A DNA stretch of 64,000 nucleotides from Wenzhouxiangella sp. 15190 (GTDB taxonomy: Bacteria; Pseudomonadota; Gammaproteobacteria; Xanthomonadales; Wenzhouxiangellaceae), in assembly GCF_003417465.1 (NCBI RefSeq), contig NZ_QVMV01000032.1, forward strand, positions 1 to 64,000, written 5' to 3'. The position numbers and the translations under genes were made by a program. Shown here piece after piece: positions 1 to 64,000 of this stretch. The notes beneath the pieces are model-generated. The model saw nothing but the letters and a program-made list of their open reading frames with translations, made no database searches and had not been told where the DNA came from. How positions within the stretch are numbered: the stretch's first letter is position 1; each line of letters begins with the position of its first letter.

Positions 1-67
1 CAGGCTCACTTCTCGTTGGAAACGCGGTCCCCGTTCAGGCTCATGTGTCATTGGACAAGGCTCAGGC

Positions 68-96
68 TTGCCCAACGGGGGCAGTTGCACTAGAAT
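68..96 (+). promoter_or_regulatory. Sigma-70-type promoter of tRNA-Pro
   Basis: A -35-like TTGCCC (68-73) and a -10-like TAGAAT (91-96) are separated by 17 bases. The tRNA begins 14 bases after the -10 box, which fits a tRNA promoter. This is called from consensus match and position only. Confidence 0.55.
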
Positions 97-109
97 GGCC
101 GGCTTCCGT

Positions 110-186
110 CGGGGTGTAGCTCAGCTTGGTAGAGCACTGTCTTCGGGAGGCAGGAGTCGCTGGTTCGAATCCAGTCACCCCGACCA
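110..186 (+). tRNA. tRNA-Pro (anticodon CGG)
   Basis: The cloverleaf folds completely. The 7-bp acceptor stem CGGGGTG/CACCCCG starts at 110. The anticodon stem CTGTC/GGCAG encloses the loop TTCGGGA with anticodon CGG at 144-146. The T arm is GCTGG-TTCGAAT-CCAGT, the discriminator base is A183, and an encoded CCA ends the gene at 186. Anticodon CGG reads the proline codon CCG, which is common in GC-rich genomes. The acceptor stem starting with C is also typical of bacterial tRNA-Pro. Confidence 0.96.
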
Positions 187-510
187 TCTCCCTTCACGCG
201 TTCGCCTATCGCGCTTCGTATCGGCCCGCACGCCGCCGAACGATGGGCCTCGCACTTCCTTGCCCGGATCACGAAGCAATTTGGTGTTGATGTGATCCTG
301 ACCCCCGCTTCCCGGCGAGCGTCAATGAACCCCGGCTCTTCCCTCTCTCCCGAAAAAGTCCCCTCGCTGCCCGAAGCCCGCATGCGTCATCCGACGTAAA
401 AAGCGATAAAGCATGAGCCAAGTCAACGCAGACGGACCGCTCATTCTCTATGATCTGAAAACGATGCATACAAGGCACGATTCATTCGTTTTCAGCGAGA
501 GGAGCAGATC
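187..510. other. Intergenic region without a convincing gene
   Basis: About 320 bases lie between the tRNA and the haem protein gene. Short open frames exist on both strands but have no ribosome binding sites or recognisable sequence. No T-tailed hairpin follows the tRNA. The last bases (GAGAGGAGCAGATC before the ATG) carry the Shine-Dalgarno sequence of the next gene, so that gene's promoter must lie here, but I could not fix its boxes. Confidence 0.5.
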
Positions 511-1797
511 ATGACGAGACTGAATTCAATTATCCACCTAGCCATCTCCGTCACTCTCCTGTTGCTGCTCTCGGGGCACGTCCTGGCCATGCCGGATTTT
601 GCCCGCAAATACAACATGAGTTGCGCCGCCTGCCATGCAGCCTACCCCAAGCTCAACCAGTTCGGCGAACACTTTGCCGGCAACAATTTCAAGCTCGACA
701 ACTGGGAGTCCGGAACACTCGATACCGGTGACAAACGCTTGAAAATACCGGAGTATCCACCGCTGGCTGTCCGTGCACAGGGTTACTTCCAGGCTCGCGA
801 GGCCGGCAACATTGACCCGATCAGCGGCAAGCAAACTCAGGCCGACACCGATTTCCAGTCGCCCTACCTGATCAAGCTGCTCTCGAGCGCTCCGCTGAGC
901 GAGCACATCACCTATTACTTCTACGCCATCTTCGGAGAAAAGGGCGGCAACGGTGAAGTCATCGTCGAAGACGCCTGGTTCCGACATGACGACATCTTCG
1001 GCTCGGGCGTTGGCATGCAGCTCGGTCAGTTCCAGGTCTCGGATCTGATGTTCCCGCGCGAGACACGCCTGTCCTTCCAGGACTTCATGGCCTATCGGAT
1101 GGCGGGCATCACCTACGAGCGTGGTGTCCTTTTCGACCGGGCCGTGGGGCCACTCGATATCGGCCTGGGCTTCGTCAACGGCAACGGCATTTCGGATCAC
1201 TTCGACATCAACAGCCCCGGTTTCAACCGTGCGGACAACCTGTTCGACAACGACAATTCCAAGACGGTGTTCGGACGTGTCGGTTTCGACCTCGGGCCGG
1301 TCTCCGTCGGGCTGTTCGGACTCGATGGCACGCAGCGCGGAGCGCGCGGGCCAGCCGGGCTCGAAACCAGCGACCGCGACACCGACAAGCGTGTGGCCGG
1401 GCTGGATCTGTCGGGTTCAGTCGGGGGACGCTGGTACTGGTATACCCAGTACTTGTGGAACGAGTGGGACGGCTTTCTCGAAACCGCACCCGAACAGGAC
1501 TTCTCCTGGGATGGCGGGTTCGCGGGAGTCGACTACATCCCGAACGATCGCTGGGCCTTTTCGGCACTCTACAACTATGCCGATGCGGGAGATTTCGACA
1601 ATTCCGATACCATCTACGAAGGTATCGACATCAACAGCGTAACCCTGACGGCCTCGTACTACTTCATGCGCAACCTCAAGGGCATCATGGAGCTCAACGT
1701 CGACCTGCTCGACGACGAACCCCGGTCGGGCGACTATTACACCGGGCACTTGGAACAGGAGCACTACTTCCTGCTGGGTTTCGACGCTGCCTATTAG
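511..1797 (+). CDS. Secreted haem-c-motif protein with outer-membrane-like body
   Basis: The 428-residue product has a signal peptide (residues 1-27, cleavage after VLA). A single c-type haem motif CAACH follows at residues 38-42 in the context PDFARKYNMSCAACH. The rest is rich in alternating aromatic and polar strands (GVGMQLGQFQ, WYWYTQYLWNEW) and ends in an aromatic-rich strand, as expected for a periplasmic-facing haem tag on an outer-membrane beta-barrel. Proteins starting this way are usually annotated as cytochrome c or hypothetical; a role in electron transfer at the outer membrane is inference. A GAGGAG ribosome site precedes the ATG. The next gene follows 12 bases downstream, so the two are probably co-transcribed. 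Confidence 0.7.
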   Translation: MTRLNSIIHLAISVTLLLLLSGHVLAMPDFARKYNMSCAACHAAYPKLNQFGEHFAGNNFKLDNWESGTLDTGDKRLKIPEYPPLAVRAQGYFQAREAGNIDPISGKQTQADTDFQSPYLIKLLSSAPLSEHITYYFYAIFGEKGGNGEVIVEDAWFRHDDIFGSGVGMQLGQFQVSDLMFPRETRLSFQDFMAYRMAGITYERGVLFDRAVGPLDIGLGFVNGNGISDHFDINSPGFNRADNLFDNDNSKTVFGRVGFDLGPVSVGLFGLDGTQRGARGPAGLETSDRDTDKRVAGLDLSGSVGGRWYWYTQYLWNEWDGFLETAPEQDFSWDGGFAGVDYIPNDRWAFSALYNYADAGDFDNSDTIYEGIDINSVTLTASYYFMRNLKGIMELNVDLLDDEPRSGDYYTGHLEQEHYFLLGFDAAY

Positions 1798-1809
1798 TTG
1801 GAGTCGCTG

Positions 1810-2352
1810 ATGAAAGTCTCGCAACAGCTACTCGCCCTGTCGTGCCTGACGCTGCTGGGTTGGACCGCGCCGGTCGGCGCGATAGACGGTGCCGGCATCC
1901 GTTCCTTTACCGTCGAATCAGAGCCGTCGGGGGCCGAGGTGGTCACGATCAAGGGCCACCAAGGCACCACGCCGCTCACCCTCGACGAGCGTGACATCTA
2001 CCCCAACAGTTACCCGCCCGAGAAGACGGACCAGTACGGCATGGTGACACTGCGCAAGTCCGGCTGCCGGGAAATGAACATTCGGCCCAGCGACAGCGAT
2101 ATCGCCAACGGCCTATCGCTGGAACTCGATTGCGGCCAGACCGCTTCAGCCGGCTCGAACGATGCGCGCAGCGGGAATACCGCCCGCTCGGTACCGGAAG
2201 CCGAGAAGGCTGAATCGAACTCACGCGAAAGTGATGCGGTGGCGTCGAGAAAACTGGAACAGTTGCGTTTTCTCCAGGAGCTTCTCGACGAGGGCCTGAT
2301 CACGGCTGAAGAGGAAGCCACCATTCGTAAACGGATTCTCGAACAGCCCTGA
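1810..2352 (+). CDS. Secreted protein with PEGA-like N-domain and C-terminal SHOCT motif
   Basis: The 180-residue product begins with a signal peptide ending around PVGA. Residues 30-110 contain a PEGA-like pattern (FTVESEPSGAEVV) typical of small surface-exposed beta domains, with two cysteines that could pair. A low-complexity linker follows, and the C-terminus (EQLRFLQELLDEGLIT to the end) matches the short SHOCT helical motif, usually an oligomerisation or quality-control tag. I chose ATG 1810 over the in-frame TTG at 1798 because GGAG sits just upstream of it. It lies 12 bases after the haem protein gene and probably shares its transcript. Function unknown. Confidence 0.65.
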   Translation: MKVSQQLLALSCLTLLGWTAPVGAIDGAGIRSFTVESEPSGAEVVTIKGHQGTTPLTLDERDIYPNSYPPEKTDQYGMVTLRKSGCREMNIRPSDSDIANGLSLELDCGQTASAGSNDARSGNTARSVPEAEKAESNSRESDAVASRKLEQLRFLQELLDEGLITAEEEATIRKRILEQP

Positions 2353-2418
2353 CCAGCCGACGGCTGGCACGATCAGCCAATCCCTTACAATGGACGCGAC
2401 TTCACAGGGAGATTCGCA

Positions 2419-2991
2419 ATGTCGCTGCTCATTGTCGGCCTAGTGCTTTTTCTGGGCACCCACTCGATCAGTATCGTTTCCTGGCGCTGGCGCGACGGAA
2501 TGGTCGCGAAGATGGGCGAGATGCCATTCAAGGGCGTCTACGGCCTGTTGGCCATCGTCGGGCTGGTATTGATCGTCATCGGTTACGGCCAGGCCCGGTT
2601 GGATCCGACCTGGCTATATCAGCCGCCGGCCTTCCTGCGCCACGTGAACATGCTGCTGATGCTATTCGTGTTTCCGGCCCTGCTGGCGGCGTATTTTCCC
2701 GGCCGCATTCAGCAGGCACTGGGGCATCCGATGCTTGTGGCCGTCAAGGCCTGGGCGCTGGCCCATCTGCTGGTCAACGGCACCCTGGCCGACGTGCTGC
2801 TGTTCGGCGGCTTTCTGGTCTGGGCGGTGGTCGACCGGATTTCACTCAAGCGCCGGCCCAAGCGCAACATTCCGCAACTGCCCGCCTCCCGCGCCAACGA
2901 CATCATCGTGGTCGTCGGCGGCCTGGCGCTGTACGTCGCCTTCGCTTTCTGGCTGCACCCGGTACTCTTCGGCGTTCCCGTCATTTCCTAG
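2419..2991 (+). CDS. NnrU family integral membrane protein
   Basis: The 190-residue protein has about five membrane segments and the NnrU-family pattern: a GTHSISIVSWRWRD start, then GVYGLLAIVGL, HVNMLLMLFVFPAL and AHLLVNG. NnrU was described next to nitric-oxide/nitrite reductase regulons; the family is related to membrane methyltransferases and its biochemical role is unresolved. AGGGA precedes the ATG at a good distance. The chloride channel gene starts 10 bases after the stop, so the two form an operon. No denitrification gene is visible nearby, so a role in NO metabolism is not supported here. Confidence 0.8.
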   Translation: MSLLIVGLVLFLGTHSISIVSWRWRDGMVAKMGEMPFKGVYGLLAIVGLVLIVIGYGQARLDPTWLYQPPAFLRHVNMLLMLFVFPALLAAYFPGRIQQALGHPMLVAVKAWALAHLLVNGTLADVLLFGGFLVWAVVDRISLKRRPKRNIPQLPASRANDIIVVVGGLALYVAFAFWLHPVLFGVPVIS

Positions 2992-3001
2992 CGTATAGCC
3001 G

Positions 3002-4750
3002 GTGAGCGACTCCGCCGAATCGCCAACCGGGCACCAGGACCCCGGCGACGTCTTGCGCCGGGTGTCGCTCGTTGTGCTGCTCGGCGCCCTCGCCGGGATG
3101 GTCTCGGCCATCCTGGCCAACGGTTTCGTCGCGGCCATCGGCTGGCTCAACGATCTGCTGCTGATCTCGCCGCGCAGCCGGATGATGGAGGAGGATGCCT
3201 GGCTAGTCACACTGGCGATCATCATCGTCCCCACCGCCGGCGGACTCGTCGGCGGTATCCTGCATCGCTTCATTCCGGACCGGCGGCCGCACTCGCCTGC
3301 CGACCTGATTGCCGCCGTCCAGACCCGCAAGGGCCGCCTGCCCCTTCGAACCGGCCTGCTCACCGGCCTGTCCAGCCTGGTCTCGCTGGGCTCGGGGGCC
3401 TCGGTCGGCCAGTACGGGCCCCTGGTCCACGTCGGCGGCAGCGTCGGTTCCGGACTGGCGCGACTATTTCGCGCCGGCGTGACCAGCGACAACATCGCCA
3501 TCGCCTGCGGGGTAGCCGCGGCCATCTCCACGGTCTTTCACGCACCCATCGCCGGAATCCTGTTCGCGCACGAAGTCGTACTGCGCCACTTCGCCCTGCG
3601 TGCCTTCGCACCGGTAGCCGTTGCTTCCGTACTCGGGCACGTGACCGCCCAGCTGATCTGGCCGCAGCCGCCGCTGTTCCAGGTGGCCGAAGCGGAAGTC
3701 GCCCATCTCTGGGAATTCGGCCTGTTCGTGGTGCTCGGCATGGCCAGCGCCGGCGTCGCGGTCGCCTATATGTCGGCGCTGCTGCGCATGGCCCGCATTG
3801 CCGGAAGCATGAAAGTGCCGTCCATGCTGCGTCCGGCGCTGGCCGGCCTGGGGCTGGGCCTGACCGCGCTGTGGGTACCCGATATTCTCGGCATGGGTTC
3901 GGAGACGCTGCGCCTGGCCTTCATCGAGGGCGCGTTCACGCAGTGGGAGCTGCTGCTGGTGATGGTGCTCAAGCTGCTGGCCACCGCCTGGTGCCTGGGC
4001 ATGGGCTTCGCCGGCGGGGTCTTCAGCCCGGCCCTGGTCATCGGCAGCTTGTTCGGTGCCCTGTTCGGCAGTGTGATCGGCTCGCTGCTGGGGCTGGATC
4101 TTTCCGCCCTGGTGGTCTACGCGGTCTGCGGCATGGTGGCGGTGACCGCCCCGGTGATCGGCGCACCGCTGACGACGGTCATCATCGTCTTCGAGATGAC
4201 CGCCAGCTACCCGCTGACCATCGCCGCCCTGGCCAGCGTGGCCCTGGCCAACCTGGTGGCCTCGCGATACTTTGGCCGCTCGCTGTTCGACCGGCAACTG
4301 ACCGAACGCGGTCACGATCTCTCCGGCGGCCGCAGTCGCGCCATTCTGCGCACGCATACCCTCGGCGAGCTGCTTTCGGACGACTATGTCACGGTCAGCC
4401 CCGATGCCAGAGCGGGGGAAGCACGCGAGGCGATCGTCAACGCCGGCTCGGCCGAAGCCTATCTGGTCGATGCCCGAAGTCATTACGTCGGTACCGTCCA
4501 TCTTCACGAGCTGGTTGCCGCCGGCGATGACGAACCGGCCCAGCGGTGGTGCGACAGCAACGCATTGTGCATGCGTGAAGATGAAACGGTCTGGGATGCG
4601 ATGAACGCGATGCGCCACTTCGTCGGTGAGGGGGTCGCTGTCCTCGACAAGGACGGGCGCCTGGTGGGCACCGTCTTCGAATCGGACCTGATCAACGCTT
4701 ACCTGGAATTGCTCGAGCGGATGCGCAAGGAAGAACATGCCACGGCTTGA
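3002..4750 (+). CDS. CLC-family chloride channel with C-terminal CBS domains
   Basis: The 582-residue protein starts with GTG and has the CLC core at residues about 20-435. The anion-site signatures are GSGAS (130-134), GQYGP (136-140) and GGVFSPA (338-344). Two CBS domains follow (about 450-570). The canonical GREGP segment reads GQYGP, so the external gating glutamate is tyrosine. The segment APIAGILFAHEVV carries valine where the internal proton glutamate (E203 of E. coli ClcA) should be. In known CLCs, losing both glutamates uncouples H+ exchange, so this is more likely a chloride channel or uniporter than an antiporter (inference). The stop overlaps the next gene by 14 bases. Confidence 0.9.
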   Translation: MSDSAESPTGHQDPGDVLRRVSLVVLLGALAGMVSAILANGFVAAIGWLNDLLLISPRSRMMEEDAWLVTLAIIIVPTAGGLVGGILHRFIPDRRPHSPADLIAAVQTRKGRLPLRTGLLTGLSSLVSLGSGASVGQYGPLVHVGGSVGSGLARLFRAGVTSDNIAIACGVAAAISTVFHAPIAGILFAHEVVLRHFALRAFAPVAVASVLGHVTAQLIWPQPPLFQVAEAEVAHLWEFGLFVVLGMASAGVAVAYMSALLRMARIAGSMKVPSMLRPALAGLGLGLTALWVPDILGMGSETLRLAFIEGAFTQWELLLVMVLKLLATAWCLGMGFAGGVFSPALVIGSLFGALFGSVIGSLLGLDLSALVVYAVCGMVAVTAPVIGAPLTTVIIVFEMTASYPLTIAALASVALANLVASRYFGRSLFDRQLTERGHDLSGGRSRAILRTHTLGELLSDDYVTVSPDARAGEAREAIVNAGSAEAYLVDARSHYVGTVHLHELVAAGDDEPAQRWCDSNALCMREDETVWDAMNAMRHFVGEGVAVLDKDGRLVGTVFESDLINAYLELLERMRKEEHATA

Positions 4751-5828
4751 TCGAATGTTGATTTACCTGCTTCTGGCCGGCGTGGCCGCCGCGCCGCTCG
4801 CGGCCGAGGAGGACCCGCTCGTGATCGCGACCTGGGGCGGTGCCTACGAGCGCGTGCAGCGCGAGGTGCTGTTCGAGCCGTTCGAGGCCGAGACCGGCAT
4901 TGCCGTCGAGACGGTGCCCTACAACGGCGGCACGGACATTCTCGAACAGGTACCGGACCTGGTTGACATGGCCATGAGTGAGTCCCTGGCCGCTTGCGCG
5001 GCAAACCGTCTGCAATCGATCGACGATCTCGAGCTGCCGCCCGGCAGCGACGGCACGCCCGCCCGGGAAGACTTCATCGGCGGTGCCCGCCACCACTGCG
5101 CCATCACGCACACCGTCTACGCCACCGTCATCGCCTACGACAACCAGGCGTTTTCCGGTCAGCGTCCCGGCCGGGTGGCCGACCTGTTTGATACCGAGAC
5201 ATTCCCCGGCAAGCGCGCGCTGCGCAAGACGCCCGCCGACAACATGGAATGGGCGCTGCTGGCCAGCGGTGTGCCGCGCCAGGAACTCTACAACCTGCTC
5301 TCGACCCCACGCGGCCTTGAACTGGCCTTCCGGCGCCTGAAAGCGATTCGTGATTCCATCATCTGGTGGGAGGCCGGCGACGAGCCGGTTGACCTGCTCG
5401 AATCCGGCGAGGCGGTCATGGCCTCAGGCTACAACGGTCGCTTCTTCAACGCCCAGCTCGATCCTGACAGCAGCATCGAGATCATCTGGGACGGTCAGGT
5501 CCAGGAATACCAGACCTGGGTAATTCCGGCCGATGCCGGCCGCCCCGAGGCCGCGCGCCAGTTCATTCGCTTTTCCACGCAAACCGAACCGCTGGTCGAA
5601 CTGGCCGAGCGGCTGGCCTACGGGCCGGCGCGGCATTCGGCCGAGGCCCAGATCCGGCGCCACCCCGACACGGGCATCGACATGCGCCCGCATATTCCCA
5701 CCCACGCCTACAACAGCGCGAACGCGGTGGCCAAGGACATTGTCTGGTACGCCCACACCCTCGATCGCATCCGCCAGCGTTTCGACGAGTGGCTCGAAAA
5801 TGGAGAAGACGCCGAAGAAGCTCAATAG
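4737..5828 (+). CDS. Orphan ABC transporter substrate-binding protein, PotD/PotF type
   Basis: The 363-residue protein has a signal peptide ending at LAAE and the family 1-type solute-binding start VIATWGGAYERVQREV. It resembles periplasmic spermidine/putrescine (or ferric) binding proteins, including the ASGYNGRFF hinge-region motif. AAGGAAG precedes the ATG, which overlaps the chloride channel gene, so the two are translationally linked. No permease or ATPase gene is adjacent, so its transporter must be encoded elsewhere or it serves a sensing role. The ligand cannot be told from sequence. Its 3' end overlaps the convergent receptor gene by 7 bases. Confidence 0.8.
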   Translation: MPRLDRMLIYLLLAGVAAAPLAAEEDPLVIATWGGAYERVQREVLFEPFEAETGIAVETVPYNGGTDILEQVPDLVDMAMSESLAACAANRLQSIDDLELPPGSDGTPAREDFIGGARHHCAITHTVYATVIAYDNQAFSGQRPGRVADLFDTETFPGKRALRKTPADNMEWALLASGVPRQELYNLLSTPRGLELAFRRLKAIRDSIIWWEAGDEPVDLLESGEAVMASGYNGRFFNAQLDPDSSIEIIWDGQVQEYQTWVIPADAGRPEAARQFIRFSTQTEPLVELAERLAYGPARHSAEAQIRRHPDTGIDMRPHIPTHAYNSANAVAKDIVWYAHTLDRIRQRFDEWLENGEDAEEAQ

Positions 5829-7639
5829 TCCGCGCGGATGCCTGCGTACAGCCATCGCCCCGGCAGCGGCGCGAAACCGGCCTCGACCAGGCGCTTGTCG
5901 AGCAGATTGTTGCCCTCGACGAACAGCTCAACCCTCGATACCCGCCAGCCCAGACGCAGATCGACCAGTGTTCCAGACTCGCCCGTGCTCCTGTCCTGGT
6001 AACGGGCGCGCGTGGTCAGGCGCACGGATTCCGCCAGCCGCCAGACCGCGCCGCCAGTGAAGCCCCGCTCGGGGTAGTCGAGGGCGTACTTGATCTCCAG
6101 ACCGCGCGCGTCGAGTTCGGTGTCGAGCACCGTCCCCGCCAGGTCCACGCGTTCGAGCCAGCGCGTGTCGGGAAACCACCGCCACTCCATTTCGCCCCCG
6201 CGGCTGCGGTGGCCGTCGAACTGGCCGGCCTGCCACTGGACGTCACCCAGTGTGCGCGCCCAGTCGATGAGGGTGTCGGTGCGGCGCTCGAACAACGCCA
6301 GATTGATCCGGTGTGCGCCGGCGCGAAAACGCAGCCCCGCCTCGGCGTAGTCGGAGCGTTCCGGTTCCAGATCCGGGTTGCCCAGATTGCCGCCCGTCTG
6401 CAGGAACAGCTCGGTATAGGAAGGCACGCGCGCCGAACGCGCCCATGACGCGAAGGCCGTCCAGCGTTCATTCAAACGGTGTCGCACGGCGAGCGTCGGC
6501 AGGCCGTAGCGCCCGTAGTCGCTGTAGTCGACCAGCGAGAGACCGGCTTCCACGGCCGTGCGCTCGCCCAGCGGCTGGCGGTGCACCAGCCAGGCCTGGG
6601 TCTCGTCGCGATCGTGATGATCGAGCGCATTGGATTCGATGCGCTGGCGCGAATGCGAAGCGCCGACTGCACTAACGCCGCCGCCCCAGTTGCGCCGGCC
6701 CGACAGTCGCAGCCCCTGCACCCGGGTGGCGTGGCGATTGATGAAAGCGTTACCGGCCACCAGCGTGCGGAACCAGTCGTCGTGCTCGCGCCACCACAAC
6801 TGCGGTGTCAGCGCCCAGTCACCGGCGCTTGTGTCGGCAGCCAGCCAGGCGGTTCGCGTCTGCGTACGCTCGCGCTGGTCGGGAAAATCGGCGGTGTAGA
6901 ACTTCCAGGCGCCGAAATCCCGGTTTTCCGCGCCCAGACCCCAGCGCAGGCCCGCCCCGCCCAGATCCGTCCCGCCGGTGTAGAGCCCGCGCGTCAGATT
7001 GGCGTCGGCACGCCGCTTGGGCAGGTGGCCATCGGTGCGCAGGTGATCGAAACTCAAACGATGATCGCTCGCCCCCCGGGCGCCGGTAGCTGAGAAACTG
7101 CCTGAACGGGTGTCGTGGCTACCGAGGCGACCCTGGGCGGTCAGCGAAGTCTCGTCATCGCGCCGGGTGACGATATTGATCACGCCGCCGGTGGCGTTGC
7201 CACCATAGGCCATGGCGCCGGGGCCCTTGACCACCTCGATGCGCTCGATGTGCTCGACCGGCACGGGCAGATTGAGGTTGTGGTGGCCGGTCTGCGGATC
7301 ACCCATGGGCATGCCGTCGAGCAGGATCACGGTCTGCTCGAAACCGGTGCCGCGAATGCCGATATCGGCCTGCGCGCCGGGCTCGCCGCGGCGCTGGACA
7401 TCGACCCCGGCTACGCCGGCGAGCAGATCGGCCAGGGTCGCTGCCGGCCAGGTCTCGATCCGGTCGCGGCCGATCACGGTGACCGACTGGAAGCTGCCGG
7501 CCAGGCTGCGCCCCGCGGGGCTGGCACTGACCGTCACCGGATCGAACGATGCCGGATCATCCTGTTGTGCCTGCGCCGGAACAATCGCGGCGCCGAGAGA
7601 CAGGACCAGAATGAACGAATATAGGGCGGCGGTCGTCAC
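5822..7639 (-). CDS. TonB-dependent outer-membrane receptor, BtuB-like
   Basis: About 605 residues: signal peptide to PAQA, a TonB-box region (DPVTVSASP), a plug domain (TLADLLAGVAGVDV, GIRGTGFEQTVILLDGMP, VKGPGAMAYGGNATGGVINI) and a 22-strand-type barrel ending in the aromatic YAGIRADY. The plug resembles vitamin B12/siderophore receptors. The space upstream (84 bases to the next gene) is too short for a cobalamin riboswitch, so the cobalamin assignment is not supported by regulation. There is no ATG. GTG at 7639 has AAGAAG at a suitable distance, while TTG at 7648 is the alternative. It is downstream of the ZnuD-like receptor and could be read from the same promoter. Confidence 0.85.
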   Translation of the reverse strand: MTTAALYSFILVLSLGAAIVPAQAQQDDPASFDPVTVSASPAGRSLAGSFQSVTVIGRDRIETWPAATLADLLAGVAGVDVQRRGEPGAQADIGIRGTGFEQTVILLDGMPMGDPQTGHHNLNLPVPVEHIERIEVVKGPGAMAYGGNATGGVINIVTRRDDETSLTAQGRLGSHDTRSGSFSATGARGASDHRLSFDHLRTDGHLPKRRADANLTRGLYTGGTDLGGAGLRWGLGAENRDFGAWKFYTADFPDQRERTQTRTAWLAADTSAGDWALTPQLWWREHDDWFRTLVAGNAFINRHATRVQGLRLSGRRNWGGGVSAVGASHSRQRIESNALDHHDRDETQAWLVHRQPLGERTAVEAGLSLVDYSDYGRYGLPTLAVRHRLNERWTAFASWARSARVPSYTELFLQTGGNLGNPDLEPERSDYAEAGLRFRAGAHRINLALFERRTDTLIDWARTLGDVQWQAGQFDGHRSRGGEMEWRWFPDTRWLERVDLAGTVLDTELDARGLEIKYALDYPERGFTGGAVWRLAESVRLTTRARYQDRSTGESGTLVDLRLGWRVSRVELFVEGNNLLDKRLVEAGFAPLPGRWLYAGIRADY

Positions 7640-7732
7640 GCTTTTCAACTTCTTGCACCGAGGAAAAGCGCGACAGTCTACCTTATTCGACCAACAAAGG
7701 TTTACAGGCTGCTATTGCGCATGGACGCTTCA

Positions 7733-9949
7733 TCAGAACCGGCCGCGCAGGCCAAATCCTACATTCCTGCCGGGCAACGGCGCGAAGTTCTTCAGGAATG
7801 AAGTATGGACACGGGCTTCCTCGTCGAGCAGGTTGGACAGCTTCGCGAAGGCTTCCAGGTCGGCACCGCCAAGTGCGAAGAAGTAGCTGGCGTTGAGATC
7901 CAGCATGTCGTAACCATCAGTCGGCGTCTCGTTGGGCGCTAGGTCGTCGGCGCTCGTGACGTGTTGGTATTCGAGGCTCCCACGCAGGTCGCCGCGGTGC
8001 CAGTCCAGGCCGGCGGTATAGCGTGCCGGGGAAATGCGCGGCAGGTTCTCGCCCGAGTCGAGCTCAGCGCGCACCCAGTCGTAGCCGGCGCGCAGGTCGA
8101 AGTGGCCGGCGGCCGTGCGCGGCAGATGCCACACCGCCTGCAGTTCGCCGCCGTAGAAGGTCGCATCCTGCTGCCGGGTCTGACGCAGCGGCAGGCCGTC
8201 GAGCTCCTCGCCGGTCTCGTCCAGGTAGATGAAGTCGTCGATGGCGTTGTAGAACAGGCTCGCTTCCACGTCGAAATCGTCGCCGTGACGGTGGACGATG
8301 AAGTCCAGACCGTTGGTGACCTCCTCGTCGAGGTCGCTTGCACCACGCTCGAAGGTAAAGGTGGCTGCGTGCGGACCGTTGGCGAACAGGTCGCCCTGCG
8401 ACGGAGCGCGCTCGGCGTAGGCGTAGTTCAGCGACGTCTGCCAGCGCTCGTCGATGCGCCAAAGCACGCCGGCGCTTCCCGACACGGTCGTGAAGCTTCG
8501 CCGTGTTGGGCCGTCGCTCGCGAGCTCTTCTTCGTGGTCGTGGTTTTCAAGCAGTTCGTCGACCTCGATCTCGTTGCGCTCCACCCGCGCGCCCAGAGTC
8601 CAGGTCAGGGGGCCGGTGCGCTTTTCCTCGAGCGCGAACAAGGCCCAGGAACGTGTATCCCCGTCAGGGATGTAGGCTTCTTCACCCATGGCCGAAAGCG
8701 TCTTGTTCTCGAACTGGAAACCCAGCGCGCCGCGCCAGCCGGCCACCGGCTGATGCTCCATTTCGAGCCGCGCATTCCAGGCCTGGACATCGAAGATCGT
8801 GTGAGCGCCTTCCGGACCATGCTCATCGTCGTGCGCTTCGCCTTCTTCTTCATGCCCGCCGCCGACATCGCGCTCGGCATGCGTGTAATCGCTGTAGCTG
8901 GTGCGGAGCGTCGCGCGGATAAAGCCCGGTAACGGCTCGTTGAGCGCACCCTTGGCGTCCCAGCGGGTCTGCTCGAGATCGATGAAGACATTCTCTTCTT
9001 GCTCGCCCTGCTCGTCCTCGTGATCGTCTTCCGACAGGCGCGCGTAACGGAAAGCGTCGAGGCCGTGCTCGTCGTGCTCTTCCTCATTTTCATGCGCATG
9101 CGGCGCCGGTACACCGTAATCGGTCTCGAACTGCTTGATCGAGACGCCGAAGAAACCGCGTGAGCCGATCCAGCTCAGGCCCGCCGAGCCGGACTTCGAC
9201 TCGACGAAACTGTTGGGCAGAACGCCGAAGGTTTCGTCCTCTTCATGGCCTTGTTCTTCGCCATCATGTTCTTCTTCGGGCTCGGCCTCGGCCAGCCCCG
9301 GAATCTCGTAGTCCCCGGCATCGCGCCAGGTGCCCGATATGTTCCAGGCCCAGTTGCCGCTGCCGCCGTCGAGTCGCAGCACACCGGTGCGTTCGTCCGC
9401 CACCGTGTTGCCGCGCAACTCGAAGCGACCCTCCAGCGACTCGGCCGGAACGCGCTCGGGGATGCGGCCATCGATCACGTTGACCACCCCGCCGACAGCT
9501 CCCGAGCCGAACAACAGGGTCGATGGGCCACGCAGAATCTCGACGCGATCGATCAGCATCGGCTCGACACTGACGGCGTGATCGTCGGACTGGGCCGAGA
9601 CATCGACCGCCGGCAGGCTGTCTTCGAGGACCTGCACCCGGCCCGCGCCGAGTCCGCGAATGACCGGACGGCCGGAACCGGGACCATAACTGGTTGAATG
9701 CACGCCCGGCTGCCGCGTCAGTGTCTCGCCCAGAGTCAGACCGCGCCGGTCATCGAGCGCCTCGCCGGAGAGCACATCGATGGGCTGGGCCGATTCGAGC
9801 TTGCTGCGAGCAATCGGCAGCGCGCTGACCACCACTCGCTCCATTTCGGCGTGCTCGGTGTGTGATTCGCCGTCGGTGTCGGTTTTAGCGTCCTGCGCCA
9901 GCGCAGCCAGCGGAAACAGGCCAGCCAGCAGAAGGGTCGATCGAAGCAT
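7733..9949 (-). CDS. znuD: TonB-dependent receptor with His/Asp/Glu-rich loops, probable zinc receptor
   Basis: The 738-residue protein has a signal peptide (cleavage after LAALA), a plug domain (ETLTRQPGVHSTSYGPGSGRP, ILRGPSTLLFGSGAVGGVVNV) and a barrel ending in GFGLRGRF. Several extracellular loops are packed with histidine and acidic residues: EEEHDGEEQGHEEDE, HENEEEHDEHG, GGHEEEGEAHDDEHG and ENHDHEEE. Such metal-catching loops are a hallmark of the zinc receptor ZnuD, which imports Zn2+ through TonB. A Zur-like operator lies 26 bases upstream of the start, which supports zinc control. The zinc assignment is therefore fairly good; copper or nickel remain possible. Confidence 0.85.
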   Translation of the reverse strand: MLRSTLLLAGLFPLAALAQDAKTDTDGESHTEHAEMERVVVSALPIARSKLESAQPIDVLSGEALDDRRGLTLGETLTRQPGVHSTSYGPGSGRPVIRGLGAGRVQVLEDSLPAVDVSAQSDDHAVSVEPMLIDRVEILRGPSTLLFGSGAVGGVVNVIDGRIPERVPAESLEGRFELRGNTVADERTGVLRLDGGSGNWAWNISGTWRDAGDYEIPGLAEAEPEEEHDGEEQGHEEDETFGVLPNSFVESKSGSAGLSWIGSRGFFGVSIKQFETDYGVPAPHAHENEEEHDEHGLDAFRYARLSEDDHEDEQGEQEENVFIDLEQTRWDAKGALNEPLPGFIRATLRTSYSDYTHAERDVGGGHEEEGEAHDDEHGPEGAHTIFDVQAWNARLEMEHQPVAGWRGALGFQFENKTLSAMGEEAYIPDGDTRSWALFALEEKRTGPLTWTLGARVERNEIEVDELLENHDHEEELASDGPTRRSFTTVSGSAGVLWRIDERWQTSLNYAYAERAPSQGDLFANGPHAATFTFERGASDLDEEVTNGLDFIVHRHGDDFDVEASLFYNAIDDFIYLDETGEELDGLPLRQTRQQDATFYGGELQAVWHLPRTAAGHFDLRAGYDWVRAELDSGENLPRISPARYTAGLDWHRGDLRGSLEYQHVTSADDLAPNETPTDGYDMLDLNASYFFALGGADLEAFAKLSNLLDEEARVHTSFLKNFAPLPGRNVGFGLRGRF

Positions 9950-9975
9950 TCAGATCTCCATTCCTTCAATTAAGT

Positions 9976-9998
9976 GTAATGTTATATCAATTCATTAT
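9976..9998 (-). promoter_or_regulatory. Candidate Zur box upstream of znuD-like gene
   Basis: The plus-strand sequence GTAATGTTATA at 9976-9986 matches 10 of 11 positions of one half of the enterobacterial Zur consensus (GAAATGTTATA). The other half (9988-9998) is weaker but keeps the outer CATT. The site lies 26 bases upstream of the receptor start, in an AT-rich stretch unlike its surroundings, where promoter boxes are expected. Zur-Zn bound here would shut off receptor synthesis when zinc is plentiful. Confidence 0.5.
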
Positions 9999-10050
9999 TG
10001 CCGGGAAATGACAATCGGTCAAGACGCCCGACAAGCTGGAAGCGACTAGA

Positions 10051-11139
10051 ATGCTCGGCAGACTTGGCTCAAAAATCCGTAACGTGAACCGAATCGAAAT
10101 CAGACGCCCCGACGACTGGCACCTGCACCTGCGAGACGGCGACATGCTGGCCGCCGTGCTCCCGGCCACCGCCCGCGTTTTTGGCCGCGCCATCGTCATG
10201 CCCAACCTCAAGCCGCCGGTACGCACCGTCGCCGACGCGCACGCCTATCGCGACCGCATCCTGGCGGCAATGCCGGAAGGCAGCCGCTTCGAGCCCCTGA
10301 TGACGCTGTATCTCACCGAGACCACCACGCTCGACGATATTCGCCAGGCAGCCGAGAGCGACTTCGTTCACGCGGTGAAGTACTACCCGGCCGGCGCGAC
10401 CACCAACTCGGATTCCGGCGTGCGTGATCTAGAGCGCGTCTACCCGGTGCTCGAGGCAATGGAAAAACTCGGTTTGCCGCTTCTGATGCACGGCGAGGTG
10501 ACCGACGGCGATATCGACGTTTTCGACCGCGAGGCCGTGTTCATCGAGCGACACCTGCAAAAACTGCGCGAGCACTTTCCGGAACTGAAGATGGTGCTCG
10601 AGCACGCCACGACTGCCGATGCCATCGACTTTGTCGAATCCGCGCCCGGCCCCATCGCGGCGACGATCACCGTCCACCATCTGATGTACAACCGCAACGC
10701 CCTGTTCGAGGGCGGCCTGCGCCCGCACCATTACTGCCTGCCACTGATCAAGCGCGAGCGCCACCGCCGCGCCCTGGTCGCCGCCGCCACCAGCGGCAGC
10801 GAGCGTTTCTTCCTGGGAACCGACAGCGCCCCGCACCCGAAGCACGCCAAGGAATCCGACTGCGGCTGCGCCGGCGTCTACTCGGCACCGTCCGCGATCG
10901 AACTCTACGCGGAAGTATTCGCGGCCGCCGGCGCGCTGGACAAGCTCGAAGCCTTCGCCAGCCGGCACGGCCCCGCTTTCTACGGCCTGGAAGCCAACGC
11001 TGATCGCATCGTCCTCGAACGCTCGGACCGGCGCGTTCCCGAAGAAGTTCGCTGCGGCAAAGACGTCATTGTGCCGTTGTTCGCCGGGCAGGCGCCGGGG
11101 TGGCATGTGTCCGAGGGCGCAAGCGCTCGGGGCAATTGA
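10051..11139 (+). CDS. pyrC: Dihydroorotase (class II)
   Basis: This enzyme closes carbamoyl-aspartate to dihydroorotate in pyrimidine synthesis, in the cytoplasm. The class II PyrC signatures are present in order: RRPDDWHLHLRDGDML (zinc-binding HxH), the carboxylated-lysine segment HAVKYYPAGATTNSDSGV, LMHGEVT, LEHATT and GTDSAPHPKH with the catalytic aspartate. Length (362) is close to the family's. ATG 10051 has GGAAG upstream but adds about 11 unconserved residues. GTG 10084 would begin MNRIEIRRPDDW, closer to homologues, and a TAGAAT -10-like hexamer overlaps the ATG, so the GTG may be the true start. It is divergent from the zinc receptor. Confidence 0.93.
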   Translation: MLGRLGSKIRNVNRIEIRRPDDWHLHLRDGDMLAAVLPATARVFGRAIVMPNLKPPVRTVADAHAYRDRILAAMPEGSRFEPLMTLYLTETTTLDDIRQAAESDFVHAVKYYPAGATTNSDSGVRDLERVYPVLEAMEKLGLPLLMHGEVTDGDIDVFDREAVFIERHLQKLREHFPELKMVLEHATTADAIDFVESAPGPIAATITVHHLMYNRNALFEGGLRPHHYCLPLIKRERHRRALVAAATSGSERFFLGTDSAPHPKHAKESDCGCAGVYSAPSAIELYAEVFAAAGALDKLEAFASRHGPAFYGLEANADRIVLERSDRRVPEEVRCGKDVIVPLFAGQAPGWHVSEGASARGN

Positions 11140-11173
11140 ACCCCGGCGGCAACGCGGCGTCCCACCTCCTGCG

Positions 11174-12685
11174 ATGCCCGAAACTACCCCTCACCCGCTG
11201 TCCACGCGCCTGCGGCGCATCAGGCGGCGATTTGGCCGCCGCTTGGGCACACGCTCGGTGCTCACGCTACAGTTGGCCGGCTTCGCGCTGGTTGCACTGC
11301 CACTGCTGATCGCACTGATTATCGCCGGCGGGCAGATCGACCGCGTCACGCGCGAGGGCGAACAGTTGCTCGACCGCAGCCTGTCGGTTACGCGCTCGGC
11401 GCGACAGATCGGTGAGCGGGTACTTGCCTTCGAGCGCGCCGCGCGCCAGTACGGCGTGCTGCGCGACCGCGAGGCGCGCGGTAGTCTGCTGGAGCGCCAT
11501 CGCACCCTGCTCCAGGGGCTTGAAGACTTCATGATCCTCACGGCCACGGAACCCCTCATTCACCATGCCGATGCAATCCGGGAGCAAAGCCGAGCGCTGT
11601 TCGACCGGACCCTGGACATACAAACCGACGAAGACTGGCCGCAGCACCTGGCCGACGAGTTCGGGCGCCTCAATGAGCGCGCCAACACCCTTCTTCTCGA
11701 CAGCGAAGCGGCCGCCGGCGAGGGTCTCGAAAGACTCGAGCGAATGGGTGAATCAGCTCGCAACTTCTCTTTCCTGAGTCTCGGCCTGACCGTTCCGCTG
11801 GCCATAGCCCTGGCGTTGTTGATGGCCGGCTTTCTGAATCGGCGTGTACGCCGACTCGACCGTGGCATGCGGGCCCTGGCACGGCCGGAGCAGGCGCGCA
11901 TTGAGCAAATCGCCAGCCCGCGCGACTTGCGCGCGCTGTCGATCCGCATGGAGTGGGTGCGCCGTCGCCTGACGCGCACTGAACGCGACCGGCGCCGTCT
12001 GGTCGGTCAGGTTTCGCACGAACTCAAAACGCCATTGAGCGCCATCCGCGAAGGCACCAGCCTGCTCTCCGACCAGAGCTTCGGCGCGCTTGGCCGCCAA
12101 CAGCACGAGGTCATCGGCATCATCCAGTCCAACATCGAGCGGCTGCAGGAACAGATCGAGAACCTGCTGCGCTTCAATCGCTTGCAAAGCGGGACGCAGC
12201 CACGCCTCCACCGGATAGTGCGGCTCGATGAACTGGCCGGTCGCGTGCTCGCCAATCACCGGCTCACCGTGGAGGCGCGCAACATGCAAGTCGAACTCGA
12301 TGCACCCGCGCCGGTGACAGTCGAGGGCGACCCCGACATGCTTGCCACGGCGCTCGACAACCTCGTATCCAACGCCCTGAAGTTCTCGCAGGAAGGTGGC
12401 ACAATCGGTATCGATATCCGGCACGTTGACGACCATGCCATCGTCCGGGTCGCCGACAGCGGCCCCGGAATCCAGGCTCGCGACCACGATCAGCTTTTCG
12501 AGCCCTTCTACCGGGGCGACAGCAGTCACACGCGCACTCGCCCCGGCAGTGGGCTGGGCCTGGCGATCTGCCGGGACCTGGTGCGTGCCCACCGCGGCGA
12601 CGTCGATCTGGTCGATCAGGCCGGCTGGTCGACCGTCTTCCAGATCCGTATTCCATTGCAGCAACTACGAGAGTCGAACCCATGA
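11174..12685 (+). CDS. glrK: Membrane sensor histidine kinase, GlrK/QseE type
   Basis: From ATG 11174 the product is about 503 residues: a short cytoplasmic N-tail, TM1 (LQLAGFALVALPLLIALI), a periplasmic helical sensor, TM2 near residue 205, a HAMP-like linker, the dimerisation helix with phosphoacceptor His282 in QVSHELKTPLSAI, and an ATPase domain with NLVSNALKFS, DSGPGI and GSGLGLAIC. It should phosphorylate the sigma-54 activator encoded two genes downstream. Gene order kinase/small secreted protein/activator is that of enterobacterial glrK-qseG-glrR (qseEGF), which is the main reason for the name. The stop overlaps the next start (ATGA). The longer frame from 11069 runs into pyrC and is unlikely. 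Confidence 0.88.
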   Translation: MPETTPHPLSTRLRRIRRRFGRRLGTRSVLTLQLAGFALVALPLLIALIIAGGQIDRVTREGEQLLDRSLSVTRSARQIGERVLAFERAARQYGVLRDREARGSLLERHRTLLQGLEDFMILTATEPLIHHADAIREQSRALFDRTLDIQTDEDWPQHLADEFGRLNERANTLLLDSEAAAGEGLERLERMGESARNFSFLSLGLTVPLAIALALLMAGFLNRRVRRLDRGMRALARPEQARIEQIASPRDLRALSIRMEWVRRRLTRTERDRRRLVGQVSHELKTPLSAIREGTSLLSDQSFGALGRQQHEVIGIIQSNIERLQEQIENLLRFNRLQSGTQPRLHRIVRLDELAGRVLANHRLTVEARNMQVELDAPAPVTVEGDPDMLATALDNLVSNALKFSQEGGTIGIDIRHVDDHAIVRVADSGPGIQARDHDQLFEPFYRGDSSHTRTRPGSGLGLAICRDLVRAHRGDVDLVDQAGWSTVFQIRIPLQQLRESNP

Positions 12686-13209
12686 GCGTTACCGTTCCGC
12701 GCCTTGTCACCGTATTGATCCTTGCCGGTGTCGCGCTTTCCGCCGGAGCCCGATCGGGCGGGGAGAGAAATGACGACGCGATCACCCCCACCGATATCGT
12801 CGTACGCGTAGACCGGGCGCTGCGTGTGGATGACAGCAATGCGCATACCTGGTATGCCGGCCTGACCCATGCCGAAGACTGGACCGCCCGACTCGAACGC
12901 TCGCTGCTGGAGATACTCGGGCCGGCCGAAATCCGCAACGCCAACCGCGCCCTGGAGCGCCTCGAGCAGCTGGCGCGGGACATGCCGACCGACCGCCGCC
13001 TTGAGCAAGGGACCAGCACCACCCTCAAAGTCATCACCGAGCTGCTGGCCCGGCAGATCAACAGTAATCGCGACCGGCAAAAGCTGTCACGCGCGCTGGA
13101 TACCGAACGCGAAGCGCACCTGCGCACGCTCGAGAAATTGGCCGCACTGCGCGAGATCGACGAAGAGCTGGATGGGCGCGACCGGGAGTCGGAAAGTGAG
13201 GGCCGCTAG
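12682..13209 (+). CDS. QseG-like secreted helical accessory protein
   Basis: The 175-residue product has a hydrophobic signal segment (VTVLILAGVALSAGA) followed by a mostly helical, charged body with a probable coiled coil near residues 90-165 (ERLEQLARDMPTDRRLEQ and REAHLRTLEKLAALREIDEE). It sits exactly where qseG (yfhG) lies in the GlrK/GlrR operon, overlapping the kinase stop by 4 bases and ending 2 bases before the response regulator. Enterobacterial QseG is an outer-membrane lipoprotein; here there is no cysteine lipobox, so it is probably soluble in the periplasm or membrane-anchored by its N-terminus. Homology is inferred mostly from position and architecture. Confidence 0.6.
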   Translation: MSVTVPRLVTVLILAGVALSAGARSGGERNDDAITPTDIVVRVDRALRVDDSNAHTWYAGLTHAEDWTARLERSLLEILGPAEIRNANRALERLEQLARDMPTDRRLEQGTSTTLKVITELLARQINSNRDRQKLSRALDTEREAHLRTLEKLAALREIDEELDGRDRESESEGR

Positions 13210-13211
13210 CC

Positions 13212-14588
13212 ATGGCTGAAGACGCCCCGATCGGCAAAAACTCGAGCGACAATGCCCCGCGCGTTCTGCTGGTCGACGACGACCCAGGATTGCTACGGCT
13301 GATCTCCCTGCGCTTGAGCTCGAGCGGCTACCGCGTTGATACGGCTGCCAGCGGCGAAGACGCGCTCGGCCGGGCGGCAAGCCACACGCCCGACGTAGTC
13401 GTCACCGACCTGCGAATGGAGGGCATGGACGGTATGGCGCTGTTTCGCCAGATACGCGAGAGCGATCCCACCCTTCCCGTGATCATCCTGACCGCCCACG
13501 GCACCATCCCCGATGCCGTCGCGGCCACGCGCGAGGGCGCGTTCGGCTTTCTGACCAAGCCCTTCGACAGCCAGGAACTGCTCGAGACCATCGCCGAGGC
13601 CATCTACACCCGCTCCGGCCAGCCGCGAGTATCGGGCAGGCAGCATAACGGCATCGTCACCCGCAGCCAGGCCATGGAACGGCTGCTGTCGGAAATCGAA
13701 CTGGTCGCCGAAAGCGACGCCAGTGTCCTCATCCAGGGCGAAAGCGGCTCGGGCAAGGAGATCATCGCGCGCGCCATTCACGACGCCGGGCCGCGCCGTG
13801 ACGGCCCATTCGTGGCCATCAACTGTGCCGCCGTCCCGGCGGATCTGCTCGAATCGGAGCTGTTCGGTTACCGCAAGGGTGCGTTCACCGGAGCCGACCG
13901 CGATCACGACGGGCTATTCGTCCAGGCGGCCGGCGGAACGGTGCTGCTCGACGAGATCGGCGACATGCCCCCGGCTTTCCAGGCCAAGCTGCTGCGCGCC
14001 CTGCAGGACGAACGTGTCCGCCCCGTTGGCGCAACCGAGGAAATCGAGACCGACGTCCACGTCATATCCGCCACCCACCGGAACCTGGAGCAGGCCATCC
14101 GCGACGAGCGGTTTCGCGAGGACCTCTACTACCGCCTGAATGTCGTCCAGCTCGACATTCCACCGCTGCGCGAGCGCCCCGAGGACATCGTGCCCCTGGC
14201 CGAGCACTTCCTCGCCCAGGTCCAGGCAGACAAGCCGGAAGGCGAGCAAATCGGTGGTTTCTCGCGCGAAGCCCTACGCGTCCTGCTCGACCACGAATGG
14301 CCAGGCAACGTGCGCCAACTGCGCAACGTCGTCGAGCAGGCCTGCATACTGTCGCGCCGCGGGCCCATTCCCGCTGATCTCGTACGACGCGCGCTGCGCC
14401 GGGAGACCGGCGGGGTCAAACCACTGGCCGAGGCTCGCGAGAGCTTCGAGCGCGACTATCTCGCGCGCATCATGCGTATGAGCCAGGGCAATGTCAGCGA
14501 AGCTGCACGCCTGGCCGGTCGTAACCGCACGGAGTTCTATCGTCTGCTCAAGCGACACCGGCTCGACCCTTCCGACTTCAAGCCCTGA
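13212..14588 (+). CDS. glrR: Sigma-54-dependent response regulator, GlrR/QseF type
   Basis: This 458-residue activator has the three expected parts. A receiver domain carries phosphoacceptor Asp66 (VVVTDLRMEGMDG) and the FLTKPF lysine. An AAA+ domain has Walker A GESGSGKE, the sigma-54-contacting GAFTGAD loop and the R-finger region DLYYRLNVVQLDIPPLRER. A Fis-type HTH lies at the C-terminus (NVSEAARLAGRNRTEFYRLL). Phosphorylated by GlrK, it should open sigma-54 promoters. A near-consensus sigma-54 promoter with a GlrR-like half-dyad lies just downstream, before the EF-hand gene. It is the last gene of the three-gene operon. Confidence 0.93.
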   Translation: MAEDAPIGKNSSDNAPRVLLVDDDPGLLRLISLRLSSSGYRVDTAASGEDALGRAASHTPDVVVTDLRMEGMDGMALFRQIRESDPTLPVIILTAHGTIPDAVAATREGAFGFLTKPFDSQELLETIAEAIYTRSGQPRVSGRQHNGIVTRSQAMERLLSEIELVAESDASVLIQGESGSGKEIIARAIHDAGPRRDGPFVAINCAAVPADLLESELFGYRKGAFTGADRDHDGLFVQAAGGTVLLDEIGDMPPAFQAKLLRALQDERVRPVGATEEIETDVHVISATHRNLEQAIRDERFREDLYYRLNVVQLDIPPLRERPEDIVPLAEHFLAQVQADKPEGEQIGGFSREALRVLLDHEWPGNVRQLRNVVEQACILSRRGPIPADLVRRALRRETGGVKPLAEARESFERDYLARIMRMSQGNVSEAARLAGRNRTEFYRLLKRHRLDPSDFKP

Positions 14589-14663
14589 AACCGCCTGTCG
14601 CCAATCGACGACACTCGATACCGGCGGTCGATCGGGGCCTGTGGCGCGATGACTCTTTTCACC

Positions 14664-14681
14664 TGTCGCTTGCAGGCAACA
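14664..14681 (+). promoter_or_regulatory. Candidate GlrR upstream activating site
   Basis: TGTC at 14664-14667, ten bases, then AACA at 14678-14681 differs at one position from the TGTC-N10-GACA motif described for enterobacterial GlrR. It lies about 80 bases upstream of the -24 element of the sigma-54 promoter, a normal distance for an enhancer site. The element is short, so chance occurrence is a real possibility. Confidence 0.35.
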
Positions 14682-14743
14682 ACTTGGGCTGTCGACTGTC
14701 CCGCCCGAAATCATACATCATTGATTTGACAGTTTTTTTCTAA

Positions 14744-14760
14744 TTGGCACGGTATCTGCT
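14744..14760 (+). promoter_or_regulatory. Sigma-54 (-24/-12) promoter of the EF-hand gene
   Basis: TTGGCACGGTATCTGCT matches the consensus TTGGCACG-N4-TTGCT at all positions but one. The invariant GG (14746-14747) and GC (14758-14759) are separated by exactly 10 bases. The start of transcription should be near 14770, about 50 bases before the ATG, and the leader contains a 6-bp hairpin with a TCAA loop (14771-14786). The neighbouring upstream gene encodes a sigma-54 activator. Confidence 0.75.
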
Positions 14761-14821
14761 GGAGAGTGACCGAGCCTCAAGGCTCGTTGTTTCAAGCTAA
14801 TGCGAGTAAAAGGAGTTGCTC

Positions 14822-15103
14822 ATGATGAAACTCAGAATGCTTTCCCTCATGTCATTCATCGCTGCCCTGGCCATGGCTGCATCGGTCGCCGTGGCCCAGA
14901 ATCCCAGCTTCGAGGAAATGGACCGTAACGACGATGGACTGATCAGCGGCAGCGAGGCCATGGCTCTGCCCTGTCTCGCGCAGGTCTACAACCGAATCGA
15001 AAAAGAGGACGACGCGGGGCTCAATCGCAGCGAATACAACGCCGCGACCCAGAAGCACTGTCAAAGTTCACAGTCTCAGGAAGACGACTGGCCCGAGTCG
15101 TAA
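14822..15103 (+). CDS. Small secreted EF-hand protein
   Basis: The 93-residue product has a signal peptide (cleavage after AVAQ) and one canonical EF-hand loop at residues 34-45 (DRNDDGLISGSE: ligands D34, N36, D38, E45 with G39). A second, degenerate loop (EKEDDAGLNRSEY) lacks the standard spacing. Two cysteines flank the second half. It probably binds Ca2+ in the periplasm or outside the cell; partner unknown. AAGGAG lies six bases before ATG 14822, so the in-frame TTG at 14816 is rejected. The sigma-54 promoter upstream and a strong terminator downstream make it a single-gene unit, likely controlled by GlrK/GlrR. Confidence 0.8.
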   Translation: MMKLRMLSLMSFIAALAMAASVAVAQNPSFEEMDRNDDGLISGSEAMALPCLAQVYNRIEKEDDAGLNRSEYNAATQKHCQSSQSQEDDWPES

Positions 15104-15164
15104 GCCCAACACCGGCGTCATGTCCGGGCCGGCATGACGCCCGTTCCACTCCCCAACCGGATTA

Positions 15165-15197
15165 CCCGTCGGCGCCACGGTGTCGACGGGCTTTTTT
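15165..15197 (+). terminator. Rho-independent terminator after the EF-hand gene
   Basis: CCCGTCG (15165-15171) pairs with CGACGGG (15184-15190), followed by C and six T residues. A second, T-less hairpin GGCGTCATG/CATGACGCC lies just before it (15114-15141). Confidence 0.85.
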
Positions 15198-15358
15198 GTG
15201 TCGGTCGCCCGCCACCTCGGGGCATAATACCGGTTGGTCTGTCAGTCATCACCAACAGGCATGAGAGCCATCGCTCCAGTAATTTTCACCGGGCCAATCG
15301 TCAGACTGCCGCGGCCGTCGTTGGCTTTCCGAATGCCGTGCGCCGGGACTCTTCGTCC

Positions 15359-16315
15359 ATGATCCGTCTGGGCACCAGCGACAAGGATCTGAAGCGGGCC
15401 GCCGAATTGCTTGCGCATGGTGAACTCGTCGCCCTGCCCACCGAAACCGTCTACGGCCTGGCGGCCGATGCTGGCAATGCCGAAGCCGTTGGCCGGATTT
15501 TCTCCGCCAAGGGCCGACCGGCCGATCACCCGCTGATCGTGCACCTGCCCGATATCGATACGCTGGAAGTCTGGGCGACCGACGTTCCGGATACGGCGCG
15601 CCGGCTGGGCCGCGCATTCTGGCCGGGACCGCTGACACTGATTCTTCGAAAAGCCGACGACGTACCGGATGTCGTCACCGGCGGCCAGGACACCGTCGGG
15701 CTGCGAGTACCCGGCCATCCGGTGGCGCTGAAACTGCTCAAGACATTCGGCCGGGCGCTTGCCGCGCCTTCTGCCAACCGCTTCGGCCGCATCAGCCCGA
15801 CCACGGCCGACCACGTCATCAGCGAATTCGAAGGCAGCGAAATGGTTGCCGCCGTGATCGACGGCGGCCCCTGCGAGGTGGGCCTGGAATCGACCATCGT
15901 CGACTGCAGCGGCAGACATCCAAGCATCCTGCGACCGGGCATGATCAGCCTCGAGCAACTCAGCGAGGCACTCGGCGAAGTGCCGGCACTGGCCGGGGAA
16001 CTGGAGGGTCCGCGCGCCTCCGGTCGCCTGCCTTCCCACTATGCCCCGGAGACGAAAGTCGAGTTGGTCGAGGCGGACACGCTGCTGCGGCCCGATGCGC
16101 AAGCGGCCGTGCTGGCGCTGGCCGACATGCCCAATCCGGGCGGCTTCAAGGGCTGGCAGGCTTTGCCCAAAGATCCCGCCGCTTATGCCCGGAGTCTCTA
16201 CGCCGCACTCCGCGAACTCGACACGCTCGGCGCCGAACGCATCCTTGTCCAGCGTCCGCCCGAAAACCCGGCCTGGGCGGCCATCCTCGACCGGCTCGAG
16301 CGCGCGACGGCCTGA
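15359..16315 (+). CDS. sua5: L-threonylcarbamoyladenylate synthase, Sua5/YrdC/YwlC type
   Basis: The enzyme makes threonylcarbamoyl-AMP from threonine, bicarbonate and ATP, the first step of the universal t6A37 tRNA modification. The 318-residue product has the YrdC fold at residues 1-200 (LPTETVYGLAADA, IFSAKGRPADHPLIVHL, FWPGPLTLIL, GLRVPGHP, APSANRFGRISPT, GLESTIVD, ILRPGMI) and a C-terminal Sua5 domain (to 318), so it is the long Sua5 form, not the short TsaC of E. coli. The start ATG 15359 is chosen because the family begins just before this point; upstream in-frame sequence is unconserved. Confidence 0.92.
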   Translation: MIRLGTSDKDLKRAAELLAHGELVALPTETVYGLAADAGNAEAVGRIFSAKGRPADHPLIVHLPDIDTLEVWATDVPDTARRLGRAFWPGPLTLILRKADDVPDVVTGGQDTVGLRVPGHPVALKLLKTFGRALAAPSANRFGRISPTTADHVISEFEGSEMVAAVIDGGPCEVGLESTIVDCSGRHPSILRPGMISLEQLSEALGEVPALAGELEGPRASGRLPSHYAPETKVELVEADTLLRPDAQAAVLALADMPNPGGFKGWQALPKDPAAYARSLYAALRELDTLGAERILVQRPPENPAWAAILDRLERATA

Positions 16316-16321
16316 CGGCCT

Positions 16322-16792
16322 TCAGCCGAAGGCCAGAAGCAGCGCCAGACAGGAAACACCCAGCGCCAGAAAGGAAACCAACAGCGCCGCCAGCCCAACA
16401 TTGCGACCCCGCCGCCCGTCGCGGCGTGCCTCGCGCAGGCCGCCGAGCGGACTTCCACAGTCGGCCAGCCGATAACCTCTCCGCGGTACGGTCTCGATGA
16501 GCGGTTCGTCAATTCCCAGGCGGTCGAAATGGCGACGGAGGCGAGAAACGATGACCGTCAGCGCGTCCTCGCACACTTCGCCGTCACCCCAGATTGCATC
16601 GAGCAACTCGTTTCTCGAAACCACTTCACCCGGCTTCGATTGCAGCAAGGCGGCGAGAAGCGCCACTTCCCTCGGTGCCAGGTGCCGACTACGCCCGCCT
16701 CGCTCGAGCGTGCGCGAATCGACGTCGAAGTCGATCTGCAATCGCCTCAGCAACGGGTGTTCCATTCCCGATCGTGACCCGGCAACTAGCAC
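16322..16792 (-). CDS. CadC-like winged-helix regulator with C-terminal membrane helix
   Basis: The 156-residue protein has an OmpR/PhoB-type winged helix at residues about 15-108 (LAPREVALLAALLQSKPGEVVSR, DALTVIVSRLRRHF, IETVPRRGYRL, the usual Trans_reg_C end). A basic linker and one hydrophobic helix (NVGLAALLVSFLALGVSCLALLLAFG) reach the very C-terminus. CadC/ToxR proteins continue into a periplasmic sensor domain; here nothing follows the membrane helix. It may sense through the membrane or a partner. GTG at 16792 is preferred to ATG 16765 because GGGAGG lies six bases before it. It is convergent with sua5, with 6 bases between the stops. Confidence 0.75.
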   Translation of the reverse strand: MLVAGSRSGMEHPLLRRLQIDFDVDSRTLERGGRSRHLAPREVALLAALLQSKPGEVVSRNELLDAIWGDGEVCEDALTVIVSRLRRHFDRLGIDEPLIETVPRRGYRLADCGSPLGGLREARRDGRRGRNVGLAALLVSFLALGVSCLALLLAFG

Positions 16793-16986
16793 GCCGCACC
16801 TCCCGAAAACACACTTGAGCGCGTAGACCTTTCCTTTCTAGCGATTTTCGATCGGCACCGCAAGCATTTCGACAGGACAGCTCATGACGCTGCCCCCATG
16901 CTTCAACCACGGCGCGACTGGAAATCGGTACGCCCGCTATCCCCTTGAACCATGACCGGCGATCAGCGGCAACGGAGACTTGATCA

Positions 16987-17702
16987 ATGAAAACGATTCG
17001 GACCATTACCCTAACTGTTCTGCTACTGGGCTGCACCGCTGCAGCCTGGGCCCAGGATCACAGCCGCTCCTGGGAACCCGGCGCCGTCCTGTCCCTGACC
17101 GAAGTCCATGTCAAAGACGGGATGTGGAACGCCTACATCAACGATCTCAAGACCAACTGGCGCCGCAGCCTGGTGTACCCCGCCGCTCATTCTGTAACAT
17201 TCAGCGAGTCGGAAAGTGCTTAGCTGCAAGGCATGTCTCGCAGGCAATGGCCGTAGCCCTTGTCAAGAGACATAACGCCGCAGATGAGCGCTTTCCGGCT
17301 CGCCCTGCGGGAGCGTGCCTGAGCCGAGATTGCGGCGTTGCGCCCCTTGTAAAGGGCTACGGCCATTCACTGCGGGGCGCGCCTTGCACTATCGGCTCAG
17401 GCACGCTCTGAAAGTTGCACAATGAGCGGCGGGGTACACTAGAAGCACAAATCGAAGCGGGCGATGTCCTCGGCTACGGCATGTACGCCGTGGTTTCGCC
17501 GCGCGACGACGAACCCGACCTGATCCTGCGCGTCAGCTTTCCCAACTGGGCCGCCATGGACCGCGGACCGGACTATTTCGAGGAACTGATGAAAAACACT
17601 TTCGGTGGAATGGACGAGGCGCGCGAAGCCGGCATCGAGCGCGGGGAGTTGCGCACCCTGGGTAGCGAAATGATGCTGCGCGAAATCAAGTTCATCGACT
17701 AG
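16987..17702 (+). pseudogene. Small secreted protein gene split by an inverted-repeat element
   Basis: The 5' part (from ATG 16987, preceded by GGAG) encodes a signal peptide (cleavage after AWAQ) and about 40 mature residues (VKDGMWNAYINDLKTNWRRSL). It then enters inserted DNA and stops at 17223. The 3' part (from about 17440 to 17702) continues the same protein in another frame (LEAQIEAGDVLGYGMYAVVS...EMMLREIKFID). Removing 263 bases (17175-17437) would join them in frame as ...NWRRSLVLEAQIEAGDVLGYG. The intact protein would be about 150 residues, of a type usually annotated as hypothetical secreted protein. The gene is inactive unless the two halves function separately. Confidence 0.8.
17173..17439. 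mobile_element. MITE-like 267-bp element with 32-bp terminal inverted repeats
   Basis: The ends GTGTACCCCGCCGCTCATT.. (17173-17204) and its reverse complement (17408-17439) match at 29 of 32 positions. Two further perfect inverted repeats lie inside: AATGGCCGTAGCCCTT (17246-17261 with 17352-17367) and GAGCGTGCCTGAGCCGA (17311-17327 with 17392-17408). The element has no coding sequence for a transposase. It interrupts a protein gene, which shows it is an insertion. Target duplication is ambiguous because GTAC at the ends is itself palindromic. I do not recognise the parent transposon family. Confidence 0.8.
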
Positions 17703-17724
17703 CGGAACAGCTTTTAAAAACAGC

Positions 17725-17747
17725 GCCGCGGGCACCTCGCCCGCGGC
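17725..17747 (+). terminator. Hairpin after the split gene
   Basis: GCCGCGGGC (17725-17733) pairs perfectly with GCCCGCGGC (17739-17747) around a five-base loop. No long T tract follows, so it is a strong hairpin but an imperfect terminator. Confidence 0.45.
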
Positions 17748-17823
17748 CGCATTACGTTCTCGAACAGAGGGTCAGGGCGCCAGCCAAAAGAATCTCGGGT
17801 TTATACTCACGGCGTCCGAAACC

Positions 17824-19132
17824 ATGGGTACCCGCCCTGAGTCAGCCAGAAAAACAACATCGCGATCTTTATCCCGACGCCTTGCGAGCACTGGCTCTCC
17901 TGATTGTCGTATTCGGGCACTGGTTCGCCACCCTGCCACGGATGGCAGGCGGCGAGCTGATTGCCACCGATCACATGCTGCATGCCTGGATCCCAGCTGC
18001 CTTTCTGACCTGGGCCGTTCAGGTTGTGCCTTTGTTCGTATTCGTCTCCGCAGCGGTCGGTACCGACGGCGTGGCCCGGCGCCTGCACCGGGGCCACTCA
18101 CAACTGGAATGGTGGGGAAGCCGCGCACTGCGTCTGGCGCGGCCCACCGTCACCTACCTTGCCGCCCTGACTTTGCTGGTGATCGCCGCCAATTTTAACG
18201 GGGGGCGCTTCCTGGACACGTTCGACGTCTCACTAACCGTCCATCTGTGGTTTCTGATCATGCTGCTGACCGTCCAGGCCCTGTTGCCGCTGAGCGTGGA
18301 AGCCGACCGGCGCTTCGGGCTGGGTGCCGTTATCGCACTGATCGTGCTCGCGGCGACCGTCGACATGCTCCGCGCCGGCGCTTTCTGGCCCACACAATGG
18401 CCCACCCTGGGCGCGCGCGTGACCGGCACCGACGGCGGCATCGGCTGGCTCAACGCGTTCTTCGTCTGGCTGCTGCCGCAACAACTCGGCATCGCCTGGA
18501 AGCGCAGCCGATTCAGGGGGGCCTTCATCGGCCTGCTGCTGGTCATAGTCGGCGCCGCCTGGCTACTCGGCACAGTCATGAGCGGCTATCCCGTCGGCAT
18601 GATCGGCATCGATCTGGAAGGCAACAGCAACATGTTGCCGCCGACGCTGGCGCTGATGGGCGTCATGTGGCTGCAGGTGGGCCTGGTGCTGTTGTGCGAG
18701 CGCCCGGCACGCTGGCTGCTCGACCGGGAGCGCCTAGCCAGCATCGTCGCCTTCCTCGGCGCCTTCGGCATGCCGCTGTATTTGTGGCACAAGCTGGCCG
18801 AACTGCCCGCCGCCTGGCTGGGTGAGCGGATCGGGGCGCCCATCGACGCGGGAACACCCGGCGATCCCGGCTTCTGGAGCGGCCGGCTGTGGTGGATCGG
18901 CCTGTGTTTTCTAATGGTCGTTCCCGTCCTCGCAATCGTGGCCTGGATCGAGATGCAGCGGCAGCGAACCGTGCCACACGCCGAGTCACCCCCCGCGATC
19001 GTCATCGGCGGTCTGGCGCTGTTGCTGGGCCTGGGCTGCGCGCTGGTCATGGGCGCGATGCCGGGCGCGCTGATTGGCCTGGCTGGCGTGGTGCTGGCTT
19101 CGCTGCTGCTTCGCCGGCACTCGCAAGCCTAA
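17824..19132 (+). CDS. Acyltransferase_3-type membrane protein, 5' end apparently frameshifted
   Basis: The main frame (ending 19132) has about 10 membrane segments and the acyltransferase-3 start YPDALRALALLIVVFGHW, followed by VPLFVFVSAAVG and LWFLIMLLTVQALLPL. Such enzymes acylate sugars or lipids at the cytoplasmic membrane. The conserved N-terminus HRDLYPDAL has no start codon in its own frame. ATG 17824 opens a frame (MGTRPESARK) that meets it only if one A is removed from the run of five A at 17850-17854, giving MGTRPESARKQHRDLYPDALRAL. So either a one-base insertion inactivates the gene, slippage at the A run restores it, or the base is a sequencing error. TTG 17882 would truncate the first helix. 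Confidence 0.7.
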
Positions 19133-19155
19133 ACTGCCGCTGGATCGAAGGGTGG

Positions 19156-20478
19156 CTATTGCGACGGGGCAGTCTCGCTCCGGCAGCGAAAATCGCCGTT
19201 GACGCGCTTTTCCAGCGGGATGATGGGAAACTCGCCGGCCAGCTCCGGATCGTCGATGGTGTACTGAACCACGCCACGATCACAATCGGAAAACTCGATG
19301 GTCATGCTGCCGACTTCCACCGATTCCTGTCCGGGCTGAGCGGGGGCGTCGAAATGCCCGCCGGTCGAAGCGTACAGCGGGCCGCTGGCGATATCACCGT
19401 CCACGTCGAGTGAAGCAGTCAGCCAGCGATTGTCGACCGCACCGATCCTGTCGATGCCCTCGGACGAATCGGTGGCAGCCGCGTCGATATAGGTGAACCA
19501 GGCCACGAACAGCAGGTCGGCAAACGGCATGTGGTCGAAAGTCAGGCCCTGCCCGTGCCCGATCAGCGCCTCTTCATCGGCCACCCACTGGCCATCGGCA
19601 TCCAGCGCGAAATCGAAGGCCTGCGGCGTTTGTTCATCGCAGGCCGAAGCGTCGCTGTCGGGGGATTCCTTGCAGTGCGCCACGTAATCGACTTCCATCG
19701 TTGCCTGCTCGAGATCCGGATCGATCGCGCCACCCAGGTTTCCGCCGATGGCGACATTGAGCAGCACGAACATCGGCTCCTCGTAGACCGGGCAGTCACT
19801 GACGTCGTAGCTGCGCATCTGCTCGCCGTCCATGAAGAAGGCAATCTCGTCGGCGCTCCATTCCATGGCGTAGGTATGCCACTCGGTCACGTCGGCTGCG
19901 CCGCCGGGATAGGGAAAGCGGGCTTCGCTGCCGCAGGCGCCCCCGTAATTGTTGAAGAAATTGACAATGTAGGAGCCGGGTTCGTTGGAAAACCACTCCC
20001 ACACGTCGATCTCGGAAGCGCCCGGATTGGGCCAGCCGACGTTGTCGTTGTCGCCCTTGACGGGCTGCTCGTCGATCCGGTTTTCCAGCATCCAGAACGC
20101 GGGCCAGGTGCCGCCCTGGAGATCGTGAAAGCGGATTCGCGCCTCGATCCGGCCGTAGAGGAATTCCCGCTTGTCCTTGCTGTTGATGCGACCCGAGGTC
20201 CAGCTTTTGGGCGTGCCGTTCTGTCCGGGGCAATTTATGTCCTGCCGGCGCGCGATGATCTTGAGCGTGCCGCCGGAGACGTCGTAGTTTCGATCCACTG
20301 ACGAGTCGTCGTCGGTGTAGCACTGGACTTCGTTGTTGTAGTTGGCGGCGGTCTGGGCCGTCCAGTTGTCCCAGTTCACGCCTTCGCCATCGAAGCGATC
20401 GATCCACTCGAGCTGCCAGCCTGCCGACGCCGAGGCGGCAAGCGAAAGCCCGACGCCAATCAATAGAATTCTGACCAT
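19156..20478 (-). CDS. Secreted glycoside hydrolase family 16 beta-glucanase
   Basis: The 440-residue protein has a signal peptide (to ASASAG) and a GH16 catalytic domain at about 20-275, with the nucleophile/acid-base motif EIDVWE (E156, D158, E161). GH16 landmarks include YNNEVQCYTDD, SGRINSKDKREFLYGRIEARI and GGTWPAFWML. It should cleave beta-1,3- or mixed beta-1,3/1,4-glucans such as laminarin outside the cell. Residues 280-440 form an extra, Asp-rich domain with regularly spaced acidic residues that I do not recognise. It may bind carbohydrate. It is convergent with the acyltransferase gene. Confidence 0.9.
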   Translation of the reverse strand: MVRILLIGVGLSLAASASAGWQLEWIDRFDGEGVNWDNWTAQTAANYNNEVQCYTDDDSSVDRNYDVSGGTLKIIARRQDINCPGQNGTPKSWTSGRINSKDKREFLYGRIEARIRFHDLQGGTWPAFWMLENRIDEQPVKGDNDNVGWPNPGASEIDVWEWFSNEPGSYIVNFFNNYGGACGSEARFPYPGGAADVTEWHTYAMEWSADEIAFFMDGEQMRSYDVSDCPVYEEPMFVLLNVAIGGNLGGAIDPDLEQATMEVDYVAHCKESPDSDASACDEQTPQAFDFALDADGQWVADEEALIGHGQGLTFDHMPFADLLFVAWFTYIDAAATDSSEGIDRIGAVDNRWLTASLDVDGDIASGPLYASTGGHFDAPAQPGQESVEVGSMTIEFSDCDRGVVQYTIDDPELAGEFPIIPLEKRVNGDFRCRSETAPSQ

Positions 20479-20648
20479 GATGACAACGCTGTCTCTTAGA
20501 CCAGCCGCTAAGATAATCCATCAGACCGGCACGCGTCCATCGCGACGAAGCCATCGAGAACGAGCTGGGAGGCATCCTTCCCCGCTACGTTGGTTGCGCC
20601 GGGCCCAACGACCACCCGGTCGGGACCGCGAGCGCGGCCGCTCGCCGC

Positions 20649-21281
20649 TCAATCGCTTCGTTCGGCCCGTCGACGCAGTGCCAATGCCAGCAACAGCATG
20701 AATGCAGGCGCGGTGATTCCCCAGGGAAACGCCAGCATCAGCAGGCCGTGCGAAAAAACAGGATAGAAATAAACGATGCCGATCAACGGCGTCGTGAGTA
20801 CGTGCGCCATCAAGGCAATCCGGACCCAGCGCTCGAATCCGATTTGGCCGAAAGCCGGAATCGCAAACAGCGCCGCCAGGCCCATGGCGATATAGCCCAC
20901 CGCGTCATAGTTCCAGAACATAGAATGCGGCGACTGTTCCAGAACCCGGACGACCGAAGCCTCCCCTGCAACCTGCGCCGGAATGACTGTCGCCAGCTGA
21001 ACGACGTAATTGGCGATTACGAATACAGCATAGATGACGGTGAAGCTCAGCGCTGCGTGTGTCCAGAAACGCTTTTCGGGTTCGGTCAGGTAATGCAGCG
21101 CCAACATCATGAGTAAGAACGGCACCACGATGGACAGTGAGGTCGCATAGATGAGAACGGCATCCAGCGGAAAGGCTGTCAGGCCAAGCAGTTGCATACA
21201 TTGGACGACAAGAAAGGCGAGGGTCGCCGCAGCGGCACCAAGCCCCGACCAGTACCCTACTTTGCTGACTCTTACCGCCAT
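20649..21281 (-). CDS. Hypothetical membrane protein with six predicted helices
   Basis: The 210-residue product starts at an ATG preceded by AGGGAAA. Hydrophobic segments alternate with short loops (LAFLVVQCMQLLG, IVVPFLLMMLALHYL, FTVIYAVFVIANYVVQL, VGYIAMGLAALFAIPAFG, IALMAHVLTTPLIGIVYFY, AFMLLLALAL). No cofactor, metal or transport motif is evident and I cannot place it in a named family. It stands alone between the glucanase and decayed membrane genes. Confidence 0.7.
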   Translation of the reverse strand: MAVRVSKVGYWSGLGAAAATLAFLVVQCMQLLGLTAFPLDAVLIYATSLSIVVPFLLMMLALHYLTEPEKRFWTHAALSFTVIYAVFVIANYVVQLATVIPAQVAGEASVVRVLEQSPHSMFWNYDAVGYIAMGLAALFAIPAFGQIGFERWVRIALMAHVLTTPLIGIVYFYPVFSHGLLMLAFPWGITAPAFMLLLALALRRRAERSD

Positions 21282-21354
21282 GATGAGTTTTCCCTAATGG
21301 GCTCGTGTCCAATGCAAGCAAGACTTCTAAACGAGCCGGGCTTAAACCGTCACT

Positions 21355-21642
21355 CTATTCAAACATCAGTGCGACGGCAATAATCATGCGACCACTCCTA
21401 TCCCCGGGACTTTCCAGTAACTGTGTCAGTCCGATCATGTCACGGAACAAATACACAAATGCAATTGCCAGGACCAAATACAGGAATGGAATCAGGATCC
21501 GTTCCAGGCTCCCGGGCCCCTCGGCTAATGAGATGTGCTCACTCCGATCACGAGCATGCTCTATATAGGCTATACACGTAGCCAGTAAAATAATCGGGCG
21601 AATGCATAGCTTCATCACACCAACTGCGACAGTGAGGGGCAC
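21355..21642 (-). CDS. Small hypothetical membrane protein
   Basis: A 95-residue frame starts at GTG 21642, six bases after the stop of the broken gene upstream. It contains two hydrophobic stretches (IRPIILLATCIAYI and ILIPFLYLVLAIAFVYLF). It may be a separate small protein in an operon with the upstream remnant, or the C-terminal part of one larger decayed membrane protein. The low-GC sequence and weak coding look make me unsure it is functional. Confidence 0.4.
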   Translation of the reverse strand: MPLTVAVGVMKLCIRPIILLATCIAYIEHARDRSEHISLAEGPGSLERILIPFLYLVLAIAFVYLFRDMIGLTQLLESPGDRSGRMIIAVALMFE

Positions 21643-21648
21643 ACCAGC

Positions 21649-22067
21649 CTAGAGATAAGCGGCATAGACCCAATTCTCAGCCTCGAATGCATCGACCATG
21701 CTCAGGAAGAAAATGGCAGCGATGTAGGTACCGATCCCTACAATCCAGCACAGAACGCTGTATGCCGCGCGCAGGCGAAACTCCAGGCGAGAAAAACCAG
21801 GTTGATTCCCAGTTCTGCCAGATCGTCGTCGCTCTCCCAGACCTCGGGAGGAATCCAGCCCAGAAACTGCACCCAGACGTAATACATGATTCCGATTGCC
21901 ACCCACTGCAGCGCAGAGAAGACCAGGATCTCCTTCTCCTCGAGAATCAGAGAGACTGCAGACCGCACGAGGCGGGCATCCCGCTTCCAGAAACTGTCCG
22001 CCGACGCGGCAGAACGCGCTTCACGGAATTTGCAATCACTGGCAAGCTCGTCCGCGACGAAACTCAA
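21649..22067 (-). pseudogene. Membrane protein gene broken by a frameshift
   Basis: The 5' part (from 22067) reads FWKRDARLVRSAVSLILEEKEILVF..., with helices LQWVAIGIMYYVWVQFLG and LGINLVFLAWSF. It then loses sense. From about 21775 the next frame continues with another plausible helix (YSVLCWIVGIGTYIAAIFFLSMVDAFEAENWVYAAYL) and stops at 21649. A single indel near 21770-21785 joins them into about 139 residues. The start resembles DUF6159-like membrane proteins, but that is a weak impression. Together with the split gene and the frameshifted acyltransferase it marks 17-22 kb as a decaying stretch. Confidence 0.6.
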
Positions 22068-22241
22068 TCGACCGCCACTGATTTAATGTTCGCTTTCGGA
22101 ATTCTCGATCGTCATTCATGCCCAGGTGGGGTTCCCTCAGCGGCAGAGCATTACCAAACGTTGTCCATCCTGCACTGTCGAGATTTGCGCACTGGCGGAC
22201 GCCCGACTACGATTGATACGGGCGTCTTTTCATCACAGTCC

Positions 22242-23306
22242 ATGGCTCGACAGCAGGTCAGAATCGCGCACACCGAAGACGGCGTTCGGCTGGCCTGGTC
22301 GCGCGTCGGCGCGGGGCCGACGCTGCTCAAGGCGGCCAACTGGTTGACGCACCTGCAATACGACTGGGAAAGCCCGGTCTGGCGTCACTGGATGGAATTC
22401 CTCGCCGGCCACTTCTCATTCGTGCGCTACGACGAACGCGGCTGCGGCATGTCGGACTGGCAGGTCGACGATGTCTCCGAAGATAACTGGCTCAGTGACA
22501 TGGAATGCGTGGCCAAGGCGGCGGAGATCGACGAGCCGGCCATTCTGCTCGGCATTTCACAGGGAGCGGTCACGGTCATCCGCTATGCCGTCGAGCATCC
22601 CGAACGGGTTTCGAAACTGATCCTCTACGGCGGCTACGGCCTGGGATGGGGACAGCGGGGCGGTCGCGAAGACGAGCATTTCCATGCCGTTCTCGAAATG
22701 ATTCGGCTCGGCTGGGGCAGCGATAACCCCGTTTTTCGCCAGACCTTTACCTCGCGCTTCCTGCCCGAGGGCACGCACGAACAGATGGACTGGTTCAACG
22801 AGCTGTGCCGCAGGACCGTGTCGCCGGACAAGGCACTGCCTCTGATCGAAGCCCGCGGCGGCGTGGACATTCGCCACCTGCTCGACAAGGTCCGGGTTCC
22901 CACGCTGGTACTGCACGCACGCGGAGACGAAGTCGTGCCTTTCGCGGAGGGTCAGCGACTGGCAGGCGAAATTCCGGGCGCGCGGTTCGTCGAATTGGAC
23001 TCGCGCAACCACGTGCTCCAGGCCGATGAACCGGCCTGGGAGGCGTTCAAGCAGGCCGTCCTCGATTTCTCGGGCGTGACCTACGCCGATGAACCGTCTC
23101 CGGACGATCGCCTTTCAACGCGCGAACGCCAGATCCTCGATGTCCTGGCCCGGGGGGTCTCCAACAAGGAAATCGCGAGAACGCTTTACATCAGCGAAAA
23201 AACGGTTCGCAACCACCTCTCCAGCGTCTACCGGAAGATGGGCGTTCACAGTCGCACCCAGGCGATCGTCAAGGCCGGCCGCATGACCCGGTCGGGACAG
23301 GATTGA
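22242..23306 (+). CDS. Alpha/beta hydrolase fused to a LuxR-type HTH
   Basis: The 354-residue protein combines two domains. Residues 1-280 form an alpha/beta hydrolase with nucleophile elbow GISQG (Ser106), a later Asp in HARGDEVVPF and His in LDSRNHVLQ, so the triad looks complete. Residues about 290-350 form a GerE/LuxR DNA-binding domain (LSTRERQILDVLARGVSNKEIARTLYISEKTVRNHLSSVYRKM). Such fusions are thought to sense a small ester or lactone and act on transcription. ATG 22242 is chosen as the last Met before the conserved start. It lies 127 bases upstream of the MddA-like gene, with two palindromes between them, so it probably controls that gene. Confidence 0.85.
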   Translation: MARQQVRIAHTEDGVRLAWSRVGAGPTLLKAANWLTHLQYDWESPVWRHWMEFLAGHFSFVRYDERGCGMSDWQVDDVSEDNWLSDMECVAKAAEIDEPAILLGISQGAVTVIRYAVEHPERVSKLILYGGYGLGWGQRGGREDEHFHAVLEMIRLGWGSDNPVFRQTFTSRFLPEGTHEQMDWFNELCRRTVSPDKALPLIEARGGVDIRHLLDKVRVPTLVLHARGDEVVPFAEGQRLAGEIPGARFVELDSRNHVLQADEPAWEAFKQAVLDFSGVTYADEPSPDDRLSTRERQILDVLARGVSNKEIARTLYISEKTVRNHLSSVYRKMGVHSRTQAIVKAGRMTRSGQD

Positions 23307-23314
23307 CGCGTGAT

Positions 23315-23360
23315 TGGGACAAATGTCCCAGGCGAGCGATCCAACATCGCCCAATTGGGC
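23315..23360. promoter_or_regulatory. Two perfect palindromes between the LuxR fusion and the methyltransferase gene
   Basis: TGGGACAAATGTCCCA (23315-23330) and GCCCAATTGGGC (23349-23360) are both perfect dyads within 46 bases. They sit 75-120 bases before the methyltransferase ATG, where an activator or repressor would bind. No T tract follows, so they are not obvious terminators. Confidence 0.5.
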
Positions 23361-23433
23361 CGCCTGCCCCATTGCCCGCATGCATCACCCCGCCTAGCGT
23401 GAATTCCATTCTTGAAGGAATGGAGATTACGCC

Positions 23434-24246
23434 ATGCAACGCATTGCCATCCTGCTTTTCGGTCTGGTTACCTATGCCGTCTTTTTCGGCACGTTTCTTT
23501 ACCTGATCGCCTTCGTCGGCAATCTTCAGCAAACCGCGCTCGTGCAGTGGCTACCCTGGTTACCCGACCTGGTACCGCATTCGATCGACGCCGGACGGCC
23601 TACCGGCCCCGTGGTCCTGGCTGTTGGCGTCAACCTGGGCCTGATCGCCTTGTTCGGGCTGCAACACAGTGTCATGGCGCGCATCGGCTTCAAGGACTGG
23701 CTGCAGAAGCGGCTGCCGGCCTCCGCCGAGCGCAGCGTTTATGTCCTGCTGGCCAGCTTGATGCTGATGCTGCTGTTCTGGCAATGGCGGCCAATTCCGG
23801 AAGTGCTTTGGTCGGCCGGGTCCGGCATTGGGCAGGTCATTGGCTGGATTCTGTTCGCCGGAGGTTTCGCCATGGTGCTCGTGGCCACGTTCCTGATAGA
23901 CCATTTCGACCTGTTCGGACTCAAGCAGGTGTGGCACCAGTTCGTTGGAACGAGGCCTGAACCGCCCCGCTTCGTTACACCGTTGTTCTATCGCCTGGTG
24001 CGTCACCCACTCTATCTGGGCTTCATCCTCGCTTTCTGGGGCGGACCCGTCATGACCGTCGGCGGCCTGCTGTTCGCCGCGGCCATGACCAGCTATATCC
24101 TGATCGCCATCCAGTTCGAGGAAAAGGACCTGGTCCACTACCTCGGATCCGATTACGAAGATTACCGGCAGCGCGTGCCGATGCTGGTTCCGGGACTGAA
24201 GCGACGGCCGGCTTCGACGGCCGATAACAGAGGGGTCGTCCACTAG
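23434..24246 (+). CDS. mddA: MddA-like membrane S-methyltransferase
   Basis: The 270-residue protein has about six membrane helices and the C-terminal signature of the isoprenylcysteine methyltransferase/NnrU group: RLVRHPLYLGFILAFW (RHP-x-Y SAM-binding region) and QFEEKDLVHYLGSDYEDYRQRVPMLVPG. Length and the ending match methanethiol S-methyltransferase MddA, which converts methanethiol to dimethyl sulfide with SAM. Related members methylate other thiols or lipids, so the substrate is not proven. GAATGGAG precedes the ATG. A LuxR-type regulator gene lies directly upstream. Confidence 0.7.
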   Translation: MQRIAILLFGLVTYAVFFGTFLYLIAFVGNLQQTALVQWLPWLPDLVPHSIDAGRPTGPVVLAVGVNLGLIALFGLQHSVMARIGFKDWLQKRLPASAERSVYVLLASLMLMLLFWQWRPIPEVLWSAGSGIGQVIGWILFAGGFAMVLVATFLIDHFDLFGLKQVWHQFVGTRPEPPRFVTPLFYRLVRHPLYLGFILAFWGGPVMTVGGLLFAAAMTSYILIAIQFEEKDLVHYLGSDYEDYRQRVPMLVPGLKRRPASTADNRGVVH

Positions 24247-24321
24247 TCCGTACCAGCACAAATGTGTTGCGGGCACGGTCGCCAGGCTGCGACTAGGCTG
24301 TAGCTGTAATCACGAACTCGG

Positions 24322-24350
24322 CCCCGGAATGCGCGACCTGCATTCCGGGG
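24322..24350. terminator. Bidirectional hairpin between convergent genes
   Basis: CCCCGGAATGC (24322-24332) pairs perfectly over 11 bases with GCATTCCGGGG (24340-24350). It lies between two convergent genes, but neither side has a clear T tract. Confidence 0.5.
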
Positions 24351-24366
24351 CGGGGCGCAAGGGAAA

Positions 24367-24969
24367 TCACGCGGCGGGCTTGCGACCGGTGATCATGGCC
24401 CGCACCAGGTTTTCCTTATGCAGGCGGCTGGTGATTACCACGCCCAGCACATGGATGATGACCAGGCCGAGCATGACGTTGACCAGCACTTCATGGGTCT
24501 CTTCCCAGAAGTGCTCGTCGGCCGCCCACAGCGCCCGGGCACCACCCTCGCCCGCCTCGACCACCCAGCCGGCCAGCGGCCCGGCGTTTTCCTCCAGGGC
24601 GTAGAGCACGATGCCGCTGAAGGCCAGCGCACCCATACAGGCGAGCAGCAATAGAATCATGATGCCGCCGGCGGGATTGTGACCCAGGTAATGCTTGACG
24701 CGGCCGATAAAGAGCCTGCGCAGGTAGTAGACAACGGCCACCGGCGAGCGCACGAAATCCGAAAAGCGGGCATGCTCGGTACCCACGAAGCCCCATAGCA
24801 CCCGGAACAGCACGATGGCCACGATCGAGTAACCGATCCACACGTGCAGGGACATCACCTCGTCTTCCATGATGTAGTTGGTGAAAAAGCCGGCGACCAG
24901 CAGCCAGTGACCAACTCGCACGACCGGATCCCAGACCTTGACGGATGTGGTATTTGCGGGGGCGTTCAT
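24367..24969 (-). CDS. Cytochrome b561-type di-haem membrane protein
   Basis: The 200-residue protein has four helices with paired histidines: VVRVGHWLLVAGFF, SLHVWIGYSIVAIVLFRVLWGF, a third helix, and ETHEVLVNVMLGLVIIHVLGVV. This is the bacterial cytochrome b561/hydrogenase-b-subunit fold (WDPVVRVGHW start, RLHKENLVRAMITGRK end). It would pass electrons between quinones and a periplasmic partner. No partner dehydrogenase or cytochrome c gene is adjacent. It stands alone, convergent with the methyltransferase gene. Confidence 0.88.
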   Translation of the reverse strand: MNAPANTTSVKVWDPVVRVGHWLLVAGFFTNYIMEDEVMSLHVWIGYSIVAIVLFRVLWGFVGTEHARFSDFVRSPVAVVYYLRRLFIGRVKHYLGHNPAGGIMILLLLACMGALAFSGIVLYALEENAGPLAGWVVEAGEGGARALWAADEHFWEETHEVLVNVMLGLVIIHVLGVVITSRLHKENLVRAMITGRKPAA

Positions 24970-25065
24970 GCCGATACTCCTTCGTTTTGATCCGGAACCA
25001 GCATGTCGCAGGCCCGGTCAGACTAGAATCCGGCAAATGACCTGTTCACCCGCCTGAGTCCACCT

Positions 25066-25611
25066 ATGTCGAATGACACACCACAGACGCCCGGCAGAAA
25101 CGTTTTGCTGATCACCTTCGGCGCAATCGCCACTCTCATCGGCTGGGACCTGCTCTCGGACTACAACGAGGGCGTCGAACCATTGCACGTCATTGTGGAA
25201 CTGACCGTATTGCTGCTCGCCGCAACCATGTTCGGTTATGTCTTGACTCGAATGATCCGGGGGCGACGTCAACTCAATCAGATGCACACGCGTCTCGACT
25301 CGGTCCAGGCGGAATCACGCCGATGGCGCGAACGCTACCAGTCCACGATCCGGGGCTTGAGCGAGGCCATCCAGGAACAGTTCGAGGCCTGGCAATTGAG
25401 CAAGGCCGAAGCCGAGATCGCCCTGCTGCTGTTAAAGGGCCTGAGCCTTAAGGAGATTGCCGCCGTACGAACAACCGGCGAGCGAACGGTGCGAGAACAG
25501 GCTCGCGCCATTTATCGCAAGGCCGGACTGACCGGCCGTTCGGAACTGTCGGCGTTCTTCCTCGAAGACCTGCTGCTGCCAGATCCCGAGGCAATGATCG
25601 ACAGGGAATGA
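25066..25611 (+). CDS. Membrane-anchored helix-turn-helix regulator
   Basis: The 181-residue protein begins with two membrane helices (VLLITFGAIATLIGWDLL and VIVELTVLLLAATMFGYVLT). A coiled-coil linker follows (QLNQMHTRLDSVQAESRRWRE), then a C-terminal LuxR-like HTH (LSKAEAEIALLLLKGLSLKEIAAVR, ERTVREQARAIYRKAGL). It is therefore a one-component regulator tethered to the membrane, possibly sensing membrane state. Its stop abuts the ExoD gene start (TGAGTG), so the two are co-translated. An upstream TAGAAT at 25023 could be its -10 box. Confidence 0.75.
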   Translation: MSNDTPQTPGRNVLLITFGAIATLIGWDLLSDYNEGVEPLHVIVELTVLLLAATMFGYVLTRMIRGRRQLNQMHTRLDSVQAESRRWRERYQSTIRGLSEAIQEQFEAWQLSKAEAEIALLLLKGLSLKEIAAVRTTGERTVREQARAIYRKAGLTGRSELSAFFLEDLLLPDPEAMIDRE

Positions 25612-26223
25612 GTGTCATCCATGGAATCGGAAATCCGCAGCCTCGAACAACTGCTGGATCGCATACGCAGAATCGACCATATACACGACCCGGTGCATCT
25701 GGACGCGATCCTGCAGGCCGTTGGTCGGCGTTCGTTCGGGCCCATCATCCTGCTGACCGGACTGATCACCCTGGCGCCGCTGATCGGGGATATTCCCGGC
25801 ATACCGACCCTGATGGCGCTGCTGACAATGCTGACCGCCGGCCAGTTGCTGCTGGGCCGAAAGACCTTCTGGTTGCCGGGTTTTCTGCTGCGGCGGTCGG
25901 TACAACGCGCTCACCTGCACCGCGTACTGGATCGGCTCGAGAAACCGGTCCGCTTTATTGATCGCTTCCTGCACCCGCGCCTGGAAGTGATCACGCGCGG
26001 CCACGGTACGCTGGTCATTGCCGTGGCCTGCGTCTGCATCGCCTTGACCATGCCGGCGCTGGAGTTCATTCCCTTCAGCGCCAACCTGGCCGGCGCCGCC
26101 CTGACCGCCTTCGGTCTGGCCCTGATTGCGCGCGATGGCTACCTGGCCGTTTTTGCGCTGACCATTACCGCGGGCACGTTCTGGGTACTCATCGCCAACC
26201 TCTCCAGGATCGGGGGCGGATAG
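25612..26223 (+). CDS. exoD: ExoD family membrane protein
   Basis: The 203-residue product matches ExoD proteins of rhizobia: DAILQAVGRRSFGPIILLTGLI, LAPLIGDIPGIPTLMALLTMLTAGQLLLGR, and helical pairs later. ExoD affects exopolysaccharide production and alkaline tolerance; its biochemical function is unknown. The start is GTG 25612 immediately after the regulator stop (AGGGA upstream) or ATG 25621. Coupling with the membrane HTH gene suggests that regulator controls envelope or exopolysaccharide output (inference). Confidence 0.85.
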   Translation: MSSMESEIRSLEQLLDRIRRIDHIHDPVHLDAILQAVGRRSFGPIILLTGLITLAPLIGDIPGIPTLMALLTMLTAGQLLLGRKTFWLPGFLLRRSVQRAHLHRVLDRLEKPVRFIDRFLHPRLEVITRGHGTLVIAVACVCIALTMPALEFIPFSANLAGAALTAFGLALIARDGYLAVFALTITAGTFWVLIANLSRIGGG

Positions 26224-26246
26224 GCGATCGGACCGCCGGCGTGACG

Positions 26247-26885
26247 TCAGTCGCCTGCCTGAATCGCGGGACGCTGGCTGACCGCACGATGCCACTGTGC
26301 CAGGTACGTGCAGTCATCGGGCAGGTGCATCTTCATGCCGCGCAAGCCGAAGTCGATGGTGACCAGGGCCGTGATGTCGGCCACGCTGAAGTCGTCACCG
26401 GCTACGAAATCATGATTCGATAACATGCCGTCCAGGTCGTTCATGAACCACTGGAATCGTTGTCGACCTCGCTCGGCCAGTTCGGGAATCTGGGCGACAG
26501 GCCGCCGACCGGGCAGTGCGTGATCCTTCATGCCCTTGACCGAATTGCGGAACCCCTCCATTACCGCGAGCATGCCGTTCATCTCGACCCAGCGGTCCCG
26601 GTCATCGACACGGGCGCATTCTTCCGGTGTACTGCCCAGCAGCGGTGGATCGGGCTGGACGGTTTCGAGATAGCGGCAGATCGCGGCGCAGGAACTCAGG
26701 CAGGTGCCGTCATCGAGCTCGAGCACCGGCAGGGTGCAGTCGGAATGAATCGCCGCGAACGCGTCGGACAGATGCTCGCCCGTGCGCATATCGACGAAAA
26801 CCTGCTCGATCTCCATGTCCTTTTCGGCCAGGAACAGGTGAACACGACGCGGGCTGGGTGCGTCCGGGAAGGTATGAAGTTTCAT
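26247..26885 (-). CDS. Glutathione S-transferase family protein
   Basis: The 212-residue protein has a thioredoxin-like N-domain (MKLHTFPDAPSPRRVHLFLAEK, TLPVLELDDGTCLSSCAAICRYLE, with the cis-proline in LPVL and the glutathione-binding SS as usual) and a helical C-domain with the N-capping VAGDDFSVADITALV motif. It conjugates or reduces substrates with glutathione in the cytoplasm; substrate unknown. GAGGAGG precedes the ATG. It lies 58 bases after the large kinase-like gene on the same strand and may share its transcript. Confidence 0.88.
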   Translation of the reverse strand: MKLHTFPDAPSPRRVHLFLAEKDMEIEQVFVDMRTGEHLSDAFAAIHSDCTLPVLELDDGTCLSSCAAICRYLETVQPDPPLLGSTPEECARVDDRDRWVEMNGMLAVMEGFRNSVKGMKDHALPGRRPVAQIPELAERGRQRFQWFMNDLDGMLSNHDFVAGDDFSVADITALVTIDFGLRGMKMHLPDDCTYLAQWHRAVSQRPAIQAGD

Positions 26886-26943
26886 GCCGGCTGCCTCCTC
26901 GATCAGGATTCACGAACCGGCATCATAACGCCGCCTTGAAGCC

Positions 26944-29727
26944 TCAAGGCTCGACGGTATGGCTGAAGCGCAGCTTGCCGTCTTCGTGGTAGAGGCGGGC
27001 TCGCCGGCGCTCGAACAGGCCGAGAAACGCCGGTTGCATCCGCGTCTCCCCGGCACGCGACTCCTCGCGGGCGAGGCGCTCGTGTTCTTTCAGCAGGGTC
27101 GAGCGCACCAGAGCGTACAGTTCCTCCCTGCCCTTGTCGCTGGCGTGCGTGGGCGTCTCGCCCGATTCCTTCAACTCACCCAGCGCATCGAGCACGCTCG
27201 CACCCCACAGGCGCAGGTTGGTCCAGGTGGCGGTGAATTCGTTCAGGGCGCGTCGGGGGTCGGGAATGCGTTTGACCAGCTCGGCGAATTCATCGAGCTG
27301 CCGCGGCAGTTCCGCCAGGCCGAGCAGTCCGCAGTCCGGATTGAAGTGCAGACGACGCGTGTACATATAGTTCACCATCCGGTGGCGGCGGTTGGCCGCC
27401 GTGCGGCGATCCGCGCGCTCCAGGCGCGTGGCCTCGGCCCGCAAGAGGGTCTCGGCCGTTTGATAGAGTTTGGCGACCTGTTGCCGCGTGATGTCCCGGC
27501 GCCGGAAATCGCAGGCGAGATGGTCGAGCATGTCGATCACGCGCGGATCCAGCCATACAGCCAGTCCGTTGCAGTTGTCGCGGGGATGCTGAAACAGGGG
27601 CGTAATGCGACGCTTGGCGTCGATGGTTTCCGAGCGCATGCTGACGATGTCCAGCAGCCACGCGTCGCACTGCTGCATGGCCGACTCGAGATCGTGCATG
27701 AGGCGCTTGTCGTCCTTCTTGCCTTCGCGCTTGCGGCGGATCACCTCGGCGAGACGCTTTCCGACGCGTTCCTGCGCAAGCTTATGGCCCTCGAGCCGGC
27801 GCGCCTCCTCCTCCGGCGGGATACAGTCGACCAATGATCCGTAGACGACCTCCCAGGCAGTCGTGCCGCGATTGGCGATGTCCTGTTCAAGCAACAGGGC
27901 ATCGATGCGAGGCAGTTCGCCGCCCTCCTCTCTCAATACCGTCGGCTGCGTGCCTGTACTCAACCCCAGGCTGGTGAACTTCCAGTTCGAGTAGCGAATC
28001 GAGGTCGGCAAACCCTCGCCGCGGGCCAGGTTGTCGACCGCCCCCTCGCGTCCGAAGTGAATGCCCGAAAAGTCACCCTCGAAGGCCGGCTCGCCGGCGG
28101 CCAGGCTTTCGAGTTCGTGATTCAAGAGCCGATCCCAGCCTTTCTCCCTGGCCTTGAGCAATGCGTCGAAGGCCGCGCCGGGCAGGTTGAGGATGTTCTC
28201 GGGCTTGAGGTCGGTATGCGTGACGTCGTCCTCGAGCATCTGGTGACCGTTGCGGAACAGATTGGCCGCCATGCGCAGACGATGGCTGAGCGAGCACGCT
28301 TCCAGCAGGCGCTTTTGCGCCCTGTCATCGGAGAGCATGCCCTCCTCGCTCCAATCAAGCGTGGCCAGCAGCAACTTGTGCTCGTAGTCGATGGTCACCT
28401 GATGCAGGAGCGGACCGATGTCGCGTGTGAACAGCCCGCTCCAGTCGGTATCGAGCGCTTCCCGGCCCGGCCTGTCCTGCCGGGCCCGGACATTGGAACG
28501 CTCGCTGAGCAGACTCATGGCACTGGTCAGAACTTCATCGGCGAGCTCGGGATGGTCGCCGGCCTGGGCCACCAGGGCCGGTGCCTGCACGCCGTGAACA
28601 TACTGGTGTGCCTGCATCAGGCGAACCAGGTCGCCAACCGAATCGAAGGGCACGGCCTTGACCGCCACGCGTTGCCGGCCGCTCCGGTAGGCAGCCACGT
28701 TCCGGTGGCTGCCCATCACGCGCGGCGCGCCTTGTTCGTCGCGCTCGAGCTGCCAGGCCAGGCCCTTCATCACGAAGTGGTCGTTGTTGTGGAACCAGGC
28801 TTCGCATTCGCCGGGCCCGCCCCAGATACGCTCCTCGGCGTTGCGGCGCCAGGCATTGCGGCCAACGCTCTTGATCCGGTCGGCGGCGCGCGCTTCGACG
28901 AAGGCGCGAAACCGCTTCTCGAAGGCGTTGCCCGGGGCGAGGAATTGCAGCTTCCCATTGGCGCGACGAAACGCCAGGCCCTTCGAATTGCCGACCAGAA
29001 CGTTGGTGATCGATTGTGTGTAGCTGCCTTCGTCCTGCCGGTGGGGGCGAACGGACAGCCGGAGCGAGACCGGCCCTTCCGACGGCGTCCGCCGGGCGAA
29101 GTCGAAGCCCTGTATGGCTTCGCGGAAAGCCTCGCGTCCGGCGCCTGACGGCCGGCTACGGGTGACGATGTTGTGGTTGAAGTTCTGGATCGCGGCCAGG
29201 AGGTCCAGCTCGCTGGCGCCGTTTTCGGGCAGGAGGAGTTTCTGTAGCCAGTCGCCGAGCTCGCGGTTGCCGTCACTCTGTGCAGCCATCAGCGTGAACA
29301 CGCGCCGGAAATAGGCTGCGCGCAACTTCTCCTTCGTCCGAACGGCCTCGACCGTGCGAAATCGGCCCTGGAGGCAAAGCGGGTCCTCGATGCGCGCGAA
29401 CAGCCGCACATTGCCCAGGTTGGCCTGGAAGGTCGCCTCCTCGTGCGGGATGGTGTAGCGATAGGCCAGTTCGACGTAGACCACGGCCGGATTGTCGGTC
29501 GGGAAAAGCCGACGCGGGCGCGCTTCCAGGTCGGCGAAGCGCGCTGTACCCAGCGCCGAATCGTCCTGGCCGGTGCGGTGCTGGACCAGCGGAATGTGGG
29601 GAATGCGGCGGGAGAACTCGTCGACGAGTGCCATCTCCCGTCTTCGCAACCGTTGCAGCTTTGTCTCCGACAGCGCCCGATCCTTGTGGGCGGCGGAGAA
29701 CAGACGTGCAAGAAGGTGCGCGGTCAA
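26944..29727 (-). CDS. Large protein with divergent protein-kinase-like core, function unknown
   Basis: The 927-residue protein is not one I recognise. The middle carries a kinase-like series: VAVKAV (354-359, candidate beta3 lysine K357), HTDLKPENIL (504-513, catalytic loop) and DIANRGTTAWEVVYG (616-630, helix F-like). Where DFG should be, the best candidate is FTSLGLSTGT with SLG at 586-588, so the metal-binding aspartate may be missing. The spacing from lysine to catalytic loop is unusually long. Residues 1-340 and 640-927 have no known motif and are rich in Arg, Glu and Leu helices. There is no signal peptide or membrane helix. Start is TTG 29727; ATG 29634 is an alternative. Next on the strand is a GST gene. 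Confidence 0.7.
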   Translation of the reverse strand: MTAHLLARLFSAAHKDRALSETKLQRLRRREMALVDEFSRRIPHIPLVQHRTGQDDSALGTARFADLEARPRRLFPTDNPAVVYVELAYRYTIPHEEATFQANLGNVRLFARIEDPLCLQGRFRTVEAVRTKEKLRAAYFRRVFTLMAAQSDGNRELGDWLQKLLLPENGASELDLLAAIQNFNHNIVTRSRPSGAGREAFREAIQGFDFARRTPSEGPVSLRLSVRPHRQDEGSYTQSITNVLVGNSKGLAFRRANGKLQFLAPGNAFEKRFRAFVEARAADRIKSVGRNAWRRNAEERIWGGPGECEAWFHNNDHFVMKGLAWQLERDEQGAPRVMGSHRNVAAYRSGRQRVAVKAVPFDSVGDLVRLMQAHQYVHGVQAPALVAQAGDHPELADEVLTSAMSLLSERSNVRARQDRPGREALDTDWSGLFTRDIGPLLHQVTIDYEHKLLLATLDWSEEGMLSDDRAQKRLLEACSLSHRLRMAANLFRNGHQMLEDDVTHTDLKPENILNLPGAAFDALLKAREKGWDRLLNHELESLAAGEPAFEGDFSGIHFGREGAVDNLARGEGLPTSIRYSNWKFTSLGLSTGTQPTVLREEGGELPRIDALLLEQDIANRGTTAWEVVYGSLVDCIPPEEEARRLEGHKLAQERVGKRLAEVIRRKREGKKDDKRLMHDLESAMQQCDAWLLDIVSMRSETIDAKRRITPLFQHPRDNCNGLAVWLDPRVIDMLDHLACDFRRRDITRQQVAKLYQTAETLLRAEATRLERADRRTAANRRHRMVNYMYTRRLHFNPDCGLLGLAELPRQLDEFAELVKRIPDPRRALNEFTATWTNLRLWGASVLDALGELKESGETPTHASDKGREELYALVRSTLLKEHERLAREESRAGETRMQPAFLGLFERRRARLYHEDGKLRFSHTVEP

Positions 29728-29822
29728 GGGCTTCTAATATCGTTATGGGACCGGGGTCAGCCCGGCGCACTTTACTGGAGCGGCCAGGATGCGGCAAGCC
29801 CGGCCCCTCGGACATTCCGCTG

Positions 29823-30179
29823 TTACAACCCCATTGCCACAATCAACGCCGCGAGGCCGGTGAGCACCAGCGCCGTGACCGTCAGCCAGCGGATCATCAT
29901 GCGTCGCGCCGCGTCGGCGCCTTCACCTTCGAGCTGCTGGAATTCATGATCGTTCAGCGCGGTTTCCGCGACGTGCTCGGGATTTTCGAGCAGCGCTGCG
30001 GCATCCTCCGCCTGCTCGGGCAGCACGGCCCAGACTGCGGCCCGGTATCGTCCCTGGTGGGCGAGATTGAGCCGCAGGGAGGTCATGTCGGAAACATGCG
30101 TGGCGATCCCGCGCGAACGCAGAAAAGCTGCCCGCTCTTCTGCTTCCGAATGCGAGGCGTACTTGGCGATCATCTCCAT
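29823..30179 (-). CDS. DUF2007-type protein with C-terminal membrane helix
   Basis: From ATG 30179 the product is 118 residues. The N-terminal half (AKYASHSEAEERAAFLRSRGIATHVSD) has the DUF2007 pattern of a small ferredoxin-like sensor domain, seen in putative signal-transducing proteins. A linker and one membrane helix at the end (WLTVTALVLTGLAALIVAMG) follow. The longer frame from 30275 adds a Cys-rich unconserved stretch and overlaps the promoter of the divergent GST gene, so I prefer the internal start (ATG 30173 is also possible). Function unknown. Confidence 0.7.
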   Translation of the reverse strand: MEMIAKYASHSEAEERAAFLRSRGIATHVSDMTSLRLNLAHQGRYRAAVWAVLPEQAEDAAALLENPEHVAETALNDHEFQQLEGEGADAARRMMIRWLTVTALVLTGLAALIVAMGL

Positions 30180-30277
30180 ACGATTAACCCGGCAGCAACA
30201 TAAATTGAATTCAGCCGCACTGTGCTTTCCGGCTACATAGAACGCTACCATGGCCGGATCACCAACGGGACTCACGC

Positions 30278-30949
30278 ATGATCACTCTTCATCATCTCGA
30301 ACACTCGCGCTCGCAGCGCGTGCTGTGGTTGCTCGAGGAACTGGGCGTCGATTACAAAATCCGCCACTACGAGCGCAACCGCAAAACCAGCCTGGCGCCG
30401 GCGGAACTGCGCGAGATCCACCCCCTGGGCAAGTCACCGGTCATCACCGACGGCGATCGCGTGCTGGCCGAGTCAGCAACCATCATCGAATACCTTGCGC
30501 GAACCTACGGAGGTAGCGAGTGGGCCCCGCAAACCGACGACCCGGCCTACTGGGACTTCAGCTATTGGATGCACTACGCCGAAAGCTCACTGATGCCCCT
30601 GCTCCTGCTCAAGCTGGTGTTCACCAAGGTCCGCACCACCTCCCCCCTGTTCGTGCGCCCGGTCGCGGCCGGCATCGCCGGCCAGGTGGACCGGACCTTC
30701 ACCGATCCGCAAATCCGGACGCACTTCGCCTTCGTCGACGGCCACCTGGCCGAACACGAATGGTTCGCGGGAGAATCGATCACGGCGGCCGACATCCAGA
30801 TGAGTTTTCCGCTGGAGGCGGCCGTGGCGCGCGGAACGGCCGGTGAAGAATTCCCGCACGTGGTCGAGTACGTCCGGCGCTTCCAGGCCCGGGCCGCATA
30901 CCAGCGGGCGCTTGAAGCCGGCGGCACCTACGACTACGGACCGGCATGA
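30278..30949 (+). CDS. Glutathione S-transferase
   Basis: The 223-residue protein has the N-terminal thioredoxin fold (MITLHHLEHSRSQRVLWLLEELGVDYKI, HPLGKSPVITDGDRVLAESATIIEYLARTYG with cis-Pro and the ES pair) and the helical C-domain (WFAGESITAADIQMSFPLEAAV). The HLEHSRSQRVLWLLEELG start is typical of beta-proteobacterial/fungal-like GSTs. GGGA lies before the ATG. It is divergent from the DUF2007 gene and followed after 68 bases by gamma-glutamyltransferase on the same strand, so both may act in glutathione turnover. Confidence 0.92.
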   Translation: MITLHHLEHSRSQRVLWLLEELGVDYKIRHYERNRKTSLAPAELREIHPLGKSPVITDGDRVLAESATIIEYLARTYGGSEWAPQTDDPAYWDFSYWMHYAESSLMPLLLLKLVFTKVRTTSPLFVRPVAAGIAGQVDRTFTDPQIRTHFAFVDGHLAEHEWFAGESITAADIQMSFPLEAAVARGTAGEEFPHVVEYVRRFQARAAYQRALEAGGTYDYGPA

Positions 30950-31017
30950 AGCCGTGTGTACCGGGCCGTGTCTTTCGAGCTTGGTATGATCAGTCCTTTA
31001 CTCAATCGGAGAAGCCC

Positions 31018-32916
31018 ATGCCCACCGATCGCCCCACCCCGTTTCTCGCACTCACACTTGCCGCGCTGATTCTCGCCCTGACCGGTTTGCCGGCATTGGC
31101 CCAGGACACCGCCAAGCCCGTCCTGCACGGCAAGCACTGGGTCGCCGTGACCGGCAAGCCGCTGGGCGCGACCGCCGGAGCCAGGATGTTCCACAAAGGC
31201 GGCAACGCCGTCGACGCCGCCGCCGCGATGCTGGCGGCCACGGCCACCATGTGGGACACGCTCGGTTGGGGCGGCGAGACGCAGGCGCTGATCTACAACC
31301 CGGAAACCGGCGAGGTCATCGGCGTCAACGGCGTCGGCGTCGCACCCACCGGCGCAACGCCCGAGTTCTTCCGCGAGCAGGGCATGCAGTACCCACCCGA
31401 GTACGGCCCGCTGGCCGCGGTCACGCCGGGCACGCCGGGCAGCCTGATGACGATGGTCGCCGAATACGGCGAACTCAGCCTGGCCGACGTACTCGCGCCC
31501 GCCATCGAGATGGCCGAGGGCTACCCGATCGAGGCCGCCCAGGCCGACAACATGGAACGCCGGCGCGGGGTGATCGAACAGTGGCCGTCATCCAGGGAAG
31601 TCTTCCTGCCGCATTACGACCCGGACGAGCCGGATCAGCGCGCCGCACCGCGTGCGGGCGAGGTCTTCATTCAGGAAGACCTGGCCAACACGCTCAGGAA
31701 ACTGGTCGAGAGCGAACGCCGGGCCCTGGAAGAGGGCAAGAGCCGCAAGGAAGCCATCTATGCCGCCTACGACCGCTTCTACACAGGCGATATCGCGCGG
31801 GAAATCGTGCGTGCCACACGCGAGGCCGGCGGCCTGTTCACCCTGGAAGACCTGGCCGACTGGGAGGTCAAGCTCGAAGAACCGGTAACCACCGACTACC
31901 GCGGCATCGACGTCTACAAGCTCACGACCTGGACGCAGGGCCCGGTCATGCTGCAGGCGCTCAACATTCTCGAAGGTTTCGACCTCGAGGCGATGGGCTA
32001 CAACTCCAAGCGCTACATCCACACGCTCTACCAGGCCATGAACCTGGCCTTCGCCGACCGAGATTTCTACTACGGAGACCCCTACACGCCGCCGGAAGAG
32101 CCGGTTGAAGGGCTGCTCTCGAAGGAGTACGCGGCCGAGCGCCGCAAACTGATCCCGGAGGATCACAACCTCACCGACTACCTCCCCGGCAATCCGTATG
32201 AGTTCCAGGCCGGCGAAAACCCCTACGAGGAACTTCGCCAGAACTGGCAGATCGTGCCGCCCGAGGCCGAAGCCGAGGGCGAGGAAGGCTTCCAGCAGGC
32301 CCATCTCATGGACTTCGAGGAAGGCTTCCGCGCCGGCACCACCGCCATCCAGGCCGCCGATGCCGACGGCTGGGTCGTTTCCGTCACCCCGTCCGGCGGC
32401 TGGGTACCGGCTTTCATCGCGGGGGAATCGGGCATTGGCCTGAGCCAGCGCATGCAAAGCTTCGTACTCGACGAAGCGCTCAACCCCTACAACGTGGTCG
32501 CCCCCGGCAAGCGCCCCCGTGTGACGCTAACGCCCTCGATGGCCTTGAAAGACGGCAAGCCGCTGATGGCCTTTTCCGTCCAGGGCGGCGATACGCAGGA
32601 CCAGAACCTGCTGCAGTTCTTTCTCAACATGGTCGAGTGGGACATGAACGTGCAGCAGGCCGCCGAGGGCAGGCAGAACATCATGAGCTACCAGATGCAA
32701 AGCTCCTTCGGCGCCCATCAGGCCGAGCCGGGCCGCATCGAAGTGCCGCGCTCGCTCTCGCCCTACACCACCGACCAACTGCGCAAGATGGGCTACGACG
32801 TCGACCTGGTCGATCGCGTCTACAACCCGACGCAGGCGATCTGGTTCGACTGGGAGAACGGCACCATGCAGGGCGGCGCCAGCGACTACGGCGAGGACTA
32901 CGGCATCGCCTGGTAG
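31018..32916 (+). CDS. ggt: Gamma-glutamyltransferase family protein
   Basis: The 632-residue preprotein has a signal peptide (to LPALAQ) and the GGT landmarks GATAGARMFHKGGNAVDAAAA, LTPGTPG-like loop and the self-cleavage region. The nucleophile Thr is T441 in FRAGTTAIQAADADGWVVS. The canonical TTH is TTA here, and the glycine-rich substrate loop reads SVQGGD in place of the E. coli GSPGGS. It is therefore a divergent Ntn-hydrolase of the GGT family, which may prefer other gamma-glutamyl compounds, and should mature in the periplasm. ATG 31018 is chosen because the signal peptide starts there. A strong hairpin terminator follows. Confidence 0.9.
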   Translation: MPTDRPTPFLALTLAALILALTGLPALAQDTAKPVLHGKHWVAVTGKPLGATAGARMFHKGGNAVDAAAAMLAATATMWDTLGWGGETQALIYNPETGEVIGVNGVGVAPTGATPEFFREQGMQYPPEYGPLAAVTPGTPGSLMTMVAEYGELSLADVLAPAIEMAEGYPIEAAQADNMERRRGVIEQWPSSREVFLPHYDPDEPDQRAAPRAGEVFIQEDLANTLRKLVESERRALEEGKSRKEAIYAAYDRFYTGDIAREIVRATREAGGLFTLEDLADWEVKLEEPVTTDYRGIDVYKLTTWTQGPVMLQALNILEGFDLEAMGYNSKRYIHTLYQAMNLAFADRDFYYGDPYTPPEEPVEGLLSKEYAAERRKLIPEDHNLTDYLPGNPYEFQAGENPYEELRQNWQIVPPEAEAEGEEGFQQAHLMDFEEGFRAGTTAIQAADADGWVVSVTPSGGWVPAFIAGESGIGLSQRMQSFVLDEALNPYNVVAPGKRPRVTLTPSMALKDGKPLMAFSVQGGDTQDQNLLQFFLNMVEWDMNVQQAAEGRQNIMSYQMQSSFGAHQAEPGRIEVPRSLSPYTTDQLRKMGYDVDLVDRVYNPTQAIWFDWENGTMQGGASDYGEDYGIAW

Positions 32917-32947
32917 CACACCGGACCACGCGGCCCGAAACAAGAAG

Positions 32948-32985
32948 AAAAGCGCCTGTGAGCCAGCTCGCAGGCGCTTTTCTTT
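32948..32985. terminator. Rho-independent terminator after ggt
   Basis: AAAAGCGCCTG (32948-32958) pairs with CAGGCGCTTTT (32971-32981), extended in the loop by GAG/CTC. The stem has A residues on one side and T residues on the other, so it can work in both directions. Confidence 0.85.
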
Positions 32986-33277
32986 CCAGCCACCGCGTGA
33001 TGCGCCCGCCACCGGCAAGATGAATGGCCGATTGCACACGAAGATCTGCCACCGGCAGGTCGTCGAATAACGCCAGCGCTTCCTTGGCGCTGTGCCAACG
33101 CGCACCACGGTAGGCGCCGGCACCGCCAAGGCGCCCCTTCTTCAGCCATAAGAAACTGCGGCGGTTGAAAATGCAGGCATCGCTGCCGACAATCGATGCG
33201 ATACAACCATCCCGGCCCCACTTCCGGGCCGGGATGATGCAAACTCGTGCACTGGAAAACATCCCGGGAACGCTCAT
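32986..33277. other. Intergenic region with possible decayed minus-strand coding sequence
   Basis: One minus-strand frame (about 33180 to 32990) reads like protein: DACIFNRRSFLWLKKGRLGG, RGARWHSAKEALALFDDLPV, SAIHLAGGGRITRW. It has no clear start and runs through the terminator without a stop, so it is at best a remnant. A perfect 11-bp hairpin CATCCCGGCCC/GGGCCGGGATG lies at 33208-33236 with no T tract. The exonuclease gene promoter must lie here too. Confidence 0.35.
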
Positions 33278-33940
33278 TTGCCTCGCTTTCTGATATTCGT
33301 TGGCTTGATGATTGGCTTTTCCGCGTCAATGGCCGGGGCTCCGGAACTGCACGAAGCGCCCGAGCACTGGGGGCTGGCCATCGTGGATGTCGAAACCACC
33401 GGCCTGGATCCTTCCCACAACGAGGTGATCGACCTGGGCGCGATCTATACCGATCTGGAAGGCAATGAAATAGACCGTTTCTTCATCCGCATTCAACCGA
33501 AGCATCCCGAACGCGCCAGCGAAACGGCAAAGGCCATCAACGGATTCTCCGTCGAACGATGGAAATCGCTGGAAGCCGTTTCGCCCGAGACGGCCGTCGA
33601 ACGCTTTCTTCAGTTTCACGAGAAACTGTCAGCCAATCGCCGATATCTGTTCACCGCTTACAACGCCAGCTTCGATCGCTCATTCCTCCACGCCCTGCTC
33701 AAGCGCCATGAATCCGCCTTCGTCGAACTCTACCCCTACTACACGCTCGATCTTCCCTCCATGGCATTCGGTGGAGGGAGCCTGACGATGATGAACGGAA
33801 AGGTCGCCGAGTTCTTCGACATCCCCCCGGAAACCGACGATCCCCTGGAACACACCGGCCTGTCGGGCGCGGAATGGAACCTGGAACTCTACTGCGCCAT
33901 GCTCGATGCCGGGCTGGGTCCGGCCGCTGCCCAGTATTGA
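33278..33940 (+). CDS. DnaQ-type DEDD exonuclease-fold protein, altered Exo III motif
   Basis: The 220-residue product has the 3'-5' exonuclease (DnaQ/RNase T) fold. Exo I is VDVETTGLDP (D37, E39) and Exo II is YNASFDRSFL (D133). Exo III should read H-x4-D but is HTGLSGAEW (H192, Gly197 in place of Asp), so one metal ligand is missing. With TTG 33278 as start (GGGAA upstream) the first 20 residues (RFLIFVGLMIGFSASMAGA) look like a signal peptide, odd for this family. Starting at the ATG for MAGAPEL would make a cytoplasmic protein. Activity and location are therefore uncertain. Confidence 0.75.
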   Translation: MPRFLIFVGLMIGFSASMAGAPELHEAPEHWGLAIVDVETTGLDPSHNEVIDLGAIYTDLEGNEIDRFFIRIQPKHPERASETAKAINGFSVERWKSLEAVSPETAVERFLQFHEKLSANRRYLFTAYNASFDRSFLHALLKRHESAFVELYPYYTLDLPSMAFGGGSLTMMNGKVAEFFDIPPETDDPLEHTGLSGAEWNLELYCAMLDAGLGPAAAQY

Positions 33941-34032
33941 TCAACATCCGGGAACTGAATCTGCCGGGCATTGAATCGACTTGAATCGTTTTGTTAGCCT
34001 TCGCGCCGGTTCAGTTTCGGGGCGGTCTTCTC

Positions 34033-34848
34033 ATGACATCGACAACGGATGCGCCGGAATTTTCGGTCCGTCCGGCTTCCCTGTTGCTGTTTGTCCTGAT
34101 CGCTTTCGGCCTGAGTGATTTCTGGTCGGCCGTTCGACCCTTGTTCGAAGGCCTGCCGATCGGCTCTTCGACCGTCGGCTTCAATCTGGTATTGGGGGCG
34201 ATCACATGGCTCTGCCTGCACATGGAAGGTAGTTCACCGGCCAGGCTCGGCAGCCGGGCAAGTCATCTGATCGCCGGCATCACGGCCGTGGCCGCGGTGG
34301 TGCTTCTCGCCAACCTCCTCGGTCTGTTGCTCGCCGCCCTGCTGGGTACGTCATCTGGCGTCAGCCATCTTTGGGGCGAACGTGACATCGGCGCATGGAT
34401 TCGATCGATCGTGCTGCAGTTCCTGATCGTAGGGCTGATCGAGGAGCTGGCGTTTCGCGGCTATCTCCAGAACTGGCTGATTCAGCGATTTGGCTCTGAG
34501 AGCCGAGCGGGAATCGCAGCCGCCATTCTCATCGGCGGCCTGGCGTTCTCACTCTGGCATCCAGCGCTCTCGGATTACTTCTCCGGCGCATGGCTCGAGC
34601 AGCTACCGATGCTCGGATTGCTGTGGTTTTCCGGTATCGGTTTCGGGCTCATCTACTACTTCAGCGGCAATCTCTACCTGGCCGCCGGGCTGCACGGCCT
34701 GGGCAATACCTGGCCTTTCGCATTTTCGATGAGCAATTGGTCGCCCTTGATTCTCGGTCTCTTCTGGACGCTGATGGCCGGTCTCTACCTGGCCGCGATC
34801 ATCACCTGCCGCAGAATGGATAATGGCGGTCGACAGGCCACGACGTAG
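34033..34848 (+). CDS. CPBP-family intramembrane metalloprotease
   Basis: The 271-residue protein has about seven to eight helices and the Abi/CAAX protease motifs: EELAFR (E137, E138, R142), FSLWHP (His176) and GLHGLGNTW (His221, Asn225). These glutamates and histidines form the metal site of Rce1-like proteases within the membrane. Bacterial members process peptides or membrane proteins, sometimes for bacteriocin immunity. No peptide gene is evident nearby. ATG 34033 is chosen over the upstream in-frame 33991 TTG because the conserved sequence starts later and no ribosome site fits the earlier codon. Confidence 0.85.
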   Translation: MTSTTDAPEFSVRPASLLLFVLIAFGLSDFWSAVRPLFEGLPIGSSTVGFNLVLGAITWLCLHMEGSSPARLGSRASHLIAGITAVAAVVLLANLLGLLLAALLGTSSGVSHLWGERDIGAWIRSIVLQFLIVGLIEELAFRGYLQNWLIQRFGSESRAGIAAAILIGGLAFSLWHPALSDYFSGAWLEQLPMLGLLWFSGIGFGLIYYFSGNLYLAAGLHGLGNTWPFAFSMSNWSPLILGLFWTLMAGLYLAAIITCRRMDNGGRQATT

Positions 34849-35096
34849 CCAGGTATGCCCAAGAATCCACGCTTGGTGAAACCCTTGGCTGCGGCTCGAT
34901 AGCCTCATGGCGAACGCCTGGGGTAAATATGAACTCGGATATCGACCTTATGCAAACTCTGGTCGTATAAAGTCAGCGCGGTCCAACAACCCGAGCAGTA
35001 TGGCACTCGAGAAAACCAGGAGCGAGTTTTCGGCAGCCTGTGTAGCATAATGGTCACCCGAATGCTGATCGACAGCGCTCCAACAAAGACAAGGCG

Positions 35097-37871
35097 ATGA
35101 GCGAAGATCGACGCGACGATGACCGAACGCACCTCGACGAGGACGCCACCCGCGCAGTGGGAGAGAACGCCGGCGAAACCGGAGCGAACGGCGCCGACGA
35201 CGAATTGAAGCTTCCGGGCTACCGCGTTATCCAGAAACTCGGCAGCGGCGGCATGGGCCAGGTCTTTCTCGCGCAGCAGTACGAGCCGGTCGAGCGACAG
35301 GTTGCGATCAAGCTGATCCAGAAGAGAATCCGCAGCGCGACCAGCGAGGTGCGCTTCCTGGTCGAACGCCAGGCCATGGCACAGATGAACCATCCGGCCA
35401 TCGCCCAGATCTTCGAGGCCGGCACAAACCCCGACGGCTATCCCTACTTCGCCATGGAGTACGTACCGGGGCAGACGCTGACCGAGTTCTGCACGAGACA
35501 CCGCCTGGGATTGCGCGAACGCCTGGAGCTGTTCGTGCGCATCTGTCAGGGCGTATCGCACGCCCACCAAAAGGGCCTGGTCCACCGCGACCTCAAGCCC
35601 GGCAACATTCTGGTCACGCGCGTCGACGACGAACCGCGACCGAAGATCATCGATTTCGGCATCGCCGTCACCGAAAGCTCGGCCAGCGAGCGCCGCCACC
35701 AGGGCACGGCCGGCACGCCACACTACATGAGCCCCGAGCTGTTCGACGAGAACATCGGCATCGACATGCGTGCCGACGTCTATTCGCTGGGCGTGATCTT
35801 GTGTGAGCTGATCACCGATTGCCGGCCGTATCCCTCGCGACTGTTCGAGAAAACCGACACGCGCATCATCCGCGAACAACTGGCCAAACTGTATCCACCG
35901 CCGGCGCCTTCGCAGCTTCTCGAGTCGGACGCCGCTGATATCGCGCGCGCCGCCGAGCGACGCGGCACTACACCTCGACGCCTCGTGCACCAGCTCACCG
36001 GCGACCTGGACGCCATCACGCTCAAGGCCATCGCCCACGACCGCGAGCAGCGCTATGCCAGCGTGCCGGAACTGGCCGACGACATCCGCCGCTATCTCGA
36101 CCGGCAGCCGGTACGCGCGGTCGATGGCGGGCGCGGGTACTTCGCGCGGCGTTTCGTGCAGCGCAATGCCCTGACGGTTACTGCCGCCACCCTGGTGGCC
36201 GTCTCGCTGGCCGCCGGCCTCACACTGGCGATCCGCGGCATGACCGAAGCGCGCGAACAGCAACAAATCGCCGAGGCTCGCTCGGCGGAGCTGGAACGCA
36301 TGGTCGACTTCCAGCAGTCCATGCTCGGCGACCTGCAGCCGCGCGAGCTGGGCCAGAGTTTCGTCAAGCGACTCAGGGAACAGCACGCGCAGTCCTTCGC
36401 CCATAATGCCGACGAGGAAACGATTGAAGCCGGTATCGAAGCGTTCGAACTGGCCGTCGGGCAGATCAACCCCACCGACCTGGCGCAGGACCTGCTCGAC
36501 GAGTTCATGATGCAGCGCGCCATCGACAACATCAAAACCGACTTCGCCGACGAGCCGCGTCTGCAGGCCGAGCTGTTTGAAACCGTGCGCGACATCTACT
36601 TCAACGCCGGCATGGTGGACAACGCCCTGCCGCTGGCCGAGCGGGTCGTCGAACTGCGCCTCGAGGCCCTCGGCCCCGCCGCCACCGGCACACTGGAGGC
36701 GCGCCGACAGTACTATCGCATGCTCTCGCGCCAGGCCGATTACGAGGCCGCACGCGTCCAACTCGACGCCATCCTGGACAACCTCGACCCCGACGACCCC
36801 GACCAGGTGGGCGTGCGCCACGCCGCCTGGGACAGCCTGGCCAACCACCTGGTCCGGACCGGCGAGAACGAGCGGGCGCTGGAAATCGCGCAGGAGAACA
36901 TCGAACGCGCCGAAGAGGAACTGGGGCCGCACCACGCCGACACCGTGCGCGCGATAAACACCCTGGGCTACGTCCATGCCCTCTCGGGGCGCATCGAACA
37001 ATCCCTGCCCCACTTCCGCACCGCCGTCGAGCGAGCGCGCGGCCACTTCGAACCTTACGAGGACTCCTACTACAGCGCCCAGCTCAACGTTGGCGCGGCC
37101 CTGAGCTACCTGGGCCGGTCCGAAGAAGCCCTGGAAGTTCAGCGCGAGGTCTACGACATCCTGGCCGGCCACTACGGCCGCCGCCACGACTCCACCCTGA
37201 AGGTCATGAACAACATCGCCGTCACGCTGATGGACCTCGACCGCTTCGACGAAGCTACCGCCATGATGCGCGACATCCTGAGACTGACCCGCGAAGCCTG
37301 GGGCCCGCACAGCCCGCTCACGCTCAGTTCCATGCAGAACCTGGCCGATCTTTACCTGCGTACCGACCGGCCGCAACAGGCCCTGGAACAGATGGAACCG
37401 GTTGTCGTGTGGCGCGAACGGCTTTTCGGCGAAGATCACGGCGACGTGCTCAGCGCCCGCTACCTGGCCGCCACCGCCGCCCTGGACGCCAACCAACCCG
37501 AAAAGGCCCTGGCGCACCTCCAGCCGGCACTGGACATCCGCCGCGAACAGCTCGACCCGGACGACCCGACGCTACTGGAAACCCTGCGCCTGGCCGCCGA
37601 CATCCATCGCCAGGCCGGCGACGTACAGGCCGAAACGGCGCACCGGCAGGAAGAAGTAAATCAATTGATCAATGGCGACGCCGATCCCGGTGCGGATTCC
37701 CTGGAATCGGCCATCCGGTTGGTCGAACTCTACAAGAATCTTGGCGAACCCGAACGTATCGAGCCGCTGGCTCAGGATATCGAAGGCTGGCTCGAAGACG
37801 GTGGGCCGAAACTGGATGAACTACGCAAGCGCTTTGGCCGCGTCACTGTCACCGAATCAGCGCCGGAATAG
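35097..37871 (+). CDS. Serine/threonine protein kinase with membrane helix and TPR repeats
   Basis: The 924-residue protein has an acidic N-tail and a Hanks-type kinase at residues 42-330: LGSGGMGQVF P-loop, K72 in VAIKLI, HRDLKPGN (163-170), DFGIA (186-190), GTPHYMSPE and DVYSLGVIL. All catalytic residues are present. A membrane helix (LTVTAATLVAVSLAAGLTLAI) near residue 355 is followed by some 500 residues of TPR-like repeats facing the periplasm (for example NTLGYVHALSGRIEQSLPHF, NNIAVTLMDLDRFDEA, QNLADLYLRTDRPQQALEQ). The TPRs probably bind a protein or peptide that controls the kinase. AAGG precedes the ATG. It is transcribed alone. Confidence 0.93.
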   Translation: MSEDRRDDDRTHLDEDATRAVGENAGETGANGADDELKLPGYRVIQKLGSGGMGQVFLAQQYEPVERQVAIKLIQKRIRSATSEVRFLVERQAMAQMNHPAIAQIFEAGTNPDGYPYFAMEYVPGQTLTEFCTRHRLGLRERLELFVRICQGVSHAHQKGLVHRDLKPGNILVTRVDDEPRPKIIDFGIAVTESSASERRHQGTAGTPHYMSPELFDENIGIDMRADVYSLGVILCELITDCRPYPSRLFEKTDTRIIREQLAKLYPPPAPSQLLESDAADIARAAERRGTTPRRLVHQLTGDLDAITLKAIAHDREQRYASVPELADDIRRYLDRQPVRAVDGGRGYFARRFVQRNALTVTAATLVAVSLAAGLTLAIRGMTEAREQQQIAEARSAELERMVDFQQSMLGDLQPRELGQSFVKRLREQHAQSFAHNADEETIEAGIEAFELAVGQINPTDLAQDLLDEFMMQRAIDNIKTDFADEPRLQAELFETVRDIYFNAGMVDNALPLAERVVELRLEALGPAATGTLEARRQYYRMLSRQADYEAARVQLDAILDNLDPDDPDQVGVRHAAWDSLANHLVRTGENERALEIAQENIERAEEELGPHHADTVRAINTLGYVHALSGRIEQSLPHFRTAVERARGHFEPYEDSYYSAQLNVGAALSYLGRSEEALEVQREVYDILAGHYGRRHDSTLKVMNNIAVTLMDLDRFDEATAMMRDILRLTREAWGPHSPLTLSSMQNLADLYLRTDRPQQALEQMEPVVVWRERLFGEDHGDVLSARYLAATAALDANQPEKALAHLQPALDIRREQLDPDDPTLLETLRLAADIHRQAGDVQAETAHRQEEVNQLINGDADPGADSLESAIRLVELYKNLGEPERIEPLAQDIEGWLEDGGPKLDELRKRFGRVTVTESAPE

Positions 37872-37926
37872 CCTCTTCTTCCTGGGTTGGACGAAAATGC
37901 TCATCAGGAAGACCGCTGGTCCGAAA

Positions 37927-37956
37927 CCTGATCCCTGCGGCTGAAGGCGGATCAGG
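37927..37956. terminator. Hairpin between convergent genes
   Basis: CCTGATCC (37927-37934) pairs with GGATCAGG (37949-37956) around a 14-base loop between the stops of the kinase and GGDEF/EAL genes. No T tract, so termination is only suggested. Confidence 0.35.
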
Positions 37957-37990
37957 GATGGGAGTGATGCAAGCCGGGGCAGCAAGCAGG

Positions 37991-40936
37991 CTAATGAATC
38001 TTGCTGAAAGCTTTCGTTTGGTCGAGGTAAACCCCTTCAGTCGCGACGCGATCTAGCCCGCACGAGTGATGAGCATGGTTGGGTCCGTCATGTGCGTCCT
38101 TGCCGATGTTCTTCATGACACCGGCAACTTTATCCGCCTCGATGGGTTGGGTCCACAGGTACCCCTGCGCAAGATCGCAATCGAGTGCAATCAGTTCTCG
38201 GAGCTGCTCCGGCGTCTCGACGCCTTCGGCAATGGTGATCAGGCCGAAGCTTTGGGCGAGGTCGATCGCTGCCGTGATCAGTGCGCGATCCTGCGCGTCG
38301 GTCGTGATCCCGCTGACGAAGCTCTTGTCAATCTTGAGAAAGTCGACCGGCAGCTGTCGCAGGCTGGCCAGTGATGAGTAACCCGTTCCGAAGTCATCGA
38401 TCGCGAATTTAACCCCGTGTTTGCGGAGCTCGCCGATGACGGTCTGGACGGAGGGCTCGTTCATGAGGGCCGACTCGGTGATCTCGAGAAGAAGATGCCT
38501 GGCGTCAAAGCCGGTCTCTTCGAGGGTCGAGAGAACCATGTTCGCAAGATCGCCGGATGAGAACTGCCGCGGCGAGACGTTAACCGACAGCATGAACGGC
38601 TCGGGAGTGAGCTGAGTCCAGGCAAGGGCATCCCTGCAGGCGGTCCGTAGGATGTTCTGGCCGAGCGATTCGATCAGGCCGATCTCCTCCGCCAGTCCGA
38701 TGAAGATATCGGGCGCCACCAATTCACCGGACGGACGCCGCCACCGGGCCAGGGCTTCGACGCCGACAACACGGCCGCTCGCCAGATCGACGATCGGGTG
38801 GTATTGGGAAAAGATCTCGCCATTGCCGAGCGCGCCACGCAGCCCGGCAGCACGGGCAAGGTGATCCTGGGCCTTGCATTGAATGTCTTCGTCGAACAAC
38901 GCAACGCGGTTGCGCCCGCCGTCCTTCGCCCGGTACATCGCGGCATCGGCGTCACGCAAGAGGTCGCCCCCGTCTGTCGACCCGTCGCCGAGGGCGATGC
39001 CGATACTGGCGGTAGCCATGAGCTCCATCGACTTCAACTGGAAGGGCATATCGAGGGCGGTCTGAATACGGGCTCCAACGGCCAGGGCGGTTCCCTCGTT
39101 GCCGATGTCGGGACACAGTATGGCGAACTCGTCACCACCGAACCGGGCCAGCGTATCGGACGGACGCATGATACTGCGGAGCCGCTCGACAACGGCGAGC
39201 AACAACTGGTCACCGACATCGTGGCCGAGACCATCGTTGACGAATTTGAACCCGTCGAGGTCGAGGAAGAGCACGGCGTGGCGGTGATCGTTGCGGTCCG
39301 ACGCATTACGGACCTGCTGCAGACGATCGAGGAAGAGCGTTCGATTTGGCAGCTCGGTGAGCGGGTCGTGGGTCGCCAGGTGTTCGAACTGGACGTTCGC
39401 ACCGGCACGCCGGAGCATGGAATCAAGGTGGCTGGCGACGTCACTGACAAAATGATGGCCATCGGAGGCAAGCGGTGATCCCTGGTCGTTCCAGACCGAG
39501 ATCACCGCCGAGTCGCCGACGTCGACATGGACGATCGCGCCGGTCCCCGCGTCCGCCGGTGCCGAGTCCGGCTCGCCGAGCCAGTGGACCCGGGCGTTCC
39601 AATCATCGGGCCCGAGGATGCCGGTGATCGTGGTCTCGGCGGCCCTGGCGACCGACGCGATGTCATCGGCCGCCAGTGCGTAGCGGCCGAGTTCGGCAAC
39701 AGCGGTCTGCTGGGCAGCGGTCCGCGCGAGGAGTTCCTGCGCGGATGTCAGATCGGTAATGTCCGCCGAGACGCCGATGATACCGGTGAGGGCGCCCGAC
39801 TCCTCGTCCCAGATCGGCGAGTTGGTCACCAGTGCCGTGAATGTCGAGCCGTCGCGTCGGAGGACGCTGAACTGCCCCGACAACGTCTCGCCTGCGGTGG
39901 CCGCCGTCATGAGCTTGTTGGCGTCGTCGGCCAGACCAGTGGGGACAGTCACGTCCGCTATCGGACGCCCGATCACTTCGTCAGCCGACCAGCCGTAGAG
40001 CCGCTCCGCAGCTTCGTTCCAGTAACGAACGGTCCCGTCGAGATCAGTGGCGATCACCGCCTCTCCGACCGCACCCAGCAGTTGTGCCTGAAATCGCTGA
40101 GCGGCCAGTGCCTGCCGCTCGGCGGTAACGTCGGAGAGCGTTCCGACCCAGCCGGTCCGCTCACCCTCACCGTCGTGCATGGCCTCCGTCGTCGCAAAGA
40201 CGACACGCGAACCGGCATCGCCCCGATCGATCGTGAACCTGTAGCGAAGCGCGGCGCTGTCGGCCAACGCGTCCTCGTTTCCCGCTCGTGACTCGGTATC
40301 GATGATCGAGTCCCAATCGCGGCCAAACGCCTCGTCTGCACTAATACCGGTGATCTCGCTCCAGCGGGCATTGGTGTAGACGTAGCGATTGTTGGCGTCG
40401 GTCTGGAATATACCGATGGGAGCGGCGTCGGTAAGGGACCTGAGCCGGTCTGCGGTCTCCTGGACGACCCGGGAACGGGCGGCTAGGTTCTCCGCGTTGA
40501 GGAAGACATGCGCGAAAAACGAAACCTTCGAGCGCAGCTCTGTCGGCGGAATAGGTGCGAACAGAAAGTCGACAGCACCGCCCGCGTAATGGTCGATTTG
40601 CCCGACTTCATCGCTGCTGAAAGCGGTGACGAAGATGATCGGCGTCATCTCGGACTGCCATCGTTCCCGGATGAGCCTGGCGGTCTCGAAGCCGTCCATG
40701 CCCGGCATGGTGACGTCGAGCAGAATCACCGCGAAGTCCTCCTCCATGACGCGGCGCAGTGCCGCGACACCGGAGTCGGCCTCGACGATACGGTGCCCCA
40801 GCGGCGCGAGCGCGGCCTTCATGGCCAGCCGCTTCGACGGCGTATCGTCGACGATCAGGACCGGGGCCACTCGCAGGATCGTCGTCTGGACGGGCTGGGT
40901 TGCACCCGGGATGATGGTGGGGTCGACGCCAATCAT
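37991..40936 (-). CDS. Response regulator with PAS, GGDEF and EAL domains (c-di-GMP turnover)
   Basis: From ATG 40936 the 981-residue protein contains a receiver domain (Asp74 in VILLDVTMPGMDG), two PAS domains (about 165-400), a GAF-like region, a GGDEF domain with intact RFGGDEF and an EAL domain with VEALARW, ITESALMNEP and DFGTGYSSL intact. It may both make and degrade cyclic di-GMP. Its start overlaps the upstream kinase stop by one base (TGATG), so the two proteins are made together and probably form a phosphorelay pair. No membrane helix is seen. The longer GTG start at 40966 would overlap the kinase by 31 bases and is less likely. Confidence 0.92.
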   Translation of the reverse strand: MIGVDPTIIPGATQPVQTTILRVAPVLIVDDTPSKRLAMKAALAPLGHRIVEADSGVAALRRVMEEDFAVILLDVTMPGMDGFETARLIRERWQSEMTPIIFVTAFSSDEVGQIDHYAGGAVDFLFAPIPPTELRSKVSFFAHVFLNAENLAARSRVVQETADRLRSLTDAAPIGIFQTDANNRYVYTNARWSEITGISADEAFGRDWDSIIDTESRAGNEDALADSAALRYRFTIDRGDAGSRVVFATTEAMHDGEGERTGWVGTLSDVTAERQALAAQRFQAQLLGAVGEAVIATDLDGTVRYWNEAAERLYGWSADEVIGRPIADVTVPTGLADDANKLMTAATAGETLSGQFSVLRRDGSTFTALVTNSPIWDEESGALTGIIGVSADITDLTSAQELLARTAAQQTAVAELGRYALAADDIASVARAAETTITGILGPDDWNARVHWLGEPDSAPADAGTGAIVHVDVGDSAVISVWNDQGSPLASDGHHFVSDVASHLDSMLRRAGANVQFEHLATHDPLTELPNRTLFLDRLQQVRNASDRNDHRHAVLFLDLDGFKFVNDGLGHDVGDQLLLAVVERLRSIMRPSDTLARFGGDEFAILCPDIGNEGTALAVGARIQTALDMPFQLKSMELMATASIGIALGDGSTDGGDLLRDADAAMYRAKDGGRNRVALFDEDIQCKAQDHLARAAGLRGALGNGEIFSQYHPIVDLASGRVVGVEALARWRRPSGELVAPDIFIGLAEEIGLIESLGQNILRTACRDALAWTQLTPEPFMLSVNVSPRQFSSGDLANMVLSTLEETGFDARHLLLEITESALMNEPSVQTVIGELRKHGVKFAIDDFGTGYSSLASLRQLPVDFLKIDKSFVSGITTDAQDRALITAAIDLAQSFGLITIAEGVETPEQLRELIALDCDLAQGYLWTQPIEADKVAGVMKNIGKDAHDGPNHAHHSCGLDRVATEGVYLDQTKAFSKIH

Positions 40937-43900
40937 CAGGCTGGGCGTGCCACGCGCTTGAGCCACGGCTCCAGCGCCGTCAGGAGTTCGTTCGTGTCGA
41001 CCGGCTTGGGCACGTAGTCATTGGCGCCGGCTGCGATGCAGCGCTCGCGCTCGCCGCTCACGACCTTGCCTGTCACGGCGATGATCGGCAGGTTCTTCAA
41101 TCCGTCGAGGCCGCGGATCGCACGGATGGTTTCGTAACCGTCCATGACCGGCATCATGATGTCCATGAGAACGATATCGACGGCGCCACCGCCGTCGACC
41201 AGCATGGCAAGCGCGTCTGCGCCGCTCTCGGCCGTGAGCACTTTCGCCCGGGAGCGCTCGAGCAGCGCGGTCAAGGCGAAGAGGTTGCGGAAGTCATCGT
41301 CGACGACCAGCACCCTCGTGCCCTGGAGGTCCGCCGGAGCATTGCGCACGGGTTGCATTGTTTCGGCCGGGGTTGGCGCCTTCGCCATTACGGGCTCGGG
41401 GGCGCGCTCGACCACCGGACGATCGGCGACAGGAGTTGCGGATTTTGCCTTGGGACGAGACCCGTCTGCCACCGGCGTTGCCGATTCGGAATCTGCCGGC
41501 TTCGCCTGACCTGCGACTGCGAGCCCATCGACGGGCAGATAAAGGGTGAACGTACTGCCCTCGCCCGGCGTACTAGCAACCGAGATGTTGCCGTTGAGCA
41601 GATTGGCCAGATTCCGGCTGATCGAAAGGCCGAGCCCGGTACCGCCATGTGAACGGCCGGTGGACCCGTCACACTGGGCAAATTCCTCGAAGATCCGGGC
41701 ATGATCCTCACCCTCGATCCCGATACCCGTATCGCTGACGCTGAAGGCAACGACGGCAGCGGCGTCCGCCAACGAGCTGCTCCCCGCACTCCACCCGCTC
41801 TGCGCTGGGCCGATGGATACATGAACCCCGCCATCGGCGGTGAACTTCAACGCGTTCGCGAGCAGGTTCTTCAGAATCTGGCGCAGGCGCTGCAAATCAG
41901 TGACGAGCGTCTTCGGGCAGTCGGGATCGGTCCCGACGGAAAACTCGAGGCCCTGCACCTTTGCGACCGGTGCGAATTCGCCGCGCAATGTCTCGCACAG
42001 CGCGTCGACGGAGACGTCATCGAACTTCGCGACTACGGTCCCCGATTCGACCTTGGCCAGGTCGAGGATCCCGTTGAGTAGCGCCAGGAGATCCTGCCCC
42101 GAGGAGCGGATAACCCTGGCGTACTCGACCTGGACGTCGGTCATGTTGCCGTCGGGATTGTTCTCGAGCTGTTCGGCGAGCATCAGCAAACTATTCAGGG
42201 GCGTACGCAGTTCATGCGACATGTTGGCAATGAACTCGGACTTGTACTTCGACGAAAGCGTGAGCTGGCCGGCCTTCTCCTCGAGCAGATCCCGGGAGTG
42301 CTCGGCCTGGGTGTTCTGTTCGGCGAGTTGCGCCGCCTGACTGCCGAGATCAGCATTGGATGCTCGCAGCTCTTCCTGTTGCGTTCGCAGTTCTTCCGCC
42401 AATGACTGGGACTGAGCCAGCAATGTCTCGGTCAGGGTGTTGGCCTCGAGCGAACTCAGGACCAGCCCGATGTTTTCCATCACCTGATCCAGGAACTTCA
42501 GGTGGGTCGCGGTGAAAGCGTTGACGGAGGCGAGTTCGATCACGGCGCGCACCGACCCCTCAAACAGGATCGGCAGCACGACAATGTTGAGCGGAGGTGC
42601 CGCGCCCAGCCCGGAATTGATCCGTATGTAATCCGAGGGAACTTCCGTGAGCAGAATGCGCTTCTTCTCCTTGGCGCACTGCCCGACAAGGCCCTCTCCC
42701 AGACGGAACGCGGTCGAGAGCTTGCGACGCTCCTCGAAGCCGTAGCCGGCCTGGAGGGAGAGCACGGGATCGGTTGCGTCGCTTGTGCCGGTCATCGTGT
42801 AGAACACCCCGTGCTGGGCAGATACCAGGGGCGCAAGCTCGGAAAGAATCATACTCGAGGCCGTACCGAGGTCACGATGGCCTTGTAACATACGGGTAAA
42901 TTGTTCCCGGTTGGTTTTCAGCCAATCCTGCTCCAGGTTCTGGCGAGTCGTCTCGCGCAGGTTCCGGATCATCTCGTTGAGGCTGTCCATCAGCGCCGCG
43001 ACTTCGCCCCGGGCTTCGATATTGACCTGCCTCGTGAGGTCGCCCTCCGTGACGGCAGCAGCAACCTCTGCGATGGCACGAACCTGGTCGGTGAGATTGG
43101 CGGCGAGCTGGTTGACGTTGTCGGTCAGATCCTTCCAGACACCGCTGATTTCGGTCGACTGCGCCTGGCCGCCCAGCTTGCCTTCAACGCCCACTTCGCG
43201 TGCCACACGGGTGACTTCTCCGGCGAACTCGTTGAGTTGATCGACCATGGCATTGACCGTGTTCTTCAACTCGAGGAACTCGCCCTTGACGTCGATCGTG
43301 ATCTTGGTGCTCAGGTCGCCGTTGGCCACGGCCGTCGTCACCTCGGCGATATTGCGCACCTGGCCGGTCAGGTTTCCGGCCATCAGGTTCATGCTTTCGA
43401 TGACATCTTTCCAGGCTCCGCGAACCTCGAGCGAGGAGGCGGCGGCCTGCCCGAGCTTGCCTTCGGTTCCGACCTCCCGTGCGACTCGCATGACCTCCGA
43501 TACGAAGATATTGAGCTGATCGACGTTGCCGTTGAGGGTGTTCTTGAGCTCCAGCATATCGCCGCGCACGTCAGCACGGACCCGCTTGCTCAAATCGCCG
43601 GCGGCAACGGCATCGGTGGCAGCCTGCATTTCGCCAATGGGCGATACGAGCGCCTCGATAAGCTTGTTGACCGAGTCGATGCCATCCGACCAGCCCTGTG
43701 AGGAGCCCGGAAGCGCCGCACGTTGAGAGAGCTGGCCCTGGGTGCCGACGAGATCGCTCACTCTGGCCAGCTCTCGTTCGAGTAACTGGTTGGCGATGAT
43801 GATGTCGTTGAGCCCGTCGGCGACCTTGCCGGGTACCCCCGTCCAGTCGTGCGGCATACGAGCCGAAAAGTCGCCTTCCCTGACGCGAGCCATCACGTCG

Positions 43901-43953
43901 AGGAGGAGTGCGCCGGTGTCGTCGGATTGGAGGTCGTGCGTTGCGTGTAGCAT
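40936..43953 (-). CDS. Soluble hybrid histidine kinase with multiple HAMP domains
   Basis: The 1005-residue protein has no membrane helix. Residues 15-335 are a tandem array of HAMP-type units ([31 protein letters not shown] recurs as NGDLSTK.. and EGDLTRQ..). A GAF domain follows (about 360-500), then a coiled coil, the His580 phosphoacceptor ([15 protein letters not shown]), an ATPase domain ([18 protein letters not shown]) and a C-terminal receiver ([13 protein letters not shown]). Poly-HAMP soluble kinases of this kind act in osmotic or stress signalling in fungi and bacteria. It is translationally coupled to the GGDEF/EAL response regulator and divergent from the winged-helix gene. Confidence 0.92.
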
Positions 43954-44043
43954 CTCATTGAGCCTTCGTGAAATTGTGCATCCGGCTGGTTGCCACTTGG
44001 GAGTAGCGGCCGGGTTTGGGGCAAGACTTTACTTGCCAACCTA

Positions 44044-44092
44044 ATACATGTAACATATTTCTAGTATTTTGTATACATGTAACATATTTCTA
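44044..44092. repeat. Perfect 20-bp direct repeat pair in the kinase/regulator intergenic region
   Basis: ATACATGTAACATATTTCTA occurs at 44044-44063 and again at 44073-44092, 29 bases apart start to start, close to three helical turns. Each copy contains the dyad TACATGTA. The region is strikingly AT-rich. The spacing puts both copies on one face of the helix, as expected for an operator bound by two regulator dimers, most simply the winged-helix protein encoded just downstream. Confidence 0.85.
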
Positions 44093-44096
44093 TGAT
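44069..44096 (+). promoter_or_regulatory. Promoter of the winged-helix gene
   Basis: A -35-like TTGTAT (44069-44074) and -10-like TATGAT (44091-44096) are separated by 16 bases. The second direct repeat fills the space between them, so binding there would block RNA polymerase. This fits autorepression. Confidence 0.5.
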
Positions 44097-44129
44097 ATGT
44101 CCCCTTCGGTATAGAAACCGGGAGTCCGA

Positions 44130-44432
44130 ATGACAAGCTGGAGCTTTCTCACCACCCACGCACGAGTGTTGCTCACGATTGCTGCAAACCCCGATATCCG
44201 GCTCAGGGACATTGCGACCGCCGTCGACGTCACCGAAAGGCGGGCACACGCCATCGTCACCGATCTGGCGGAAGGCGGTTACGTGACAAAGCACCGGATC
44301 GGGCGCCGCAACCGATACGAGATCCAGACGCACCGTCAAATCAACGATGACCTCATCAAACTGGCGATCGGTGACGTGCTCGATCTCCTCAACCGCACCA
44401 GCAACGCGACCGCGAACATCGATGACGAATGA
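44130..44432 (+). CDS. Small winged-helix transcriptional regulator
   Basis: The 100-residue protein consists of a MarR/IclR-like winged helix (HARVLLTIAANPDIRLRDIATAVDVTERRAHAIVTDLAEGGYVTKHRIGRRNRYEI) and a short helical tail (DDLIKLAIGDVLDLLNR), probably for dimerisation. It reads a helix of the GLTERxxxxxVxDLxEAGY type common in archaeal and actinobacterial regulators. It is divergent from the hybrid kinase operon, across the direct repeats, so it probably controls both directions. Confidence 0.75.
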   Translation: MTSWSFLTTHARVLLTIAANPDIRLRDIATAVDVTERRAHAIVTDLAEGGYVTKHRIGRRNRYEIQTHRQINDDLIKLAIGDVLDLLNRTSNATANIDDE

Positions 44433-44737
44433 AGATCGGCCCACTGCGGGGAAACCGTGAATGTCTTGGTTTAGTCACCGAATTGATGATCCCAATTTAA
44501 GGATGCCCGCACTCGTATGGAGGAACGAGTGCGGGCGCCACGTGCTTCGATCGCTACGGGCGAGGGAACCCGGTCACGATGTGATTCAGCCGACTGTGCG
44601 GCTGAATGCGCGTGGTTCTGGATGCTCCTTGCGAGCATCCAACGTCAGGATGGCGTACTAGCGAATGTACGTCAGTTCGGTAGCGCACAAATATTCTGGC
44701 TTCGGACCATCGAACCGGATTCACTCCTGAAGTCCTT
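44433..44737. other. Non-coding region with three consecutive perfect hairpins
   Basis: Three perfect stem-loops lie in a row: GCCCGCACTCGT/ACGAGTGCGGGC (44505-44516, 44525-44536), ATTCAGCCG/CGGCTGAAT (44584-44592, 44599-44607) and GGATGCTC/GAGCATCC (44620-44627, 44633-44640). No T tract follows any of them. The overlapping plus-strand frame at 44517-44831 has no ribosome site and no protein-like sequence. The region may be a structured RNA, a cluster of repeat elements, or an end of an acquired segment. Confidence 0.55.
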
Positions 44738-45886
44738 CTATCCTTGCAGCTTCGAGGCCAGGACTTCTAGACCACGCTGGATTTCTTCCGGCGGTGCGGC
44801 GGTGAAGCACAGGCGGACGTGGTGCTTATAGGAGCCGAAGCTCGGACCAGGGGCGACGAGGACGCCGGCCTCGGCCAGGTCACCGAGAAAGCCGTCGAGG
44901 CCGCGGTCGTCGAGGGCATCGGAAACGTCCGGGAACAGGAAGGTGCTGCCCTTGGGTGCCGGGAGGTCGAGGGCTTCGGCGGCTTCACGTCCCAGCCGCG
45001 CGTACTTCTCGCGGGCATTGGCCACCCACTCGTCGGCCGTGCCGTTGAGGGCGTTCAGTGCGGCGAGTTGCGAGGCCGAGCAGGCGGAGTAGTTGATGTT
45101 GGTCATGATGCGCTTGACCGCATCGATGGCTTCATCGGGGCCGGCCAGGTAGCCGCAGCGGTTGCCGGCCATGCCGAAGGCTTTCGAGAAGCTGTGCACC
45201 GAGATGGTGTTGTCCGGCGAGACCGACCGCGTGTAGACGTGTTCGCCATCGTAGACGTAGTCCTCGTAGACATCGTCGGAGAAGATCCACAGGTCGTGCT
45301 TTCTCGCCCACGCGCTTATGGCTTCCAGCCATTCGCGCGGCAGGAGTCGTCCGGTGGGGTTGTGCGGGGTGTTCCAGTAGACGGCGACGGTCTTTTCGGT
45401 TCGATGTCGTTCGAGTCGCTCGACGGCGGCTTCCGCCGTCTCGATCTCGGTCATCATCGGCACGTCGACCGGCGTGGCGCCGAAGGCGCGCACGCTGCCG
45501 GCAATCAGCGGCCAGTAGGGGGCGACCAGCAGTACTTCCTCACCGGGTGAGACCAGCGCGCCGACCACGGCGGCCAGGCCGGCCGTCGCGCCGCCGGTAA
45601 CCACCACCTGGCCGCGCTCGGTTTGCACGCCGGTACGCTCCCCGTGGACTTCGGCGATGCGATCACGAAGCTGCGGATAGCCCGGCACCGGCGAGTAGCG
45701 GTGCATGCCCGGGTGGTCCTCGACGGTGAGGTCCTGCATCCGGCAGCCCTCGGCCGGTTCCATCCAGGTGTCGCCGACGTGCAGCGGCACCGGCGGCTTG
45801 CCGGAAGCGGGCTTTTTCTTGAGCCCGGAATAGACCGAGCCCTTCACGCCCTGCGCGGACTCGGCGATGTTCGGAAATCGCGGCAT
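44738..45886 (-). CDS. Class I/II PLP-dependent aminotransferase
   Basis: The 382-residue protein has the fold type I aspartate-aminotransferase pattern: YSPVPGYPQLRDRIAE, VVVTGGATAGLAAVVGALV, YWNTPHNPTG, IFSDDVYEDYVYDG (PLP aspartate) and the Schiff-base lysine in SFSKAFGMAGNRCGYL. The arginine that binds the substrate carboxylate is in VRLCFT. It transfers an amino group between an amino acid and a keto acid; substrate unknown. It stands alone in front of the DUF2165 gene on the same strand. Confidence 0.92.
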   Translation of the reverse strand: MPRFPNIAESAQGVKGSVYSGLKKKPASGKPPVPLHVGDTWMEPAEGCRMQDLTVEDHPGMHRYSPVPGYPQLRDRIAEVHGERTGVQTERGQVVVTGGATAGLAAVVGALVSPGEEVLLVAPYWPLIAGSVRAFGATPVDVPMMTEIETAEAAVERLERHRTEKTVAVYWNTPHNPTGRLLPREWLEAISAWARKHDLWIFSDDVYEDYVYDGEHVYTRSVSPDNTISVHSFSKAFGMAGNRCGYLAGPDEAIDAVKRIMTNINYSACSASQLAALNALNGTADEWVANAREKYARLGREAAEALDLPAPKGSTFLFPDVSDALDDRGLDGFLGDLAEAGVLVAPGPSFGSYKHHVRLCFTAAPPEEIQRGLEVLASKLQG

Positions 45887-45926
45887 GATCGATCAGTGTT
45901 TTCGATACCCGCCTACAGGTTACACG

Positions 45927-46430
45927 CTAGACGGTGTGGCCTGGCGCCTCGTCGGGCATGTTGACGAACAGCAGCACGATGCCCGAGGAGACCGCATACA
46001 TGAACGCGCCTTCGAGCGAGTTGATGCCCAGTTCGGTCTGCCACATCTGGAAGTACGCCCCGCCGACGGCCATGAACAGGCCCAGCCAGACCGCCACGGC
46101 CACCCCGCAGCCGACCACGGCCCACTGTTTGGCGTGCGCGAATACGGCGGGGGTATCTTGCCGGCGGCGAAGCATGTCGAAACTGCCCTTCAGGCACAGG
46201 ATGCCGGCGAGCAGCTCGCCGAGGATGACGATCCACAGCGCCACCCAGACCAGCACGCCGGTCACGGGCGGGCCGAAGTGATTGGGGTAGTACTCGTGGT
46301 CGGCCATCGACAACACGGCGGTCATGACCGAGTGGGCGGCCTCGAGATTGACGATGTTCTGCAGCGCGTAGAACAGCGCCTGCAGGCCGACGCAGATGAC
46401 GAGAACGATCTTGAGAATCCGGATGGCCAT
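45927..46430 (-). CDS. DUF2165 family small integral membrane protein
   Basis: The 167-residue protein has four helices and the DUF2165 pattern (RILKIVLVICVGLQALFYALQNI, HEYYPNHFGPP, VALWIVILGELLAGILCLKG, GGAYFQMWQTE). The family is conserved, function unknown. GGGAGGAATGCC precedes the ATG, an excellent ribosome site. It is divergent from the spermidine-synthase-like gene and 40 bases upstream of the aminotransferase start, so those two may form an operon. Confidence 0.88.
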   Translation of the reverse strand: MAIRILKIVLVICVGLQALFYALQNIVNLEAAHSVMTAVLSMADHEYYPNHFGPPVTGVLVWVALWIVILGELLAGILCLKGSFDMLRRRQDTPAVFAHAKQWAVVGCGVAVAVWLGLFMAVGGAYFQMWQTELGINSLEGAFMYAVSSGIVLLFVNMPDEAPGHTV

Positions 46431-46561
46431 GGCATTCCTCCCTGGTGTACGCCGTCACTCAATCGACAGTGTTCCCTCGCCTCGACTATACTCCGCCGAC
46501 CGCAGGCAAGCCAGGGCACCCGCCCGACCGCCGGACCCCATCACGACCTCACAGTGCAGTA

Positions 46562-47242
46562 ATGAAACCCTCGATCCTTCTCGGCACCGCCACCATCCCC
46601 GACACCAACAAGCAGATGATGCTCTACCAGCACGAGGTGAAGTTCTCGATCACCATTCCCGGCCGGGGCGAGCTGATGAACAGCCGCGTCAACGGTTCGG
46701 AAAAGGCATTGGCCGAACTGACCTGCGAGCGCATCAAGGGCGTCAAGAAACCGCGTTTGCTGATCGGGGGACTGGGCATGGGTTTCACGCTGGCCTCGGC
46801 GCTGGAAGCGACCGGGCCCGACGCCGAAGTGGTGGTGGCCGAACTGGTGCCGGAAGTAATCGACTGGAATCGCGATTTCATGGGCGAGCCGGCCGGGCAT
46901 CCCCTGGCCGACCCGCGAACCACCGTCTACGTGGGCGACGTGAGTGATGTGATCCGCAAGCCGGAGTCGGGCTTCGACGCGGTCATGCTCGATGTCGACA
47001 ACGGGCCCGAGGCGCTGATCCGGCGCGAGAACGACTGGATCTATTCGGCCGCCGGGCTGTCGGCCATCGCGCGTTGCCTGAGCCCGGGCGGCGTGCTGTC
47101 GGTGTGGTCGGCCGGGCCCGATCGATTGTTCGTCAAGCGGATGAAGGAAGCCGGCTTTCGTGTGGACGAGCGTGTCGTTCGGCCGCACAAGAAGGGCAAG
47201 GGGGCGCGACACTTCATCTGGTTCGGGACGAAACACTCTTAG
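46562..47242 (+). CDS. Spermidine synthase-like SAM-dependent methyltransferase-fold protein
   Basis: The 226-residue protein has the Rossmann core of spermine/spermidine synthases: KPRLLIGGLGMGFTLASAL (glycine-rich), VVVAELVPEVIDWNRDF (acidic end of beta2), and DAVMLDVDNGPEALIRREND. The N-terminal tetramerisation strand domain is present but short. Catalytic Asp usual in PEP-type synthases is represented by D in MLDVDNGP. It could be a polyamine aminopropyltransferase or a methyltransferase of that family. ATG 46562 is selected because homology begins there. Confidence 0.82.
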   Translation: MKPSILLGTATIPDTNKQMMLYQHEVKFSITIPGRGELMNSRVNGSEKALAELTCERIKGVKKPRLLIGGLGMGFTLASALEATGPDAEVVVAELVPEVIDWNRDFMGEPAGHPLADPRTTVYVGDVSDVIRKPESGFDAVMLDVDNGPEALIRRENDWIYSAAGLSAIARCLSPGGVLSVWSAGPDRLFVKRMKEAGFRVDERVVRPHKKGKGARHFIWFGTKHS

Positions 47243-47276
47243 AGCGTTTCGTACCAACCTGCACCTGGTCATTGCC

Positions 47277-47981
47277 TCAGGCGATGGGGTGTTCGCGCAG
47301 GGAGGCCTCACCCAGGCGCGCCAGCGGGCTGCCGCACAGCCAGTCGGGAAGCCGCGCTTTCAGATCCCTATCGCCATAAGTTCGTAGCGCCCCCTGCTTC
47401 TCGGCTTCGGCCAGGGTCGAGCGGCACAGCCACACACCCGTCAGCGTGACGACGCTGGTCTCGACGACCAGGTCGACGTCGTGCCCGGGATCTTCCATGC
47501 ACAGATCGGTTTCCCCCGCTTCGGCCACCAGCCACCAGTCGCCCTGCCCCCTGGGCGCATCATTGAAGCGAATCTGGATCACCGTGCGCTGATCGGGAAA
47601 CTGTGAAGCGTCGACGCCGCGCCGGATATCCCACATCAACAGCCCGACGTCGTAATCGCCTTCCTCGAGCTGGCTGCCCACCCAGCGATGCCCCCAAACG
47701 GCCATGTTCTCGACCAGGGGCTGGATCTCGCGGCCGGCAGGGGTCAATTCGTAGGACTGGGCGCCCTCGGCATCGAGTTTGTGCTCGACCACGCCGGCCT
47801 GCTCGAGCTGCTTGAGGCGACGCGACAACAGTGTGGGGGAGATCAGGGGCAGGCCGCGACGGAGGTCGTTGAAGCGACGACTGCCCGCGACCAGTTCGCG
47901 AACCAGCAACATCGTCCAGCGCTCGCACAGGATTTCGGCGGCCTTGGCGAGCGGGCAGAACTGACCGTAGCCGTGTGCCAT
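47277..47981 (-). CDS. HxlR-family regulator with C-terminal SCP2-like domain
   Basis: The 234-residue protein has an HxlR winged helix at residues 1-105 (CPLAKAAEILCERWTMLLVRELVAGSRRFNDLRRGLPLISPTLLSRRLKQLEQAGVV). The C-domain (QIRFNDAPRGQGDWWLVAEAGETDLCMEDPGHDVDLVVETSVVTLTGVWL) has the SCP2 sterol/lipid-carrier-like pattern and probably binds a hydrophobic ligand. Cysteine at position 9 may also sense redox change, as in other HxlR proteins. A perfect dyad 34 bases upstream of the start is the likely operator, shared with the divergent haemoglobin gene. Confidence 0.88.
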   Translation of the reverse strand: MAHGYGQFCPLAKAAEILCERWTMLLVRELVAGSRRFNDLRRGLPLISPTLLSRRLKQLEQAGVVEHKLDAEGAQSYELTPAGREIQPLVENMAVWGHRWVGSQLEEGDYDVGLLMWDIRRGVDASQFPDQRTVIQIRFNDAPRGQGDWWLVAEAGETDLCMEDPGHDVDLVVETSVVTLTGVWLCRSTLAEAEKQGALRTYGDRDLKARLPDWLCGSPLARLGEASLREHPIA

Positions 47982-48015
47982 GGCCGCAGTCTATGCCGCG
48001 CCCCGGACGGCAGCA

Positions 48016-48032
48016 AGTACACATTCTGTACT
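48016..48032. promoter_or_regulatory. Perfect dyad operator between HxlR regulator and haemoglobin genes
   Basis: AGTACA (48016-48021), CATTC, TGTACT (48027-48032) form a perfect inverted repeat with a five-base centre. HxlR proteins bind dyads built on GTAC/TACT half-sites, and this is the only such dyad in the intergenic space, so it is a good candidate site for autoregulation and control of the haemoglobin gene. Confidence 0.6.
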
Positions 48033-48124
48033 ATGCGCGCCGGCCGACGCTCGCTTAGGCTTGATTCACCTTCGCAGACAAGCTGCGAAATGGGGAGACA
48101 AGCAAAGCGAACGAGGAGGATTTC

Positions 48125-48496
48125 ATGACATCGCTTTACCAGAATCTCGGCGGTGCCGACGGTATTGCCGCGCTGGTCGACGACATCGTCGATGCCCATC
48201 TGCGCAACCCCGTCATCAAGGCGCGCTACGAGCCGCTGGCCGAAGATCCGGAGAAGTTCGAACAGGCGAAAAAGCACCTGCGCGACTTTCTGGGCACCGG
48301 CAGCGGCGGCCCGGAAGACTACACCGGCCGCAGCATGCCCGACACCCATCGCGGCATGAACATCAGCGCAGCCGAGTACATGGCCGCCTGCGACGACATC
48401 ATGAACACGCTCGATGCCCACAACGTCAAAGAAGAGGCGCGCAAGGATGTGCTGTTCATCGCCTGGTCGCTGAAAGACGAGATCATGCACATCTGA
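48125..48496 (+). CDS. Group I truncated haemoglobin
   Basis: The 123-residue protein matches TrHb1 (YLNLGG-type start as SLYQNLGGADGIAALVDDIV, then AKKHLRDFLGTGSGGPEDYTGRSMPDTHRGMNI). Proximal histidine is H75. The position of B10 tyrosine, which hydrogen-bonds bound O2 in most members, appears to be valine (DDIVDAHLRNP against DDFYxRVLADP). It could detoxify NO or bind another ligand; the changed pocket makes O2 binding less certain. GAGGAGG precedes the ATG. It is divergent from the HxlR regulator, sharing the dyad operator. Confidence 0.85.
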   Translation: MTSLYQNLGGADGIAALVDDIVDAHLRNPVIKARYEPLAEDPEKFEQAKKHLRDFLGTGSGGPEDYTGRSMPDTHRGMNISAAEYMAACDDIMNTLDAHNVKEEARKDVLFIAWSLKDEIMHI

Positions 48497-48547
48497 GCTG
48501 CAACACCGGGCACGGCAGTCGACTGCCGTGCCGCGGAACGGGGATGA

Positions 48548-49564
48548 TTATTCGACCGTGAAGACCTGGTGCATCTCGGCGGCATTGATCTCCGAGATCC
48601 ACAGGTAGCGACCGGGCGAGAGATCAACGGTCATGTACCCGTGGTTGCCGGCTTCCATGTGCTCGACGCCGCCGAGAAACTCCACGGGCGCCGGTGCACG
48701 CAGGCCACCGACGTCGCTCCAGTCCATCCAGGAGACGATGTCTTCGAGATCGGAATCTTCCTCGAGCCGGGCCAGGTTGACGTCGTAGGGCATGAACGTT
48801 TCGGGGCGATCTTCGATATCCACCCGGATGGTCTGACTGCCGGAAGGCAGCGTATCGGGCGCCTCGATGCCGTCGTTGGTGATCGCGATCGTCGCGTCCG
48901 CCTCGGGTTCGGCACCTTCGCCGCCCTGGTCGACCACGTCCACCTGGGTCAGCATGCCCATCGAGGTGTGAAAGGTACCATCCGGCGACTTGACGTAGCA
49001 CTCCATCAGATAGGTACCGGGCTCCGGCACCCGAAAGGATGTCTGGGCCGAGCGTCCCGGCGCCAGCAGACCGACCCCACCGACGTAGGTCATCTGCAGG
49101 CCCCACTCGGGAATGTTCTCGCCCAGGAAGGTGCCGATGTCGGCCTTTTCGATCTCCCCGCTGCGGATACCGGCCATCAACTCGTCGAAGGCCGGCACCA
49201 CTTCGCGGCGTTGATCCTCGATGGTCTTGCCTTCCACCAGGCGATACATGATCACGAAATGGGTCTGCTGGCCGAGGTTCTCCAGGCGCATCGTGTACCA
49301 GCCGGTGCCCATTTCTTCGGGTGCGTCGATGGCGAAGTCCCGCACGACGACTTCTATGACCCGCTCATCGGAGGCATCGGGGTCGGAATCGGTCTCCGGC
49401 GCGGCCTCCTCGGCGTCTGCTTCAACCGTGTCCTGCTGTGTCTCGCCCGCCTCTGCCGGTGCTGACGCCTCCTGTTCCTGCTGCGATCCGTCCCCGCCGC
49501 ATCCGGCCAGGCTGAGTGTCAGTGCCAGGACCACCAGCGTCGTCAGTCTTGAGCAATCCCTCAT
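48548..49564 (-). CDS. Lipoprotein with two cupredoxin-like domains
   Basis: The 338-residue precursor has a lipobox (LSLAGC) and an acidic, Glu/Ala-rich linker to about residue 65. Two beta-sandwich domains of cupredoxin type follow (VVVRDFAIDAPEEMGTGWYTMRLEN..., and ATIAITNDGIEAPDTLPSGSQTIRVDIED...). The second half has HTSMGMLT and GRYLWIS, reminiscent of copper-site regions, but the ordered H-C-H-M set is not complete, so metal binding is uncertain. It should sit on the periplasmic face of the outer or inner membrane. GGGAGGGAG precedes the ATG. It stands alone on its strand. Confidence 0.72.
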   Translation of the reverse strand: MRDCSRLTTLVVLALTLSLAGCGGDGSQQEQEASAPAEAGETQQDTVEADAEEAAPETDSDPDASDERVIEVVVRDFAIDAPEEMGTGWYTMRLENLGQQTHFVIMYRLVEGKTIEDQRREVVPAFDELMAGIRSGEIEKADIGTFLGENIPEWGLQMTYVGGVGLLAPGRSAQTSFRVPEPGTYLMECYVKSPDGTFHTSMGMLTQVDVVDQGGEGAEPEADATIAITNDGIEAPDTLPSGSQTIRVDIEDRPETFMPYDVNLARLEEDSDLEDIVSWMDWSDVGGLRAPAPVEFLGGVEHMEAGNHGYMTVDLSPGRYLWISEINAAEMHQVFTVE

Positions 49565-49758
49565 GACTCCCTCCCGTCAATATGCGCAAAAAAAGCCGAT
49601 AAATGCTCACAACTATAACATTTTTGAGAACTGCATCACGCCAGAGCGAGCCTCAGGGAGTCTCGGTCGCCGGCCCGTCGGCCTCCGCCAGGCGATCATC
49701 ACGGCCGGGCGGCTTCACCCGTATAATCGGGCACTGATCCCATTACCGCAATTGGCGC

Positions 49759-50970
49759 ATGACCCGTTTCCTGACCGCCCTGCTGGCCCTGGCTGCCGCG
49801 TCGATGCACGCCCCGGCCACCCCCGCCGCGGTTCCGGACTTTGCCGAGATGGACCGGCATTTCCGCATCATGCTCGAGGCCGAGCGGGTGCCGGGCGCCG
49901 CCTGGGCGGTGGTGCGCGACGGGCGCATCGTGCATGCCGCCGGTCACGGTGTACGCTCGCTCGACGACCAGCGAAGTGTCACGCCCGAAACCGTCTTTCG
50001 CGTCGCCTCGGTGTCCAAGACTTTCGCCGCCCAGCTCACCGGCCAGCTGGTGGCCGAGGGCCGGCTGCACTGGGACGATCCGGTCAGGCGCTACGTGCCG
50101 CAGTTCACCCTGGCCCGCGCCGAACACGCGCAGAAGCTGACCATCGAACACCTGCTGAGTCAAAGCGCCGGCATCGTACCCAACGCCTACGACAACCTGC
50201 TCAACGCCGGACGCACGCTCGAGGAGATCCTGCCGCAGTTCGGCAACGTGGCCCCCGTGTGCCCGCCGGGCGAGTGCTACACCTACCAGAACGTGCTGTT
50301 CTCGCTGGTCGAGCCGGCGATCGAGGCCAGCAGCGGCCGAAGCTACGCCGACTTGCTGCGCGAGCGCGTGTTCGAACCACTCGACATGCGACAGGCTTCG
50401 GTCGGCCACGACGAATTCCTGGCCAGCAGCAACCGCGCCTCGCCGCACGTCAAGGTCAACCGCTGGCGCTGGGTCCCCACCCAGGTCAACGAAAACTACT
50501 ACCGCGTCGCCCCGGCGGCGGGCGTCAACGCCAGCGCGCTGGATCTCGGCCGCTGGCTGGCGGCCCACATGGGCAATCGCCCCGACGTGATTCGACCGCA
50601 AGTGGTCGCCGGCCTCACCCGCAAGCGCGTGCGCACCGCGCGCGAACTGCGGCGCAAGGGCTGGCGCGACCTGTTGTCCGACGCCCACTACGGGCTGGGC
50701 TGGCGCATCTACAGCATCGACGGGCAGCCGTTGATCACCCACAGCGGCTGGGTGAAGGGCTTCGTGGCGCAGGTCGCCTACTCGCCCGAGCACCGCACCG
50801 GGCTGGCCCTGCTGCTCAACGCCGAAAGCGGGGCGATCAACGACCTGTCGATCCACTTCTGGCAACAGGCGCTGGCCGAACCACCGATGGTCGCCAGCAG
50901 GGCCGCTTCCCCGTCGGAAGCGGCCGAGAGTTCCACCAACGAGACCTCGGTGGTTTCCGCGCCGAACTGA
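49759..50970 (+). CDS. Secreted serine hydrolase of the beta-lactamase (class C) family
   Basis: The 403-residue protein has a signal peptide (to TPAA) and the penicillin-binding/AmpC fold. The motifs are SVSK (S84, K87), a YQN box in CYTYQNVLF and HSGW as the KTG-equivalent. These are the catalytic residues of class C beta-lactamases, D-aminopeptidases and esterases. The class C length is about 380. The preferred substrate cannot be told; most such proteins are esterases or peptidases rather than true lactamases. A transcription unit of its own is likely. Confidence 0.88.
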   Translation: MTRFLTALLALAAASMHAPATPAAVPDFAEMDRHFRIMLEAERVPGAAWAVVRDGRIVHAAGHGVRSLDDQRSVTPETVFRVASVSKTFAAQLTGQLVAEGRLHWDDPVRRYVPQFTLARAEHAQKLTIEHLLSQSAGIVPNAYDNLLNAGRTLEEILPQFGNVAPVCPPGECYTYQNVLFSLVEPAIEASSGRSYADLLRERVFEPLDMRQASVGHDEFLASSNRASPHVKVNRWRWVPTQVNENYYRVAPAAGVNASALDLGRWLAAHMGNRPDVIRPQVVAGLTRKRVRTARELRRKGWRDLLSDAHYGLGWRIYSIDGQPLITHSGWVKGFVAQVAYSPEHRTGLALLLNAESGAINDLSIHFWQQALAEPPMVASRAASPSEAAESSTNETSVVSAPN

Positions 50971-50982
50971 AGGCCGCGCGTC

Positions 50983-51408
50983 CTACTTGAGCGTGGCGTT
51001 GAGCGAGATATCCGCGCCCGCGAGCACCTTCGAGACCGGACAGCCCTTCTTGGCCGCTTCCGCGTGCTCCTGGAAATCATCTTCGCCGATGCCCGGCACG
51101 ACGGCTTCGGTCACCAGCTCGATGCGCGTAATCGAAGGACCGTCGTCACCCTTTTCCAGGTGCACGTGGGCCACCGTCTCGACCGAGTCGGGCTTGTGAC
51201 CGGCCTGGGCCAGGATATTGGACAGGGCCATCGAGAAGCACCCCGCGTGCGCGGCGCCGATCAGCTCCTCGGGATTGGAGCCGGTGCCTTCCTCGAAACG
51301 CGAGCTGAAGGAATACTGGCCTTCCCAGGCGCCGCTGCCGAACGCCATGCGGCCTTTTCCGGACGGTAGATCGCCTTCCCAACGTGCATTCGCTGTTCTT
51401 GTGGCCAT
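50983..51408 (-). CDS. osmC: OsmC-type peroxiredoxin
   Basis: The 141-residue protein reduces organic hydroperoxides with two redox cysteines, in HAGCFSMAL and KKGCPVSK, and has the Arg (FSSRFEEG) and Glu of the active site. This fits OsmC rather than Ohr (SNPEELIGAAHAGCFSMALSN). GGAG precedes ATG 51408, so the longer frame to 51549 is rejected. A CA/GT dinucleotide tract lies immediately upstream (51421-51438), which could affect expression. It is convergent with the beta-lactamase gene, 12 bases apart. Confidence 0.93.
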   Translation of the reverse strand: MATRTANARWEGDLPSGKGRMAFGSGAWEGQYSFSSRFEEGTGSNPEELIGAAHAGCFSMALSNILAQAGHKPDSVETVAHVHLEKGDDGPSITRIELVTEAVVPGIGEDDFQEHAEAAKKGCPVSKVLAGADISLNATLK

Positions 51409-51420
51409 GATCGGGCTCCT

Positions 51421-51438
51421 CGTGTGTGTGTGCGTGTG
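51421..51438. repeat. GT dinucleotide tract upstream of osmC
   Basis: CGTGTGTGTGCGTGTGAT is a nearly pure GT tract of about 16 bases in the 5' leader of the minus-strand osmC gene, beginning 12 bases above the start. Slipped-strand changes here could alter the leader or its distance to the ribosome site. Confidence 0.6.
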
Positions 51439-51657
51439 ATGGTTGCTTGATTCTACGTGCCCGGCGTGGCCTCGACATGATCGAGTTCGACGGCTGACGG
51501 CTCTTCCCGGTACAGGCCGCCTGGGCATGCGTTGACGGCCGGACACCAAGTTGTACTACAGACATGGCATCGACTCCGCCGATCACCAACCCCTTCAGCC
51601 GTTCCAGCTGGGGCGGGTTACTTACCGACTGCCGCGCTGACAGGCAGCGCGCCGCCG

Positions 51658-52251
51658 TCAGGAATCGGGCGGATTTCGGTACGGCGCGTGGACGTAGTAC
51701 TTGGGCCGGTCATCGAGCCTGACGTGCAGCCAGGCCACGCCACCGCCGGCGGTGCTGAGCCACACCGGCCGTTCACCCAGGCGATCGGCCATCGCCAGCG
51801 AGACTTCCCGCCAGAACGAGCGCTGCTGCTCGCGCGGCGCACCCCGAAGGAAGTTGGCCAGGTGCGTATAGGCTGCCTCGCCGTCGCGCCGGCAGGGCAC
51901 CACCAGCACGGCATCGCCACCCAGGTTGGGAAAGCGGACGACCGGGCGATCACTTCGCAGGTGCCCGGCGAAGGGGGAAGGATCCGGCATCACGTCGATC
52001 GATGGATCGTCCACGGCCACGCATTCGAACCGCGTATCCAGGCGGTCGACCGTCATGGCCGGCGTTTCCCAGCGGAAGGCGGCAAACGGCAGTTCGGCCA
52101 GTCGTCGCCCGAGCGGGTCGGAGAAGGTCTGACCCCGTCGCCATCCTTCCAGTACACGGCGCCAACTCAAGCAGCCGTCGGAATCGACCAGGGTAAACCG
52201 GATCACCCGTTGATCCAGGGTCTCGGCATGAACCTTGTAGTCCGTGTCCAC
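51658..52251 (-). CDS. Hypothetical protein with C-terminal WLHVRLDDRPKYY motif
   Basis: The 197-residue product starts at GTG 52251. It has no signal peptide or membrane helix. Conserved-looking segments are SWRRVLEGWRRGQTFSDPLGRRLAELPFAAFRWETP, FPNLGGDAVLVVPCRRDGEAAYTHLANFLRGAP and the C-terminal WLSTAGGGVAWLHVRLDDRPKYYVHAPY. This resembles proteins grouped as DUF6940, but I hold that only loosely. It lies 14 bases downstream of DUF423 on the same strand and is probably co-transcribed. Confidence 0.65.
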   Translation of the reverse strand: MDTDYKVHAETLDQRVIRFTLVDSDGCLSWRRVLEGWRRGQTFSDPLGRRLAELPFAAFRWETPAMTVDRLDTRFECVAVDDPSIDVMPDPSPFAGHLRSDRPVVRFPNLGGDAVLVVPCRRDGEAAYTHLANFLRGAPREQQRSFWREVSLAMADRLGERPVWLSTAGGGVAWLHVRLDDRPKYYVHAPYRNPPDS

Positions 52252-52265
52252 CAGACGCCCTTACT

Positions 52266-52655
52266 CTAGCCATCCCGTGACGGGACAGCCAGCGCCGCCC
52301 AGCCCAGCGCGATCCAGCCGGCCATGTGACACAGCCCACCGATCGGCGTGACCGGCCCCAGCCATTCGAAGTCCAGAATTATGCGTGCGTAGATACTGAA
52401 ACTGAACAGCAGCGTGCCGGCCACGAACAGCCACGACGAGACGGCCAGCCGGAAGCCGGCCGCTTTCGAGACAACAAGCACGCTGGCCAGTCCCGTGATC
52501 ACGATCATCACCGCGCCAAGCTCCTGATAACGCAGCGCCGTGAGTATCGGGCGCATGCCCTGCGAATCAAGCCCCGCAACTGGGCCGTGCCCGGTTGCCG
52601 CGCCGGCAACCACGGCGAGGAAGCCCAGAACGGCACCCGTCACAACCGATTTCAT
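52266..52655 (-). CDS. DUF423 family membrane protein
   Basis: The 129-residue protein has four helices with DUF423 marks (GAVLGFLAVVAGAATGHG, RYQELGAVMIVITGLA, FVAGTLLFSFSIYARII, LGPVTPIGGLCHMAGWIALGWAAL). The family (YgdD in E. coli) is small and of unknown function. AAGGAGGAATTGCG precedes ATG 52655, so the longer frame up to 52763 is rejected. It is divergent from the nuclease gene. Confidence 0.88.
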   Translation of the reverse strand: MKSVVTGAVLGFLAVVAGAATGHGPVAGLDSQGMRPILTALRYQELGAVMIVITGLASVLVVSKAAGFRLAVSSWLFVAGTLLFSFSIYARIILDFEWLGPVTPIGGLCHMAGWIALGWAALAVPSRDG

Positions 52656-52761
52656 CGCAATTCCTCCTTGGAATGATCTCCGCCGATTATGGCGCAGTAC
52701 AGCTTTCGTGCATGATCGCCATTCTCGGGTTCTGAGAAAATCTTCGGCATAATGCTCGTGC

Positions 52762-55380
52762 ATGATTGGTGATCAGACCCTCATTCTCACCCCGACGGCA
52801 CGCCTGGCGCGCGCCGAAAAGCAGCGGCAAGCGCTGGCGAGACAGTCCGCCGGCGAACAGGCCTGGCGTTCGCCCGAAGTACTGGCCTTTCCGAGCTGGA
52901 TCGGTCGGCTGCGCGATGACTGGTTTCTGACCGCCGAAGCTCCGCGGGTTCCGATCAGTGCCTCCCAGGCGCTGGTTTTGTGGCAGTCGGTGATCGACCG
53001 CGATGTGTTCATCGGCGAACCCCGCGTGGCCGAGATGGTGGCTGCGAGCTGGCGGCTCGTCCACGAATATTGCATCGACGAGCCCTCCGACTGGCCCGAC
53101 CTGATGCTCAGTGAGGACAGCCGGCATTTCCGCGACTGGGCCGGGCGGTTTAGCGAGCTATGCAAACAGCGGGGCCTGATCGACGAGTGGCGCTTCGCCG
53201 GCCGGCTTCCCGACCTGATCAAGACCGGCGAGATTGGGCTACCGGCAGCCATCAGGCTGTCCGGCTTCGAGCTGGCGATGACCCCGCTGCAGCGCGCCAT
53301 CCTCCAGGCCGCCGAAGCGGCCGGTGTGCATATCGAAAGCGCCCCGTCGCGCGAGGACGCGGGTTCGCTGGAAACGGTGATCGCTCATGCCGAGGAGGTG
53401 GACGAACTGGTGGACGCCGCACGCTGGGCCCGCGGCCTGCTGGAAGAAAAGCCAGATCAGATCATTGCCGTCGTCGTACCCGGCCTGCGAGATCGGCTGG
53501 GTACGGTCGAGCGGGTCTTCCGGCGGGTGTTCGATCCGCCCGGTTTCGCGCTCGATGCCGGCCATGAGGAGCCCTGGCACATTTCTCTCGGCCCGACCCT
53601 GGCGCGCTGGCCGCTGGTGGCCGACGCCCTGTCCTTGCTCAGGATCGATCCGCACCGCATCAGCCAGCCGCAGGTCGCCGCCCTGCTGCGATCACCATTC
53701 CTCAGCGGCTGGGAAGCCGAGTCCCGGGCCCGCGCCGGCGCACTGAGTGCCGTCATCCGCTACCGCCCCTACTGGCTGCACGCCGGACAGCTCGCCTGGC
53801 AGATTGGCGAAAGCGGCGCAAAGGAGCTGTCCGGCAGGTTGGCCGAATGGGAGCTGCTTCGGCGCGAACACCGCGACACGGCCTTGCCATCGCAATGGGT
53901 GGTGCGCTTTCAGAAGGAGCTCGAAGCCATGGGCTTCGGCCGCGGGCGCGGTCTCGACAGCCGCGAGTTCCAGGTCCTGCAACGCTTCCACGACCTGCTC
54001 GAGGATTTCAGTGCACTCGACCTGGTGATCGAGCGGCCGATTTCCCGAGCCGAGGCCGTGCGCCGACTGAACGAGCGCGCCGCAACGGCGGCGTTTCGCG
54101 AGCGAAACCCCGGCGCCCCGATCGAGATCCTGGGCGTGGAAGAAGCGCTCGGTTCGCGCTTCGATGCAATGCGGGTCACCAGCCTGGACCACCAGACCTG
54201 GCCGTCGCCGACACGGCGCGATCCTTTCATACCCGCCAGCCTGCAAGCCGACGCGCCGGCCGCCAGCGCCGAAAGCGCCCTGGAGCGCGCCCGCGGCGAG
54301 CTCGACGGCCTGGCAAGGACGGCACCCATCGTGACCGGCAGTTTCAGCCGCGGCAGCGACGACGAGCAACGCCATCTTACGCCGCTGCTGTCCGACTGCC
54401 CGGTCGAGGAAGCGGCCCCGAACGAGACCGCCGAACGGGCCGAAATCGAGACCCTGCCCGAGGACACCCTCGCGCCGGAACATCCCGGCGGCGAGGTCCG
54501 AGGCGGCACATCGGTGCTGCAGCGCCAGTCCGATTGTCCGTTCAGGGCCTTCGCCGAGAGGCGCCTGGGTGCCGGCGACCTCACGCCGCCGCGGCCCGGC
54601 CTGGATGCCCGTGACCGCGGCAGCCTGGTGCACAAGGCGCTGGAGCACTTCTGGTCCGATCTCGACGGCCTCGATGCGCTCGAGTCGCTCGGCGAGTCAG
54701 CTCTGGCCGAGCGCATCGCCGCCGCCCGCGATGCGGCGCTTAAAGAATTCGCCCGGCGCAACCCGCTGGCCCTGACCAAAGCCGGGCTGGCCATCGAGGC
54801 CCAGTGCCTCGAACGCGCGCTGTCGAGGTGGCTGGCAATCGAGCGCGAACGCGCGCCATTTTCCGTCACGGCGCGGGAGACGAAAGTCGAGCTGGCCTTC
54901 GACCGGCTCCACCTGACCGGCAAGATTGACCGCGTCGACGAACTGGAAGGCGGTGGTTCGGTCGTGATCGATTACAAGACCGGGGCGTCCGGCAAGAACG
55001 GCTGGGCACCGGAAGCGCCCCTGGCCGACGTGCAACTGCCCGCCTACGCCACCAGTCTTCAGCCACGTCCCGTCGCCATCGCGTTCGCAAGACTCCGTCC
55101 GGACAATATGGGTTTCGACGGCCTGGCCGAGGTCGATGCCGGGATTGACGGCGTGCAGGTCATCGGCGAGATCAAGGGCCGCTCGAAGTTCGGCGAGATC
55201 GAATCCTGGCGGTCACTGGTCGACGAATGGCGCAGGCATCTTAATGGCCTGGCCGCAGACTTCCTGGCCGGTCGCTCGCAGGTCGAACCGCGCGACAACC
55301 AGGTCTGCAAGTACTGCCACTTGCACGCGCTTTGCCGTATCAACGAGCGCGTGATCCTGCCGGAGGCCGATGATGAGTGA
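52762..55380 (+). CDS. AddB-like helicase/nuclease subunit with PD-(D/E)XK and Fe-S cysteines
   Basis: The 872-residue protein matches the probable DNA-repair family of inactivated-helicase plus nuclease proteins paired with AddA-type helicases. The N-terminal part (LTPTARLARAEKQRQALARQ) has a degenerate helicase fold. The C-terminal part has the RecB-type nuclease: GSLVHKALEHFW, D in KIDRVDELEGG, VIDYKTG. The cysteines C-PFRAF and CKYCHLHALC form the four-Cys iron-sulphur staple known from AddB. Its stop overlaps the start of the partner helicase by 11 bases. Together they should resect double-strand ends for recombination. Confidence 0.88.
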   Translation: MIGDQTLILTPTARLARAEKQRQALARQSAGEQAWRSPEVLAFPSWIGRLRDDWFLTAEAPRVPISASQALVLWQSVIDRDVFIGEPRVAEMVAASWRLVHEYCIDEPSDWPDLMLSEDSRHFRDWAGRFSELCKQRGLIDEWRFAGRLPDLIKTGEIGLPAAIRLSGFELAMTPLQRAILQAAEAAGVHIESAPSREDAGSLETVIAHAEEVDELVDAARWARGLLEEKPDQIIAVVVPGLRDRLGTVERVFRRVFDPPGFALDAGHEEPWHISLGPTLARWPLVADALSLLRIDPHRISQPQVAALLRSPFLSGWEAESRARAGALSAVIRYRPYWLHAGQLAWQIGESGAKELSGRLAEWELLRREHRDTALPSQWVVRFQKELEAMGFGRGRGLDSREFQVLQRFHDLLEDFSALDLVIERPISRAEAVRRLNERAATAAFRERNPGAPIEILGVEEALGSRFDAMRVTSLDHQTWPSPTRRDPFIPASLQADAPAASAESALERARGELDGLARTAPIVTGSFSRGSDDEQRHLTPLLSDCPVEEAAPNETAERAEIETLPEDTLAPEHPGGEVRGGTSVLQRQSDCPFRAFAERRLGAGDLTPPRPGLDARDRGSLVHKALEHFWSDLDGLDALESLGESALAERIAAARDAALKEFARRNPLALTKAGLAIEAQCLERALSRWLAIERERAPFSVTARETKVELAFDRLHLTGKIDRVDELEGGGSVVIDYKTGASGKNGWAPEAPLADVQLPAYATSLQPRPVAIAFARLRPDNMGFDGLAEVDAGIDGVQVIGEIKGRSKFGEIESWRSLVDEWRRHLNGLAADFLAGRSQVEPRDNQVCKYCHLHALCRINERVILPEADDE

Positions 55381-58300
55381 CGACAAGCAACGCAAGGTCG
55401 CCGTCGAGCCGCAGCGCTCGGTCATCGTCCAGGCGCCGGCCGGTTCGGGCAAGACCACCTTGCTAGTCGAGCGCTACCTGGGACTGCTCGGCGTGGTCGA
55501 GGCGCCGGAAGAAATCCTGGCCATCACCTTCACGCGCAAGGCCGCCGCCGAGATGCGTGAGCGAATCCTGCAGTTTCTCGAACCAGGCTACAAGGCGGAC
55601 GGCCCGCACGAGGAAGCCGCGCTCGCCAAGGCGCAAGCCGTGGCCGGCAAGGTGGGCGAATGGGGTCTGCTCGACAATCCACAGCGGCTGTTGATTCGCA
55701 CCATCGACAGCTTCAATCACTACCTGGCGCGAACCATGCCGGTGGCCAGCCAACTCGGCCCGGTCCCCGCACCCGCCGAGAACGCTCGCGCCCTGTATCG
55801 CGAGGCCGCACGCCGCGTACTCACGCGGGCTGACAGCCGCGACGAACTGGCCGAAGACGTCAAATGCCTGCTGCTGTGGCGCGACCACCGCAGCCAGGAC
55901 ATCGAGGACCTGCTGGTGGCCCTGCTCGGCAAGCGCGAGCAATGGTTACGCGCCCTCGGAATGAGCGGGCGACCCGAACGCGCGGTTTTCGAGCGAACGC
56001 TGCAGGAGGTGGTTTCCGACCAGCTCGATACGGCGCAGCAGGTGCTTCAGGCCGGCCTGACCGAAGCGCGCGTCGATCCCGACGCCCTGCTCGAAGTCCT
56101 GCGCCAGGCCGCCGCCAGCCTGCAGGCCGAAGGCAAGTCTTCGCCGTTCGACGATAGCGCCGATCTCACCCGCATGCCCGGTGCGGACCCGACCGACCTG
56201 CCGGGCTGGCGTGCACTGGGCTTTGCCCTGCTGACCAACAGCGGCGGCTGGCGCGCCGCACCCAACAAGAACCAGGGCTTTCCGGCCAAGAGCGAGCACA
56301 AGGACCGCATCGTGGCGATGCTCGATGCGCTGCGCGAGAACGATGAACTGGCCGGCTGGATCGATCGGGCCCGCAGTCAGCCCGAGCCGCGCTACGGCGA
56401 CGAGGAATGGGACGTGCTTGCCGCGATGATCCGGGTACTCGAGGCCGCCGCCACCGAGCTGGAACTGGTGTTTGCCGAGACCGGCCAGACCGACTTCGCC
56501 GGCATCGGCGCCGCCGCCCTGCGTGGCCTGGGGGATGAGGAGGCCGGCTATACCGACCTTGCCCTCTATCTCGACCGCAGAATCCGCCACATCCTGGTCG
56601 ACGAATACCAGGACACCAACTGGGGCCAGTACCACCTGCTGGAAAAACTGGTCGGCGGCTGGCAGCCCGGCGAGGCACGCAGCCTGTTCCTGGTCGGCGA
56701 CCCGATGCAGTCGATCTACCGTTTCCGCGAAGCCGAAGTCGGGCTGTTCATGCGAACGCGTGAACACGGCATCGGCACGCAGGCGGTCGAATCCTGCCGG
56801 CTGACCCGCAACTTTCGCTCGCGCGCGGAAGTCGTCGGGTGGGTCAACGAACGGCTGGGCCCGGTCTTTCCCGAGATCGAGGACATTTCCGCGGGCGCGG
56901 TAAGTTACGCAACGTCCGAACCGGGTCGCGGTACGGGCGGAAGCGTCGAAATACTGGCCCGGTCCGGCCGCGGCCCGGAAGCCGAAGCCGTGGCGCAGAC
57001 CGTTGCCAGGGCACTCGACGATCATCGCGACGACCCGGACTTCTCCGCCGCGATCATCGTGCGGGCGCGCTCGCATCTGGCCGATATCCTGCCGGCGCTG
57101 GAGCGCCACGATATTGGCTATCGCGCCGTCAAGCTCGATCCCCTGCTGACCCGGCCGGTCGTCCAGGACCTGCTGGCGATCACGCGGGCCATCATCAATC
57201 CGGCCGATACCACCGCCGTGCTGGCCATGCTGCGCTCGCCGCCCTGCGGACTGACGCTGGCCGACCTGCACGCCCTCGCCGGCGACGGCCGGTCGCTGAA
57301 TGACGAAAATGCCCTCGAGCGGCTCTCCGAAGACGGCCGCCACCGCGCCGCGCGGGTGTTGCAGGCGCTGGCCCATGCCCGGGACATGTGGCGAAAGCGC
57401 AGCGCGCGCGACCTGGTCGAGGGCATCTGGACGCGACTGGGCGGCCCGCATGTGCTGGCAAAACCCGAATCGGAACGCCGCGATGCCGAAGCCTATCTCG
57501 ACACGCTGTCCACGGCCGAAGAGCAGGACCTGCTGGCCGACTGGAACGCCTTCATGGAGCTGCTCGAAGAGCAGTACACCGAGGGCGATCCGCCCAGCGA
57601 CGACATCAAGCTCGAAATCCTGACCATGCACGGCGCCAAGGGTCTGGAGTGGGACCTGGTGGTGCTGCCCGGTCTCGACCGCGGCACTGGTGGCAACAAC
57701 CGGGAGATGCTGTACTGGCTGCCGTTCACGCCTGAAGCCGGAGAAGAACGTGTGCTGCTGGCCCCGCTGCGTTCGGCCGAGCAGGACGACAACAGCGACC
57801 TGATCAAGCTGATTCGCGCCGAGCAGAAGGAACGCGAAGCTTTCGAACACCAGCGCCTGCTGTACGTCGCCGCGACCCGGGCGCGTGAACACCTGGTACT
57901 TTCGGCCGCCCTCGATCCCGAGCGCGACGAGATCAAACCTTCGTCGGGCAGCCTGCTGGCGGACCTGTGGCCGACCTGCGGCGGGGACTTTCTTCAAGCC
58001 CTCGATCAGGCACCCGAAGCGGGCGGTTACGCGCCGGATGCCAACGCACGCCCCGCTCAGTCCCTCCGACGGGTGAGCGCCGACTGGCAGCCGCCGCTCG
58101 GCGAACGACTGGACTGGCGCCCGGCGCTGCCGCCGCGCGAACGCGAAGTCGAGATCGAGTTCAACTGGGCCGGTATGCAGGTCCGGCGCATCGGCACGGT
58201 GTTGCATCGCCTGCTCGAGCGCATCGGCCAGATCGGCATCGAGCACCTCGACGGGGACCGGCAGCAGACGCTACGGGATCGTATCCCCGGCCTACTGCGG

Positions 58301-58696
58301 GCAATGGGCACCGGCAGCCGTGATCTCGACTCCGCCGTGGTGCCCATCCGCGAGGCCTTCGATCAGACCATCGAGAGCGAAACCGGGCGCTGGATTCTCA
58401 GCGGGCGGCATCGCGAGGCCGCCTGCGAACTGCCCCTGACAGGCGTGATCGAGGGCGAACTGGTCAACGCCGTCATCGACCGCACTTTCATCGACGAACA
58501 CGGCACGCGCTGGATCATCGACTACAAGTCCGGCTATCACGCCGGTGGCGACCTGGAAGGCTTTCTTGGCGAGGAGGCCGAACGCTACCAGGTCCAGCTC
58601 ACAACCTATCGCCGCCTGTTCGAGCAGATGGGCGAGACCGACATCAAGGCGGCGCTCTACCTGCCACGACACGACCGTCTGATCAAAGACTCTTAG
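55370..58696 (+). CDS. AddA-like UvrD/RecB-family helicase-nuclease
   Basis: The 1108-residue protein is an SF1A helicase: Walker A APAGSGKTTLLVERYL (motif I), TFTRKAAAEM, HILVDEYQDTNWGQ (motif II), RLTRNFRS, LTMHGAKGLEWDLVVLPGL (motif V) and YVAATRAREHLVLS (motif VI). A C-terminal PD-(D/E)XK nuclease follows (FIDEHGTRWIIDYKSG). This is the AddA/RecB architecture. It overlaps the AddB-like gene by 11 bases (ATG 55370 or 55373), so the subunits are co-translated. Both DNA strands can be cut by such a pair. No recC or recD genes are present here. Confidence 0.92.
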   Translation: MMSDDKQRKVAVEPQRSVIVQAPAGSGKTTLLVERYLGLLGVVEAPEEILAITFTRKAAAEMRERILQFLEPGYKADGPHEEAALAKAQAVAGKVGEWGLLDNPQRLLIRTIDSFNHYLARTMPVASQLGPVPAPAENARALYREAARRVLTRADSRDELAEDVKCLLLWRDHRSQDIEDLLVALLGKREQWLRALGMSGRPERAVFERTLQEVVSDQLDTAQQVLQAGLTEARVDPDALLEVLRQAAASLQAEGKSSPFDDSADLTRMPGADPTDLPGWRALGFALLTNSGGWRAAPNKNQGFPAKSEHKDRIVAMLDALRENDELAGWIDRARSQPEPRYGDEEWDVLAAMIRVLEAAATELELVFAETGQTDFAGIGAAALRGLGDEEAGYTDLALYLDRRIRHILVDEYQDTNWGQYHLLEKLVGGWQPGEARSLFLVGDPMQSIYRFREAEVGLFMRTREHGIGTQAVESCRLTRNFRSRAEVVGWVNERLGPVFPEIEDISAGAVSYATSEPGRGTGGSVEILARSGRGPEAEAVAQTVARALDDHRDDPDFSAAIIVRARSHLADILPALERHDIGYRAVKLDPLLTRPVVQDLLAITRAIINPADTTAVLAMLRSPPCGLTLADLHALAGDGRSLNDENALERLSEDGRHRAARVLQALAHARDMWRKRSARDLVEGIWTRLGGPHVLAKPESERRDAEAYLDTLSTAEEQDLLADWNAFMELLEEQYTEGDPPSDDIKLEILTMHGAKGLEWDLVVLPGLDRGTGGNNREMLYWLPFTPEAGEERVLLAPLRSAEQDDNSDLIKLIRAEQKEREAFEHQRLLYVAATRAREHLVLSAALDPERDEIKPSSGSLLADLWPTCGGDFLQALDQAPEAGGYAPDANARPAQSLRRVSADWQPPLGERLDWRPALPPREREVEIEFNWAGMQVRRIGTVLHRLLERIGQIGIEHLDGDRQQTLRDRIPGLLRAMGTGSRDLDSAVVPIREAFDQTIESETGRWILSGRHREAACELPLTGVIEGELVNAVIDRTFIDEHGTRWIIDYKSGYHAGGDLEGFLGEEAERYQVQLTTYRRLFEQMGETDIKAALYLPRHDRLIKDS

Positions 58697-58710
58697 GAAA
58701 CTGCGGTTTC

Positions 58711-60042
58711 CTATCGCATCAACTCCGGCAGGAAGAGCGCGATCTGCGGAAACAGGATCAGCAGCACCGTCGAGCAAAGCAATATCAGCACGAAGGGCGG
58801 TGTGCCGGCAATCACGTCCAAGTAGGGTCGGCGGAAGATGGCCACTGCGGTGAAGATGTCGCAGCCGAACGGTGGCGTGGCCGAGCCGATGGCCGCCTGC
58901 AGCACGACGATGGTGCCGACGTGAACCGGGTCCAGCCCGGCCGAGGCAATAGCCGGGGAGAAGATGGGCGTGAGGATCAGGATGACGACGATGGGATCGA
59001 CGAACATGCAGCCCACGAAGTAGGCGACGGCCACCAGCGCCAGTACCATCAACGGGTTGTCGGCGGCATTGGCAACCACGTCACCCAGCAGAAGTTCCGG
59101 TATCTGGGCGAAGGAAACGATCCAGGAAAAGCCCATGCCGGCGGCGACCAGGATGAACACCACCGCCGTAATCATGCCGGTCGACAGGGCCACCCCCGGC
59201 AGGTCCGAAAGCTTGACCTCACGATAGATCACCATCTCCAGCAGCAGCGCATAGGCCACCGACATCGAAGCCGCCTCGGTGGGACTGAAGAAACCCGAAT
59301 AGATGCCGCCGATGATGATCACCGGAAAGCCAAAGGCCAGCACGGCCCGGCGCAGGGCTGTCAATCGTTCACCCCAGCTCGAGGCGGGGCGGGCTGGGAT
59401 CTTCTTCCAGACCGAAATGATGTAGCAGTAGACCGCGAACAGCGCCAGGATCATCAGCCCGGGTCCGATACCGGCGATGAACAACTCACCCACTGAAGTG
59501 CCCGATGCCACACCGTAGATGATCATGCCGATCGAGGGCGGAATGAGCAGCGCGATATCGCTGGAATTGATGATCAGCGCCATCGAGAATCGATCCGTAT
59601 AGCCGGCCTCGAGCAGCTTCGGCCGCAGCGGCTTGCCCATGGCCACCACGGTGGCCTGGGTCGAGCCCGAAACCGCCCCGAAAAGCGTACACGAGACCGC
59701 CGTTGTCACCGGCAACCCGCCGCGGATGTGGCCGACGAACTTGCTAACCAGGTCGAGCAGGCGATCGGCCGTATTGCCCTTGATCATGATATCGGCGGCC
59801 AAGATGAACATCGGAACGGCCACCAGCACGCTCTGCTCGACGCCGCCGATCATCTGCTGGACGAGCATTCTCGGCTCAAGCATGACGAACTTGGAAAAGA
59901 GCAGCACCATGGCACCCACCATCAGCGGCACCATCATCGGGAAACCCATCAGCAGAAGCACCACCATGACGGCAGCGGCCACCAGAGCGACCTGGGCATC
60001 GGACAGCGCCGCCAGACCGATCAATTCGAAGAATTCAGCCAT
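58711..60042 (-). CDS. dctM: TRAP transporter large permease DctM
   Basis: The 443-residue protein has 11-12 helices and DctM signatures: MGFPMMVPLMVGAMVL, SVLVAVPMFILAADIM, AVSGSTQATVVAMGKPLRPK, SSDIALLIPPSIGMIIYGVASG and CMFVDPIVVILILTPIF. It forms the Na+-coupled channel part of the transporter. ATG 60042 is chosen because the first helix begins right after; it overlaps the small permease gene stop by 8 bases. Substrate (probably a dicarboxylate or other organic acid) is set by the binding protein and not readable here. Confidence 0.93.
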   Translation of the reverse strand: MAEFFELIGLAALSDAQVALVAAAVMVVLLLMGFPMMVPLMVGAMVLLFSKFVMLEPRMLVQQMIGGVEQSVLVAVPMFILAADIMIKGNTADRLLDLVSKFVGHIRGGLPVTTAVSCTLFGAVSGSTQATVVAMGKPLRPKLLEAGYTDRFSMALIINSSDIALLIPPSIGMIIYGVASGTSVGELFIAGIGPGLMILALFAVYCYIISVWKKIPARPASSWGERLTALRRAVLAFGFPVIIIGGIYSGFFSPTEAASMSVAYALLLEMVIYREVKLSDLPGVALSTGMITAVVFILVAAGMGFSWIVSFAQIPELLLGDVVANAADNPLMVLALVAVAYFVGCMFVDPIVVILILTPIFSPAIASAGLDPVHVGTIVVLQAAIGSATPPFGCDIFTAVAIFRRPYLDVIAGTPPFVLILLCSTVLLILFPQIALFLPELMR

Positions 60043-60937
60043 CGTCACGCTCCCGCTTGTCGTTGGCGTCATCGCCCTGGTCGGGAATCCTGCCGAAAGA
60101 GGTCTGACCGGCGGCCTGTTCCTCGCTCTCGTACTCATCGCGGTGATACCAGGACAGGTAATTGTCCCGACTGACCAGGTTGCGCAAGCCGGCAAGGAAG
60201 AACTGAATGCCGCCGAGCAGGAATCCCAGTGGCACGACCATGTAGATCAAATAGACCGGGAAGCCGGTCGAGGAAGTGACGCGGCAGCGACCGCTGCGAT
60301 TGTCGACCAGATCGATGAACAGCCCGAACAGGAGTGCACCAAGCGCCAACACCACGGCGATGGTGACAAACAGTATGACGTTGCGCCGAACCGGGGACTG
60401 GCGCTCGAGCATACGGCCGCCGGCCTCGGCCACGATCCGTACGAGATGGCCACAGAGCACCATGGCAATCAGTGTGATCGCGATTCCGATCCACAGCGGT
60501 GTCGAACCCAGAATCTCGGGCAGTACGCGGCAGCTGCGCTGCGCCGACTGGGCATAGGCCCAGCCATAGTTGGCTAGCAGGAAAAGCAGTGCTGAGGTGC
60601 CGAATCCGACGATCGTCAACAGCACTTTCTGTGCCACTTCGGGTAGCAGGTCGTGGATGGCGGACACCCGGATGTGGCGTGCGTTGCGGGCGCCGATACC
60701 AATACCCATGAAGGTGACCAGGACCAGCAGCAACTGGGTGACATCACTGGCGAACTGGAGGCTCGAGCCAAGGGTGTTTCGGGAAATGACATTGATCACG
60801 CTGACAATCGCCATGGCCGCAATGCCGGTGACCAGGACAAAGCGCTCGAACCAATCCAGCCCTCGGTCGAACCAGTTGAACGGACGGCGAACGGCCTGAC
60901 GCCACGAACGCGGCGATTGCGGTTTGGCGTCACTCAT
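60035..60937 (-). CDS. dctQ: Oversized TRAP transporter small permease DctQ
   Basis: The 300-residue protein contains the DctQ core (RFVLVTGIAAMAIVSVINVISRNTLGSSLQFASDVTQLLLVLVTFMGIG, HIRVSAIHDLLPEVAQKVLL) but has an added middle section of two further helices (WIGIAITLIAMVLCGHLVRIV and VILFVTIAVVLALGALLFGLFIDLV). It ends with the last helix GFPVYLIYMVVPLGFLLGGIQFF. Usual DctQ proteins have four helices in about 160-200 residues; this one has six. Cysteines in AQSAQRSCRV and RSGRCRV could be linked in the periplasm. It overlaps dctM by 8 bases and is divergent from dctP. Confidence 0.85.
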   Translation of the reverse strand: MSDAKPQSPRSWRQAVRRPFNWFDRGLDWFERFVLVTGIAAMAIVSVINVISRNTLGSSLQFASDVTQLLLVLVTFMGIGIGARNARHIRVSAIHDLLPEVAQKVLLTIVGFGTSALLFLLANYGWAYAQSAQRSCRVLPEILGSTPLWIGIAITLIAMVLCGHLVRIVAEAGGRMLERQSPVRRNVILFVTIAVVLALGALLFGLFIDLVDNRSGRCRVTSSTGFPVYLIYMVVPLGFLLGGIQFFLAGLRNLVSRDNYLSWYHRDEYESEEQAAGQTSFGRIPDQGDDANDKRERDDG

Positions 60938-61106
60938 TTCGCCCGGCCCACAACTGTCGACCTGTCTTCAATCACGATCGGTTGCCCTCTCAACGACCTC
61001 CATTGCCATTATTCTACACGGCGACCGAGACATACCCGGTCAGTCTCCGAAGAAGACCGCGGGGTCGTGTTATGTTGATGATCGGTTTCATTTTCGGGAG
61101 CAAACC

Positions 61107-62255
61107 ATGAAACAACTGAATTTCGGCCTGACACTGCTGTTCGCGCTGCTGTTGAGCGCCTGTAGCGATTCCGGGCAGACGCCGGATGAGCAAACGGGTA
61201 ACGGTGAGACGACCGAACCCGAAACCGAAGCAGTCACCTGGCGCTTCGCACTCGAGGAAGTCGAAGGCAGCGTGCAGGATGCCTACGCGCAGGAGTTCAA
61301 GCGCCGGATCGAAGAGCGAAGCGACGGCACAATCAACATCGAAATCTATCCATACGGCGCGCTGGGCACCTCTTCGCAGTTGACCGAAATGGCCCAGGGC
61401 GGCAACATAGAACTGGCCTTCGCCTCACCCGGCCATCTGGCCGATCTGATCCCGGAAGTCGGCGTATTCACGCTGCACTTCGTACTGTCGGAACACAACG
61501 AGGTCAACCGGGAAGTGCTCTCTGACGACGCCGTCTATTCGTTGTTCCAGCCGCTTTACAACGATGAGGACCTGCAGCTGCTCGACATCATTCCAGAAGG
61601 CTGGATGGTCTGGAGCGCCGACAAGCCGCTGCGCACGCTGGACGACTTCGAGGATTTCCGCATTCGCACCATGACCTCGCCTATCCTGGTCGAGTCGTAC
61701 CGGGCCTATGGCGCCAATCCGACGCCAATGCCGTACTCGGAGGTCTACAGCGGCCTGCAACTCGGCCAGATCGACGGCCAGGTCAACCCGATCTTCGCGA
61801 TCGAGGAAATGAGCTTCTACGAGGAGCAGGACGTACTTACCTCCGGACGGCACGCCCAGTTCATCTCGACTCTGGCGGCAAGCAAGCAGTGGTTTGATTC
61901 ACTATCGGATGAGCAGCGGAAGATGGTGATCAAGGTACGCGACGAACTGGTCGACTGGATCGACAAAGAACAAATTCAGTTCAACGAGGAGCGCCTGCAG
62001 ACCATTCTCGACGAAGGCGGCACCGAGTGGGTCGAGCTGACCAGCGAGGAGCGCGAGGTATTCCGTGAAGCCAGCCTGGGCGTGCGCGATACTTATATCG
62101 AGCGGGCCGGCGAAACGGGCGAGGAGATCCTGAATACGCTGCTCGAACGCATCAAACAGGCCGAAGCCGAAATGGAAGGCAGCGGCGAAGCCGAAGAAGA
62201 TGCCGCGCCGGAAGCCGAAACCGAGTCCGAAATGGACAGCGAGGGCGAAGGCTGA
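61107..62255 (+). CDS. dctP: TRAP transporter substrate-binding lipoprotein DctP
   Basis: The 382-residue protein has a lipobox (LLLSAC), so it is membrane-anchored rather than free in the periplasm as most TRAP binding proteins are. The DctP fold follows (FALEEVEGSVQDAYAQEFKRRIEER, GTINIEIYPYGALG, GNIELAFASPGHL, DFRIRTMTSPILVESYRAYGANPTPMPYSEVYSGLQLGQIDGQVNP, the Arg that binds the carboxylate in RIRT). The C-terminus is an acidic Glu-rich tail of about 25 residues. CGGGAG precedes ATG 61107. It is divergent from the permease genes with a 169-bp gap. Confidence 0.9.
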   Translation: MKQLNFGLTLLFALLLSACSDSGQTPDEQTGNGETTEPETEAVTWRFALEEVEGSVQDAYAQEFKRRIEERSDGTINIEIYPYGALGTSSQLTEMAQGGNIELAFASPGHLADLIPEVGVFTLHFVLSEHNEVNREVLSDDAVYSLFQPLYNDEDLQLLDIIPEGWMVWSADKPLRTLDDFEDFRIRTMTSPILVESYRAYGANPTPMPYSEVYSGLQLGQIDGQVNPIFAIEEMSFYEEQDVLTSGRHAQFISTLAASKQWFDSLSDEQRKMVIKVRDELVDWIDKEQIQFNEERLQTILDEGGTEWVELTSEEREVFREASLGVRDTYIERAGETGEEILNTLLERIKQAEAEMEGSGEAEEDAAPEAETESEMDSEGEG

Positions 62256-62309
62256 TCGAGCACGGCTATACACCGGCCTGGACCGCGGGCCGGTGCCTCT
62301 ACTGCCCGA

Positions 62310-62579
62310 TCAACGCAACTGGCTATCCTTGCTGCCGCGCCTGTTGTAGCCACTGAAGCTTTTCTTCTCCGCCTCGTCCAGTTCTTCCTGGCAGGCCACG
62401 CACAGTTTCACACCCGGCAGCGCCTTGCGGCGTGCTTCCGGGATCGGGTCACCGCACTCCTCGCACTCCCGCCGGCTTTCGCCCTTCGGAATGCGGCTGC
62501 GTACGCGCTCAAGCCCGTCCTCGACCGTGCTATCGATCTGCTCCTGCACGGCGTCATCTCTAGCCCATCCTCCAGCCAT
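62310..62579 (-). CDS. DksA/TraR-type zinc-finger protein (YbiI-like)
   Basis: The 89-residue protein has the four-cysteine zinc finger of DksA/TraR: C39-E-E-C42-G and C60-V-A-C63 in ECEECGDPIPEARRKALPGVKLCVAC. The coiled-coil tip of DksA is missing, so it is the short YbiI form, which may bind RNA polymerase or just store zinc. Its start overlaps the stop of the zinc exporter gene by one base (TGATG), so it is co-translated with it. Pairing a zinc exporter with a zinc-finger protein is notable. Confidence 0.88.
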   Translation of the reverse strand: MAGGWARDDAVQEQIDSTVEDGLERVRSRIPKGESRRECEECGDPIPEARRKALPGVKLCVACQEELDEAEKKSFSGYNRRGSKDSQLR

Positions 62580-63478
62580 CAGCGACAGGCCTCCGGCTGA
62601 TGGGCACAGTCATGCGAGTGCACGAGTTCCGGCTGCAGCGTGGGGTGATCGATATCGTGCGACTCGAGCAAGGCGCGATTGAGCGCGGCCAGCGTGACGG
62701 GCCATTCGCCCAGATCGACGACCACGACGTGGGCCGAGAGTGCAACCCGATTGCTGGAGACCTGCCAAACGTGCAGGTCGTGAATATCCTGAACGCCATC
62801 AACCGCGGTCATGGTGGCGCGGACCCGGTCGATATCGAGCCCCTGGGGCACGCCCTCCATGACCACATGCGCGCTGTCGAGCAGCAAGCGAATCGCGGCG
62901 ATCAGGATCAGCACGCAGATCAGCAACGACAGGATCGGGTCTATGGGGGTCCAGCCGGTGACCATGATGACGATGCCGGAGGCAAGCGCGGCCACCGAAC
63001 CGAGCAGGTCGCCCAGTACGTGCAGCAGGGCGCCGCGGACGTTGAGATTGCGCTCGCCGCGGGAAAGGGCCCAGAACACCAGCAGGTTGACGACCAGACC
63101 GACCAGGGCGACGCCCATGACGGCCGCACCGCTGATGTCACGGGGATCCTGGAAACGCTCGAAGGCGTGCCAGGCGATCGATCCCACGAGCAAGAGCATG
63201 ATCACGCCGTTGATCAGCGCCGCCAGGACTTCGGTCCGACCATAGCCCCAGGTGCGTCGCTTGCTCGCCGGCCGCCCGGCCATCCAGGCGGCAAAGGCGG
63301 CCAGACCCAATGCGGAAGAGTCGGTCAACATGTGGCCGGCGTCGGCGACCAGGGCCAGCGATCCCGCCCACAGACCGGCGATAAACTCGACCGCCGCGAA
63401 GCCCAGTGTCAGGCACAGCGCCGCGACCAGCGTGCTGCGGCTGGATGGGACGTGGTGATGATGGTCGTGCGAATTCAT
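62579..63478 (-). CDS. Cation diffusion facilitator zinc/cobalt exporter (ZitB/CzcD type)
   Basis: The 299-residue protein has the CDF six-helix core with metal residues in AGHMLTDSSAL (HxxxD) and LHVLGDLLGS (HxxxD). The N-terminus is His-rich (HDHHHHV) and the C-terminal domain is cytoplasmic (VHDLHVWQVSS, SAHVVV). It pumps Zn2+ (possibly Co2+/Cd2+) out in exchange for protons. The zinc-finger gene is coupled to it downstream. A dyad with a Zur-like half-site lies about 16-48 bases upstream. Confidence 0.92.
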   Translation of the reverse strand: MNSHDHHHHVPSSRSTLVAALCLTLGFAAVEFIAGLWAGSLALVADAGHMLTDSSALGLAAFAAWMAGRPASKRRTWGYGRTEVLAALINGVIMLLLVGSIAWHAFERFQDPRDISGAAVMGVALVGLVVNLLVFWALSRGERNLNVRGALLHVLGDLLGSVAALASGIVIMVTGWTPIDPILSLLICVLILIAAIRLLLDSAHVVMEGVPQGLDIDRVRATMTAVDGVQDIHDLHVWQVSSNRVALSAHVVVVDLGEWPVTLAALNRALLESHDIDHPTLQPELVHSHDCAHQPEACR

Positions 63479-63493
63479 AACCGTAATCTACCG

Positions 63494-63526
63494 CAACAGG
63501 CCGAAGTAATAACATTTCGGCTGTTG
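63494..63526 (-). promoter_or_regulatory. Dyad with Zur-like half-site upstream of the zinc exporter
   Basis: CAACAGG and CCGAA on one side (63494-63505) face TTCGG and CTGTTG on the other (63516-63526), making an interrupted inverted repeat. The centre, read on the minus strand, is GAAATGTTAT, which matches one half of the Zur consensus at all ten positions. It lies 16 bases above the exporter start. Binding by Zur or a MerR-type metal sensor is possible. Confidence 0.4.
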
Positions 63527-63534
63527 CCAATACG

Positions 63535-63560
63535 AAAAAGCCCCGCTGAAGCGGGGCTCT
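63535..63560 (-). terminator. Rho-independent terminator of the binding-protein gene
   Basis: Read on the minus strand, GCCCCGC-TTCA-GCGGGGC is followed by TTTTT. It ends transcription of the gene at the window's edge before it reaches the zinc exporter promoter. Confidence 0.85.
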
Positions 63561-63586
63561 TCCGGTTCGATCGTTTCAGGTGACGA

Positions 63587-64000
63587 TCAGTCCATCTTGC
63601 CGGTAACCCAGTAATCGATCAGGTCGCCGTTGTTGGCGATGAACTCATCGACGGCTTCCTCATAGGAAGTCTCCTGGGCCTGGAACATGGCCGCCTGGAG
63701 TTCGTCGAGATCCAGGTGCATGCGCGCCAGGAACAGCGCGGCTTCCGGATTTTCCTGGTAGAAGCCTTCACGCGCCAGTGCGTGGACGCGTTCATAGCTG
63801 CCCAGCACGCCCTTCGGATCCTCGAGATAGCGCAGATCGTAAGCACCGAACTTCCAGTGCGGGCTCCAGCCGGTGACCACGATCCATTCGTCACGATTGA
63901 CGGCACGTTCCAGCGCGGCGGTCATGCCGGCCCCGCTGGAGATCTGAAGCTCGTAATCGTCCAGGCCGTACTCCTCGATGGCCTCCTTGGACAGACGCGT
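63587..64000 (-). CDS. Glycine betaine/proline-type ABC substrate-binding protein, 3' part
   Basis: The frame is open to the window's end, so only the last 137 codons are present. WIVVTGWSPHWKFGAYDLRYLEDPKGVLG is the typical OpuAC/ProX signature, whose aromatic box residues (Trp) bind quaternary ammonium compounds such as glycine betaine. The residues before the first Met (LSKEAIEEYGLDDYELQISSG) continue the fold, so the Met at 63925 is not the start. A terminator follows. Presumably the transporter genes lie beyond 64000. Confidence 0.88.
   Translation of the reverse strand, partial: TRLSKEAIEEYGLDDYELQISSGAGMTAALERAVNRDEWIVVTGWSPHWKFGAYDLRYLEDPKGVLGSYERVHALAREGFYQENPEAALFLARMHLDLDELQAAMFQAQETSYEEAVDEFIANNGDLIDYWVTGKMD

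Follow-up and report, generated by a model that had tools for sequence, protein, structure and literature searches.

A GlrR-type sigma-54 promoter next to glrR and its probable target, a secreted EF-hand gene, in Wenzhouxiangella

Genes and sites at the glrR locus

The window (the whole 64,000-nucleotide stretch of DNA that was analysed) comes from a 3.13 Mb Wenzhouxiangella genome, in which an rpoN gene was also found. Three genes in the order kinase, QseG, regulator, as in GlrK/QseE, YfhG/QseG and GlrR/QseF, are followed in the same orientation by two dyad sites, a promoter and a short open reading frame (ORF):

11174–12685, + strand: GlrK/QseE-like sensor histidine kinase gene, with HisKA and HATPase_c (Pfam); heads the three-gene order
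12682–13209, + strand: QseG-like small exported protein gene, assigned from its position and its overlap with the kinase stop
13212–14588, + strand: glrR-like sigma-54 activator gene, with receiver, AAA+ (carrying GAFTGA) and Fis-type HTH domains (Pfam)
14596–14613, + strand: upstream activating site 1, perfect TGTC-N10-GACA, TGTCGCCAATCGACGACA; in the same place in three relatives
14664–14681, + strand: upstream activating site 2, TGTC-N10-AACA, TGTCGCTTGCAGGCAACA; 80 bases above the -24/-12 element
14714–14726, + strand: IHF-like site TACATCATTGATT, one departure from YAANNNNTTGATW
14744–14760, + strand: -24/-12 sigma-54 promoter TTGGCACGGTATCTGCT, one departure (C for T) from the consensus YTGGCACGNNNNTTGCW
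14771–14786, + strand: hairpin at the predicted transcript 5' end (predicted start ~14770); in all four glrR-bearing Wenzhouxiangella genomes
14810–14815, + strand: Shine-Dalgarno AAGGAG, from the sequence
14822–15103, + strand: gene for a 93-aa exported EF-hand protein, whose canonical loop is DRNDDGLISGSE; G003 and G021 have orthologues
15165–15197, + strand: intrinsic terminator, an 11-pair stem (15165–15190) followed by T6

The top NCBIfam model for the activator is GlrR PRK15115 (E 3.6e-170), and because the score of 566 bits lies under the curated equivalog cut-off of 763, we refer to the protein as GlrR-like; the same model gives 579 for a Thiobacillus-type orthologue and 923 for that of Pantoea. 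The GAFTGA motif sits within RKGAFTGAD, and the recognition helix, RNRTEFYRLL, differs from the RNRTEFYKLL of Pantoea and Erwinia GlrR by a single K to R change. The ORF at 12682–13209 matched no Pfam family above cut-off and no NCBIfam family, and a search of its N-terminal/signal region for the lipobox cysteine of the QseG lipoprotein found none there.

A preliminary description of this DNA had proposed a -24/-12 element matching at all but one position with GG-N10-GC spacing, an adjoining upstream activator gene of GlrR type, a near-match to the GlrR site 80 bases above the -24 box, and a small secreted calcium-binding-type gene with its own terminator. Each of these was borne out: GG-N10-GC lies in TGGCAC and TTGCW surroundings with the one departure, site 2 is present, the activator is GlrR-like with an enterobacterial recognition helix, and the signal peptide, EF-hand loop and terminator of the target gene are all real. 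That description had overlooked site 1, which is spaced 68 bases from site 2 (64–68 in the relatives), and the IHF-like site, whose offset of ~30 bp above the -24 box is the same in most homologous promoters.

The EF-hand loop of the 93-residue protein spans residues 34–45 and fits the canonical 12-residue DxDxDGxIxxxE, with D34, D38, G39, I41 and E45, together with two cysteines, invariant across three species. One canonical and one degenerate loop form the EF-hand pair, and the Pfam EF-hand score is 15.5 bits against a gathering threshold of 25.9; the orthologue in G003 (W. sediminis XDB06) reaches 26.4 against 25 with EF-hand_6. Modelling with AlphaFold from three sequences gave low overall confidence (mean pLDDT 65.7) but two helix-loop-helix units within residues 30–80. 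Nei-Gojobori dN/dS values for the EF-hand ORFs of the window genome, G003 and G021 are ~0.24 and ~0.16, which are rough because synonymous distances are near saturation. By this measure, the ORF is coding and under purifying selection.

The promoter and its downstream genes across genomes

The -24/-12 motif by itself proves nothing, because TGGCAYRNNNNYTGCW has 10 occurrences in the 3.13 Mb genome and its reversed control 9. Of 13 sigma-54-like sites inspected, one of which precedes a gene with a PspA-looking product, only the window promoter has a GlrR-type site upstream. The genome contains 46 perfect TGTC-N10-GACA sites, and no promoter of equal score lies within 350 bp of any of the remaining ones; a relaxed genome search for site plus promoter recovered the window promoter and otherwise only weak or coding matches. 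The four-part layout, unlike the -24/-12 motif alone, is beyond chance. A separate -24/-12 site, at G000:C26:165305-165320 (L005), precedes a small exported protein gene, and another sigma-54 activator gene (C26:162397-163764) lies ~1.5 kb from it, perhaps forming a second activator-neighbour pair.

Of 37 family members sampled, only 4 have a GlrR orthologue at 70–80% identity. In all four Wenzhouxiangella genomes with glrR, two GlrR-type sites 66–68 bp apart and the -24/-12 box stand in the same order, and the 5' hairpin is present too, with two of its stem pairs altered on both sides in G021; the IHF-like site stands at its usual offset in three of the four. The EF-hand ORF also follows the promoter in three (the window genome, G003 and G021), with ~50% protein identity, and strong matches to the protein among relatives were confined to glrR-bearing genomes. 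The promoter-gene pair, whose persistence in relatives had been named as a check on the preliminary description, is therefore kept in these three, while the fourth genome keeps the promoter and sites. Among 398 genomes of the order, three more carry a GlrR orthologue at 55–56% identity, and no such promoter was seen 3' of glrR in these three, one of which offers just 143 bases there. Elsewhere in the order, L013 and L017, for which no close GlrR orthologue was found, have small exported EF-hand genes after -24/-12-like sites (GTGGCACGCACGTTGCG and TTGGCACGCCTCGTGCG), with a perfect IHF-like site also present at the L017 gene. GlrR-type sites were not found upstream of either gene, so similar genes there may answer to a different activator.

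In the GlrR tree, the fourth genome, G024, is placed with G003 (support 96/92); it retains the sites, promoter, 5' hairpin and terminator, with no ORF 3' of the promoter. The remnant from the start region to the terminator is ~134 nt long and has no ATG start; its predicted fold of –65.1 kcal/mol compares with –49.1 for shuffled sequence (z –4.4; middle part alone z –4.1). The 3' half of this remnant shares 82% identity with the 3' untranslated region that follows the EF-hand ORF in G003, indicating that the ORF was lost and the ends were kept. An unlinked gene, G024:C19:102347-102658, encodes an exported protein with two EF-hands, and upstream of it lie perfect GlrR sites TGTCGCAGCCAGGCGACA and TGTCGCTCACAGACGACA and then a -24/-12 promoter TTGGCATGCACTTTGCT, so that G024 seems to retain the EF-hand output of GlrR in trans. 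A further match, on the + strand at G024:C19:102891, was discarded because it falls toward the 3' end of a gene that runs the other way.

We also surveyed 80 relatives of GlrR from sequenced genomes, only one of them from within the genus and 76 with enough downstream sequence, for a GlrR-type site together with a strong -24/-12 box no more than 800 bp below glrR. This combination was present at 45 of the 76 loci, mostly in Betaproteobacteria, a figure that is not the number of independent events because many loci are from close relatives (Variovorax, Polaromonas). Shuffled sequences, preserving base composition only, gave 0 of 1520, and the opposite-strand background was 6 matches in 588 kb. 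At the other 31 loci, which include most gammaproteobacteria, the scan found no such promoter after glrR; the Pantoea glmY promoter, upstream of the kinase gene, was among those that the scan recovered. Of 55 promoters, 43 (2.6 expected) carry an IHF-like site that departs from the consensus at no more than one position, mostly 29–31 bp upstream of the -24 box.

Different genes lie behind the promoter in different lineages: opgG/mdoG in relatives of Polaromonas, Hydrogenophaga and Acidovorax and opgH/mdoH in Variovorax; Thiobacillus relatives have DUF1328, beyond which another promoter of this kind precedes an EF-hand gene (in part EF-hand plus BON), L084 has EF-hand plus BON, and a Kangiellaceae genome has an EF-hand protein. 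EF-hand proteins thus recur behind a GlrR-type promoter in several lineages, although their mutual similarity across lineages is no more than EF-hands generally share, which is compatible with both descent and repeated recruitment.

Several other arrangements came to light in this survey. In thirteen Burkholderiales loci (L077, L079, L080, L082, L087, L089, L092, L100, L102, L104, L107, L123 and L126), the first ATG of opgG, just 3' of glrR, lies 11–12 nt past the end of the -12 motif, so that a sigma-54 transcript would be nearly leaderless. Two Rhodocyclaceae-type loci (L066 and L085) have a conserved hairpin of ~90 nt (z –3.4 and –2.5), with a T run at its end, that lies 3' of the GlrR-type promoter and ahead of the following gene and to which Rfam gave no match; L072 has a similar stretch further downstream. 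Two Rhodocyclaceae/Thauera MAGs (L121 ~1248, L122 ~1163, minus strand) have strong sites of GlrR type and a consensus sigma-54 promoter at the other end of the operon, upstream on the side of the kinase. In a Colwellia MAG (L063 ~1004, minus strand), GlrR-type sites and a sigma-54-like promoter point off the operon, a possible counterpart of the glmY position.

Proposed control of the EF-hand gene and alternative explanations

Taken together, these comparisons favour a GlrR/sigma-54 promoter of conserved plan and exchangeable cargo, which here would drive an exported EF-hand protein; we put the probability of this reading at about 0.88. Within it, there is good support for a secreted EF-hand gene as the target of the promoter, and the promoter plan is probably old and common to other GlrR lineages, the driven gene having been exchanged. 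The three-gene set of kinase, QseG-like protein and GlrR-like regulator would control the gene directly 3' of it. Specifically, phosphorylated GlrR would bind the sites at 14596 and 14664, IHF would bend the DNA at ~14720, and GlrR would then contact and open sigma-54 RNA polymerase at 14744–14760. The transcript, predicted to begin near 14770 and to end at 15190–15197, would carry a protective hairpin at its 5' end. Its product would be a small Sec-exported protein that most likely works as a calcium-dependent envelope factor, either periplasmic or extracellular. We infer an envelope-stress output of the promoter from what GlrR is known to regulate and from the genes found as cargo elsewhere (opgG, opgH, BON, DUF1328).

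Could the same sites have another meaning? Were the -24/-12 match and the dyads products of chance or decay, with the gene expressed from a sigma-70 promoter, the motif counts would look as they do, at no more than the reversed control; but a scan of 14500–15400 found no sigma-70-like site, and the layout is kept both in other orders and in four genomes whose GlrR proteins share 70–80% identity and whose EF-hand proteins, where present, share ~50%. We regard this explanation as highly improbable. It is slightly easier to imagine a genuine sigma-54 promoter that answers to a different activator, the GlrR sites serving something else, for example autoregulation. The genome does encode other activators, 42–44% identical to GlrR, and the EF-hand genes of L013 and L017 have -24/-12-like sites without either GlrR-type sites or a close GlrR orthologue. 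However, no other gene separates glrR from the sites, the promoter is directed away from it, the distance from site to -24 box is fixed across genera, and the sites are absent at the other sigma-54-like sites of the genome, all of which makes this arrangement improbable as well.

A somewhat stronger, though still unlikely, proposal is that the output lies at the RNA level, with a transcript that is partly a regulatory RNA like enterobacterial GlmY and an EF-hand ORF that is a dispensable passenger. The ORF-less G024 locus, its stable 134-nt fold, its resemblance to the G003 3' untranslated region and the paired changes in the 5' hairpin are all in keeping with such a role. Against it, purifying selection acts on the ORF in the remaining three genomes, the tree places the ORF loss in one lineage so that a remnant is equally likely, and there is no Rfam match; hairpins, moreover, also serve transcript stability and termination. 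The reading with an exported EF-hand protein as the output is preferred here. We tentatively extend it, with considerable doubt, to a broader scheme: the promoter beside glrR may be an output slot that has been conserved while lineages exchange the cargo placed there (genes for glucan synthesis, DUF1328 or EF-hand/BON; in enterobacteria, an sRNA encoded at the opposite end of the operon), and loss of the ORF in one Wenzhouxiangella species may have turned the mRNA into a structured ~134-nt noncoding RNA under GlrR control.

GlrR has been studied mainly in enterobacteria, and the comparison offers likely direct targets in Betaproteobacteria and Wenzhouxiangella, most of them envelope-linked. 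Since the recognition helix is as in enterobacterial GlrR, the prediction could be tested directly with reporters in E. coli. The locus is also an opportunity to study how genes are exchanged behind a promoter that stays fixed, and perhaps how an mRNA becomes a noncoding RNA.

Comparison with known GlrR systems

In E. coli, QseF/GlrR works with IHF at TGTN12ACA sites, and the known enterobacterial targets are glmY and rpoE (PMC6075780). The preliminary description had expected a target outside this regulon, and the EF-hand gene, being neither glmY nor rpoE, agrees with that expectation. The window shares with the glmY/QseE-QseG-QseF (GlrK/YfhG/GlrR) system of Enterobacteriaceae the single operon, TGTN12ACA sites, IHF (predicted here from an IHF-like site), a -24/-12 promoter and the recognition helix. 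It differs in that its promoter lies 3' of glrR, whereas that of glmY is upstream of glrK; in having two sites rather than the three at glmY; in a product that is a secreted EF-hand protein instead of an sRNA; and in a QseG-like protein that lacks the lipobox cysteine of QseG. The Rfam GlmY model (RF00128) had no match in the window stretch or the Wenzhouxiangella loci and was found in the Pantoea and Erwinia controls, and Rfam over the window region gave a single, sub-threshold match. In the open-access literature, we found no report of GlrR or QseF regulation of EF-hand, opgG or DUF1328 genes.

The protein has the signal peptide and EF-hand pair common to small exported bacterial EF-hand proteins. 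Its nearest named NCBIfam model is lanmodulin (E 0.0012; 18.9 bits against a cut-off of 135), an identity that we rejected in view of its single canonical loop, degenerate second loop and two conserved cysteines. Close parallels to the promoter are those adjacent to GlrR in Burkholderiales and Thiobacillus, which resemble it in their place 3' of glrR, site spacing, IHF-like site and -24/-12 box. They differ from it in the site-to-promoter distance (~94 there, 63 in the window) and in their cargo, which there comprises opgG, opgH, DUF1328, EF-hand plus BON, BON or other genes.

Follow-up and report, generated by a model that had tools for sequence, protein, structure and literature searches.

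A Putative, Clade-Specific Protein-Kinase-like Family with a Conserved Catalytic Loop in Wenzhouxiangella

The 64,000-nucleotide stretch of Wenzhouxiangella sp. 15190 DNA analysed here (the window) carries a gene whose 927-aa product, judged by sequence comparisons, represents a divergent, clade-specific, protein-kinase-like family. The host is a salt-lake bacterium, and the bacteria carrying the family are already rich in Ser/Thr kinases. We lean towards regarding the protein as a soluble enzyme in three parts, the middle third of which is a strongly diverged, catalytic protein-kinase-like domain. The family would form a so far undescribed branch of the protein-kinase-like superfamily, one that defines its clade and escapes current family libraries. 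The features discussed below are as follows (window coordinates):

26944..29727, minus strand: whole gene, 927 aa, TTG start, stop included; relatives align over the full length
28822..29727, minus strand: N-terminal region, residues 1–302, strands and helices, no known family
27808..28821, minus strand: kinase-like core, residues 303–640
28657..28668, minus strand: VAVK, residues 354–357, with the candidate beta-3 lysine K357; invariant
28438..28533, minus strand: hypervariable loop, residues 399–430; 1 of 32 columns invariant
28189..28218, minus strand: catalytic loop HTDLKPENIL, residues 504–513 (H504, D506, K508, N511)
28063..28080, minus strand: EGDFSG, residues 550–555; E550, G551, D552, S554 and G555 invariant in 11/11 members
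28030..28038, minus strand: VDN, residues 564–566, with D565 as the second candidate metal Asp; D565 invariant
27964..27972, minus strand: SLG, residues 586–588, proposed earlier as a broken DFG; first residue S, A or G
27838..27882, minus strand: helix-F-like motif DIANRGTTAWEVVYG, residues 616–630; D616 and G621 invariant
26947..27807, minus strand: C-terminal region, residues 641–927, predicted helical hairpin (~638–708) followed by helices, no known family

The Gene and Its Distribution

The 927-residue open reading frame that the earlier note had placed at 26944–29727 was recovered, on the minus strand. An in-frame stop stands three codons 5' of the TTG start and the first 30 residues are kept in the relatives, which places the start at this TTG or close to it. 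The family alignment comprised 11 members, nine of them complete or almost so and two truncated by contig ends; the relatives show 52–78% identity to the window protein. Codon positions of the window gene differed unequally from those of its relatives, by 0.45 (third), 0.18 (first) and 0.12 (second) in the case of L008. Since third positions differ far more than the other two, the protein is under purifying selection, and the gene is real. No membrane segment was found in the protein (maximum 19-residue hydropathy of 0.8), which is most likely soluble.

According to the family scan, 11 of 43 genomes carry the gene, every one of them Wenzhouxiangella, and matches in the genome-collection scan also belonged to this genus only. 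Profile scans of 369 genomes from the class, 398 from the order and 398 from the phylum found no further relatives, and searching viral contigs, plasmids and phages revealed none. Weak order-level matches in G555, G570 and G759 were rejected as relatives; these resemble outer-membrane efflux proteins in which the N-terminus matches by chance. An rpoB tree was constructed for 26 Wenzhouxiangella genomes, without carriers G023 and G025 and non-carriers G033 and G038, for which there was no rpoB sequence. The nine carriers in the tree were separated from the rest by a branch with 100/100 support, without a non-carrier among them, and the gene was found in 9/9 sampled members of this clade. A single origin followed by strict retention is the simplest reading of this distribution. 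As for the family libraries, the protein passed no Pfam, NCBIfam, PADLOC or PHROG cut-off, and the whole protein gave no NCBIfam match of any kind. The suggestion that the family is undescribed thus agrees with the library searches and with the confinement of the relatives, in the collections searched, to one Wenzhouxiangella clade.

Kinship of the Core to Protein Kinases

A profile built from 38 ordinary protein kinases (ePKs) of the same bacterial family recovered all 11 members, with E values of 1.5e-4 to 6e-3, while no reversed-copy control fell below E 0.49. Comparison of the core with kinases in hhalign gave a probability of 94 and a score of 59, against a maximum of 28 among 100 column-permuted controls. 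The signal was lost once residues 502–514 were masked, so the formal evidence of kinship is confined to approximately residues 449–514, that is, the hinge, helices D–E and the catalytic loop. Searching PDB sequences with the core profile, all 35 matches up to E 10 were protein kinases, the best being CLK4 (E 0.007). Pkinase was the most-matched Pfam family, found with the core (residues 303–640) of 10 of 11 members, with a best E of 0.0018, which still fails to reach the cut-off; the core of the window protein scored 11.1 bits against PF00069, short of the curated cut-off of 31.7.

HTDLKPENIL is unmistakable as a catalytic loop and goes beyond chance. The loop profile block scored +15.3 at HTDLKPENIL against −12.1 for the next window, and none of 300 column permutations equalled it. 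With 0.00 occurrences expected, the window has two copies of the back-translated HxDLKPxN pattern, one here and the other in a normal kinase. Conservation along the protein is highest at residues 500–516 (88% invariant), and HTDLKPEN is invariant in the 11 members apart from one P-to-A change. The ePK beta-3 block scored best at VAVK; the p value there was 0.23 on its own, and the chance of VAVK lying upstream was 0.023 within the 300–480 segment. The helix-F pattern D-x4-G-x3-[YWF]-E-x3-G is present in 11/11 members, with a shuffling chance of 0.00025 within residues 514–640. Residues K357, H504, D506, K508, N511, D552, D565, D616 and G621 are invariant in all 11 members, despite identity down to 52%.

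The motif order read in the earlier note, VAVK (354–357), HTDLKPENIL (504–513) and DIANRG (616–621), was confirmed, the three motifs being essentially invariant in 11 members, and the note's description of the protein as kinase-like is borne out, at the level of sequence, by the profile matches together with this order. A kinase-like domain is very probably present, and the comparisons mark the core as a very divergent relative of ordinary Ser/Thr protein kinases. With PknB-type Ser/Thr kinases (PF00069) it shares HxDLKPxN, the VAVK lysine, the hinge–helix E region and the helix-F Asp and Gly. The best PDB sequence matches were the eukaryotic CLK/SRPK kinases. The CLK loop likewise reads HTDLKPENIL, and in the alignments with CLK4 and CLK1 the stretch from loop to DFG is longer than in bacterial ePKs. 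CLK/SRPK kinases retain a normal DFG, whereas none is recognisable here. Since the similarity spans only ~70 residues around the catalytic loop, it does not show a special kinship with CLK/SRPK.

Missing Hallmarks and the DFG Question

In contrast to PknB-type kinases, the protein falls below the Pfam cut-off and has no recognisable DFG or APE, no GxGxxG and no conserved alpha-C Glu. The gap between the lysine and the catalytic loop was estimated earlier at ~150 residues; 149 were counted up to the catalytic Asp, compared with 90–96 in the 38 ordinary kinases. The hypervariable loop (residues 399–430) accounts for part of this length. In place of GxGxxG stands MGSHRNVA, in which G339, H341, N343, V344 and A345 are invariant. 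No conserved Glu was found 10–30 residues past K357 in the 11 members, the only conserved acidic positions there being E/D362 and D366. The APE motif was not found, residue 600 being E, K, V or Q across the family, and the APE block from ePKs gave no significant window. As several defining features were looked for and not found, the family is kept out of PF00069, although its mode of action is most likely that of a kinase.

The earlier note had read the DFG equivalent as SLG. This assignment was rejected as unsupported: the first position is S, A or G and never Asp, none of the alignment methods tried put DFG there, and SLG lies 80 residues from the catalytic Asp, compared with 16–21 for the DFG Asp in the 38 ePKs. 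The DFG block from real kinases found no significant window in the protein, and global alignments disagreed, putting DFG at residues that are not conserved, for example 528 or 536. In addition, D616 was considered as the DFG Asp, being the best DFG-block window (510–614 segment), but the extended helix-F motif fits better there. Only two Asp residues, D552 (in EGDxSG) and D565, are invariant in the segment separating the catalytic loop from helix F. The former is most likely the better candidate, because it comes first, lies in a densely invariant motif and has a DxS precedent in a CP1 protein. A member of the CP1 pseudokinase family has DFS at the DFG position (PMC12599244 Table 1), which resembles the candidate D552-F-S (PMC12599244). 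AlphaFold predicted two helices (518–529 and 536–544) between the catalytic loop and EGDxSG, with moderate confidence at best; these would explain the extra length. No DFG, broken or intact, was located with confidence. The further step from a broken DFG to a pseudokinase is not supported, SLG being unbacked and K357, H504, D506, K508, N511 and the two candidate metal Asp residues being invariant.

Predicted Structure and Flanking Regions

The full-length protein and the core were modelled using AlphaFold, and both models were of low confidence (mean pLDDT 52 and 47). Fold searches with these models gave nothing significant. In Foldseek, the weak matches of the low-confidence core model were mostly kinases, none of them significant. 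The highest Z values in the fold searches fell on the predicted helical hairpin, and any pair of long helices matches such a hairpin. The predicted order up to helix E (strand–strand–long helix–strand–strand–helix–helix) corresponds to a kinase N-lobe and the start of a C-lobe; the rest of the C-lobe would presumably follow the same fold.

No HipA or Fic structure was among the 50 PDB rows listed in the fold searches, which proves nothing with models of such low confidence. The HipA family models of Pfam and NCBIfam gave no match, an absence that does not exclude the fold, and the Fic motif HPFx(D/E)GNGR is missing, with no HPF anywhere in the 927 residues.

The two flanks of ~300 residues were described earlier as lacking a known domain, and neither had a significant Pfam match; residues 1–302 and 641–927, alone or joined, gave no significant match to any family model. 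The N-terminal region also had no significant PDB match. Its pLDDT was mostly 60–91 for residues 10–150 and 200–280, and the prediction there, of fair confidence, shows two units rich in strands, each with a long helix after it; no sequence signal of an internal duplication was found in this region. The C-terminal profile weakly matched G014:C32:304339-304545 (20 bits, E 4e-4), within a 511-aa frame of a genome without the gene, possibly by chance.

Proposed Function and Alternative Explanations

The protein is, by a slight preference, a catalytically active phosphotransferase; because most key catalytic residues are kept, an unusual working enzyme is likelier than a dead one. In such an enzyme, the beta-3 K357 would position the ATP phosphates, and D506 of HTDLKPENIL would serve as the catalytic base, aided by K508 and N511. 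A displaced Asp, most likely D552 of EGDxSG, would bind metal in the role of DFG, and D616 would open helix F, bracing the catalytic loop. As the loop reads HTD and not HRD (non-RD), activity would not depend on phosphorylation of the activation loop. Signal sensing or substrate choice would fall to the two flanks. If the protein is active, the family shows how widely kinase motifs other than the catalytic loop can diverge.

A pseudokinase, in which the kinase fold would be a nucleotide-sensing or structural scaffold between the flanks with no phosphate transfer, is unlikely, though the missing alpha-C Glu, GxGxxG and APE Glu and the failure of the profile to recognise a DFG agree with it. Bacterial pseudokinase families with partial motif loss are known (PMC12599244). 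Like the CP1 and DYD families, the protein is kinase-like with altered motifs, and DYD pseudokinases also have no alpha-C Glu (PMC12599244). However, pseudokinases are defined by divergence in the Lys, HRD or DFG motifs (PMC12599244), whereas the Lys and HRD Asp positions are invariant here; K357, D506, K508 and N511, which pseudokinases usually lose, are kept in 11/11 members, and the stretch around the loop (500–516) is the most conserved of all. If inactive, the protein would be a pseudokinase with an intact HxD loop, which would be unusual. Switched chemistry, such as AMP transfer (as in SelO) or glutamylation (as in SidJ), has been described for other bacterial kinase-fold proteins (PMC12599244), and ordinary kinases have nothing that corresponds to EGDxSGIxFGREG and GEGLPTS, two family-specific invariant motifs close to where the active site is expected. 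Such chemistry is nevertheless rather improbable here, as SelO and SidJ do not have the standard HxDLKPxN loop present in this protein (PMC12599244 Table 1), and no SelO-type Pfam match was obtained.

It is also conceivable, with a low probability, that the protein is unrelated to kinases and has no kinase fold, HTDLKPENIL and VAVK being products of chance or convergence: the profile signal hinges on one motif region and the structure predictions are poor. Against this, the profile alignment spans the hinge, helix E and the catalytic loop, the helix-F motif comes next in order with the low shuffling chance given above, and both the predicted element order up to helix E and the weak fold matches are kinase-like. 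A more far-reaching proposal, which we regard as doubtful, is that of a new kinase-fold family born once in one Wenzhouxiangella clade; it would have kept the Lys, HxD-K-N and helix F, dispensed with the alpha-C Glu, GxGxxG and DFG, and come to use EGDxSG...FGREG for metal, possibly for a transfer other than of phosphate.

Genomic Neighbourhood and Other Kinases

The genes next to the family differ between carriers, so the gene is probably independent of a fixed operon. In 6 of 10 loci a glutathione S-transferase gene follows downstream, either directly or after one intervening gene, and other genes take this position in the remaining four. A defence-system or operon reading was discarded, as PADLOC gave a chance hit only and the neighbours vary. 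In the window, the gene is flanked by two glutathione S-transferases and a gamma-glutamyltranspeptidase (26247–26885, minus strand; 30278–32916, plus strand).

A canonical PknB-type Ser/Thr kinase (Pkinase, 3.4e-43) is encoded at 35097–37871 on the plus strand; it carries TPR repeats, in contrast to the two flanks of the 927-aa protein. An 870-codon open frame antisense to it (34905–37517, minus strand) is probably a by-product of high GC content. Nine kinases above the cut-off were found in the genome of the window, and as many as 34 matches are listed for single genomes elsewhere in Wenzhouxiangella. The window's genome also gave further Pkinase matches below threshold, at G000:C30:4809-4958, C25:59662-60126, C19:40324-40446, C26:231954-232070 and C54:54936-55184.
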